Shown here piece by piece: positions 1-39,898 of a stretch of DNA of 39,898 nt (within the stretch, counting starts at the first letter, position 1; every line of letters starts with the position of its first letter). The position numbers and the translations under genes are program-made. The stretch comes from Ruminiclostridium sp. (GTDB lineage: Bacteria; Bacillota; Clostridia; Oscillospirales; Ruminococcaceae). The notes under the pieces are model-generated. The model had not been told where the DNA came from. It saw nothing but the letters and a program-made list of their open reading frames with translations, and made no database searches. Location of the stretch: the NCBI GenBank assembly GCA_017635675.1, contig JAGBLA010000138.1, forward strand, positions 1 to 39,898, written 5' to 3'.

Positions 1-2
1 CC

Positions 3-692
3 GCCGAGGGCAGAAAAGCCGCAGAGACCGCCGCGCAGTCCGCGCCGAAACAGGTGATAGTGCTTGACGCGGGACACGGCGGCATGGACTCGGGCTGTGT
101 GGCGATAAACGGTGCCTATGAAAAGGACATCAACCTTGACATCGTGAAAGACCTCGGGGCGCTGCTGACGCTGAACGGGTACGAGGTGGTCTATACCCGC
201 GAGGAGGACATCTCGATACACGACAACGGCGTCGAGGGCATACGCAATCAGAAGGTTTCGGACATGAAGAATCGCCTTGCGATAGTTGAGAACTACCCCG
301 ACAGCGTGTTCATCTCGGTTCACCAGAACCTTTTCACCGACCCCGCGTACTTCGGCGGTCAGATGTTCTACACCACGAACAACGCCTCGAATTTCAGGCT
401 CGCGCGGATAATGCAGGAGCTTTTCGCACAGCTCCAGCCGGGCAATGACCGCGAGGTGAAGCTGATAGACAACGGGCTTTATCTGTTCAAGGACACAAAA
501 CAGCCCGCGCTGCTGATAGAGTGCGGATTCCTGTCCAATCCGAACGACGCGGAGAATCTGAGCAGCGCGGAGTACCGTAAGAAGGTGGCTTTCACGATAT
601 ACAGCGGGCTTGACAGGTATTTCGGTAAGGAAGCTGAAAATAAGGAGAAGACAAAAATTGACGAAGCAGAAAGTTTCCTATATATGCAGTGA
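3..692 (+). CDS. cwlD: N-acetylmuramoyl-L-alanine amidase, CwlD-like (5' end outside window)
   Basis: This is a zinc-dependent Amidase_3 enzyme that cuts the amide bond between N-acetylmuramic acid and L-alanine in peptidoglycan. The frame is open from base 3 with no stop, so the gene begins upstream; the GTG at 54 lies inside the fold (it reads directly into VLDAGHGG) and is not a credible start. Visible motifs are the zinc histidine in DAGHGGMDSG, a following Glu in YEKDIN, SVHQN, and the catalytic Glu in LIECGFLSNPNDAE. The SVHQN and ECGFLSNP forms and the PGNDRE segment resemble CwlD, the sporulation amidase that helps make muramic-delta-lactam in spore cortex; this would suggest a spore former, but a general cell-wall amidase is possible. 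The last 35 bases overlap the start of radA. Confidence 0.85.
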   Translation, partial: AEGRKAAETAAQSAPKQVIVLDAGHGGMDSGCVAINGAYEKDINLDIVKDLGALLTLNGYEVVYTREEDISIHDNGVEGIRNQKVSDMKNRLAIVENYPDSVFISVHQNLFTDPAYFGGQMFYTTNNASNFRLARIMQELFAQLQPGNDREVKLIDNGLYLFKDTKQPALLIECGFLSNPNDAENLSSAEYRKKVAFTIYSGLDRYFGKEAENKEKTKIDEAESFLYMQ

Positions 693-2043
693 GTGCGGTC
701 ACGTTTACCCGAAGTGGGTGGGAAGATGCACCGAATGCGGGGAGTGGAACACCATTTCCGAGCAGGTGGAGCTTCCGCGGGCTTCGGTGAAAAGCGGCAG
801 GACGCTTGTGCCGAAGACCCTCGGTGAGATAAGCACCGAGGATGACCCGCGGTATCTCACGGGCTCTGCGGAGCTTGACAGAGTGCTGGGCGGAGGACTT
901 GTGGCAGGCTCGCTCGTGCTGCTGAGCGGCGACCCGGGCGTAGGCAAATCTACGCTGCTGTTACAGATATGCGACCATCTGGACAAGACACGCAAGGTGC
1001 TGTATGTGTCGGGTGAGGAGAGCGAGCGGCAGATAAAGCTGCGCGCGGACAGACTGGGCGTGAGCGGGGAAAACCTGTATCTGCTCTCGGACAACGACTG
1101 CGAGGCTGTAAACGCGTCCATTGTGGAAGAAAAGCCGGACGTTGTGATAATCGACTCGATACAGACCATGCAGATAACCGAGATCTCCTCCGCGCAGGGC
1201 AGCATCACGCAGGTGCGCGAATGTACCACGCTTTTCATGCAGACTGCCAAACGCTACGGCATACCGATAATCATTGTCGGGCACGTGAACAAGGACGGCG
1301 GCATCGCGGGACCGAAGGTGCTTGAGCACATCGTGGATACGGTGCTGACCTTTGAGGGTGACAAACAGCTTTCCTACCGCATACTGCGGGCGGTGAAGAA
1401 CCGTTTCGGCTCCACCAACGAGATAGGCGTGTTCAGAATGGCGGACAAGGGGCTTGAGGAAGTCCCGAACCCGTCGGAGATGCTGCTTTCGGGCAGACCC
1501 ACGGGAAGCAGCGGCATAAGCGTTCTCTGCACGCTTGAGGGCTCGCGTCCGCTGCTGTCGGAGGTTCAGTCGCTTGTCGCAAAGACAAGCTTCGGAAATC
1601 CGCGCCGCTCGGCGGACGGCTTTGACTACAACCGCCTGTGTCTTATCCTTGCGGTGCTTGAAAAGCGCACGGGCTATATGTTCGGTCAGTTTGACGTTTA
1701 TGTGAATATCACAGGCGGAATGCGGCTCACCGAGCCTGCTGCGGACGCAGCGGTAGCCTTGTCGCTGTTTTCGGGGCTGTGTGATCTGGTGCTGCCCGAA
1801 GACCTTGCAGTATTCGGGGAGATAGGGCTGGGCGGAGAGCTGAGAGCGGTCTCTCATGCTTCCGAGCGTGTCCGTGAGTGCTCCCGCCTCGGTTTCAAGA
1901 CCTGCATAGTGCCGAAGGCTTCGCTTTCCTCGCTTGACAAGCGGGACTGCACAGGTATCCGCGTTATCGGCGCGGCAAATCTCAACCAGCTTTTCAAGGC
2001 TGCCGAGAGCGCAAAAAACGGGGGAGAGAAAAGACCTTCATGA
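658..2043 (+). CDS. radA: DNA repair protein RadA
   Basis: RadA is a hexameric RecA-like ATPase that promotes branch migration in recombinational repair. I place the start at the TTG at 658 because AAGGAG at 642-647 sits ten bases upstream and the protein then begins directly with its zinc finger; this gives 461 residues, the usual family length. Domains in order: a four-cysteine finger (Cys10, Cys13, Cys24, Cys27), a Walker A motif GDPGVGKST at residues 91-99, the RadA signature KNRFGS near residue 247, and a Lon-protease-like C-terminal domain. The gene overlaps the upstream amidase by 35 bases, so the two are probably translated from one message. A longer reading from an upstream TTG at 610 lacks a ribosome site. 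The end of the gene lies inside a terminator stem. Confidence 0.96.
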   Translation: MTKQKVSYICSECGHVYPKWVGRCTECGEWNTISEQVELPRASVKSGRTLVPKTLGEISTEDDPRYLTGSAELDRVLGGGLVAGSLVLLSGDPGVGKSTLLLQICDHLDKTRKVLYVSGEESERQIKLRADRLGVSGENLYLLSDNDCEAVNASIVEEKPDVVIIDSIQTMQITEISSAQGSITQVRECTTLFMQTAKRYGIPIIIVGHVNKDGGIAGPKVLEHIVDTVLTFEGDKQLSYRILRAVKNRFGSTNEIGVFRMADKGLEEVPNPSEMLLSGRPTGSSGISVLCTLEGSRPLLSEVQSLVAKTSFGNPRRSADGFDYNRLCLILAVLEKRTGYMFGQFDVYVNITGGMRLTEPAADAAVALSLFSGLCDLVLPEDLAVFGEIGLGGELRAVSHASERVRECSRLGFKTCIVPKASLSSLDKRDCTGIRVIGAANLNQLFKAAESAKNGGEKRPS

Positions 2044-2080
2044 ACTGCGGTTCTGAGGTCTTTTCTCTCCCCTTGTTATT
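2013..2080. terminator. Bidirectional terminator between radA and leuA
   Basis: A perfect 17-bp stem (2021-2037 with 2056-2072) is flanked by an A-run on the left (2013-2018) and a T-rich stretch on the right. It can end both convergent transcripts. The left arm is inside the last codons of radA, whose stop codon is in the loop. Confidence 0.9.
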
Positions 2081-2091
2081 ATAATATGCTG

Positions 2092-3750
2092 TTATGCCTG
2101 TAATCCGCGGTTCACGGCGCTTACGAGCGCATAGACCGAGGACATGATGATATCCGAGTGTACACCGACACCCCATGAAACGCCGCCGTTGATACCTATT
2201 TCGAGATAGGACATAGCCTTGGATTTCGAGCCCTGTTCAAGTGCCTGTTCGGAGTATGCCATGACGCTGAATTCAATTCCGAGGAGCTGCATGAGCGCGT
2301 CTGAGACCGCGTCGAGACGGCCGTTGCCGTGCCCCTCGGTCTCCGATTTTTTCCCACGCATGAGAGTGATGACCGACGCGGTGATGGCGCCGTCAGCCTG
2401 TGTGTAATGCACCTCAAGCACCTTGAGCGGCGAGAAGATGTTCACGAAAGCGCCGTTGAACACATCGTAAACGTCCGAGGGCGAAAGCTCGCGGTGTTCT
2501 CTGTCCGAGATGCCCTTGACCGTGTAGCCCACAAGCTCGCGCAGCTTCGGCGGCAGCACTATGCCGTACTTCTTTTCCAGAAGGAAACCGATACCGCCCT
2601 TGCCGCTCTGGCTGTTTATGCGGATAATGTCGCCGTCGTACTCGCGCCCGATGTCCTTCGGGTCTATCGGCAGATACGGCACGTTCCAGCGCTTTTCGCC
2701 GTTCTCGCGGTACTTCATGCTCTTTGCGATAGCGTCCTGGTGCGAGCCGCTGAATGCCGCGAAAACAAGCTCGCCGCTGTACGGCTGACGCTCGTAGACG
2801 TGCATACAGGTCACCTGCTCGAATATCCGCACTATCGACGGAACGTCCGAGAAGTCGAGCACGGGGTCAACGCCGTGACTGTACAGGTTCAGAGCAAGCG
2901 TGACGATATCCACGTTGCCGGTGCGCTCTCCGTTGCCGAAGAGCGTACCCTCGACGCGCTCCGCCCCCGCGAGAAGCCCGAATTCCGTGTCAGCCACCGC
3001 GCAGCCGCGGTCATTGTGCGGGTGCAGCGAAACTATAACGTTCTCCCGCTTGTACAGCCCGCCGCACATATACTCCACCTGGTCGGCGTAAACGTGTGGC
3101 ATGGAAAGCTCCACCGTAACGGGAAGATTGATGATGACCTTGTTATCGGGGGCGGGCTCCCATACGTGAAGCACCGCGTTGCATATTTCAAGGGCGTATT
3201 CGGGCTCGGTACCCGTGAAGCTCTCGGGTGAGTATTCAAAGCTGAAATTGCCCGGGGTCTTTTCGGCGTACTCTCTGACGAGTTTCGCGCCTGAGACCGC
3301 TATCTCGGTTATCTCGTCCTTAGACTTGTGGAAGACCTGTCTGCGCTGGGCCTCCGAGGTGGAGTTATAAAGGTGTACGATAGCATTTTTGGCGCCGCTG
3401 AGAGCCTCAAAGGTCTTGCGGATTATGTGCTCTCTCGACTGGGTGAGCACCTGTATCTTCACATCATCGGGGATAAGCCCGTCTTCTATAAGTCTGCGGC
3501 AGAACTCGTACTCTGTCTCGCTCGCGGCGGGGAAGCCTATCTCTATCTCCTTGAATCCGAGCTTTACCAACAGCGCGAAAAACTCCAGCTTTTCCTCCAG
3601 GCTCATAGGCACCACGAGTGCCTGATTGCCGTCCCGCAGGTCAACGCTGCACCATATCGGCGCCTTATCCACATATTCCCGCTGCGCCCATTTATGCTCA
3701 CACCTCGGCGGCATGAAATAGCTGCGCATGTACTTGCCGTTTATCTCCAT
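2092..3750 (-). CDS. leuA: 2-isopropylmalate synthase (LeuA, long type)
   Basis: The enzyme condenses acetyl-CoA with 2-oxoisovalerate, the first committed step of leucine synthesis. The 552 residues match the long LeuA form. Motifs seen are the HMGL-like TIM-barrel signature DLRDGNQAL at residues 37-45, whose Asp binds the metal and Arg acts in catalysis, and HPHNDRG further on, whose histidines complete the metal site. The C-terminal third resembles the LeuA dimer regulatory domain, which normally carries leucine feedback inhibition. The ATG start has GAGGAG upstream at a normal distance. It is the last gene of a leftward run and ends at the shared terminator. No leucine leader or T-box is visible in the 55 bases before it. 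A related acyltransferase such as citramalate synthase is a less likely alternative. Confidence 0.88.
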   Translation of the reverse strand: MEINGKYMRSYFMPPRCEHKWAQREYVDKAPIWCSVDLRDGNQALVVPMSLEEKLEFFALLVKLGFKEIEIGFPAASETEYEFCRRLIEDGLIPDDVKIQVLTQSREHIIRKTFEALSGAKNAIVHLYNSTSEAQRRQVFHKSKDEITEIAVSGAKLVREYAEKTPGNFSFEYSPESFTGTEPEYALEICNAVLHVWEPAPDNKVIINLPVTVELSMPHVYADQVEYMCGGLYKRENVIVSLHPHNDRGCAVADTEFGLLAGAERVEGTLFGNGERTGNVDIVTLALNLYSHGVDPVLDFSDVPSIVRIFEQVTCMHVYERQPYSGELVFAAFSGSHQDAIAKSMKYRENGEKRWNVPYLPIDPKDIGREYDGDIIRINSQSGKGGIGFLLEKKYGIVLPPKLRELVGYTVKGISDREHRELSPSDVYDVFNGAFVNIFSPLKVLEVHYTQADGAITASVITLMRGKKSETEGHGNGRLDAVSDALMQLLGIEFSVMAYSEQALEQGSKSKAMSYLEIGINGGVSWGVGVHSDIIMSSVYALVSAVNRGLQA

Positions 3751-3805
3751 TTTCCTGCTCCTCTATACAGCACGATTTCCCCGCTTTTATACGGGGAAAA
3801 CGCGG

Positions 3806-4372
3806 TTATTTATAGATTATGTCCGGTTCATCGGACTCTTCGCCCTCCTCGGGCGTGACTGTTTCTTCCGCGGCGGAGATGTCGGAGCTTTGCCCGCTCT
3901 CATAGCGAACGGTCTCCTCGTCCTCGTCGTCGGTGATGCTCTTGTGCTTTTTCGGCTTCGGAGCGGGCGTGCGCAGCAGTATAGCCTGCTTGTACAGGTC
4001 GGGCTCATGCTTTGCGAGGTATCGTATGTCCTTGGACGGCACGATGTCCCCCTTGGCTATGCGCGACGCTATCTTCATGCATTTCGAGAAGGCTTCGGCA
4101 GCGTCCTCCATAGCGTCCGACTGCTCGTTTGAGGCTTCGAGCTCACGGCGGAGCATATCGAGCTCCTGCTCCTGTTTCTGCTGTTCCTGCTTTTGCTGCT
4201 GTCTGCGTTCCGCTTCTTCGGCAGCCTTTTTTGTCTGCTCATCGGGGAAGTCTTTACGTTCCTTCTCCGTCACCTGCGCTCCGCGGCGGTTTTCGGCACC
4301 CTGAGCGCCGACTTTCAGCGTACTTCTCAGCGGAGATACGCTTCCTATCCTTGTCATACCGTCAACTGCCAT
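3806..4372 (-). CDS. Hypothetical coiled-coil protein with acidic tail
   Basis: I do not recognise a family. The start is the ATG at 4372 rather than the GTG at 4381, because AGGGAGG ends directly next to the GTG but eight bases before the ATG. The 188-residue protein has a basic N-terminal region, a Glu/Lys/Gln-rich stretch around residues 50-90 that should form a coiled coil (QQQKQEQQKQEQELDMLRRE), a short compact part containing ISRIAKGD-like sequence (IASRIAKGDIVPSKDIRYLA), and a strongly acidic tail (EEGEESDEPDIIYK). No signal peptide or membrane segment is seen, so it is probably cytoplasmic. It lies between the fumarate hydratase alpha gene and leuA on the same strand. The reading frame and ribosome site are good; the function is unknown. 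Confidence 0.72.
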   Translation of the reverse strand: MAVDGMTRIGSVSPLRSTLKVGAQGAENRRGAQVTEKERKDFPDEQTKKAAEEAERRQQQKQEQQKQEQELDMLRRELEASNEQSDAMEDAAEAFSKCMKIASRIAKGDIVPSKDIRYLAKHEPDLYKQAILLRTPAPKPKKHKSITDDEDEETVRYESGQSSDISAAEETVTPEEGEESDEPDIIYK

Positions 4373-4458
4373 ACCGTTCACCTCCCTGGCTGTACTTACG
4401 GGTTACTTTCCCTCATAAGTTATATCGTCAGAAAGCGGTGAAACTTTAGCTTTGAGCC

Positions 4459-5304
4459 TTATATCACGGTCTCCTTGTGCCGCGTCACGTGACAGCCCAC
4501 ATTCACTGCCACAGGCAGCCCCGCGATGTGGGTGGGCGCTGTCTCGATGTTGACGTACAGCGCCGTCACGGTGCCGCCGAAGCCCTGTGAGCCAATGCCT
4601 GTCTTGTTGACCTGCTCCAGCATACGCTGTTCGAGCTGCGCGTAATACGGGTCGGCATTGCGCACCCGCAGGTCGCGGCAGAGCGCCTTTTTCGCAAGGA
4701 ACGCGCACTGCTCGAAATCTCCGCCGATACCGACGCCGAGGGTTATGGGCGGGCATGGGTTGCTGCCCGCGATGCTCACGGTCTCGGTGACGAAATCTAC
4801 GATGTCCTCCTGCGCGGCTGACGGGGTGAACATCTTTATCCTGCTCATGTTCTCGCTGCCGAAGCCTTTCGGAGCCACCATGAGCCGCACCTTGTCACCG
4901 TCCGTTATGCTCGTGTGTATCACGGCGGGGGTGTTGTCGTTGGTATTGCCTCGGCGAATGGGGTCTCTCACCACCGAGAGCCGCAGCTTACCCTCGACGT
5001 AGCCCTTTGCCACGCCGCGGTTTATGGCTTCATACAGGCTTCCGCCGGTGAAATGAACGTCCTGACCGATATCAAGGAATATCACTGCCATTCCCGTGTC
5101 CTGACATATCGGGACATTGAGCTCCGCCGCGCAGTCAATGTTGCGCACGATGTCACCGAGCACCTCTCTGCACACGGGGCTTTCCTCACGGGGAGCGGCA
5201 TTCTCTATCGTTTCGCGCATCATGTCGGGAAGGTGCAGGTTCGCGTCCTCGCACAGTCTTGCCACTTCGCTCTCTATAATGCTCACATCTATCTCACGTA
5301 TCAT
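4459..5304 (-). CDS. Fumarate hydratase class I, alpha subunit (or tartrate dehydratase alpha)
   Basis: This is the catalytic alpha subunit of an oxygen-sensitive [4Fe-4S] hydro-lyase that interconverts fumarate and malate. The 281-residue length fits the split two-subunit form. Cysteines expected to hold the cluster are in PICQDTG, GSNPCPP and DFEQCAF, and the conserved ending VGCHVTRHKE is present. The family also includes L-tartrate dehydratase alpha, and sequence reading alone does not decide between them. Normally the beta subunit gene follows directly; here the next gene downstream is an unrelated coiled-coil protein and no beta subunit is in the window. The 3' end of the small membrane protein gene upstream overlaps its start by 11 bases, indicating co-transcription. 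Confidence 0.88.
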   Translation of the reverse strand: MIREIDVSIIESEVARLCEDANLHLPDMMRETIENAAPREESPVCREVLGDIVRNIDCAAELNVPICQDTGMAVIFLDIGQDVHFTGGSLYEAINRGVAKGYVEGKLRLSVVRDPIRRGNTNDNTPAVIHTSITDGDKVRLMVAPKGFGSENMSRIKMFTPSAAQEDIVDFVTETVSIAGSNPCPPITLGVGIGGDFEQCAFLAKKALCRDLRVRNADPYYAQLEQRMLEQVNKTGIGSQGFGGTVTALYVNIETAPTHIAGLPVAVNVGCHVTRHKETVI

Positions 5305-5851
5305 CTTCTTCGTCCTCCGCAGTTTTTTCGGCGGGCTTGTCCCGTATCACACGGTAAAGCTCCTCCCGCAGTATCTTGACCTTGTTCCTGTCAAGCTCCA
5401 GCAGCGCGAGACATATATACACCCGCACAAGGCATATCGCGCCCGATACCATAAGCCCCTTTGAAAGGTCAAAGCTCTCGGTGAACAGCAGCAGCCATGA
5501 CAGCACCAGAAAGTCGATGAACACCGACGCTATCACTCCCCAGAAGCACGCCCATATCCCGGCGGGCTTGTGGATAAAGCCGTGGACGCTGCACCGCTCC
5601 ATGCCCTTTTCCACGTCAATGGTCATCATCATGTCGCACATATCCTCGCGGTAGGAGTGGTAGTATCTCAGCTTGAAGCAGTCCTCTCCCGCGTGCTGCC
5701 AAAGGCACAGCGGTGAGCCTTTGAGCTTGTTGAGATTGCGGCGGTACTGTGAATCTATCAGCGCGTCGAGCTTTGAGTTCAGCTCGTCACGGCTAAGGGT
5801 GCTCTCCTCCTCGACGCGCATTTTTATGAATTTACGTTTACGCTTTGCCAT
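5294..5851 (-). CDS. Hypothetical two-segment membrane protein
   Basis: No family is recognised. The start is the ATG at 5851, giving MAKRKRKFIK, because AGGAGG lies nine bases upstream; longer readings run into the neighbouring PHP gene. The 185-residue protein has a very basic N-terminus, a soluble part of about 100 residues containing several Cys and His (for example GSPLCLWQHAGEDC), two probable membrane segments near residues 106-130 and 138-160, and a charged tail (EEDEEDDT). It overlaps the PHP gene upstream by 14 bases and the fumarate hydratase alpha gene downstream by 11 bases, so the three are likely translated from one message. The tight packing may be only economy rather than a functional link. 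Confidence 0.75.
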   Translation of the reverse strand: MAKRKRKFIKMRVEEESTLSRDELNSKLDALIDSQYRRNLNKLKGSPLCLWQHAGEDCFKLRYYHSYREDMCDMMMTIDVEKGMERCSVHGFIHKPAGIWACFWGVIASVFIDFLVLSWLLLFTESFDLSKGLMVSGAICLVRVYICLALLELDRNKVKILREELYRVIRDKPAEKTAEDEEDDT

Positions 5852-6539
5852 TGTCCGGCGCCTCCTCATAAACACGGTCGAAAATGCTGTACTTTCCGCT
5901 TTTGAGCACATCTATGAACCCGCGTATATCACGGATATCCTCCTCGGTGCGTATCCCCGACAGCCGCGCCTGATTTGCGTGGTGGTTGTCGCTGCCTGCG
6001 GTGTAAATGAGCCCGTAGCTGTCGGCGTACTTCTTCGCCATGTCGTTCTCGAAGTCTTTGCGGTTGGAGTTTATCACCTCCACGCCGTCGCATTTGCGCG
6101 GAAACAGCCGTATCATGTCTATGTACCAGTCCTCGCGGAACGGGTGTGCGTGGCTTATGAACCCGCCCTCCTTGTGTACCAGGTCGAAGTAGTCGTTGGG
6201 GTGGAGCTCCATGACCTCGGGGTGCTTTAACAGCCATTGCTTGTCCGGCCCGTATGTAAGGAAATCCGTGCCGCCGACAGTGTATTCCCAGCCGACCAGC
6301 ACAGTCAGCCCTATCTCGTCGCCCGTGCGCTTTGCGCTCTCAAAGCCGCTGAAAAGTATATCCACCCGCTTTTCCCATGGAAGCTCCCACGGAGCGGTGG
6401 TGTTGGCATTGAGAAAGTGGTCGGTCACCACTATCCCGTGATAGCCACGGCTTTTGTAAAATCTTGCCTGCGTATCCCCGGAAGCCGACGCGCAGGCGCT
6501 GGATTCCGAGGTGTGGCAGTGTGTTTCGTATAAGTTCAT
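5838..6539 (-). CDS. PHP-domain metal-dependent phosphoesterase
   Basis: PHP proteins are polynuclear-metal phosphoesterases; small stand-alone members are often exonuclease or nucleoside-phosphate phosphatases. The 233-residue protein carries the whole set of PHP ligands: THCHTSE at the N-terminus (His7, His9), VVTDHF, a Glu in VGWEYT, SHAHPFRED and GSDNHH near the C-terminus. No other domain is fused to it. The exact substrate cannot be told. It sits between alr, 16 bases upstream, and a small membrane protein with which it overlaps. The ATG start gives MNLYETHCH, with the first motif placed as usual in the family. Confidence 0.85.
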   Translation of the reverse strand: MNLYETHCHTSESSACASASGDTQARFYKSRGYHGIVVTDHFLNANTTAPWELPWEKRVDILFSGFESAKRTGDEIGLTVLVGWEYTVGGTDFLTYGPDKQWLLKHPEVMELHPNDYFDLVHKEGGFISHAHPFREDWYIDMIRLFPRKCDGVEVINSNRKDFENDMAKKYADSYGLIYTAGSDNHHANQARLSGIRTEEDIRDIRGFIDVLKSGKYSIFDRVYEEAPDNGKA

Positions 6540-6555
6540 TCTGTCATTCCTGCTG

Positions 6556-7695
6556 TCATATATAGTTTACCACGCGGAGTATCTCTCCGCCGCGCACCGC
6601 CGCGCGGGGAACGCGCTTGCTCACCAGGCACAGCAGCTCGTAGCCGATAGTCCCCAGCGTTTCCGCGATGTTGTCCGCTTTTATCTCGTCTATGGTGTCG
6701 GAGTAAAGCTCCGCGATGTCGCCGACCTTTACGTCAAGCCCCGTCACATCGACCATCATCTGGTCCATGCACACCCTTCCGGTTATGGGAGCGCGCTTTC
6801 CGTTTATGTACACGGCGCCCTTGCCGGATAGTCCTCGGGAATAGCCGTCCGCGTAGCCCACAGGCACCACTGCGAGGGTGGTTTCGCGGTCGGTGACGTA
6901 AGTTCTGCCGTAGCTGACGGCGGAGCCCGCGGGGACGGTCTTTATCTGACACACCGCCGCGCGCAGCCGCATAACGGGCTTTATATCTATCGGCACGGGG
7001 AGCGCGGTGTTGGGCATACAGCCGTAGGTGATGATACCGCTTCGCACCATGTCGCCGCCGAACTGCGGGTGATAGAGAATGCCGCCGCTGTTGCGGGAAT
7101 ATACGGGTATGCCCGATTCGCGGGCTTCCTTTGACACCGCGTCGAGCTTTGCCTGCTGTGACTGCGTATAGCGCACATCGTCCGGGTCGGAGCTGTCGGC
7201 AACGGAGAAGTGGGTATAAACTCCCCGCACATCGAGCCCCGGCAGCGCGAGTATCTCGTGAAGCTCCTCCGCTGTGTCTATGCCTACACGGTTCATGCCC
7301 GTGTTGACCTTGACATGGACTTTCAGGCTTATACCGCGCTCCACGGCTATGCCCGAGAGCATCTTCGCGTGGGAGAGGCTTGCCGCGGTCTGCTCGAAGC
7401 CGCCGTCGATTATCTCCTGCTGCCATTCGGGGTCGCAGTAGCCGAATATCACTATCTGCGCAGTGCCGAGGGTCTTGCGCAGGTCTATCGCTTCAAGAAC
7501 ATTGGACACCGCGTAGCTCTTTATGCCCTTCTCCCAGAGCTCCGCGGCGATTATGTCGGCGCTGTGACCGTATGCGTCCGCCTTGACCACAGCCATTATC
7601 GGAATGCCGCCCGCCGCCTGTTTTATCAGCTCTATGTTATGATCGAGATTGTCGAGGTCGATCTCGGCCCAGACCCGTCTTAACAGCTTATCCAT
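6556..7695 (-). CDS. alr: Alanine racemase
   Basis: This PLP enzyme interconverts L- and D-alanine for peptidoglycan synthesis. The 379-residue length is typical. The PLP lysine is Lys38 in AVVKADAYGHS, the second catalytic tyrosine is in SYGRTYV, and CMDQMMVDV is the usual C-terminal signature. The ATG start has GGGAG about six bases upstream. It is the first gene of the leftward run and is divergent from the LCP-like gene; the 230-bp region between them is AT-rich and must hold its promoter, but I could not choose one convincing -10/-35 pair on this strand. Confidence 0.96.
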   Translation of the reverse strand: MDKLLRRVWAEIDLDNLDHNIELIKQAAGGIPIMAVVKADAYGHSADIIAAELWEKGIKSYAVSNVLEAIDLRKTLGTAQIVIFGYCDPEWQQEIIDGGFEQTAASLSHAKMLSGIAVERGISLKVHVKVNTGMNRVGIDTAEELHEILALPGLDVRGVYTHFSVADSSDPDDVRYTQSQQAKLDAVSKEARESGIPVYSRNSGGILYHPQFGGDMVRSGIITYGCMPNTALPVPIDIKPVMRLRAAVCQIKTVPAGSAVSYGRTYVTDRETTLAVVPVGYADGYSRGLSGKGAVYINGKRAPITGRVCMDQMMVDVTGLDVKVGDIAELYSDTIDEIKADNIAETLGTIGYELLCLVSKRVPRAAVRGGEILRVVNYI

Positions 7696-7785
7696 AAATG
7701 CTCCCGCACCTTTCGTTGTAACGGAAACTGCAAAAAATCCTGCGTTCCGCGCGTGAATTTTGTCATATCTGTTTGAAAAATACTA

Positions 7786-7814
7786 TTGTATTTTATGATG
7801 ATTTGTGATAAAAT
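7786..7814 (+). promoter_or_regulatory. Candidate sigma-A promoter for the envelope operon
   Basis: TTGTAT at 7786-7791 and TAAAAT at 7809-7814 are separated by 17 bases, with TGA directly before the -10. This matches the extended -10 form used by other promoters in the window. It lies about 110 bases upstream of the LCP-like gene. Confidence 0.45.
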
Positions 7815-7925
7815 AATATAGTTATGACGAATTATTACAACAGACACTAATATTATATACTTTTTTTTCAACAATTTCAACTGTTTTTTGAAATTTCGCG
7901 TAAAAACAGCAAGAGGGTGAACGGT

Positions 7926-8891
7926 ATGGCAGTAAAAAGGAAAAGCAACTGGTACATATATCTTATCGCGCTGATAGTGTCTTTCGCGCTGCTCGGACTG
8001 TTCGTGAGCAGTATATGGGACTCGCTGTTCCCCGACGCGGAGAGCACGGGCTATACCCTTTCGCGTTCCGATTACCGCCCGAGCGCGGATATAAACATCA
8101 CCTCGCTTATAATGCTGTCCGACATGAAGGCGTCAACGCCGATGTACTATATGCTTATGAACTATCAGCCCCGCAATGAGGTGATAGTGTTCATACCGCT
8201 GCGTGAGAATATGCGCGTGACCTATAAGGGCAACACGGGAAGCCTTTACGAAATGTACGACAACTACGGCGCGTCGGGAGTTTCGGGGGCGCTGAGCGAA
8301 TACCTCGGTGTAAAGTGCGAACACTACGTAAAGTTCGACAGGCTTTCTTTCATCGACTTCATCAACATGAGCGGCAAGGTGTATGTCAATATCCCGTCGG
8401 ACGTTGTGGAGCGCGAGACACATACGGTGCTGCGCAAGGAGAAGGTAAAGGACGACAGCGGCAATGAGCAGGAGGTCACCCGTCAGACGGAGGAGACCAC
8501 CGAAACGGTGATATTCCCCGAGGGCGTGACCTATATGGACGGCGAGGCGCTTTACAGCTATCTTACATACGATTTTAAGCGCGGCGTGGACTATGCGCTT
8601 TCGATACAGGGCTCGGCGGCGATGAACATGATAAACAAGAACTACCGCGGAATGTCCACCACCCAGCTCCAGGGGCTTGCGGAGAACATCATCAAGACCA
8701 CCGAGACGGACATAATCTTTGACGACTACACGAAGATTCAGGCGATATTCAACTATACGCTCGAAAACAGCATAAACCCATGCGAATACTACATACCCTA
8801 CGGCGAGACCGACGGCGGCTATTTCGTGACAGCGGAGGGTTCGCGCGCCACTATGCTCGACAGAATGGACATAACGCCGGAAAAGGACTGA
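7926..8891 (+). CDS. LytR-CpsA-Psr (LCP)-like membrane protein, divergent
   Basis: LCP enzymes attach glycopolymers such as teichoic acids to peptidoglycan at the outer face of the membrane. The start is the ATG at 7926, preceded by AAGAGGG at 7911-7917. The 321-residue protein has one N-terminal membrane segment (about residues 10-29) and an extracellular domain. Its segment ITSLIMLSDMKA followed by EVIVFIPLRENMRV has the shape of the LCP core, but the canonical Arg/Asp pattern of the LCP active site is not clear, so I treat the family call as probable only. A charged insert rich in Glu, Lys and Thr lies near residues 165-195. It is the first gene of a rightward run of envelope genes. Confidence 0.6.
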   Translation: MAVKRKSNWYIYLIALIVSFALLGLFVSSIWDSLFPDAESTGYTLSRSDYRPSADINITSLIMLSDMKASTPMYYMLMNYQPRNEVIVFIPLRENMRVTYKGNTGSLYEMYDNYGASGVSGALSEYLGVKCEHYVKFDRLSFIDFINMSGKVYVNIPSDVVERETHTVLRKEKVKDDSGNEQEVTRQTEETTETVIFPEGVTYMDGEALYSYLTYDFKRGVDYALSIQGSAAMNMINKNYRGMSTTQLQGLAENIIKTTETDIIFDDYTKIQAIFNYTLENSINPCEYYIPYGETDGGYFVTAEGSRATMLDRMDITPEKD

Positions 8892-8910
8892 CGCTTAACG
8901 GAGGACGGAT

Positions 8911-9258
8911 TTGAAACGCACGGAGATCACAATTCGCAATATTGCCGGGTATGCGTGGACGGCGCTGCTTTTCCTGCTGACGGCGGGGTATGCGTTCGTG
9001 TCTCTCGGGGTGTTCTCTTTCGGGATAGTCTCGCTGCCGTGCGTGCTGCTCGGACGAATGGGGATATTCATAGTCGTATCGGACTTCGCGCCGGAGGCTC
9101 TGCTGCTCGTGACGGCGGGAGCGCTCACGGCGGGGCTCGGTATGTGCCTCGGGATAATACCTGTCTGCGTGTCCGTCTACGGCGCGTACTCGCGCATCAG
9201 AAAAGCGGCTGTCCTGCGGAAAGAAAGAATGTTCAATGAAGAGGATACGACTTCTTAA
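8911..9258 (+). CDS. Small hydrophobic membrane protein
   Basis: The gene starts at a TTG with GGAGG at 8900-8904, six bases upstream. The 115-residue product has two or three hydrophobic segments (about residues 14-36, 40-58 and 63-90) and a basic cytoplasmic end (RIRKAAVLRKERMF). It lies 19 bases after the LCP-like gene and overlaps the next gene by 23 bases. In many Firmicutes a DUF1700 membrane protein precedes a DUF4097 protein; this one has that position and topology but lacks the usual N-terminal helical HAAS region, so it is at most a stripped-down relative. No function is claimed. Confidence 0.7.
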   Translation: MKRTEITIRNIAGYAWTALLFLLTAGYAFVSLGVFSFGIVSLPCVLLGRMGIFIVVSDFAPEALLLVTAGALTAGLGMCLGIIPVCVSVYGAYSRIRKAAVLRKERMFNEEDTTS

Positions 9259-9994
9259 GGTGCTTGCCGCGGTGCTTGCGGCAGCGGGTGCGGCGCTTAT
9301 CGCCGCGGGTCTGGCGATACAGCTCATAGCATACCGCGGCGGAGCGGGCAACGGAGCTGTCACCGAGACCGCGGAGCTTGAAACGCCCAGGGAGCTTGTG
9401 GTGATAACCACTTCAATGCCTGTGACGGTGCGGTACGGAGATACCGAGAACGTCACGGTGTCATATACTGCGAGCCTTCCGCTGATATTCACGGAGGAAA
9501 AGGGAATGCTGCGGATAACACAGGACGATTCCTTCACCATGTCGCTGTTCTCCGCTTCATCGGAAAACACGGGCATAACCGTGACGCTGCCCCACAAGGT
9601 CTATGAGCGCATAAGCCTTTCGAGCTCAAGCGGCTCCGTGACCTCGGAGAGCCTTGCGGCGGATACCCTTGAATTCAGCACCAAAAGCGGAGCTCTCAAG
9701 CTCATCGGCATCGACGAGCGCGCGTCTGTACGCACGGAGAGCGGCACGGTATATGCCGATGTGTCCTCGTTTTCGGGGGATATGACGATAAACGCGGGGA
9801 GCGGCGATGTGACGCTCATAATGCCCGAGGAGCTTTCGATGTACCTCGAATTTCTGACGGAGAGCGGGCGGTTTACTTCAAAGCGGTTCGACAGGCTGTA
9901 TCACGAGAAATACGGCGACGCTGCCGCGATACTCGGTGACGGACGCTCAAAGCTCACGGTGAACACCACCTCGGGCAGTCTGTATATATATTGA
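9236..9994 (+). CDS. DUF4097-type membrane-anchored beta-repeat protein
   Basis: The 252-residue protein has one N-terminal membrane segment (about residues 8-30) and an outside domain made of short repeating beta units such as LSSSSGSVTSES, FSTKSGALKLIG, RTESGTVYADVSS, INAGSGDVTL and NTTSGSLYIY. This ladder of SG(S/A/T/D) turns is the mark of DUF4097 proteins, described as putative adhesins or parts of envelope-stress operons. The ATG at 9236 overlaps the preceding gene by 23 bases and has only a weak ribosome site, so coupling is likely. The following glycosyltransferase starts 26 bases after its stop. Confidence 0.82.
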   Translation: MKRIRLLKVLAAVLAAAGAALIAAGLAIQLIAYRGGAGNGAVTETAELETPRELVVITTSMPVTVRYGDTENVTVSYTASLPLIFTEEKGMLRITQDDSFTMSLFSASSENTGITVTLPHKVYERISLSSSSGSVTSESLAADTLEFSTKSGALKLIGIDERASVRTESGTVYADVSSFSGDMTINAGSGDVTLIMPEELSMYLEFLTESGRFTSKRFDRLYHEKYGDAAAILGDGRSKLTVNTTSGSLYIY

Positions 9995-10020
9995 ATATAA
10001 AAGCAACGGAGATAAGAAAT

Positions 10021-11001
10021 ATGCTATCGGTGATAGTTCCCGCCTACAACGAGCGGGAGAATATAGAAAACACCGCCGCCGTGCTTTCCGACATACTGCG
10101 GAAGAACGGGACGGAGTTTGAGCTTATGTTCGTGGACGACGGCTCCTCGGACAACACATGGGAGCTTATCGAAAAGCTCTCGGAGCGCGACAGCTCCATA
10201 CGCGGGCTGCACTTTTCCCGCAATTTCGGCAAGGAGGGCGCTATATTCGCTGGGCTCAGGCGCTGCGTGGGGGACTGCGCGGTAGTTATAGACTGTGACC
10301 TTCAGCACCCGCCCGAGCTGATACCCGAGATGCTGAGACTGCACGAGCAGGGGTACGAGGTAGTGGAGGCGATAAAATCCAGCCGCGGCAAAGAAAGCCT
10401 TATGTACAGGCTGTTCGCCAAGACCTTCTACCGCATAATGAAGAGCTCGTCGGACGTTGACCTTGACCGCGCAAGCGATTTCAAGCTCATGGACAGAAAG
10501 GTGATAGACGCCCTCAACGACCTGCCGGAGCGCATAACGTTCTTCCGGGCGCTTTCGAGCTGGGTGGGATTTAAAACCGTAAAGGTGGAGTTTGAGGTAG
10601 CGCCGAGAAACGCCGGGACTACGAAGTGGAACTTCCGCAAGCTGCTGAAATTCGCGCTCAACAACATCACGAGCTTCACCAACTTCCCGATGCAGATAGT
10701 GACGATACTCGGTACGCTGTTCCTGCTGTTCGCGCTTGTCATGGGCATTCAGAGCCTTGTCAAATACTTCGGCGGACAGGCTCTCGAAGGTTTCACCACC
10801 GTCAATATACTGATACTCCTGTCGGCGGCAGTGATAATGAGAGCGCTCGGGATAATCGGCTACTATATGTCGAAGATATACGAGGAAATAAAGTTCAGAC
10901 CGAGATATATAATCTCGGAGGATACAAGAGATAAAAAGAACAAAGAAACAAAGGACAAAGACAGAAAGGAACAAGATTCGGCAAATGGAAAGAACAGCTA
11001 A
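10021..11001 (+). CDS. GT2 polyprenyl-phosphate glycosyltransferase (GtrB/CsbB-like)
   Basis: Enzymes of this family move a sugar from a nucleotide donor to undecaprenyl phosphate on the inner face of the membrane. The start is the ATG at 10021, with CGGAG nine bases upstream; an in-frame TTG at 9991 has none. The 326-residue protein has the GT-A fold start LSVIVPAYNERENIE, FVDDGSSDNT with Asp39/Asp40, the metal-binding DCDLQHP at residues 91-97, and two C-terminal membrane segments near residues 225-250 and 260-285, followed by a Lys/Glu-rich tail. The sugar is unknown. Its gene overlaps the YfhO gene by 17 bases. In Bacillus a CsbB-YfhO pair glycosylates lipoteichoic acid, and the same pairing is seen here. 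Confidence 0.9.
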   Translation: MLSVIVPAYNERENIENTAAVLSDILRKNGTEFELMFVDDGSSDNTWELIEKLSERDSSIRGLHFSRNFGKEGAIFAGLRRCVGDCAVVIDCDLQHPPELIPEMLRLHEQGYEVVEAIKSSRGKESLMYRLFAKTFYRIMKSSSDVDLDRASDFKLMDRKVIDALNDLPERITFFRALSSWVGFKTVKVEFEVAPRNAGTTKWNFRKLLKFALNNITSFTNFPMQIVTILGTLFLLFALVMGIQSLVKYFGGQALEGFTTVNILILLSAAVIMRALGIIGYYMSKIYEEIKFRPRYIISEDTRDKKNKETKDKDRKEQDSANGKNS

Positions 11002-13981
11002 CTCCGGGAGTTTTTCATTCTTTGTGAGTGAATACCTCGGATACGCAAAAAACGGAATTAAGCGCTTTTTTGTGGCGGACAGACAGCTTTGGATATCATT
11101 CGCTGTCCCGTGCCTTATACTGCTGATATCCTACTTCATTTTCGGGGTATATCCGTTCGGTGAGCGCTCGGTGCTCGCGCTTGACCTCAACGGGCAGTAT
11201 GTTTACTACTACGACTATATGTACGACGTTTTCGCGGGCAAGGAGAGCATTTTCTACTCCTGGAGCAGGAACCTGTCCGGCGAATTCATGGGTATCATAG
11301 GTTATTACCTCGCGAGCCCGTTCAACCTTCTGGTGTGGATATGGCCTCGGGAGTGCATAACCGAAGGTCTGCTCACCATGATGGTAACAAAGGTGGGAGC
11401 TATCGGACTGTGCATGGCGATATACTTAAGCCGCGGCAAGGGGCTCGGGCGGCTCACGACGATAATATTCTCCTCCTGCTACGCGCTGAGCGCCTACACA
11501 CTCGAACAGACTATGAACCCCATGTGGCTGGACGGCGTTATGATACTGCCGATAGTGGTTTACGGCGTTGAAAAGCTCATAGACAACGGCAAGTTCATCA
11601 TGTGTACCGTCGCGCTCGTATATGCGTTCGTGACCTGCTTTTACATCGGCTACATGATAGGCATTTTCTCGGCAATATACTTCCTGTATTACGCCTGTGT
11701 GTCCCACCGCCCGAAGCTGTACAGGGTATTCATACCGCGCGGACTGCTGTTCACCGCAGTGGCGGTCATATCGGTGATGATATCGGCGTTCATGCTGCTG
11801 CCCGTGTATCACTCGCTTTCCTACGGGAAGTTCGACTTTTCGAGCAATGTCACCGAGGCAACGGAGATAACCACAAACTTCCACTTTATCGAAATGCTTG
11901 ACAAGCTGTTCCCCGCGACATACGACACCTGCCGCATGAGCGGACTTCCGTTCATATACTGCGGTACAATAGTGCTGATGATGCTCCCGTGCTATTTCTT
12001 CATGAAGAAGTTCCGCGGGCGCGACAGGATAGGCGCGGCGGTCATCATCTCCATTCTCTGCGTTTGTATGTACATCAGACAGGTGGATATGCTGTGGCAC
12101 GGCGGTCAGCTCCCCAACTGGCTCCCCTATCGGTACAGCTTCATGCTGTCGTTCCTTATCGCCGCATTCGCCGCGCAGGCATTCAACGAGATGAAGGACA
12201 TCTCCAAAAAGCGGCTCGGAATTGTTGCTCTCGTATGGTTCGTCGTTCTGCTGATGATAGAGAACACCGACAACTATCTTGAGGACATAAAGCGCGACAC
12301 CATGGACGGGCTCACGGTGGTCCTGCCCGCGATGTTCGTGCTGCTGCTTGTGGCGGCGGCGCTGATACAGCTCAAAGACAAGCTCGGCAAAAAGAAGAGC
12401 GCCGCGGTGCTGCTCTGCGTGATACTTGCTGCGGAGGGCTTCTACAATACCATAGCCCAGATATACCGCCAGCACCAGGATATAGTTTATTCCACGCGTC
12501 CGTCCTACAACGATGTGATACAGCCCACCCGCGAGGCGGTGCAGAAAATAAAGGCGGAGGACGACGGCTTTTACCGCATAGAAAAGACCTACTTCCGCAC
12601 GGTCAATGACCCGATAGCGCTTAATATGTACGGGCTTTCCCACAGCTCAAGCACCCTTAACACCAAGCCGATACAGCTTCTCGCGGATCTCGGGTTCAGC
12701 GCCCGCAGCCACTACACCCGCTATACGGGCAACACCGAGATAACCAAGAGCCTGTTCGGCGTGAAATATGAGCTTTCCTGCCCCGAAAACAATACTTCAA
12801 AGCTGAAATCGGTCGATGACATCACGGTCACGAAGAACGAATACGCGCTCCCGATGGCGTACCTCGTCAGCCGTGTTTACCAGCAGATAGAGCTTGAGGC
12901 GGGCGACCCCTTTGAGAACCAGAACCAGCTGCTTGCGGCAATGGTCGGAAGAGAACAGGCTCCACAGTATTTCAAGCGCATAAGCAACAGCGAGAAGACA
13001 CCCGTAACTCTCGAAAAGAACAACGTTACCCAGGGCAAGACCACCGACGGACATCACAGCTTCAAGGTGGTGGAAAAGGGCAAGAACGCCGAGATAGTAT
13101 ATACTCTCACCATGCCCGCGACCTCGTCGCTGTATATGTACCTGCCGTCGAAGTACGAGCGCACGGTGAACGTCTGGCTCAACCGCAAGACCTTCCTCGG
13201 CACATACTTTGAGAACGATAACAACAGCATAATGAAGATAGGCGACTTCGAGAAGGGCGAAGAGGTCAAGATAGGGCTCACTCTCACCCGCGACGACCTG
13301 TATTTCCGTGAAGCGCAGTTCGTATATATCAACGAGCGCAGAATAAAGAGCGATCTCCAGACCCTTATCGACAACAACGCCGAGACGGTCTGCGAGCGCC
13401 CGTCGCCCACAGAGATGCGTGTATCGGTGAATGCCGCAGAGAAATCATACCTGTTCACCTCGATACCCGAGGAAAAGGGCTGGGAGGTCTTTGTTGACGG
13501 CAAGAAAACCGATTACGAGGTCTGCCTTGACTCTCTGCTCGCGGTGTACATCACCCCTGGACAGCATACCGTGGAGTTTAAATTCACGACCGCAGGATAC
13601 CCGCTCGCGCTTTATGTGACGCTTTCGGGGCTCATACTGTTCGGCACCATGATATTCATATATCTGAAGTTCTTCCGCGCACGCATGGCAGATGATATGC
13701 AGATTAACCTCACGGAGGAGAACGAGCTGCTCATGTCGGGCGGTTCGTCGTCAGACGAGACGCAGGACGAGGAAACTGCCGACGGTGGTACAGATGACAG
13801 TTCAGGCGGAAACGACGATGACAGCGGCGGCGGTGATGATGACAGCGATGACAGTCACGGCAGCGGCGGCTCCGGCGGAGGCGGCAGCACCGATACCGAC
13901 AGTGACGATGATGACGACGACAGCGGACTGCTGGATATATTCCGTCCCAACGGAGGCGGCGGCAGCGAGTGGCTGATATGA
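10985..13981 (+). CDS. yfhO: YfhO-family membrane glycosyltransferase with acidic C-terminal tail
   Basis: YfhO proteins are large GT-C-like membrane enzymes thought to transfer sugars from undecaprenyl-phosphate carriers to cell-surface polymers. The 998-residue protein has about a dozen N-terminal membrane segments, the family pattern LALDLNGQYVYYYDY near residue 65, a long outside domain (roughly residues 500-880), and a last membrane segment near 880-900. After that comes an unusual tail, residues 918-985, composed almost only of Asp, Ser, Gly and Glu (for example GGNDDDSGGGDDDSDD), ending in SEWLI. The tail should be on the cytoplasmic side. The ATG overlaps the GT2 gene by 17 bases with only a weak AAAGGA upstream, implying coupled translation. 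The coaX gene follows after 22 bases. Confidence 0.88.
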   Translation: MERTANSGSFSFFVSEYLGYAKNGIKRFFVADRQLWISFAVPCLILLISYFIFGVYPFGERSVLALDLNGQYVYYYDYMYDVFAGKESIFYSWSRNLSGEFMGIIGYYLASPFNLLVWIWPRECITEGLLTMMVTKVGAIGLCMAIYLSRGKGLGRLTTIIFSSCYALSAYTLEQTMNPMWLDGVMILPIVVYGVEKLIDNGKFIMCTVALVYAFVTCFYIGYMIGIFSAIYFLYYACVSHRPKLYRVFIPRGLLFTAVAVISVMISAFMLLPVYHSLSYGKFDFSSNVTEATEITTNFHFIEMLDKLFPATYDTCRMSGLPFIYCGTIVLMMLPCYFFMKKFRGRDRIGAAVIISILCVCMYIRQVDMLWHGGQLPNWLPYRYSFMLSFLIAAFAAQAFNEMKDISKKRLGIVALVWFVVLLMIENTDNYLEDIKRDTMDGLTVVLPAMFVLLLVAAALIQLKDKLGKKKSAAVLLCVILAAEGFYNTIAQIYRQHQDIVYSTRPSYNDVIQPTREAVQKIKAEDDGFYRIEKTYFRTVNDPIALNMYGLSHSSSTLNTKPIQLLADLGFSARSHYTRYTGNTEITKSLFGVKYELSCPENNTSKLKSVDDITVTKNEYALPMAYLVSRVYQQIELEAGDPFENQNQLLAAMVGREQAPQYFKRISNSEKTPVTLEKNNVTQGKTTDGHHSFKVVEKGKNAEIVYTLTMPATSSLYMYLPSKYERTVNVWLNRKTFLGTYFENDNNSIMKIGDFEKGEEVKIGLTLTRDDLYFREAQFVYINERRIKSDLQTLIDNNAETVCERPSPTEMRVSVNAAEKSYLFTSIPEEKGWEVFVDGKKTDYEVCLDSLLAVYITPGQHTVEFKFTTAGYPLALYVTLSGLILFGTMIFIYLKFFRARMADDMQINLTEENELLMSGGSSSDETQDEETADGGTDDSSGGNDDDSGGGDDDSDDSHGSGGSGGGGSTDTDSDDDDDDSGLLDIFRPNGGGGSEWLI

Positions 13982-14003
13982 CAGTGAACGGAGGAGCTTT
14001 GAA

Positions 14004-14771
14004 ATGCTGATGACAATTGATGTCGGGAACACGAACACAGTTCTCGGCGCGTTCGACGACAATGACAGTCTCGTTTTCGGTATTCGCTTTGAGACAAAGG
14101 CGTCGAGAATGGCGGACGAATATACGGTGCTGATACTTGAGCACCTTCGGCTAAACGATATTCCCGTGAAGGAGATAACCGCGGCTATCATCTCGTCGGT
14201 GGTGCCGCCGGTGACGGAGCAGGTAAAGACCTCGCTCAGAAGGCTGTTCGGTATCGACTGCATGGTAGTAGGTCCCGGCGTAAAGACGGGGCTCAATATC
14301 CGCATAGATGACCCGGCGACGCTGGGTGCGGATATGTGCTGCGCGGGAGTTGCGGCGAAGACGTACTATACGCTTCCCGCTATCGTGGTGGATCTCGGCA
14401 CCGCGAGCAAGGTGCTTGCGGTGAGCGAGCGGGGAGACTTCCTCGGCGGAGTTATCTCCGTGGGCGTGGAAATGGCGTTCAGGGGGCTGTCCTCGGGAAC
14501 TGCGGCGCTTCCGCTCATAAGCGGCGGCGCGGTGAGCCACACCATAGGCACCAACACGATCGATTGTATGCGCTCGGGCGTTATCGTGGGCATGGCGGCG
14601 ATGATAGACGGTTTTGTGGCGCGCTTTACAAAGGAAATGGGCTCGGTGAAGTCCGTAGTTGCCACAGGCGGGTATTCGCCGCTCGTGATACCGTACTGCA
14701 CCTGTGAAATGGTGTATGATGCGGATCTTCTTTTAAAAGGTATGCTTGCTATCTACAAGAGAAACGTATAA
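14004..14771 (+). CDS. coaX: Type III pantothenate kinase
   Basis: CoaX phosphorylates pantothenate, the first step of coenzyme A synthesis, and needs a monovalent cation. The 255-residue length and motifs fit: IDVGNTNTV at the N-terminus binds phosphate, ISSVVPPV follows, then the catalytic-site segment VVDLGTASKV, GGVISVGVEM and ATGGYS near the end. GGAGGAG lies shortly upstream of the ATG at 14004. The gene follows YfhO by 22 bases but has no obvious functional tie to it. No terminator is visible after it, and the acetyltransferase and tyrS continue on the same strand. Confidence 0.95.
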   Translation: MLMTIDVGNTNTVLGAFDDNDSLVFGIRFETKASRMADEYTVLILEHLRLNDIPVKEITAAIISSVVPPVTEQVKTSLRRLFGIDCMVVGPGVKTGLNIRIDDPATLGADMCCAGVAAKTYYTLPAIVVDLGTASKVLAVSERGDFLGGVISVGVEMAFRGLSSGTAALPLISGGAVSHTIGTNTIDCMRSGVIVGMAAMIDGFVARFTKEMGSVKSVVATGGYSPLVIPYCTCEMVYDADLLLKGMLAIYKRNV

Positions 14772-14793
14772 TAGTTAATTACATAGAAGGGTC

Positions 14794-14859
14794 GTGATAG
14801 AAGTGATATCGCCCGACGATCTCATGTCCTATATGATACAGTGTGGTGAACTCGCTTGA
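14794..14859 (+). CDS. Candidate 21-codon leader peptide coupled to the acetyltransferase
   Basis: A short frame starts at a GTG (14794, or a second GTG at 14803) after GAAGGG at 14786-14791 and encodes MIEVISPDDLMSYMIQCGEL plus Ala. Its stop codon overlaps the TTG start of the next gene in the string TTGA. The next gene has no strong ribosome site of its own, so the peptide may exist to bring ribosomes to it. It has no recognised family and may be a remnant of an older gene end. Confidence 0.35.
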   Translation: MIEVISPDDLMSYMIQCGELA

Positions 14860-15326
14860 TACGGTTCGCGGATATAAATGACATCACGGGGATAAACGTC
14901 CTGCACACACAGCTTCACGTTCAGCACATCGGCTATCGTCCCGACATATTCGCTCCCATTGAGCAGCCTGTATTCGACAGGCTTATGGAGGAATATCTGA
15001 CTAAAACGGACAAGCGTGTGCTTATCTCCGAGAATGACGGAGTTATAGACGGCTATGCGGCGCTCTCGGTATGCGACACGAAAAAAGGCGCGGGAGAGAT
15101 ATTGCCGTTCACGTTCATTGAGGTGAACGAGCTTTGCGTCGCCGAAAACGCGCAGCGCAAAGGCATAGGCACGGCTCTGCTCGACGGGGTGAAAGCCTTC
15201 GCGAAGGAGCAGGGCGCGAAATTCGTGGAGCTCGGAGTAAACGCTGAAAACCACACAGCACAGGAATTTTACAAGGCGAACGGAATGTTCGTGAAAAACT
15301 ATAAAATGCAGTACAAGGTGCAATAA
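14856..15326 (+). CDS. GNAT-family N-acetyltransferase
   Basis: The 156-residue protein is a single GNAT domain that would transfer an acetyl group from acetyl-CoA to an amine. It starts MIRFADINDITGI, a common GNAT opening; the acetyl-CoA loop is QRKGIGTALL near residues 104-113, preceded by the strand FIEVNELCV, and the last motif is AQEFYKANGM. The substrate is unknown. The only start in frame is the TTG at 14856, because a stop codon lies three codons upstream; it overlaps the stop of a short upstream frame as TTGA. The tyrS start follows 18 bases after the stop codon, so the two are probably co-transcribed. Confidence 0.88.
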   Translation: MIRFADINDITGINVLHTQLHVQHIGYRPDIFAPIEQPVFDRLMEEYLTKTDKRVLISENDGVIDGYAALSVCDTKKGAGEILPFTFIEVNELCVAENAQRKGIGTALLDGVKAFAKEQGAKFVELGVNAENHTAQEFYKANGMFVKNYKMQYKVQ

Positions 15327-15344
15327 AGAAAGGATACGAATGAT

Positions 15345-16565
15345 ATGACAGTTTTTGAAGAATTGAAGCGCCGCGGGCTTCTCGCCCAGCTTACGGACGA
15401 AAAGGAGATAGCCGACCTTATCAACAACGGCAAGGCTACATTCTATATCGGCTTCGACCCCACAGCGGACAGCCTTCACGTAGGGCATTTCATGGCTCTG
15501 TGCCTTATGAAGCGTATGCAGATGGCGGGCAACAAGCCCATTGCGCTTGTTGGCGGCGGCACGGGTATGATAGGCGACCCCTCGGGAAAGACGGATATGC
15601 GCAAGATGCTCACTCCCGAGACCATTCAGCACAACTGTGAGTGCTTCAAAAAGCAGATGAGCCGTTTCATCGACTTTTCGGACGGCAAGGCGCTCATGGT
15701 GAATAACGGCGACTGGCTGCTCAACCTCAACTACATCGACGTTCTGCGCGAGGTCGGCGCGTGCTTCTCGGTGAACAAGATGCTGTCCTTTGAGTGCTAT
15801 AAGCAGCGCTGGGAGCGCGGTCTCACGTTCCTTGAATTCAACTACATGATAATGCAGAGCTACGATTTTTACAAGCTCTTCCAGGATTACGGCTGCAATA
15901 TGCAGTTCGGCGGCGATGACCAGTGGGCGAATATGCTGGGCGGCACCGAGCTTATCCGCAAGAAGCTCGGCAAGGACGCGTACGCTATGACCATTACACT
16001 GCTGCTCAACTCCGAGGGCAAGAAAATGGGCAAGACCGAGAAGGGCGCGGTATGGCTCGACCCCGAAAAGACCAGCCCCTACGAGTTCTTCCAGTACTGG
16101 CGCAACGTTGCGGACGCTGACGTTATCAAGTGCCTCAAGCTCCTTACATTCGTACCGATAGAGGAGATCGAGGACATGGAGCAGCACATGGAGGGCGCGG
16201 AGTACAACAAGGCAAAGGAGCTCCTCGCGTTCGAGCTCACCAAGATGATACACGGCGAGGACGAGGCGAACAAGGCTCTGCAGGCTGCGAAGAATATGTT
16301 CGGCGGCGGCTCGGGCGATGCCGAGAATATGCCTACCACTATTGTTCCGGACGATGCGCTCACCGATGGGAAGATAGGCGTGCTCGACCTGCTGATGCTC
16401 ACGAAGCTTGTGCAGTCCAAGCGTGACGCGCGCGACATCATAAAGGGCGGCGGACTTCTTATAGATGATGTTAAGATCGAGGATCCCACGGCTATGATCG
16501 AGATCGGCGATCAGGTCATCATACGCAAGGGCAAGAAAGTTTTCCATAAGGCAAAGCGCGGATAA
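15345..16565 (+). CDS. tyrS: Tyrosyl-tRNA synthetase
   Basis: The enzyme charges tRNA-Tyr. The 406-residue protein is a class I synthetase: the HIGH motif appears as HVGH (residues 45-48), [13 protein letters not shown] follows, the KMSKS motif appears as KKMGKT near residues 226-231, and an S4 RNA-binding domain ([11 protein letters not shown]) makes up the C-terminus. AAAGGA lies upstream of the ATG at 15345. The KMGKT form and the overall layout resemble the TyrZ-like group of bacterial TyrRS. There is no T-box leader in the short gap before it. It ends at a strong terminator. Confidence 0.96.
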
Positions 16566-16577
16566 GCTCCGCGAAAC

Positions 16578-16613
16578 ACGGCAGACCTGCTTAGGCGGGT
16601 CTGCCGTTTTTTT
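16578..16613 (+). terminator. Rho-independent terminator after tyrS
   Basis: A perfect 10-bp stem (16578-16587 with 16598-16607) is followed by seven T residues. It ends the long rightward transcript that begins upstream of the LCP-like gene. Confidence 0.92.
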
Positions 16614-16641
16614 GTGCATACCTCAAAATTTGTGGTCGGGA

Positions 16642-16670
16642 TTGACTTTTAATACTAAATGTAGTATAAT
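16642..16670 (+). promoter_or_regulatory. Sigma-A promoter of the nucleotidase-zeta gene
   Basis: TTGACT at 16642-16647 and TATAAT at 16665-16670 are 17 bases apart. The spacer contains the inverted repeat ATACTA-aatg-TAGTAT (16652-16667). Transcription would start near 16677. Confidence 0.88.
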
Positions 16671-16685
16671 AGTGTGTGTTTGAAC

Positions 16686-16703
16686 GTTATGACAGGTCAT
16701 AAC
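16686..16703 (+). promoter_or_regulatory. 18-bp perfect palindrome in the 5' leader of the nucleotidase-zeta gene
   Basis: GTTATGACAGGTCATAAC has two perfect 8-base arms around AG. It lies about 9-27 bases after the predicted transcription start, a typical place for a repressor operator. It could also form a small RNA hairpin, but no T-run follows within the loop distance needed for a terminator. Confidence 0.6.
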
Positions 16704-16732
16704 ATCGTATTTTTTTAGAAGGAGAAGACTAA

Positions 16733-19411
16733 ATGAGATCTGTAAAAAGATTTTTCGCGGCACTCACTGCAGGCGCAGTGACAGTCAGCGCGTCGGTGTT
16801 CACGGCACAGGCTGATCAAGAGGGCAAAAGCGACGATATCGTTATACTGTACACGAACGACGTTCACTGCGGCGTTGACGACAATATCGGATATGACGGC
16901 TTGAAGCTCTACAAGAGAGAAATGGAGACGCAGTATGAACACGTCATACTCGTTGACGCGGGTGACGCTATACAGGGCGCTCCGATAGGGTCTTTCTCAA
17001 AGGGAGCTTACATAACCGAGCTTATGAATGCGGTAGGCTATGACGCCGCGGCAGTAGGCAACCACGAGTTCGATTACGGCATGAAGGAGCTTATGGTGCG
17101 CGCCGAGGAGCTCAACTGCGGCTACATAAGCGCGAATTTTTACAGCAAGGAAACGGGTGAGCTGCTGTTTGACCCGTATAAGATCATTGAGGCGGGAGAC
17201 AAGAAGATAGCCTTTGTCGGAGCCACGACCCCCGAGACGCTTTTCGCCTCGACACCGGTGTATTTCCAGAATGACAAGGGCGAGTTCATATACGGCTTCG
17301 GTGAGGAAGGAGATATTTATGAGCTGCTCCAGACCGCTGTTGACAATGCGAGAGGAGAGGGCGCGGACTATGTAATTATCGTCGGACACCTCGGTGAGAG
17401 CAGCGTTACAAAAGGCTGGAGCGCTCCCGAGATCGCTGCGGAGCTTACAGGCGTAGATGTCATCATCGACGGACACTCCCATGAAACTACTTCGGGCATG
17501 AAGGTGGCTTCCAAGGACGGAAAGGACACCGTCATCACACAGACAGGCACAAAGCTTGCCAATATCGGAAAGCTCGTTATCACCTCTGACGGCAAGATAA
17601 CCACCGGACTTGTTGACAGCGTTCCCGCCCCCACAGAGGATATGGGGCTTGCCGAGGACAGCTGGACAGAGCCCGACGGCAGAGATGGCAGATTCGTTGA
17701 CGAGGAAGTCAACTTAAAGCTTGTGAGCATATACGATGAGCTCGGCAGCACACTCGACCAGATCATCGGGCACACCGATTTTGAGCTTGCGGACAGCGAC
17801 CCTGTCACAGGCAGCCGCAGAGTAAGGAGCGGCGAGACAAACCTCGGCGACCTTTGCGCCGACGCGTTCAGAAATGTCCTCGGCGCCGAGATAGGCGTTG
17901 CAAACGGCGGCGGTCTGAGATCATCCATTCCTTCCGGGGAAATGACCTACAGCAGCCTTATAAAGGTAATGCCCAACTCAAACTCGACCGTTGTGGCAGA
18001 GATCACGGGTCAGCAGTTCCTCGACCTGCTTGAAAAGGGAGTAAACGCTTACCCCGAGGAGAGCGGCTCGTTCATTCATGTATCGGGCGCGACCTATATG
18101 ATAGCCGAGGATGTGGAAAGCTCCGTTGAGCTGAACAGCTACGGTGAGTATATCGGAGTCAACGGAGAGTACAGAGTAAGAAATGTCATGGTGAACGGCG
18201 AACCTCTCGACCTTGACAGAAAATATCTCGTAGGCGGCGTAGATTACCTTTTCAAGAACGCTGTCAAGAAGTATTTCATCGGCGGCAAGTGCAAGATAGT
18301 AAAAAATGACGTAATGCCCGATACCGAAATACTTATCAAGTATATAAAGGAAGAGCTTGGCGGAGTTATTCCCGATGAATACAGCGACCCATACGGTCAG
18401 GGAAGAATAGTCGTCACCACCGCAGCAGGCACCAACGCGCTTCCCGAGGGCGTTGTGCCTGTCACATGGGAGCCCTCGCCCGAGGATCTTATCATACGGA
18501 CAGATGAGGCAAGAGAGCTTTATGACCGCATAAAGGCAGGGGACTACCCGCCTGCCGAGGAACTCAGGAACACAGATACAGTTAAGGGCATAGACGCGCT
18601 TTCCGCTTACTATATCGGCATTTACGGCATAACAGCGGAAATAGATACTCCCGAAAGAGAACAGCTCAGAGAAGATGTCAAGAGACAGTTCCTCTCAACA
18701 GGCTCCGCGAGAACAGCGTCGATCGACGAGGCTACAGGAAAGCACAATTACGTTTATGACGGTGAGCTGGAAAGAGGCTATCTGGCAGAGCTTGTTATAG
18801 GACTTCCCGCGGCAGGCAAATCCACGCTTGTGAGCGACCCTGACAGCGAGGCTATGAAAGCGTTCATTCTCGACTCCGATGTGGTCAAGACCCTGCTCCC
18901 CGAGTTCATTGAGTCCCACGGCTGCGCGGCGGACGCTGTTCATAAGGAGAGCTCCAACATAAACGCGTCGATCATTAAGGAATTCACCGAAGGCAGCATG
19001 AAGGGCGTCAATGTTGTTATCCCGATCATAGGCGACGACTTTGACAAGATGATGCGCAAGTACATCGATCCGTTTGAGGAAGCGGGCTACAACATAAAGG
19101 TCAAGTTCGTTGAGGCAGACATTGACGCGAGCATGGCAAGAAACCTCGCCAGAGAGCTTGACACCGGAAGAATAATCAGCAGCGACGTCGTGTTCAGCTA
19201 CGGCACCAAGCCGCTGGAGACATATCAGAAGATAAGGTACATGACCAACTCCTTCGGCGAGTATTACGGACTTACGGCGCTCTCCACCGACAGCGATGCG
19301 GCTGCGGAGACCTCGGAGAACCCCGCAACGGGCGTACAGGAACCCATGTTCATCTTCATGGCAGTTTCTCTCGCGGGTATTGCGGCATCAATGAGAACAA
19401 AGAAAAAGTAA
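16733..19411 (+). CDS. Secreted 5'-nucleotidase fused to a zeta-toxin-like kinase domain, sortase-anchored
   Basis: The 892-residue protein begins with a signal peptide cut after Ala27 (VFTAQA-DQ). A metallophosphatase domain follows (about 35-300) with YTNDVHCG, VDAGDAIQG, VGNHEFDYG and IDGHSHE, then a 5'-nucleotidase C-terminal domain (about 330-540) with VANGGGLRSSIPSG. This pair hydrolyses nucleotides or UDP-sugars outside the cell. A linker leads to a P-loop domain (about 585-845) with Walker A GLPAAGKST at 690-698, LDSDVVK at 713-719, VHKESSNI and MARNLARELDTGR, in the order found in zeta toxins, which phosphorylate UDP-N-acetylglucosamine. The end has a sortase-like NPATG at 863-867, a hydrophobic segment and RTKKK. 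AAGGAG lies eight bases before the ATG. No epsilon-type antitoxin is adjacent. The gene uses AGA for Arg more than its neighbours. Confidence 0.88.
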   Translation: MRSVKRFFAALTAGAVTVSASVFTAQADQEGKSDDIVILYTNDVHCGVDDNIGYDGLKLYKREMETQYEHVILVDAGDAIQGAPIGSFSKGAYITELMNAVGYDAAAVGNHEFDYGMKELMVRAEELNCGYISANFYSKETGELLFDPYKIIEAGDKKIAFVGATTPETLFASTPVYFQNDKGEFIYGFGEEGDIYELLQTAVDNARGEGADYVIIVGHLGESSVTKGWSAPEIAAELTGVDVIIDGHSHETTSGMKVASKDGKDTVITQTGTKLANIGKLVITSDGKITTGLVDSVPAPTEDMGLAEDSWTEPDGRDGRFVDEEVNLKLVSIYDELGSTLDQIIGHTDFELADSDPVTGSRRVRSGETNLGDLCADAFRNVLGAEIGVANGGGLRSSIPSGEMTYSSLIKVMPNSNSTVVAEITGQQFLDLLEKGVNAYPEESGSFIHVSGATYMIAEDVESSVELNSYGEYIGVNGEYRVRNVMVNGEPLDLDRKYLVGGVDYLFKNAVKKYFIGGKCKIVKNDVMPDTEILIKYIKEELGGVIPDEYSDPYGQGRIVVTTAAGTNALPEGVVPVTWEPSPEDLIIRTDEARELYDRIKAGDYPPAEELRNTDTVKGIDALSAYYIGIYGITAEIDTPEREQLREDVKRQFLSTGSARTASIDEATGKHNYVYDGELERGYLAELVIGLPAAGKSTLVSDPDSEAMKAFILDSDVVKTLLPEFIESHGCAADAVHKESSNINASIIKEFTEGSMKGVNVVIPIIGDDFDKMMRKYIDPFEEAGYNIKVKFVEADIDASMARNLARELDTGRIISSDVVFSYGTKPLETYQKIRYMTNSFGEYYGLTALSTDSDAAAETSENPATGVQEPMFIFMAVSLAGIAASMRTKKK

Positions 19412-19426
19412 GCAAAACAAAAAAAC

Positions 19427-19484
19427 GGAGATATGTCCGCCCGCGCCGTTCACGGCAGGGGAGAGGACATATCTCCTTTTTGTT
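19427..19484. terminator. Bidirectional terminator between the nucleotidase gene and typA
   Basis: A 12-bp perfect stem (19427-19438 with 19465-19476) encloses a smaller GCCG/CGGC hairpin. An A-run lies to the left and TTTTTGTTTG to the right, so it can serve both convergent genes. Confidence 0.88.
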
Positions 19485-19493
19485 TGTCGGGTA

Positions 19494-21320
19494 TTATGCC
19501 TTGCGGCGCTTAGCCTCGTCCTTCATGCGAAGGTCATGGTCCAAAATGCGCTTGCGCAGTCTTATTGACTTCGGAGTTACCTCCACAAGCTCGTCATCGG
19601 AGATGAATTCAAGGCTCTCCTCAAGGCTCATGTGCTTGGGCGGTACAAGGCGGAGCGCTTCGTCGCTGCCGCTTGCGCGGGTGTTGGTGAGGTGTTTCTT
19701 CTTGCAGACGTTCACCGTTATATCGCCGAGTTTCGGGGAAACTCCGACTATCATTCCCTCGTAAACGTCAACGCCGGGGTCGATGAACATCGCGCCGCGG
19801 TCCTGGACGTTCCATATTCCGTAGGCGCTTGCGGGACCGGTCTCAAATGCCACCAGCGAGCCTGTGGTGCGCACGGGGATATCGCCCATGTACGGCTCAT
19901 ATCCGAGGAACAGCGTGTTCAGCACGCCCTCGCCCTTGGTGTCGGTTAGGAACTCGCTGCGGTAGCCGAACAGTCCGCGTGAGGGTATCTTGAATTCGAG
20001 CCTTGTGCGGGAGCCTACCGGGTGCATTTCCAGCAGCTCCGCCTTGCGCACGCCCATTTTCTCCATGACCGCGCCCACGCATTCGTCGGGAACGTCGATG
20101 ACCAGCTTTTCCATAGGCTCGCACTTAACGCCGTCTATCTCCTTGTACAGCACGCGGGGAGTGCTGACCGAAAGCTCGTAGCCCTCGCGGCGCATTGTCT
20201 CTATCAGTATCGAAAGGTGCATCTCACCGCGTCCTGCAACATCATACGCGTCGCGCACATCACTTTCCTTTACACGGAGCGACACGTCCTTGAGCAGCTC
20301 GCGTTCAAGGCGTTCGCGTATCTGGCGGGAGGTCACGAATTTACCCTCTCTGCCTGCGAAGGGGCTGTCGTTGACGGCAAACGTCATTTCCACCGTGGGC
20401 TCGCTTATCTTCACGAACGGCAGCGGCTCCACTGCGGCGGAGGAGCAGACCGTCTGACCGATAGTGATGTTCTCGATACCCGAGAAGCACACGATGTCAC
20501 CGACGGAAGCCTCCTGCACGGGAGTTTTCCCGAGCCCGTCAAATTCGTACAGGCTCACCACCTTGCCCTTAAAGGGCTGCACCGCGCCGTGGTAGTCGCA
20601 GACGGTGACTTCCTGGTTCTGCTTTATAACGCCGCGCTCAATGCGTCCGATAGCGATACGCCCCACGTACTCGCTGTAATCAATGGACGATACGAGGAGC
20701 TGGAGCTCGCCGTCGGGGTCGCCCTCGGGGGCGGGGATATGCTCAAGTATCATGTCGAACAGCGGTATGAAGTTCTCGCCCTGTACATCGGGGTCGAGGG
20801 AAGCTGTGCCGTTCCTGCCGGAGCAGTAGATAACGGGGCTTTCGAGCTGTTCGTCGTCCGCGTCCAGGTCGAGCAGGAGCTCGAGGACTTCATCTACGAC
20901 TTCCTTTGGTCTCGCGTCGGGGCGGTCGGTCTTGTTGACTACGACTATTACCTTGTGTCCGAGCTCCAATGCCTTCTGGAGCACGAAACGGGTCTGGGGC
21001 ATGGTGCCTTCAAAGCTATCGACGAGCAGCAGCACGCCGTTCACCATTTTCAGTATGCGCTCCACCTCGCCTGAGAAGTCCGCGTGACCGGGAGTGTCAA
21101 CTATGTTTATCTTCACGCCGTTGTATGTTACCGAGGTGTTCTTGGCGAGAATGGTTATGCCGCGCTCGCGTTCGAGAGCGTTGCTGTCCATTACGCGGTC
21201 AACTACCGTCTGGTTTTCGCGGTAAACGCCGCTCTGTTTGAGCATCTCGTCAACGAGAGTGGTCTTGCCGTGGTCAACGTGCGCGATTATAGCGATGTTT
21301 CTGAGATCGTCTCTTTTCAC
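19494..21320 (-). CDS. typA: Ribosome-associated translational GTPase TypA/BipA
   Basis: TypA is an EF-G-like GTPase that binds ribosomes and helps 50S assembly under stress. The 608-residue protein has the usual length. GTPase motifs are G1 AHVDHGKTT (residues 13-21), RGITI as the switch region, DTPGH as G3 and NKTD as G4, followed by EF-Tu-like, EF-G domain III/V-like and TypA C-terminal domains. The start is a GTG at 21320 with AGGAAG seven bases upstream. It is a single-gene unit with its own strong promoter and the shared terminator. Confidence 0.97.
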
Positions 21321-21373
21321 TTTCTTACTTCCTTTACTTTCGGTTCTTTTCTTATTTTTTGAATGACTGTAAA

Positions 21374-21402
21374 ATTATAGCACTTTTGCCCCGATTTGTC
21401 AA
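21374..21402 (-). promoter_or_regulatory. Sigma-A promoter of typA
   Basis: Read on the minus strand, TTGACA (21402-21397) and TATAAT (21379-21374) are a consensus pair with a 17-base spacer and TGC before the -10. This is the best promoter in the window by match. Confidence 0.92.
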
Positions 21403-21472
21403 CAGTTTTGACCTCGAAAATCGCGTAACCGCGCGGAAACGTAAACCTTATGCCGCCTTTGCGAAACAGCCC

Positions 21473-21501
21473 TTTACAAAATGCAGATTTTGTGATAAAA
21501 T
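21473..21501 (+). promoter_or_regulatory. Promoter with inverted repeat in its spacer (gene at 21545)
   Basis: TTTACA at 21473-21478 and TAAAAT at 21496-21501 are 17 bases apart with TGA before the -10. The spacer holds ACAAAAT-gcag-ATTTTGT (21476-21493), a perfect 7-base inverted repeat that could be an operator. Confidence 0.65.
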
Positions 21502-21544
21502 ATCATGTGAAACATTCTGATCTTATCATACAGGGAGGCAGCTT

Positions 21545-22054
21545 ATGTTAGTTACATCGGCAAAGGCGGCAAAGATACTTCGCCAGCTCAATGACGAGCT
21601 TAGCACACTTCAGCTTCGCGAGCAGAACTCAAGCAGCTTTGTTGCTGCGATACAGGAGGATATCGGATCGGTGCGTCCTGCGTACAGCTTCGGGGAAATG
21701 CGCGAAGCGCAGGCTGAGGTCGAGCGGAAGATACGCAAAGTGAAGCACGCGGTCAACGTATTCAACACGACAACGCTCGTCCCGGATTTCAACATCACGA
21801 TAGACGAGATGCTCGTATATCTTCCGCAGCTCAACAGACAGTGCCAGATCCTTTCAGGAATGCGTGACGCAATGCCGAAAACCCGTGTAAGCTCCGGCTA
21901 TTCTGGCGGCGGCTCGATCATTGACTATAAGTACGCAAATTACGACATAGAGGAAGCGGGAAAGCGCTATACCGAGCTTGCCGATACTCTTGCCAGGGCG
22001 CAGACGGCGCTTGATCTGGTAAACAGTACGGTGGAGTTTGAAATAGATATCTGA
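21545..22054 (+). CDS. Conserved helical protein, possibly DIP1984-like
   Basis: The 169-residue protein is soluble and mostly helical, with heptad-like stretches at residues 8-25 and 55-70 (EMREAQAEVERKIRKVKHAV). The segment VNVFNTTTLVPDFNITIDEMLVYLPQLNRQCQILSGM has the pattern of the DIP1984 family, in which an Asn-Thr-x-Thr motif precedes a short strand and a long helix, but I make this match from memory and it is weak. A Gly/Ser turn (YSGGGSIID) separates it from a final helical part. GGGAGG lies upstream of the ATG. It is a single gene with its own promoter, divergent from typA. Confidence 0.72.
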   Translation: MLVTSAKAAKILRQLNDELSTLQLREQNSSSFVAAIQEDIGSVRPAYSFGEMREAQAEVERKIRKVKHAVNVFNTTTLVPDFNITIDEMLVYLPQLNRQCQILSGMRDAMPKTRVSSGYSGGGSIIDYKYANYDIEEAGKRYTELADTLARAQTALDLVNSTVEFEIDI

Positions 22055-22376
22055 ATTATTTTTTCCGTTTACAGTTCTCACTCCCCCTTTTTGGACTTTG
22101 ACCCGTTCATGTTCAAGGTCAGAGTTTTCCGTTATTTACTTTTTTTATTCGTTGAGGTCAGCGTTCAGTGTTTCCGGCCACAATTTGATAATAACACTTT
22201 GTGTGAACTGTAATAAAAACTTCATCGTCGGCCGAAGTTCGGTTTCATGCCGATATTTTTGGAGCAAAAAGCTATCACAGGTTATTTACCATATTAAATA
22301 TGGTTTATAATAATAAAAAAGCCGGAAGTTCAGAGCTGCTCAGACAGCGGGAAACTTTCGCGGAAAGGCGGGAAAT
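22055..22376. other. 321-bp AT-rich intergenic region
   Basis: No convincing gene is seen; a 34-codon frame at 22109 lacks a ribosome site. An imperfect hairpin (CTTTGACC at 22098 area with GGTCAGAG about 13 bases later, followed by T-rich sequence) may end the upstream transcript. The last 90 bases hold the promoter and palindrome for the next gene and a leader able to fold (GCTG-ctcaga-CAGC inside a longer imperfect stem). Confidence 0.5.
22288..22311 (+). promoter_or_regulatory. Palindrome joined to a -10 box (gene at 22377)
   Basis: ACCATATTAAATATGGT at 22288-22304 is a 17-base perfect odd palindrome that ends one base before TATAAT at 22306-22311. The -35 region at the right distance (TATTTA) is poor, which suits a promoter controlled by a protein bound at the palindrome. 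Confidence 0.5.
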
Positions 22377-23024
22377 ATGAAATTTCCGAATGCTTATGAG
22401 GGCATGAAGAAGCTCGTTGCGGCAGAAGCCCTCAAGATCATCAGTGCGGGACTTGCGATCATAGGCGCGATACTCGGTCTATCTGCGCTTGCGGGTGCCA
22501 CGGTAGCTGCGGAAGGCTCGGAGGCGGGTATTGTAGGCGCGGCAGCTTCCGGCTTGGGATTGGTGATCTGCTCATTTGCTATTCTTGTGCTTGGTATTAT
22601 CTCCGAGATATTCACGCTTGTGGGTCTTAAAAAGGCTTCAAATGACGAGCCACGGTATTTCAGGTCTGCTTTTATCATGGCGATAGTAATACTTATCGCA
22701 AGCATAGTATCCGGCATAATCGGTGTCATACCCGGTGCAGATTTTTTTGCAAACCTGCTTAAAACATTGCTGAACGTTGCGTCGATCTTTGTTTATGTAA
22801 ACACGGTAATGGGCATAAGCCGGCTTGCGAAGGAGCTCGGCAGACAGGACGTCGTATCCATGGGTACAACGATACTCATAATCGAGGTCATTCAGCTCCT
22901 GCTTTCCTCGATAGCGACATACACAAGCGGGATTTTAGGAGTTATAGCAGCTATCGTTTCCTTTGCCGGCTACATTGTTTATCTTGTTTACCTTAACAAA
23001 GGCAAGAAAATGCTTGAAAGCTGA
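22377..23024 (+). CDS. Hypothetical multi-pass membrane protein
   Basis: The 215-residue protein has about five or six hydrophobic segments (roughly residues 15-45, 55-82, 98-120, 125-145, 160-180 and 185-205) and short charged loops such as KKASNDEPRYFRS and LAKELGRQD. I do not recognise the family; the composition rich in Ile, Ala, Gly and Leu is like other small gut-Clostridia membrane proteins of unknown role. A purine-rich AAAGGCGGG lies before the ATG. It begins an accessory group of membrane and unknown genes reaching to 25647. Confidence 0.75.
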   Translation: MKFPNAYEGMKKLVAAEALKIISAGLAIIGAILGLSALAGATVAAEGSEAGIVGAAASGLGLVICSFAILVLGIISEIFTLVGLKKASNDEPRYFRSAFIMAIVILIASIVSGIIGVIPGADFFANLLKTLLNVASIFVYVNTVMGISRLAKELGRQDVVSMGTTILIIEVIQLLLSSIATYTSGILGVIAAIVSFAGYIVYLVYLNKGKKMLES

Positions 23025-23074
23025 AAGAAATACGATATATGTCCCTATCGGCGGATAGCGGAACGACAGCTCAT

Positions 23075-23106
23075 CCCCTCCTGTCCCTGTTTTGGACGGT
23101 GAGGGG
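23075..23106 (+). other. Intercistronic hairpin
   Basis: CCCCTCCTGTCC pairs with GGACGG-T-GAGGGG around a 7-base loop, giving a 12-pair stem with one G-T pair and one bulged T. No T-run follows, so it is not a terminator. It may protect or process the message between the two membrane-protein genes. Confidence 0.6.
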
Positions 23107-23152
23107 AAACGCATCTGTAAGCGGTGCGGGAAAAGCATATTGAAAAAGGGAG

Positions 23153-23677
23153 GTGCCGGTCATAGCTGAGGAAAAGGAGACCGCAAGGAAAATAAGAAAA
23201 TACCGCAATCTGCTTTATATCATGGGCTCCGGTGTGATAGCGCTCGGGCTCTGGAACGCGCTCAGAACTATACTTATGATCATAAACACACCCTGGATTC
23301 TTATTACGCCCGAGATGGCAGAGGCGAGCTGCGGGGATTCGATAGTGATAATCGGGGTCATATTTACACTTGTGTTTACAGCCGCATTTCTGAGCGTATA
23401 TCTGTACGTGGGGAAGAAAGCGCGTGAAGCGGGACTCGGAAAGAAGAAAAAGCCGTTCTATATAGCGGTCATCATATTCCTTGCGCTGGTACACGTATTC
23501 AGCGTTATATACTGCATACTTGCTATCGCGGGGATCGTCACCGTTGAAACAGAAAATGTATTGAGCCTTATAGTATCAATGATCGTTGACACCACCGCTG
23601 CCGTTACACTTGTGGAGATGTGCTGTTCGGCGGTAATGCTGAGAAAGTATGAACGCGGGAATGCAGGTAACGGATAA
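23153..23677 (+). CDS. Hypothetical membrane protein (start uncertain)
   Basis: The frame encodes a charged N-terminus (EEKETARKIRKYRN) and four probable membrane segments near residues 20-42, 62-86, 100-128 and 135-160. The family is not recognised. The only standard start is the GTG at 23153, but AGGGAGG overlaps it, so it is too close to be used normally; the next codons at the right distance are GTC and ATA. A different frame just upstream (23092-23169) reads GKRICKRCGKSILKKGG, a zinc-ribbon-like CxxC piece, so the true N-terminus may have been a zinc ribbon now separated by a frameshift. The stop codon TAA overlaps the next start as TAATG. Confidence 0.65.
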   Translation: MPVIAEEKETARKIRKYRNLLYIMGSGVIALGLWNALRTILMIINTPWILITPEMAEASCGDSIVIIGVIFTLVFTAAFLSVYLYVGKKAREAGLGKKKKPFYIAVIIFLALVHVFSVIYCILAIAGIVTVETENVLSLIVSMIVDTTAAVTLVEMCCSAVMLRKYERGNAGNG

Positions 23678-24777
23678 TGCAGAAGGATTTTCACTATTAC
23701 GCTACATACTTTGCGGCTCATCTTGCGGGATATTCGCATGATGAGTGCATGGAGATATGTTACAGCGCACAGTTTGTTGATTACTGCTCGGCAACGCTGC
23801 TGAGAAAAATAAAAGCTCCCGAGGAAGCCGCGACCACACAGCTCCAGCTTGAGCTTATGGACATAAAGCCCGACATTGACGGGTTCCGGAACATAACCCG
23901 TATATGGGCGTCGTTCCATTTCCTGCCGTACGACCTGTATGCGGTCAGAAAAGGCGCGCCGAAGATATATCTTGACAAATACAGGCTTATATGCGATACG
24001 AACAGTGACCTTCTTGCGGAGACGGTAAAGCTCGCAAAGGATAAGCCGCTCCAGGCTGTCGGCATAGCTATGCACGTGCTTGCGGACACATGGGCGCACA
24101 GGTACTTCGCGGGGACTCCCTCGTTCGTCATAAACAACACCGATCATTATTTCTATGAGCTTGTCCCCGCAGAAAGCGGCTATACCGAGCGTACGGTAAA
24201 ATTCATTCACGATCCGTCCGCACCTGACGATCCCGAAAACGGGGTCTATGTCAACAGTCTCCGCCAGAACAGCGAGACATCGGTGATGAATCTCGGACAC
24301 GGAAGAGCAGGTCATCTTCCGGATTACAGCTATGCGCGGTACAAATACCTGCCCGCGTGGGGCGATTATGAGGAGATCGTGAAGGACAACCCCTCGGATT
24401 ACATGAGCGCGCTCTGTCAGATGATATATGCGCTGAAATACCTGCGCGGGGACGAGACTTCTTTTGAGAAGAACACCTATGACACTGCGGCTGTGGAGCC
24501 GTGGCGTGACAAAATAAAAGCCGTATTTGAAAAAAGGCAGACCGACGCGTGCGGAGACTGGGAGAAGCTCTGTAAGGAGCTCTCGGGAAGAGACATCGAG
24601 GATTTCGACCTCGGAAAGTATCAGTCGGAATACATGGAAGCCGATGACAAGGACGGGACGTTCCTCGGCAGGTTCATAACCGCCGCCGTCGCGCAGAAGA
24701 GCATGGTGACATACCATATCTGCAAGTCCGGCAGCAGGCTTGCCGGAGTTTCCGTCAAAAAGAACGGAATTGTCTGA
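23677..24777 (+). CDS. DUF6765-type protein, resembling zinc-dependent phospholipase C
   Basis: The 366-residue soluble protein starts MQKDFHYYATYFAAHLAGYS, and has AQFVDYCSAT and AIAMHVLADTWAHRYFAG-like sequence (GIAMHVLADTWAHRYFAG, near residues 129-146). The HxxxDxxxH spacing in the latter resembles the metal site of zinc-dependent phospholipase C/S1-P1 nucleases, and the opening is typical of proteins annotated DUF6765. I recall that family from memory; no reaction is established. No signal peptide is visible. The start overlaps the stop of the preceding gene by one base (TAATG), so translation is coupled. The stop codon lies just inside the first unit of a tandem repeat. Confidence 0.78.
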   Translation: MQKDFHYYATYFAAHLAGYSHDECMEICYSAQFVDYCSATLLRKIKAPEEAATTQLQLELMDIKPDIDGFRNITRIWASFHFLPYDLYAVRKGAPKIYLDKYRLICDTNSDLLAETVKLAKDKPLQAVGIAMHVLADTWAHRYFAGTPSFVINNTDHYFYELVPAESGYTERTVKFIHDPSAPDDPENGVYVNSLRQNSETSVMNLGHGRAGHLPDYSYARYKYLPAWGDYEEIVKDNPSDYMSALCQMIYALKYLRGDETSFEKNTYDTAAVEPWRDKIKAVFEKRQTDACGDWEKLCKELSGRDIEDFDLGKYQSEYMEADDKDGTFLGRFITAAVAQKSMVTYHICKSGSRLAGVSVKKNGIV

Positions 24778-25028
24778 ACCGAACGCTTTAGATTTTTGCA
24801 AGACTTGTGTGATACGGGCGAAAAATAACCCGCTTACGGATAACAATAGGCGGTTTCGCTGCCCGCCGTCGCGGGCTGTCTGAACCGAACGCTTTAGATT
24901 TTTGCAAGACTTGTGTGATACGGGCGAAAAATAACCCGCCTACGGATAACCATAGGCGGTTTCGCTGCCCGCCGTCGCGGGCTGTCTGAACCGAACGCTT
25001 TAGATTTTTACAAGACTTGTGTGATACG
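24771..25028. repeat. Tandem 106-bp repeat, two full units and a third partial unit
   Basis: Units 24771-24876 and 24877-24982 differ at only two bases. A third unit (24983-25028) keeps the first 46 bases with one change and then diverges, although the diverged part to about 25092 keeps the same order of stems. Each full unit has two hairpins, CCGC(C/T)TA...TAGGCGG and GCCCGC-cgtc-GCGGGC. The length is not a multiple of three, so the open minus-strand frame through it changes register at each copy and is unlikely to be a gene. Confidence 0.9.
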
Positions 25029-25104
25029 ACACAAAATCCGCCCACAGATGTAACTATCGGCGGATCCGCGGCGGGGCGTTCCCCGCTGAAAGGGGCGGCA
25101 GTAA

Positions 25105-25647
25105 ATGAACTGGTTACAGCGTATAAGAAAAATAGTATCCGGCATATTGCTGATAGCGGCAGGAGCGCTGTTCATCATACTTCCCGATATCAAGTATATG
25201 CTGCTTCTGGCGGGGCTTGGCATATATCTGCTGATATACGGCGCAAGAATGATGATATACTATTTCACCATGGCGCGGCTCATGGTGGGCGGAAGGGCGA
25301 TACTGTACAAGAGCGTCATACTGCTGGATCTTGCTATGGTCACCGTTTCCATGACGAGCTTCAGTCCTATGTATCTGATAATATACCTTGTCGGAGTGTA
25401 TGCCGCTGCCGGCGTTATTGATATTCTCAGGGGGCTTGAAGCGAAGAAGCTTGACGCGCCGGAATGGAAGATGAAATTTGCGTCAGGTCTTTTTAATATC
25501 GTTATAGCCGGTGCCGCGGGAGTGTCGGGGATAGCGCTGCGCTCCGCGGACATATCGGAATATATCTTCGGGGGAGGACTTATCTGGTCGGGAGTTACGA
25601 ATATAGCCGATACTTTCCGCAGGACACGAATAGTATATATACAGTAA
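25105..25647 (+). CDS. DUF308/HdeD-like membrane protein
   Basis: The 180-residue protein has about six hydrophobic segments in three pairs, with GILLIAAGALFIILPD and GVYAAAGVIDILRGLEAKK resembling the repeated helical pairs of DUF308 (HdeD-like) proteins. Those proteins are small inner-membrane proteins, linked in enterics to acid stress, with no known reaction. AAAGGGG lies upstream of the ATG within the diverged end of the tandem repeat. The gene ends at a terminator it shares with the convergent LysR gene. Confidence 0.8.
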   Translation: MNWLQRIRKIVSGILLIAAGALFIILPDIKYMLLLAGLGIYLLIYGARMMIYYFTMARLMVGGRAILYKSVILLDLAMVTVSMTSFSPMYLIIYLVGVYAAAGVIDILRGLEAKKLDAPEWKMKFASGLFNIVIAGAAGVSGIALRSADISEYIFGGGLIWSGVTNIADTFRRTRIVYIQ

Positions 25648-25660
25648 TTAAGGTACATAT

Positions 25661-25696
25661 AATAACGGCGGGCTCTATAAAGAGCCCGCCGTTATT
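25661..25696. terminator. Terminator hairpin between the DUF308 and LysR genes
   Basis: A perfect 16-bp stem (25661-25676 with 25681-25696) with a 4-base loop is rich in GC at its core and AT at its base. It overlaps the last codons of the LysR gene. T-runs are weak on both sides. Confidence 0.8.
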
Positions 25697-26616
25697 ATTC
25701 CGCATTCCTCCGCTTTTTTATATACGGCGTCGATGAATTTCCTGTCCATATCGGTAAATTCATAGCCCTTTCTCCAAACGAGGATATCCTTATTTACAGC
25801 GGCACTGTCGGCGTATTTCAGCTGTATTATGCCTGCTTTTCTGACCGTATCCTCCGCCATAGGCGGGAGCAGTACGAATGTTTTGGGATTGGACATTATT
25901 ACAAGATATGCGTTCATTACGTCCGTTACATATATATGACGTTTTATCTTCGATGCCGTTTCTGTCTTTATTACCGCGTCTGACGGTATATACGGGACGG
26001 AATGATCTGAGAACGCTATCTCGGTGAGTTGCATAAGATCCGTTTCGGTCACCTTTTCAAGCTTTGCGAGGGGGCTCTCCGGGCTTGCGACTATAACGTA
26101 CCTGTATTCGGAGATGATCTTGCCTGAAAGCCGCTTATTGTTTATGTACTCGTCGAAGAAGCGTTCATAGGTCTTCTCAGAACGGATAATACCGATGTCG
26201 CTCGTGCAGTCGATCACGCTTTCAAGCGTCTGGATAGAGTTCGTTTCCCTGTAGATAAATTCGTGGGGCAGATCGTCTGTGGATAATGTCAGCTCGCGGA
26301 ACGCTTCACAGATATATGATGCCCTCGGTACAGACGCGGCGAAACGTTTCATTGCCCGGCTGTAATTCCGATGTATCTGCTGTATCTCGTTTATCTGGTA
26401 GAGCACATTTGCGGAACGGCGGATAAGCTCCTCGCCCTCGGGGGTGAGTTTCACGCCTTTCGTGGAACGCTCGAATATCCTGAGGTCAAGACTTGCCTCA
26501 AGCTCGTTTATCGCGCGGGTAAGGTTGGGCGGAGCTATCATGAGCCGTTCGGCTGCTTTGCTCATGCTGCCTGCTTTTGCGATCTCGACTGCATATTTTA
26601 AATTTGTGATATTCAT
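25675..26616 (-). CDS. LysR-family transcriptional regulator
   Basis: The start is the ATG at 26616 (MNITNLKYAVEIAKAG), with GAGG seven to eight bases upstream, rather than an earlier codon at 26634. The 313-residue protein has the LysR winged helix-turn-helix in residues 1-60 (AGSMSKAAERLMIAPPNLTRAINELEASL) and a periplasmic-binding-protein-like effector domain. LysR regulators usually control their divergent neighbour in response to a small molecule. Here the neighbour is a chemoreceptor followed by a TRAP transporter, so these are the likely targets. A 20-base palindrome lies between the two promoters. The N-terminal IAPPNLTRAI is a variant of the usual VSQPALSRQI. Confidence 0.94.
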   Translation of the reverse strand: MNITNLKYAVEIAKAGSMSKAAERLMIAPPNLTRAINELEASLDLRIFERSTKGVKLTPEGEELIRRSANVLYQINEIQQIHRNYSRAMKRFAASVPRASYICEAFRELTLSTDDLPHEFIYRETNSIQTLESVIDCTSDIGIIRSEKTYERFFDEYINNKRLSGKIISEYRYVIVASPESPLAKLEKVTETDLMQLTEIAFSDHSVPYIPSDAVIKTETASKIKRHIYVTDVMNAYLVIMSNPKTFVLLPPMAEDTVRKAGIIQLKYADSAAVNKDILVWRKGYEFTDMDRKFIDAVYKKAEECGIITAGSL

Positions 26617-26648
26617 GTAGGATACCTCGCACATACTTTTTTATTAGT

Positions 26649-26677
26649 ATTATAATACATTTTCTGCTGATTTTCAA
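26649..26677 (-). promoter_or_regulatory. Sigma-A promoter of the LysR gene
   Basis: On the minus strand TTGAAA (26677-26672) and TATAAT (26654-26649) are 17 bases apart, about 35 bases before the LysR start. Confidence 0.78.
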
Positions 26678-26692
26678 CAGGAAATCCGAAAA

Positions 26693-26712
26693 TATTATCA
26701 AAAATGATAATA
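26693..26712. promoter_or_regulatory. 20-bp palindrome between divergent promoters
   Basis: TATTATCAAAAATGATAATA has perfect 8-base arms around AAAA. It lies 15 bases upstream of the LysR -35 box and 20 bases upstream of the chemoreceptor -35 box, so one bound dimer or tetramer could act on both promoters. Confidence 0.65.
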
Positions 26713-26732
26713 CCTTTTATCTGAATTGAGAA

Positions 26733-26761
26733 TAGACATAATTGTCGAATGATGTTATAAT
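26733..26761 (+). promoter_or_regulatory. Sigma-A promoter of the chemoreceptor gene
   Basis: TAGACA at 26733-26738 and TATAAT at 26756-26761 are 17 bases apart, with TGT before the -10. Transcription would start near 26768, leaving a leader of about 240 bases. Confidence 0.7.
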
Positions 26762-26767
26762 TTAATT

Positions 26768-27006
26768 TGTATGATAGTAATATTTCATGCACATACGGCC
26801 GCCGTTTCAGTTTTCTTGTTAGCTTTCCGGGTTCCTTATGGCACATAAGTACGGACGACCGTTTGTTTTTTTGGCCTCAAAACTTAAAATTGCTCAATAT
26901 CCTTCAATTTTGTTTTGCACGTTAACAAGGCTATCAGGAGGAGCAGTGCGCCTCTTATTTAATAGTTAAATAGTTAAGACCAATTATACGAACGGAGGAC
27001 AAGACT
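26768..27006 (+). other. Long 5' leader of the chemoreceptor message
   Basis: The leader holds a perfect CTTATG-gca-CATAAG hairpin (26835-26849), then TACGGACGACCGTTTG with a 4-bp stem and a seven-T run ending near 26872, which together could be an attenuator. A related sequence, TACGGCCGCCGTTT, lies upstream near 26794. No riboswitch class that I know fits. The last part has a normal ribosome site (CGGAGG). Confidence 0.45.
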
Positions 27007-28947
27007 ATGTTCAAAAAACTCGGAACGCAGATCGTATTCATCACCACTATATGTATCGCGCTGACGATAGCGATACTGCTTACAGTGACCATTATCGCTT
27101 TCCGCCAGTACAATGACAGCATCATGCTCGAACGTGCTGTGGTAGGTATGCAGGTTCTCGAAGACAAGGTCAACAGCGAGCTTGACGACCTTGAGGACGC
27201 GTACTCCATGTTCAAGGAGGACGGAGATTTCCGCGACGCGGCAGTTGCTGCCGATGGAGCGATCCTTAAAGGTTATTTGCAGAAGCAGCTCCCGGGCGAA
27301 GATTTCTACATGATCGTCGGGGATAAGACCGGTGCGATCACCTTCAAGACCGATAATTATCCGCTCAAATCCTTCGATTATGCCCCCGTGGCAAACGGCA
27401 AGACCATAAAGGGCGTTGCGAGATGCGATGAAGAGCTTGTCGCTATGTTCGCGTCGTATGTCAAGGATCAGGACGGTCAGGAATTCATGCTCTGTCTCGG
27501 TTTCACAATGGAGGCGACCGACTGGCTTGACGAGGTAATGAAGACCTCCAACTGCGACGCGACGGTATGGAACTGGAACATCAGATATGCCACCACTCTC
27601 AAGAGAGACAACGGCGAGCGCGCAACAGGCACAGACCTTAACGAAGATGTTGCGGAAGCTGTCCTCAACAAGAACGGCAAGTACGAGGGTCAGCATGACG
27701 TTGTTGACAGACACTATTATGTTTCCTACCAGACTATGACCGATTATGACGGAAAGATAGTCGGCGCATACTGGGCAGGTGCGGACGCACGTTCGGCTGA
27801 CGGCGAGTTCGGAGCTGTCACCGCGATAGCAATAGTTATAGGCGCTGTCGGTGCGATAGGCATAGCTCTGTTCATCTTCATCTTCTGCACCCAGCGCGTT
27901 ACACGCCCGCTCACTCACGCGGAGGACTATGCGAAGGAAATGCTTGAAGGTCAGCTTGCTACCACAAATGTTACATACAAGTTTGCCGACGATGAGATAG
28001 GACGTTTCGTTGAAACGCTCCGCAGCGCAAAGCACGGCATGAACGATGTTGTCGGCGATTCGTCGAGGATCCTCGCGGCAATGGCTGACGGCGACTTTAC
28101 CGAAACTCCGAGTGTAAGATACCCGGGCGTGTTCGAGGATATCGAGAGAAATATCATTAAGATAGAGGACGACCTCGGTCAGACCCTCAGCAGAATGAAC
28201 ATTTCTTCCGATGAAGTGCTCACGGGCTCCAATCAGATGGCAGAGGGCTCACAGTCCCTCGCGGACGGCACCACCCGCCAGGCATCTGCTATACAGCAGA
28301 TCTCCGCTACTATCGCGGAGGTGTCATCACAGATCGCGACCACGGCACAGAATGCCGCACAGGCGGGCGATCTCTCCAAGCAGACCCAGGACAGAGTGAA
28401 CGAACAGGATCAGGAGATCCAGAACATGGTCCAGGCGATGAACGAGATAAGCACGACCTCGCAGGAGATCGAGAAGATCATCAAGACAATAGAAGATATC
28501 GCGTTCCAGACAAATATCCTCGCGCTCAATGCCGCAGTAGAAGCAGCGCGTGCGGGTGACGCGGGCAAGGGCTTTGCGGTCGTTGCCGATGAAGTCCGCA
28601 ACCTCGCAAGCAAGTCCGCTGAGGCTGCAAGCTCCACCACATCGCTCATCACCGCTTCTATCGAGGCAGTGGACAAGGGCAGCAAGATAGCACTCTCCAC
28701 AGCGGAATCCATGAAGGAAGTAAAGACAATGTCCTCCGAGACCGCGGAGCTTATAACACAGATAGCGTCTGCAAGCGCGGAGCAGAACGAATCCATAAAG
28801 CAGATAACCTCCGGAGTGGAGCAGATCTCGCAGGTAATTCAGACCAACTCCGCTACAGCCGAGGAGACTGCGGCTTCCTGCGAAGAGCTCTCGGGTCAGT
28901 CCAAGCTCCTCAAGGATCAGGTCGCAAGGTTCAGGATCAACAGATAA
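27007..28947 (+). CDS. Methyl-accepting chemotaxis protein with Cache-type sensor
   Basis: The 646-residue receptor has membrane segment 1 (about residues 10-32), an outside Cache-type domain of about 240 residues (with [13 protein letters not shown] and [18 protein letters not shown]), membrane segment 2 (about 274-297), a HAMP region (about 298-352) and a cytoplasmic signalling domain. The hairpin tip that contacts CheA/CheW is intact near residues 490-535 ([20 protein letters not shown]...[15 protein letters not shown]). There is no NWETF-like tether at the C-terminus, which ends ARFRINR. The ligand is unknown; Cache domains often bind amino acids or carboxylates. CGGAGG lies upstream of the ATG. 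The TRAP transporter genes follow after a terminator and separate promoter. Confidence 0.95.
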
Positions 28948-28977
28948 GCCTGACCTGCTGCCTGCAAACAAGACACA

Positions 28978-29011
28978 AAGACCGTCAGCCTTTAAGGCGG
29001 CGGTCTTTTTT
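28978..29011 (+). terminator. Terminator after the chemoreceptor gene
   Basis: AGACCG and CGGTCT pair around an inner GCC/GGC stem, followed by six T residues. Confidence 0.88.
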
Positions 29012-29032
29012 GGACTATGCGCCGCAAAAAAA

Positions 29033-29061
29033 TTGACATTTTCGGAAAAAAATGATATAAT
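29033..29061 (+). promoter_or_regulatory. Sigma-A promoter of the TRAP operon
   Basis: TTGACA at 29033-29038 and TATAAT at 29056-29061 are a full consensus pair with a 17-base spacer and TGA before the -10. It lies about 50 bases before the first TRAP gene. Confidence 0.93.
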
Positions 29062-29111
29062 TAACCAAGTCATTTATCTGCCCCGTCAGAAATACAATCA
29101 ACACTACTAAC

Positions 29112-29127
29112 AGAGGTGATCGGTACG
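29112..29127 (+). promoter_or_regulatory. Unusual translation start region of the TRAP binding-protein gene
   Basis: AGAGGTGA is followed four to five bases later by ACG at 29125-29127. Two other genes here have GGTGAACGGTATG; this one has GGTGATCGGTACG, so the expected ATG is an ACG. The GTG at 29116 overlaps the ribosome site and is poorly placed. Confidence 0.5.
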
Positions 29128-30138
29128 AAAAAACATATTTTTACTGTCATCGGCATCGCTCTTCTTTTAGGGCTTTGCGCAATGGTGACGCTAAGCCTTA
29201 CCGCGGGTATGCGAAGCGGCCCGAAGATACTCACTTATGCCGAGATGAACACTCTCGAAGGCACTGTGCCGGGAGAAATGGCAAAGGCGTTCAAGGCTAA
29301 GACCGAGGAGCTTTCGGGCGGGACGCTCATAATCGACATTCAGGCAAACGGAGTTCTCGGAAGCGAGGAGCAGTTGATAGACAATATGCTGGGCGGCGGG
29401 AATATCACCGACTTCACACGAATAACCGCCTACGCCCTCCTACAGTACGGCTGCGAGAAAGCGGCTCTGCTGAGCATACCTTACACTTTTGAGAGTGAGG
29501 AACATTTCTACCGCTTCGCGGAGAGTGAGCTCGCCCAGGAATTTCTTCTCGAACCACGGGAGATAGGGCTGCCTATCCGAGGACTGTGCTATGCGCAGGA
29601 GGGTTTCCGCAACTTCTTCTTCAAAAAAGAGGTAAAAGGCATAGAAGATCTCAAAAATATGAAGCTTCGCGTTTCCAACGACCCGATAATGACAGGTATG
29701 GTAAACGACCTCGGCGCATACGCCACTACCGTTGCATTTACCGAGCTGTACAGTGCGCTCAGCAGCGGTGTCGTTGACGGCGCGGAACAGCCTACCGCGA
29801 ATTATCTGTCCAACGCATTCCCCGAAGTTGCGCCAAATCTTATACTCGACGGACACACCCTCGGCGCTATGCAGATAGTTATGGCGGAATACCGCTGGGA
29901 ACAGCTCACCGAACAGGAACAGGGCTGGATAATGGAGGCGGCGCAGTACGCTGCAAAGGCGGCAAACGAGAAGGTCGATGAGATACTCGAAGATACCTTC
30001 GCCCAGCTTCGCGAAAAGGGCGTGAACATCGTTGAGGTGGAGGACAAGACCCCGTGGATGGAAGCCTGCCGAGATACCATTGAGACCCACACCAAAAACA
30101 ACCGCGAGCTTTATCAGCGGATACTTGATATGAAGTAA
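29116..30138 (+). CDS. dctP: TRAP transporter solute-binding protein (DctP family)
   Basis: DctP proteins catch a solute, usually an organic acid, outside the cell and deliver it to the QM membrane subunits. The protein of about 340 residues has an N-terminal hydrophobic segment (VIGIALLLGLCAMVTLSL) acting as signal anchor or signal peptide; no clear lipobox Cys follows. Family marks are ALSGGTLIID-like opening sequence, LKNMKLRVSNDPI with the conserved ligand Arg, and FTELYSALSSGVVDGAEQP, where the usual ENP is EQP. The start is not certain: GTG at 29116 or ACG at 29125. It leads a three-gene operon with its own consensus promoter, just after a chemoreceptor gene. Confidence 0.93.
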   Translation: MIGTKKHIFTVIGIALLLGLCAMVTLSLTAGMRSGPKILTYAEMNTLEGTVPGEMAKAFKAKTEELSGGTLIIDIQANGVLGSEEQLIDNMLGGGNITDFTRITAYALLQYGCEKAALLSIPYTFESEEHFYRFAESELAQEFLLEPREIGLPIRGLCYAQEGFRNFFFKKEVKGIEDLKNMKLRVSNDPIMTGMVNDLGAYATTVAFTELYSALSSGVVDGAEQPTANYLSNAFPEVAPNLILDGHTLGAMQIVMAEYRWEQLTEQEQGWIMEAAQYAAKAANEKVDEILEDTFAQLREKGVNIVEVEDKTPWMEACRDTIETHTKNNRELYQRILDMK

Positions 30139-30152
30139 GGAGGGGACCCGAA

Positions 30153-30692
30153 ATGCCTGTTGTTCTGCAAAAGCTTAAAGTCCTCCGTCCCGTGTATGAT
30201 GTCACGTATAAGGTGATACTGTTCATCTGCAAGCTGCTGCTCATAGGCGATATCCTTATAACTGTATGGGCGGTCGCGGGACGGTATATCCCGTTTATCA
30301 GCGACCCGAGCTGGAGCGAGGAGATAGTGCTTACCATGATGGTGTATATGGCAGTGCTGTCGGCGGCTCTCGCGATACGCAAGCGCGGTCATATCCGCAT
30401 GACGGCGTTTGATATGTACATCTCAAAGACCGTTCTTAAGGTCTCAGACCTTATCGCGGACATCGGAGTTCTCATTTTCGGAGCCGTGCTGCTCATATAC
30501 GGCATAAAACTCTGCGCGTCACCGCTCTCCGAGCTCGGAAGATACATCTCTCTGCCCGGGCTCAGCAAGTTCTGGCAGTATATGTCTATCCCCACGGCAG
30601 GTGCGGGTATGGTGATATTCGAGCTTGAACAGGTAATCCTGCGCATAGGCGCATTTTTTGAGAAAGACGAAGAGAAAAAGGAGGAGGAATGA
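30153..30692 (+). CDS. dctQ: TRAP transporter small membrane subunit (DctQ family)
   Basis: The 179-residue protein has four membrane segments (about residues 22-45, 56-75, 92-115 and 140-162) and the family pattern GRYIPF...WSEEIVLTMMVYMAVLSAALAIRKRGHI. The small subunit helps the large permease accept solute from DctP. AGGAGG lies before the ATG at 30153, and the gene follows dctP by 14 bases. Its stop overlaps the next start as ATGA. The C-terminus is a run of Glu and Lys (KDEEKKEEE) created partly by the GGAGGAGG ribosome site of the next gene. Confidence 0.92.
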   Translation: MPVVLQKLKVLRPVYDVTYKVILFICKLLLIGDILITVWAVAGRYIPFISDPSWSEEIVLTMMVYMAVLSAALAIRKRGHIRMTAFDMYISKTVLKVSDLIADIGVLIFGAVLLIYGIKLCASPLSELGRYISLPGLSKFWQYMSIPTAGAGMVIFELEQVILRIGAFFEKDEEKKEEE

Positions 30693-31993
30693 CAATGGAT
30701 GCCGAAACCTTATCCACCGTAATACTGCTCGGCAGCTTTCTTATACTGATACTGCTGCGTTTCCCGATAGCGTATGCTGTCGGCATATCCACCGCCCTGT
30801 GCCTTGTGTCAATGGGGCAGAACCTTGTGTCGCTCCCGCAGCTTATGGTAAAGGGAGTCTGGTCATTCTCGCTCATGGCAGTGCCGTTTTTCATAACAAT
30901 GGGCGTGCTTATGGGGTCGGGAGGCATTTCGGACAAGCTGATAGCCCTCGCGAATTCCCTTGTGGGCTGGATGCGCGGAGGACTGGCGCAGGTGAACATC
31001 GTTGCGTCCTATTTCTTCGGCGGAATTTCCGGCTCGGCGGCAGCGGATACCGCGTCTCTCGGCTCGATACTTATCCCTATGATGGTTGACGAGGGATATG
31101 ACGCGGATTTCTCCACCGCGGTGACTATCACTTCCTCCTGCGAGGGACTTCTTGTTCCTCCGAGCCACAACATGGTCATCTACGCGACCGCTGTGGGAGG
31201 ACTTAGCGTAGGAGCGCTGTTTATGGCGGGTTATCTGCCCGGCGCGCTTCTTGCGATAGCGCTCATGGTCGGCTCATACGTGCTTGCCGTGCGCCGTCAC
31301 TATCCCAAGGGCGAGAAATTCTCCATAAAGAACTTTGTGAAACAGCTCGGTAAGTCGATATGGGCGCTGCTCGCGGTGCTCATCGTAATAATCGGCGTGG
31401 TCGGCGGCGTATTCACGGCTACCGAATCCGCGGCTATCGCAGTTATCTATTCTCTGTTCGTTTCGGTATTCGTATATAAGGGACTTAACTGGAAGGGCGT
31501 ATGGCAGAGCCTTGAAAAGTGCATCGACACGCTTTCCATCGTGCTGATCCTCATAGCCGTAAGCTCGGCGTTCGGCGCGTGCCTTACGCTTCTACACGTA
31601 CCCGACAAGGCGGCGGCGCTCATAACGGGCGTATCGGACAATCCTGTGATAGTTATACTGCTTCTTAACCTTATACTGCTTGTCCTCGGAATGATAATGG
31701 ACATGGCTCCGATAATACTGATAGCAACACCGATACTGCTGCCCGTAGCAACAAGTGTGGGGCTGCACCCGATACAGTTCGGCATCATGATGATACTCAA
31801 CTGCGGTATCGGACTTCTCACTCCGCCTGTCGGCACGGTGCTGTACATCGGCTCGGCGGTGGCGAAGCGCCCCATGGAAAAGGTGGTCAAGGCGACTTTG
31901 CCGTTCTACCTGTGCATGATAGCGGCGCTGCTGCTCATATCCTTTGTGCCGCAGATAAGTCTGTGGCTGCCGGAGCTTACGGGCTCGCTGTAA
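30689..31993 (+). CDS. dctM: TRAP transporter large permease subunit (DctM family)
   Basis: The 434-residue protein is the sodium-coupled transport channel, with about eleven or twelve membrane segments. Typical DctM sequence is present: GGISGSAAADTASLGSILIP, EGLLVPPSHNMVIYA, and near the end LNCGIGLLTPPVGTVLYIGSAVA. A strong GGAGGAGG site overlaps the end of dctQ, and two ATGs (30689, 30695) are both possible. The length and motifs show a complete subunit. The YcxB-like gene starts five bases after the stop, so it belongs to the same message. Confidence 0.95.
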   Translation: MTMDAETLSTVILLGSFLILILLRFPIAYAVGISTALCLVSMGQNLVSLPQLMVKGVWSFSLMAVPFFITMGVLMGSGGISDKLIALANSLVGWMRGGLAQVNIVASYFFGGISGSAAADTASLGSILIPMMVDEGYDADFSTAVTITSSCEGLLVPPSHNMVIYATAVGGLSVGALFMAGYLPGALLAIALMVGSYVLAVRRHYPKGEKFSIKNFVKQLGKSIWALLAVLIVIIGVVGGVFTATESAAIAVIYSLFVSVFVYKGLNWKGVWQSLEKCIDTLSIVLILIAVSSAFGACLTLLHVPDKAAALITGVSDNPVIVILLLNLILLVLGMIMDMAPIILIATPILLPVATSVGLHPIQFGIMMILNCGIGLLTPPVGTVLYIGSAVAKRPMEKVVKATLPFYLCMIAALLLISFVPQISLWLPELTGSL

Positions 31994-31997
31994 TAGT

Positions 31998-32522
31998 ATG
32001 AGTTCCGTAAAAACTATCACCGTTGAGGTAAGACCCGACAAAAGGACATTCCGTGATTTCGCGGTGTTCGACACCTTTGTGCTGAAAAAGCACTGGGTAA
32101 GACCGACAATATTCTGCGCGGCTATGACAGTGTTCGCTGTCGCGGCGCTGCTTTTCGTACAGGAGCAGCCTTGGGTCATCGCGGGCGTGCTTCTTGCTGT
32201 CGGGTACGGACTGCCCGCGGTGTATGTACTGTCATTTCTGAGCCAGGTCAGCGCGCAGGCAAAGAAAAACCGTCTGTCAGCCGATAAAAAGGTATATACC
32301 GTGACCCTCGGTGAGGAATGTGTGACGGTGAAGGGTGAGCGTCGGGAGAACGAGACGCTCACTCTTGAATGGGCGAACCTGACCGCGTACCGCAGAAAGC
32401 GCTGCATTTACCTGTATGCCGACAAGAACAGGGCATTCCTGCTGCCGGACGGACAGGCAGATGTGAGCGGCGGCGAGCTATGGGAGTTCATTTCCGCGCG
32501 CGCAGGCTCGACGGGGCGATAA
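31998..32522 (+). CDS. YcxB-like membrane protein
   Basis: The 174-residue protein has two adjacent membrane segments (about residues 37-55 and 58-80) followed by a soluble domain with VTLGEECVTVKGERRE, LEWANLTAYRRKRCIYLYAD and AFLLPDG. This layout is that of YcxB-like proteins, whose role is not known. The start lies four bases after the dctM stop without a visible ribosome site, so it depends on coupled translation. Its place behind a TRAP operon is unusual; it may be carried along only as a passenger. Confidence 0.82.
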   Translation: MSSVKTITVEVRPDKRTFRDFAVFDTFVLKKHWVRPTIFCAAMTVFAVAALLFVQEQPWVIAGVLLAVGYGLPAVYVLSFLSQVSAQAKKNRLSADKKVYTVTLGEECVTVKGERRENETLTLEWANLTAYRRKRCIYLYADKNRAFLLPDGQADVSGGELWEFISARAGSTGR

Positions 32523-32531
32523 TATATGATA

Positions 32532-32558
32532 AGGCACCCCTCGCGGGTGCTTTTCTTT
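32532..32558 (+). terminator. Terminator of the TRAP operon
   Basis: GCACCC and GGGTGC pair around a short loop and TTTTCTTTT follows. Confidence 0.82.
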
Positions 32559-32591
32559 TGCATACAGTCACCGCGGGACGTATAAAGTGCG

Positions 32592-32618
32592 TTGATATTG
32601 GAAATACAATATATCGAC
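32592..32618 (+). promoter_or_regulatory. Inverted repeat upstream of the PASTA lipoprotein promoter
   Basis: GTTGATATTG and CAATATATCGAC pair as ten base pairs with one G-T pair and a two-base bulge around GAAATA; the inner six bases on each side are perfect. It lies about 33 bases upstream of the -35 box. Confidence 0.45.
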
Positions 32619-32650
32619 ACATAGTTTTGAAAACGGTCAATATATGCCGA

Positions 32651-32679
32651 TTGACAAAACGGTGAAGATATGATATATT
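32651..32679 (+). promoter_or_regulatory. Sigma-A promoter of the PASTA lipoprotein gene
   Basis: TTGACA at 32651-32656 and TATATT at 32674-32679 are 17 bases apart with TGA before the -10. Confidence 0.85.
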
Positions 32680-32719
32680 ATAAGGTGTACGATTTTGGCG
32701 AAAGGACAATGATACGACC

Positions 32720-33754
32720 ATGAAAAAAGTATTTGCGGTTCTTGCCGCTTTATTGATGATTCTGTGTGTTTCGGCGTGCGACGGCGGCAATAAGCCCTCA
32801 CAAACCGCTGCTGCTGCCACGACAGCCGACCCCGACAGCGTGGAGGTGCCGGATTTCTCCGGGCTTACCCGCATACAGATAGAGATGAAATACCCGAAGC
32901 TAAACATCACCTTTGACGAGAAGTATGACGACAAGGCGGAGGAGGATGAGTTCATCTCTCAGTCGCCCGCTCCAGGCACAAAGATAAGAAAGACCGACGA
33001 GATAACAGTCGAGATAAGCCTTGGCGGAAAGCAGGTTGAGGTCGATGACTACGTCGGCAGGAACTATGACGATGTGAAGACTCTTATCGAAAAGCAGGGA
33101 CTTGTACCCGAAATGGTTTATGACGACAGCGAGACAGTGACTCGAAACTGCGTTATCAGCACTATCCCTTCCGCGCGCACAATGGTCGATAAGGGCTCGA
33201 CGGTGATATGCTATGTGAGCCTCGGTTCTGCGGTGCAGGAGATACACATGCCCGATTTCGTCGGCATGAGCATTGAGGAAGCGACAAAGCTCGCAACGGA
33301 CAACAACATCATGTTCTCCATAGTTTATGACGATACCTCTTCGGAAGAGGCAGGAACCGTTATCTCACAGGGCATTGACCCCGACACAGTTGTGGAGCCC
33401 AACACCCGCGTGGAGATAACCATAGCGGGAGAGAATGCCTCAGCGTCACGCTCCGCGACTATCACGCTTACCATAAACAACAAGACCGAGGGCGAATTTG
33501 AGCTGAAATACTACTGCGACGGCACGCTTATCCCCGAAAAGACGGAGATAAAGGAGCTCAGCCTTACCCGCAAGATAGAGTGGGAAGTAAGCGGCACCGA
33601 TGTCCACACCTACTCGATAATCGTTACGAGCCTTACCACCGGAAAGTCGGGCAAACTGTACGAATATGAAGTGGATTTCACCAAGAACCCGCCCGTCAAG
33701 GACCACCACGGCACATTCAACGGTAATGTGTTCACCGAGCTGCTTTCGCAGTAA
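32720..33754 (+). CDS. PASTA-domain lipoprotein
   Basis: The 344-residue protein has a lipoprotein signal peptide with lipobox VSAC (Cys20) and so should be anchored on the outer face of the membrane. A Thr/Ala linker is followed by three PASTA domains (about residues 42-103, 104-170 and 175-238; each has the pattern VPDFxGxxxxxA and a Ser-Gln-xx-Pro/Gly turn such as ISQSPAPGTKI). The last 100 residues form a beta-rich domain of unknown type. PASTA domains bind peptidoglycan fragments or beta-lactams and usually sit on a Ser/Thr kinase or a class B penicillin-binding protein; here there is no catalytic domain. It is a single gene with its own promoter. Confidence 0.9.
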   Translation: MKKVFAVLAALLMILCVSACDGGNKPSQTAAAATTADPDSVEVPDFSGLTRIQIEMKYPKLNITFDEKYDDKAEEDEFISQSPAPGTKIRKTDEITVEISLGGKQVEVDDYVGRNYDDVKTLIEKQGLVPEMVYDDSETVTRNCVISTIPSARTMVDKGSTVICYVSLGSAVQEIHMPDFVGMSIEEATKLATDNNIMFSIVYDDTSSEEAGTVISQGIDPDTVVEPNTRVEITIAGENASASRSATITLTINNKTEGEFELKYYCDGTLIPEKTEIKELSLTRKIEWEVSGTDVHTYSIIVTSLTTGKSGKLYEYEVDFTKNPPVKDHHGTFNGNVFTELLSQ

Positions 33755-33777
33755 GCGCGGAAATTTCCGAAAAGCTA

Positions 33778-33806
33778 TTGACAAACAGCGTCGGACATGA
33801 TATAAT
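33778..33806 (+). promoter_or_regulatory. Sigma-A promoter of rpmE
   Basis: TTGACA at 33778-33783 and TATAAT at 33801-33806 are full consensus with a 17-base spacer and TGA before the -10. The leader to the gene (about 33813-33875) has GGG-ttgct-CCC and may be an L31 autoregulatory leader. Confidence 0.92.
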
Positions 33807-33875
33807 ATTATCTCGACAGCGGTCATTGGGTTGCTCCCCATTGATGTATTCTTAAAAGGAAAAGGCGGTGACGGC

Positions 33876-34076
33876 ATGAAAGAAGGAATTCATCCGAACT
33901 ATGAAGCTACAACGATAAAGTGCGCGTGCGGAGCTACTTTTGAAACACGTTCCACTAAAAAGGACATCAAGGTAGAAATATGCTCCAAGTGCCACCCTTT
34001 CTTCACCGGTAAGCAGAAGCTCGTTGACGCGGGCGGACGCGTTGATAAGTTCAAGAAGAAGTACAACATGAAGTAA
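33876..34076 (+). CDS. rpmE: Ribosomal protein bL31 (zinc-binding type)
   Basis: bL31 joins the two ribosomal subunits at the head. The start is the ATG at 33876 (MKEGIHPNY), preceded by GGCGGTGA; an in-frame TTG at 33831 has no support. The 66-residue length is normal. Cys16 and Cys18 (CACG) with Cys36 and Cys39 (CSKC) form the zinc site, so this is the zinc-replete form; a zinc-free paralogue could exist elsewhere. It is a single gene with consensus promoter and terminator. Confidence 0.97.
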
Positions 34077-34103
34077 TTCCGGTGTGTTTATCACAAAGCT
34101 TCG

Positions 34104-34139
34104 CAAGCCCCACGATTAAGCCGCGGGGCTTGTTTTTTT
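34104..34139 (+). terminator. Terminator of rpmE
   Basis: CAAGCCCC (34104-34111) pairs with GGGGCTTG (34125-34132) and seven T residues follow. Confidence 0.93.
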
Positions 34140-34149
34140 GTCAAAGGTA

Positions 34150-34178
34150 GTGACAACCGGGATAATTTGTGATATAAT
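34150..34178 (+). promoter_or_regulatory. Sigma-A promoter of the esterase gene
   Basis: GTGACA at 34150-34155 and TATAAT at 34173-34178 are 17 bases apart with TGA before the -10; the start of transcription would be near 34184. Confidence 0.82.
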
Positions 34179-34215
34179 TGTGCTGTACGATAACTCCGTA
34201 AGAAAGGACAGCATC

Positions 34216-35712
34216 ATGATAAAAATCTCACCAATGTTCAGCAGCAGTATGGTTTTGCAGCGTTTCAAGGCTATCAGCGTTTTCGGCACCGGCGATACCG
34301 ACGGCGAGAAGGTCACCGTCACTCTCGGGGATAATACCGCGTTTTCCCGCGTACATGACGGGAAATGGCAGGTAAAGCTCCCCGCGCTCCCCGCAGCCGA
34401 GGGACTGGAAATGACCGTGACCGCGGAGGGATTTTCAAGGACTTTCACCGATGTCGCAGTGGGAGAAGTGTGGCTCGCGGGAGGTCAGTCAAATATGGAA
34501 TACGAGCTTCAGAACTGCACCACAGGCAAGGAGCACCTTGAAAACGACGCGGGAGTGAAGGTGCGTTTCTACTACACACAGAAGATAGTGCGCGGTGAGG
34601 CGGACTACGAAAAGACCGTGACCAACAACGGCTGGCAGCTTTTCGACAGTGAAAAGGCGAAGTGCTGGTCGGCAGTCGGGTACATCTTCGGTAAGAAACT
34701 GTCCGAAAAGCTTGGCTGCACCGTGGGAATAATCGGCTGCAACTGGGGCGGCACGAAAGCAAGCCACTGGATGAGCGATGAGAGCCTTGAAAAAGACAAG
34801 GATATGCGTTTCGACTACGACAAGTACCTCGCCGCCATGGAGGGCAAGACCGAGGAGGAAATGACCCGCGAGTACCGCGAATACCAGGAGTACAATGACG
34901 CATGGTACAAGCGCAATGTGGAGTATTACGCAAATACCCCCGACCCGAGCTGGGACGAGTGCCTTAAAGTCTGCGGCGAGTGCAAGTATCCAGGACCTCC
35001 GCTGCCGCTTAACCCGTTCAGTCCCACGGCGCTGTACAAGAGCATGATAAAGGTGGTATGCCCTTATACTCTGGCGGGATTTATGTACTACCAGGGCGAG
35101 AGCGACGACGACAACCCGCAGAACTATTACAAGCTGCTGCGGGGGCTTATAGACCTCTGGCGCACCGACTGGGGAGACAACGAGCTGCCGTTCCTTATCG
35201 TGCAGCTCCCCATGCACCGTTACAGCGGTGACGAAGACAGGAAGAACTGGTGCATTATCCGCGAGGCGCAGGAGAAGGTTTACCGCACGGTGAAGAACAC
35301 CGGGCTTGCTGTGGCTATCGACTGCGGCGAGTTCAACGAGATACACCCACATGACAAGGAGCCCGTTGGCGACCGTCTGTTCAGACAGGCAATGAAGGTC
35401 GTGTATCACGAACCTTCGCCCGGCAGCGATGCGCCGCTGTTTGCGGGTATGATACGCGAGGGCGGCAGCATAAAGGTATTCACCACAGGGCAGTCGGCGC
35501 TTGAGATACGCGGTGAGAAGTCGGGCTTTGAGATAGCCGGAGCCGATGAGGTTTACCGCCCGGCGGATTTCGAGGTCGGGGGAAATGTCATCACCGTGTC
35601 AAGTCCCGATGTTCCCGAGCCCGAACACGTGCGATATCTCTGGACGAATTACACCGACAAGATACCGATATACAGCTCCGAGGGGCTTCCTCTCGCACCG
35701 TTCCGCGCTTAA
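34216..35712 (+). CDS. Sialate O-acetylesterase-like SGNH hydrolase
   Basis: Enzymes of this family remove O-acetyl groups from sialic acids or from acetylated plant polysaccharides. The start is the ATG at 34216 with AAAGGA seven bases upstream; an earlier TTG lies before the promoter and is excluded. The 498-residue protein has a beta-sandwich N-terminal part, the nucleophile motif WLAGGQSNME (Ser92), MYYQGESD, and a C-terminal HPHDKEPVGDRL (residues 377-388) containing the catalytic Asp/His region. No signal peptide is present, so it acts in the cytoplasm on imported sugars. The upstream TRAP transporter could in principle supply an acidic sugar, but the genes are separate units. The stop codon sits in the loop of an 18-base palindrome. 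Confidence 0.9.
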   Translation: MIKISPMFSSSMVLQRFKAISVFGTGDTDGEKVTVTLGDNTAFSRVHDGKWQVKLPALPAAEGLEMTVTAEGFSRTFTDVAVGEVWLAGGQSNMEYELQNCTTGKEHLENDAGVKVRFYYTQKIVRGEADYEKTVTNNGWQLFDSEKAKCWSAVGYIFGKKLSEKLGCTVGIIGCNWGGTKASHWMSDESLEKDKDMRFDYDKYLAAMEGKTEEEMTREYREYQEYNDAWYKRNVEYYANTPDPSWDECLKVCGECKYPGPPLPLNPFSPTALYKSMIKVVCPYTLAGFMYYQGESDDDNPQNYYKLLRGLIDLWRTDWGDNELPFLIVQLPMHRYSGDEDRKNWCIIREAQEKVYRTVKNTGLAVAIDCGEFNEIHPHDKEPVGDRLFRQAMKVVYHEPSPGSDAPLFAGMIREGGSIKVFTTGQSALEIRGEKSGFEIAGADEVYRPADFEVGGNVITVSSPDVPEPEHVRYLWTNYTDKIPIYSSEGLPLAPFRA

Positions 35713-35752
35713 AAGCGCGGTCGGCTGTCGGTACAGAGAGGAAAAGACTGAA

Positions 35753-36445
35753 ATGGAAAAGAAATATTCTGTGTCGGGTATCATCGGCTGTGTGCTTTTC
35801 GGGATAGGCGACTGGCTTCTGGGTTTTGTGGATCCTGCAAAGGTGAACGGCGATGTGTTTTACTTCATAAGCGCGGGACACGGAGCGGGTTATCCGGCAT
35901 GGAAGATCATCGTTACTCTTATCACCGCGGTCATCGGCGTGCTGTTCATGCAGCAGGGCTGTGTACATATCGGAGATCTGATGCGGTCGGATAAGGATAA
36001 AGCGGGCGCGGCGAGAGTTTTTACATTTATGACCTACGGCTGGCTTATCCTGCATCTTGTCGTCACGATCAATGTGTATGTTTATTCGTATATGTGCGAA
36101 AACTTCGGAATTGAGCAGGCTGAACGATTTTCGGGCGATATAAGCAGGATATCGGTCCCGCTGCTTTATATTTCCTATGTCATCATTATTGCGGCTATGG
36201 CGGATCTGATACTTGTCATTGCAAGGGGGCGAACATTTCTCAGACCACGGGATGCCTTTTTCACACCTCTGACATGGATATGTCTGACAGGCGGAATTTC
36301 GATGCTTTTGCCGGAAAGTGCTTTTTCAAAAGGGCTTTATACATTCTGCATGAACGGCGGCATGATAGTATGGTTCGTGATAATGATGTTCATGGAACAG
36401 ACGGTGCTTCACAGGAAATTTACAGTAAGACAGCATACAGAATGA
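35753..36445 (+). CDS. Hypothetical multi-pass membrane protein
   Basis: The 230-residue protein has about seven hydrophobic segments (near residues 8-26, 51-72, 90-112, 142-164, 174-194 and 200-225) and the conserved-looking phrases FGIGDWLLGFVDPAK and YFISAGHG. I recall similar GDWLLGYVDP-type membrane proteins of unknown role in gut bacteria but cannot name a function. The start is the ATG at 35753 with AGAGG 11 bases upstream, in the same message as the esterase (40-base gap). It ends before a terminator. Confidence 0.8.
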   Translation: MEKKYSVSGIIGCVLFGIGDWLLGFVDPAKVNGDVFYFISAGHGAGYPAWKIIVTLITAVIGVLFMQQGCVHIGDLMRSDKDKAGAARVFTFMTYGWLILHLVVTINVYVYSYMCENFGIEQAERFSGDISRISVPLLYISYVIIIAAMADLILVIARGRTFLRPRDAFFTPLTWICLTGGISMLLPESAFSKGLYTFCMNGGMIVWFVIMMFMEQTVLHRKFTVRQHTE

Positions 36446-36589
36446 TACCTCGGGGAGCTGTCATTCAGGCATGAAAATGGGGTATGTCAAAATGAAAATC
36501 AGCGAACGCTGACTTTCGCAGACACGTGTGTTGTTTATGCCGATGTAAAATTACTGTGTTACAATACATTTGAAGGTCTTCTAATTTGT
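36446..36589. other. Intergenic stretch with hairpin
   Basis: There is no gene. A perfect TCAGCG-aa-CGCTGA palindrome (36499-36512) extends through GAAA and TTTC into a longer imperfect stem. Nothing else is recognised. Confidence 0.4.
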
Positions 36590-36622
36590 GAAGCTGCCCA
36601 TATAGTATGGCAGCTTCTTTTA
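36590..36622 (+). terminator. Terminator between convergent membrane-protein and PAP2 genes
   Basis: GAAGCTGCC pairs with GGCAGCTTC, and the stem extends by ATA/TAT with one bulged C; TTTTAG follows on the plus strand. It overlaps the last codons of the PAP2 gene. Confidence 0.85.
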
Positions 36623-37555
36623 GATCTGCTCTCTTTCCTGCTTTGCCGATATGCGAAGCTGTATGGACGTATATACAAGAGACAGCACTGCGGCTATCAT
36701 CGCTCCCATGGAAACATCGCTCAGATAGTGCGCGCCGAGTATCATTCTTGTCACCATTATGACGCAGCCGAACAAAAATCCGCATACATTCAGAAAAAAC
36801 CGCTTGTTTTTCAGTTTCGGGAATATCCATGCAACAGACGGCAGTATATACATTGCCGAAACGCTCAGAATACTGTGACCGCTCGGGAACGACAAAAACT
36901 CGTCGGCGTTTATGCCATACATCTCGGCAAATCCGGCAGAGCCCTCAAACTGAGTGTACCACGGAACGAAGCCGATGCCCTCGATCCCAAGAACAGCTGT
37001 CCGGTATCTCGGGCGGTGGAAGGTATGTTTAAGCGCCTGCATAGCTATAAACGCAGCCAGCAGGATGATCATAAGCCATATTATTCTCTGAGTGAGCAGC
37101 TTATCCTCCGTTTTTTTCGCAAAATGATATCCTACGAAGAAAAGAGGATATTCAACTATCACGCTGATAATGAATATCACGGGATAGTTCCTGTTAATGG
37201 AAGGAAATAACATTCCGAAACAGTTCCTGTCGGCAATGGCAGCGCCGCCTATAAATCCCACAAACAGCGCGGCCAAAACACATACAGCGCAGAGTATCAC
37301 CTTTACAGGCTTGCTCAGTGAGGAATGTACCGAACGTTCATAAAGAGCGCCGCAGAAAAGCAAAGGCGCCATAAAATACGGAATTACGCCTGTCGATGTT
37401 ATAACGGCAGCTGCTGTATTGTCCGGCGAATACAGAGCTTTTGCGATCTCCTCGTCCAAAAATGTTCCGACGATGAATAAAACGCCGAAAAACAGCAGTA
37501 TCACGATATTGAATAATATCTGATATATATGATCTTTTTTTATACTATTGCTCAT
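36620..37555 (-). CDS. PAP2-superfamily membrane phosphatase
   Basis: PAP2 enzymes remove phosphate from lipid phosphates such as phosphatidic acid or undecaprenyl pyrophosphate. The start is the ATG at 37555, with CGGAGC upstream; it overlaps the stop of the preceding phosphatase gene as ATGA. The 311-residue protein has about eight membrane segments. The three catalytic motifs are present: KHTFHRPRYR (Lys176, Arg181), PSGHS (residues 224-228) and the RxxxGxHYLSD form TRMILGAHYLSD with Arg270 and His276. It is longer than the common 200-residue PAP2 proteins because of a large N-terminal membrane part. Confidence 0.92.
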   Translation of the reverse strand: MSNSIKKDHIYQILFNIVILLFFGVLFIVGTFLDEEIAKALYSPDNTAAAVITSTGVIPYFMAPLLFCGALYERSVHSSLSKPVKVILCAVCVLAALFVGFIGGAAIADRNCFGMLFPSINRNYPVIFIISVIVEYPLFFVGYHFAKKTEDKLLTQRIIWLMIILLAAFIAMQALKHTFHRPRYRTAVLGIEGIGFVPWYTQFEGSAGFAEMYGINADEFLSFPSGHSILSVSAMYILPSVAWIFPKLKNKRFFLNVCGFLFGCVIMVTRMILGAHYLSDVSMGAMIAAVLSLVYTSIQLRISAKQEREQI

Positions 37556-38376
37556 GGTTTTGCTCCGCACAGATATTTATTCCTAAGTTCTTCAAGCTCC
37601 GCGTTCCCGACATTAAGTTCATCGCGAAGGTATCCTTCAACACTCCCGTATTTTTCGGTAAGCACATCTATCGCGTTTGTCATATAGTGCTCAACTACCG
37701 CGCCCGACATAAACATAAGCGCGTCAAGCTTGTCCTGCGGCATACGATATGCCGCAGTTTTTTGCTGCATAGCTTTTATCCGCCCGGCATTATACTCGTT
37801 GGTAAGCATATAATCGGAGATGATCGTTTCCCGGTCTGCTCCGAGCGCGGACAGAAGCAGCATTGCCGCACAGCCTGTCCTGTCCTTTCCGTCGGTGCAG
37901 TGCCACAGCACCGCACCTTTATCAGGGTCGTTTTCAAGCAGGATACGGAAGAATTCCCGATAGGCTTTCCTGCCGCGCTCGCCGAGCAGGAAGAATTCAT
38001 ACTGTGCGGGTCCTAACATTCCCGCGTTATACGACAGCTCGAACAGACTCATTCTGTCGCTGCACTTATTATATTCTTTCAACAGCGTCGGGTCATCAAC
38101 AGGATAGTCCTCGATCTCAATAACAGACAGGTGTATGTTCTGCGCATCAGGTATCTTCGGGTCGGGAAGATCACCAAGTTCTGCGGTCATACGAAAGTCA
38201 ATGACAGTCCGCACATGATACTCGTTCCGAAGCTTCCCGATCGCTTCGGGCGCGGCTCCGCTCAGTCCCGCGGTACGCAGCAGGACGCCCTTTTTTATTT
38301 GCCCGTCCCCGACAGAGTACCCGCCGAGCTCCCGCGCATTTCCCACGCCCGGAAGATCTATCGCTTGTTTCAACAT
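37552..38376 (-). CDS. Tyrosine/serine protein phosphatase (CX5R type)
   Basis: The protein belongs to the bacterial tyrosine-phosphatase family related to LipA and MptpB, which remove phosphate from phospho-Tyr, phospho-Ser or phosphoinositides. The start is the ATG at 38376 with GGAGG nine bases upstream. The 274-residue product has NARELGGY near the N-terminus, VIDFRMTAE, and the P-loop HCTDGKDRTG with Cys160 as nucleophile and Arg166 binding phosphate. The Asp and Lys within the loop (D162, K164, D165) are those linked to phosphoinositide and triple-specificity members. No signal peptide is seen. The gene lies 16 bases after the STAS-kinase gene and overlaps the PAP2 gene. Confidence 0.93.
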   Translation of the reverse strand: MLKQAIDLPGVGNARELGGYSVGDGQIKKGVLLRTAGLSGAAPEAIGKLRNEYHVRTVIDFRMTAELGDLPDPKIPDAQNIHLSVIEIEDYPVDDPTLLKEYNKCSDRMSLFELSYNAGMLGPAQYEFFLLGERGRKAYREFFRILLENDPDKGAVLWHCTDGKDRTGCAAMLLLSALGADRETIISDYMLTNEYNAGRIKAMQQKTAAYRMPQDKLDALMFMSGAVVEHYMTNAIDVLTEKYGSVEGYLRDELNVGNAELEELRNKYLCGAKP

Positions 38377-38392
38377 AATATCTGTCCTCCGA

Positions 38393-39586
38393 TCAGAAAT
38401 CAAGCGGCTGAACGTTTTCGATAGCGGGAAGCAGCCGCTGTCTTATTACAGTGTCAACGCGTATTTTTATTGCATCACGGTCATTTCCGATTATGCTCAG
38501 AGCGCGCTGTGCCATCAGAAGCAGACAGTACGGCATAAGTTTCTGCGTTATCGCACCTATCTCCTCGGGTGACTGCACTCCGAAATACGCACCGCACATC
38601 ACGCCCCACACCTTTTGAGCGAGCGCGAAATCAAAGCCGAGCAGCGAGCGGAGATCCTCGTCACTCCTTGTGCCGCCGCGGCTTGCGGGAAGTATGATAT
38701 ATGCGAGCATCAGACCCGCGACATCAAATACCGGGTGCCCGACAGCGGCTTCACCTATGTCGATAAGCAGGAACTCTCCGTCCTGCAGCATAATGTTCTT
38801 AGCATTGTAATCACTGTGCAGGAATGTGTCGCGGTCGGGGATATTGCCGATAAATCCCTTTATCTTTCCGGATTCCTCTTCTGTGATATGACCGGCAAGC
38901 GAGTCCACCCATTCGATCATTTTTGTTTTTTTGTCGGGCAGTCCCGATTCTTTTCCCGGGACGATACTGTGCAGCTTTTTGAGAAGTGCCGCGCTCCTGC
39001 CGAACAGCTCCGGCAGTCTTGACGGGTCTTCGTTCAGGAGCTGCGCCGTGGTTTTCGCATTCAGCAGCTCATATACGACCCCGTAGCTGTCTCCGCACTT
39101 CACAACATCATAGGATATCGCCGTGGGAACGCCCATAATGAATGCCTTCTGCGATGTTGCCCGTTCCTGCTCGACAAATTCAAGGCTTATCCCGGGATTA
39201 TAGATCTTGACGATAGTTTCCGGGTCGGTGCGATATACTTTTCCATAGCCGCCTGAGCCTATCATTTCACAGCCGTCAACGCTTATCCGGCGCAGAGCCT
39301 TTTTCACATCGAGCAGCTCTGTAAAGCCTGTTGTATCGAATATATCATACACATCGCGTGAGACATTGATGACCGGCAGAGGCTTTTTTATGCTCTTGCG
39401 GAGCTTCATCAGTACGCGCAGTCCTGCGCTCGATATGTATTCGAGCTTCTCCGCGTCGATTATGATGTCCCCTGTCTTACCCTCCACAGCGCCGAAGATC
39501 TCATTTTCGGTCTGTGCGGCGTTGTTGGTGTCTATCCTGCCTTCGAGGAAGATGATAAGCTTTCCGTTTTTTTCGTTGATAGTCAT
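38393..39586 (-). CDS. STAS domain fused to a phosphotransferase-type kinase
   Basis: The 397-residue protein has an N-terminal STAS domain (about residues 1-100) like the anti-anti-sigma factor SpoIIAA, with the phosphorylatable serine region EYISSAGLRVL (Ser52/Ser53). A kinase fold of the aminoglycoside-phosphotransferase group follows: glycine loop GSGGYGKVYR (110-119), Lys127 in VKIY, catalytic loop HSDYNAKN (257-264) and metal Asp276 in LIDIGEA. All catalytic residues are present, so it should be active; I recall a similar kinase family, TIGR02172, named from Fibrobacter. The kinase may act on its own STAS serine, on another protein or on a small molecule. AAAGGGG lies seven bases before the ATG. 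Confidence 0.9.
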   Translation of the reverse strand: MTINEKNGKLIIFLEGRIDTNNAAQTENEIFGAVEGKTGDIIIDAEKLEYISSAGLRVLMKLRKSIKKPLPVINVSRDVYDIFDTTGFTELLDVKKALRRISVDGCEMIGSGGYGKVYRTDPETIVKIYNPGISLEFVEQERATSQKAFIMGVPTAISYDVVKCGDSYGVVYELLNAKTTAQLLNEDPSRLPELFGRSAALLKKLHSIVPGKESGLPDKKTKMIEWVDSLAGHITEEESGKIKGFIGNIPDRDTFLHSDYNAKNIMLQDGEFLLIDIGEAAVGHPVFDVAGLMLAYIILPASRGGTRSDEDLRSLLGFDFALAQKVWGVMCGAYFGVQSPEEIGAITQKLMPYCLLLMAQRALSIIGNDRDAIKIRVDTVIRQRLLPAIENVQPLDF

Positions 39587-39647
39587 GGCTGTACCCCTTT
39601 CATAGTGAGCGGACGCTGTTGGTTTGGAAAGTCGAAAGACCTGTATT

Positions 39648-39676
39648 ATTATATCATATCTCTCTTATAATTTCAA
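39648..39676 (-). promoter_or_regulatory. Sigma-A promoter of the STAS-kinase operon
   Basis: On the minus strand TTGAAA (39676-39671) and TATAAT (39653-39648) are 17 bases apart with TGA before the -10. The leader to the start is about 55 bases. Confidence 0.88.
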
Positions 39677-39712
39677 CTGTCTATCAAATTTTTTACCGCT
39701 GTTTCAAAATAA

Positions 39713-39898
39713 AGGGTACCTCTAAAAACCGCTTTGAAAAGAGAAAATGAGATAGCCGCGTCGGATACAAGGAAAGCCGACGAAGCCGGGCTGGCGCCCG
39801 GTTAGGAGGTTTGACGCAGTAGACGGTCACGGCAGGAAGCCGTGGTATTGCCGCCAAAAGCGCGCAGGACGCGCGCATACAAAGCGGCATAAAGTGGA
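39713..39898. other. GC-rich structured sequence, possible left end of a repeat or mobile element
   Basis: From GGGTACCTCTAAAAACC (39713-39729) the composition changes sharply from AT-rich to GC-rich. Four short perfect stems follow in a row: GTCGG/CCGAC (39760-39781), CCGGGC-tggc-GCCCGG (39786-39801), CACGGC-aggaa-GCCGTG (39828-39844) and GCGCGC-aggac-GCGCGC (39860-39876). No credible protein is encoded. The right end is outside the window, so an inverted terminal repeat cannot be checked. Confidence 0.4.

Follow-up and report, generated by a model that had tools for sequence, protein, structure and literature searches.

The window, a stretch of 39,898 nucleotides from Ruminiclostridium sp. 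(contig JAGBLA010000138.1 of assembly GCA_017635675.1), encodes a protein of 892 aa in which a secreted nucleotidase is followed by a zeta-like kinase module and a wall-sorting signal (Table 1). Zeta-like kinases are known as intracellular toxins or parts of phage and conjugative proteins, and are expected inside cells. Judging from their sequences, the window protein, a homologous fusion from a second genome and three lipoproteins of another bacterial family form a small extracytoplasmic branch of these kinases, with two styles of anchoring. In the window protein the substrate pockets are changed in both halves, kinase and nucleotidase.

A preliminary description, made from the letters of the window, had reported the fusion and proposed several roles for it: the observation is confirmed, the interpretation partly supported. 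Neither the fold nor the surface enzyme is new, but their combination and its place are without description in the literature searched: a keyword search of the open-licence literature found no wall-anchored or lipoprotein zeta-like kinase, and no fusion of such a kinase to a 5'-nucleotidase. Zeta-toxin-like kinases do occur in polyvalent proteins of phages and conjugative elements, and the words “signal peptide” and “sortase” are absent from the main text of the report on these proteins (PMC5512222).

The gene and its locus

Table 1. Features of the 892-aa gene and its surroundings (positions in the window).
Feature	Position	Strand	Basis
Intrinsic-terminator-like hairpin 3' of the upstream TyrRS gene	16578..16607	+	13 pairs then T run
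Sigma-70-like promoter TTGACT-17-TATAAT	16642..16670	+	11/12 consensus positions; consensus match only
Ribosome-binding site AGAAGGAG	16717..16724	+	8 nt 5' of ATG
ORF, 892 aa: secreted nucleotidase, zeta-like kinase, wall-sorting signal	16733..19411	+	ORF translation, Pfam
Signal peptide, residues 1-27, inferred cleavage after TAQA	16733..16813	+	Hydrophobic peak 1.65 at 9-23
Metallophosphatase domain, residues 38-251	16844..17485	+	Pfam Metallophos above cut-off
5'-nucleotidase C-terminal domain, residues 359-509	17807..18259	+	Pfam 5_nucleotid_C above cut-off
MPNSNS (413-418) replacing the usual P-F/Y-x-N base-stacking motif	17969..17986	+	Alignment
AVKK (510-513) replacing GGDG; Lys512 at the ribose-binding Asp	18260..18271	+	Alignment
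Zeta-like kinase module with helical N-terminal part, residues 574-846, starting VVPVTWEPS	18452..19270	+	
Walker A GLPAAGKST, residues 690-698	18800..18826	+	
P-x-x-G motif PIIG, residues 764-767 (EGTG in zeta)	19022..19033	+	Alignment
R807 and R813 (zeta R158 and R171)	19151..19171	+	Alignment
Sortase signal: NPATG (863-867), hydrophobic stretch, RTKKK	19319..19408	+	Mean hydropathy of stretch 2.11
Terminator-like hairpin downstream of the ORF	19457..19479	+	

The gene lies 167 bp from the upstream gene, which encodes tyrosyl-tRNA synthetase, and 82 bp from the downstream one, which encodes a TypA-like GTPase (TypA by reading of its translation). The neighbouring genes that were read name neither a pathway nor a ligand, and PADLOC gave no defence-system match. 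No epsilon-type antitoxin is adjacent, the two gaps leaving no space for it.

The host assembly is a draft of 223 contigs with 7.03% contamination, which would favour an assembly chimaera of two genes, the error that the preliminary description had itself envisaged. The GC content, however, is uniform (0.52-0.53 across both halves of the gene and the whole window), and a second fusion, of 887 aa and 67% identity, displays the same domain order throughout in another genome (L009:4255-6918, contig JAIKZF010000038.1, “Ruminiclostridium sp. isolate RUI500”). The presence of the same fusion in a second genome indicates that it is not an assembly join, and we give the chimaera practically no credit.

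By a Pfam Zeta_toxin scan and reading of the translations, the domain of the 892-aa protein is the only one of zeta type in the host genome. Four other matches to this model, two of them barely above the cut-off, were discarded as not zeta on their translations: L005 is an FtsE-type ABC protein, and L002-L004, on the minus strand, are FtsY-, Ffh- and PilT-like.

Signals for export and wall anchoring

The surface signals claimed beforehand are all there: signal peptide, NPATG, hydrophobic stretch and basic tail. In a scan of the window ORFs for sorting tails the 892-aa protein was the sole match, apart from one LPESA match judged to be due to chance; the second fusion carries the sorting motif NPNTG. 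Motifs of the NPXTG type are described as signals accepted by class B sortases (PMC11987632). That the host possesses a sortase for NPxTG, for which the preliminary description had advised a search, is plausible: three adjacent class-B-like sortase genes were found in its genome (L055, G000:C140). Their scores with TIGR03064, the class B sortase model, range from 112 to 134 bits, all below its cut-off of 153.75, and two of the three are above the cut-off of Pfam Sortase. From these signals we infer that the 892-aa protein would be exported, then linked to the wall by a class B sortase.

Several nucleotidase relatives without the kinase module also end with NPxTG (e.g. L013-L016, L030, L031), which places the module between an older nucleotidase and the sorting signal of the latter, within the spacer that separates them. 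Of the three clustered sortases, one combines a signal like that of lipoproteins with a spacer rich in Thr.

A nucleotidase with an altered nucleoside pocket

The motifs of the nucleotidase had been read as complete. Metallophos and 5_nucleotid_C are above their cut-offs and the metal ligands are intact. The nearest solved structure is UshA (1ush, 1.6e-34). When the fusions are aligned with 23 module-less loci (the locus L012, identical with the window, is not a row, nor are L036-L038, fragments of genes already among the rows), all eight metal or catalytic positions checked are intact in both fusions, and the phosphate residues Arg365 and Arg396 are retained in both, as is Asn391. Domain order, metal ligands and phosphate arginines are common to the window protein and the 5'-nucleotidases of the UshA/CD73 type.

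In CD73, stacking on the base falls to Phe417 and Phe500, binding of the ribose to Asn390 and Asp506, and binding of the phosphate to Arg354 and Arg395 (PMC8677862); we set the equivalences from the motifs and from the alignment with UshA. The position of Asp506 is occupied by Lys in three of three rows, i.e. the two fusions and a remnant of a fusion in genome G007 (see below), and in these rows only. Among the 23 module-less rows, four are gapped there and the 19 with a letter have Asp (16), Gly (one, L021) or Ser (two, L033 and L034). At the position of Phe417 the fusions and the remnant have Asn, Asn and Ser (Asn415 in the window), and the module-less rows Phe or Tyr (19), Asn (one, L032) or His (three). 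As both residues are also lost in some module-less rows, the fusion does not stand quite alone in either loss. The window protein is therefore of the UshA/CD73 type by its two domains and its metal ligands, but the nucleoside-pocket residues (Phe417, Asp506) are lost, the ribose Asp being a Lys and the base-stacking Phe an Asn, and it carries an extra kinase; with the NCBIfam model for cell-surface Nt5e it stays far under the cut-offs.

At four columns of the metal site, three other nucleotidase relatives (L022, L023 and L024) carry Asp, Gln, Asn and Leu; these are possibly inactive enzymes, or misaligned. Same-order nucleotidases with other C-terminal additions were also seen (L017, L019, L021, L032), the end of L019 being LysM-like by eye; domains may have been exchanged in the spacer that precedes the sorting signal.

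A zeta-like kinase with a changed substrate pocket

Pfam Zeta_toxin matches residues 687-819 at 36.3 bits, for a cut-off of 22.3. A profile search of PDB sequences backs this assignment, and a confident structure model of the module has zeta and PezT as best solved fold matches (PF06414; PDB 1gvn, 3q8x, 2p5t). Other P-loop families—AAA_33, polynucleotide kinase and AvrRxo1—all score below zeta; the zeta-like domain of the preliminary description is upheld, and the different P-loop family that it had admitted as a possible objection seems less likely. Phmmer with the single module sequence gave no match in PDB, a three-row module profile gave no credible match, and the full-length fold computed from a two-row alignment had a pLDDT of 32.3.

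Equivalences with zeta residues were taken from the printed profile alignment, with numbering counted by hand, and from a 34-row alignment named A8. The catalytic residues K46, D67, R158 and R171 of zeta correspond to K696, D716, R807 and R813 and are kept in both fusions. The module thus has what characterises the zeta family: a score above the Zeta_toxin cut-off, the zeta fold and the catalytic residues.

Its substrate pocket is another matter. The contacts of zeta to UDP-GlcNAc are Asp67, Thr118 (beta-phosphate), Arg120 (phosphates), Thr128 (uracil) and Glu100 (ribose) (PMC3062530). Only Asp67 is kept in the window module; the other four are replaced, E100 by A745, T118 by I766, R120 by D768 and T128 by Y777. 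Neither UDP-GlcNAc nor an ordinary nucleoside monophosphate is a probable ligand.

The preliminary description had linked the protein to UDP-sugars. Such a surface system, in which the kinase would phosphorylate sugars of the UDP-GlcNAc type and the UshA-like half would hydrolyse them, draws on the likeness of the nucleotidase to UshA and on the zeta structures found as best fold matches; nevertheless it conflicts with the four replaced contacts as well as with the lost nucleoside-pocket residues, and we consider it improbable. Since four of the five contacts differ, a surface UDP-GlcNAc kinase was dropped as the leading reading. Compared with zeta toxin and PezT, the window protein shares family and fold, but has export and wall-sorting signals and no room for epsilon beside it, differs at these contacts and is fused to a phosphatase.

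Rarity of the fusion and apparent constraint on the module

The genus survey found the fusion in two of 71 genomes. A relative was present in one further genome of the genus (G1233), as a distant stand-alone protein without nucleotidase fusion. In the class survey the module occurred in one of 391 genomes, the window's own; the order survey, with a broader profile, gave four of 394 (the window's genome, one of the lipoprotein genomes, and two others, one with a stand-alone relative of 316 aa and one with an open frame of 2443 aa), and the phylum survey two of 398, the second being a 2462-aa open frame. With so few carriers at each of these levels, the fusion is rare. The stand-alone protein of G1233 (L054:1237-2205) is of a zeta-like type with a P-x-x-G motif and has no evident signal peptide; its neighbours are MBOAT-like and alginate-acetylation-like proteins, named by reading their translations.

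In G007:C60 (L008:1441-3074), pieces of the nucleotidase run straight into the end of the module and NPATG, the kinase core being missing and the frames broken. This arrangement suggests a former fusion, which decay or a loss in assembly may have reduced to its present state.

The modules of the two fusions are 71% identical; the dN/dS of the module is 0.147 and that of the nucleotidase 0.137 (Nei-Gojobori, own script), values to be taken as rough because dS between the fusions, 1.4-1.7, is near saturation; the closest lipoprotein pair gives 0.178 at a dS of 0.21. The kinase module looks to be under purifying selection. These data also bear on the possibility that it is a functionless passenger from a mobile element, on its way to decay. 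Its rarity and the core missing from G007:C60 would agree with this; however a module about as constrained as the nucleotidase half, within the roughness of the values, and common to lipoproteins of another family is hardly what such a passenger would leave, and we hold this explanation to be rather improbable too.

Lipoprotein relatives

A stand-alone lipoprotein form of the module exists in three of the 22 genomes of another genus (G691, G1198, G1199), which belongs to another family of the same order; when 250 genomes of this family were sampled, G691 was the single match. These proteins consist of a signal peptide (LLSGC, LLCGC), a Ser-rich spacer, then the whole module of 273 residues with the same start, VVPVTWEPS, and score 31.7-36.4 bits with Pfam Zeta_toxin. 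Found in three genomes, this form indicates that the extracytoplasmic use of the module is not a one-off. In both trees the five extracytoplasmic sequences group together with 100/100 support; one tree sets the window protein closer to the lipoproteins than L009 is (99/79, not starred), while the other leaves the order open.

The three lipoproteins have a Gln at the position of R171 and HFEG in place of HKES, and the branch outside the cell may thus be drifting towards binding; at least some of its members may be non-catalytic. Extending this to the fusions, the zeta-like domain would catalyse nothing but would hold a nucleotide, or a ligand akin to one, outside the cell, and either pass it to the phosphatase or fix it to the wall. 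The altered lipoproteins are in line with such a role, and so is the uncertain supply of ATP at the cell surface. On the other hand, both fusions retain the Walker A and the equivalents of D67, R158 and R171, not all of which a pure binder needs, and the module evolves at a dN/dS of 0.147. We regard a pure binding module as unlikely, though less so than the other rival readings; that it captures nucleotides for the nucleotidase, as the preliminary description had proposed, is a conceivable role.

In G1199, a lipoprotein gene with an HD-like motif (L051:2321-2929) lies directly downstream of the zeta-like lipoprotein gene; its product bears a weak likeness to Pfam HD-CE (E 0.055, below cut-off). 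At the other two lipoprotein loci, the ORFs that were read include no such gene.

Phage relatives and probable origin of the module

In viral contigs the pattern D[ST]D..K..[LI]PEY was found at 71 loci, 64 of them with a Walker A just upstream. A regular expression classed these 64 as P-x-x-G (33), D-G-T (26) or other (five); L086, “other” for the expression, is P-x-x-G by eye. Sixty were long enough and 40 were left after de-duplication, of which 32 entered A8, the eight omitted being of the D-G-T class. All 34 rows of A8 match Zeta_toxin at E up to 0.01. Two positions before T118 they have Pro (24 rows) or Asp (10 rows). The T118 position itself is a Thr in nine of the ten D-type rows (Val in L126) and in one of the 24 P-type rows (L093); 23 of the latter have a hydrophobic residue there, as does the window module with its PIIG (I766). 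A branch with 100/99 support splits the P-x-x-G and D-G-T classes of phage zeta-like domains (L057:1-7435 to L127), in a tree from which L122 was omitted. By motif and alignment, the window module belongs to the P-x-x-G subfamily, whose members come mostly from contigs that their collection classes as phage.

Among three long viral proteins scanned, one has MuF_C (L111), one LPD38 (L086) and one neither; L111 is also the viral row nearest to the module by tree path, and PHROG 16619, “minor head protein”, is a match among the phage relatives. Pfam found no MuF or LPD domain in the 892-aa protein. Scans of viral contigs by protein or alignment query found no relative, and the window module gave two weak matches against plasmids; the relative L011, used in its place, matches 71 phage and 82 plasmid records. 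As the P-x-x-G kinases are mostly in viral contigs, the window module would most simply descend from a mobile lineage, the forks near its sister being open in both trees. It shares the P-x-x-G subfamily with the kinases of phage polyvalent proteins; the phage and conjugative kinases sit in multidomain proteins of the element, whereas the window module is carried by an exported protein of the bacterium itself.

A possible function at the cell surface

Our tentative preference, to which we grant a little under an even chance, goes to a kinase and a phosphatase displayed together on the wall, both with changed pockets; the kinase would then catalyse outside the cell. The class B sortase would link the secreted two-enzyme protein to the wall, where the kinase module would take NTP from lysed neighbours and phosphorylate a hydroxyl of an extracellular ligand; the fused phosphatase would dephosphorylate this ligand or a related one, and the pair would work as a couple and not as a toxin. 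P-x-x-G zeta-like kinases of phage multidomain proteins are the most likely source of the module, which was then most likely inserted into the spacer between a pre-existing nucleotidase and its sorting signal. In favour of this reading are the recurrence of the fusion in a second genome, the low dN/dS of both halves, the catalytic residues kept in both fusions, the lipoprotein form, the three sortases and the altered pockets. Against it count the lipoproteins with Gln at R171 and HFEG, the presence of the fusion in two of 71 genomes, its one broken copy, the neighbouring genes that point to no pathway or ligand, and the ribose Asp lost in three of 19 module-less rows as well. More doubtful, though worth retaining, is a broader proposal: a cell-surface zeta-fold branch, issued from the phage polyvalent-protein lineage, would phosphorylate a glycan of the wall or a released metabolite at the expense of nucleotides outside the cell, and the fused phosphatase would reverse or process the product; the wall-anchored chain would then be a bacterial ecto-kinase/ecto-phosphatase.

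The preliminary description had also suggested an action on neighbours, for which we found nothing in favour at this locus. Zeta kinases are toxic inside cells (PMC3062530), and a module delivered into neighbouring cells on contact could in principle exploit this; but Pfam finds no delivery domain in the 892 aa, the gaps of 167 bp upstream and 82 bp downstream leave little space for an immunity gene, and for the lipoprotein form a tether to the membrane is expected. Such an effector seems very improbable.

For an exported and apparently constrained branch there are two alternatives: its members transfer phosphate from nucleotides outside the cell, or the fold has been put to a new use, in binding. 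Moreover, as the P-x-x-G pocket is without the UDP-GlcNAc contacts, an exported member could help to reveal the substrate of the phage proteins.

Two further enzymes invite comparison. AvrRxo1 is a zeta-fold NAD 3'-kinase and an injected effector of plant pathogens (PMC5087710). Its setting as an injected protein differs from that of the wall-anchored window protein. Pnkp, the bacterial polynucleotide kinase-phosphatase, is presumably not exported, and we take its phosphatase family and its domain order to be unlike those of the window protein; its fold match to the module is shorter, covering 151 residues.
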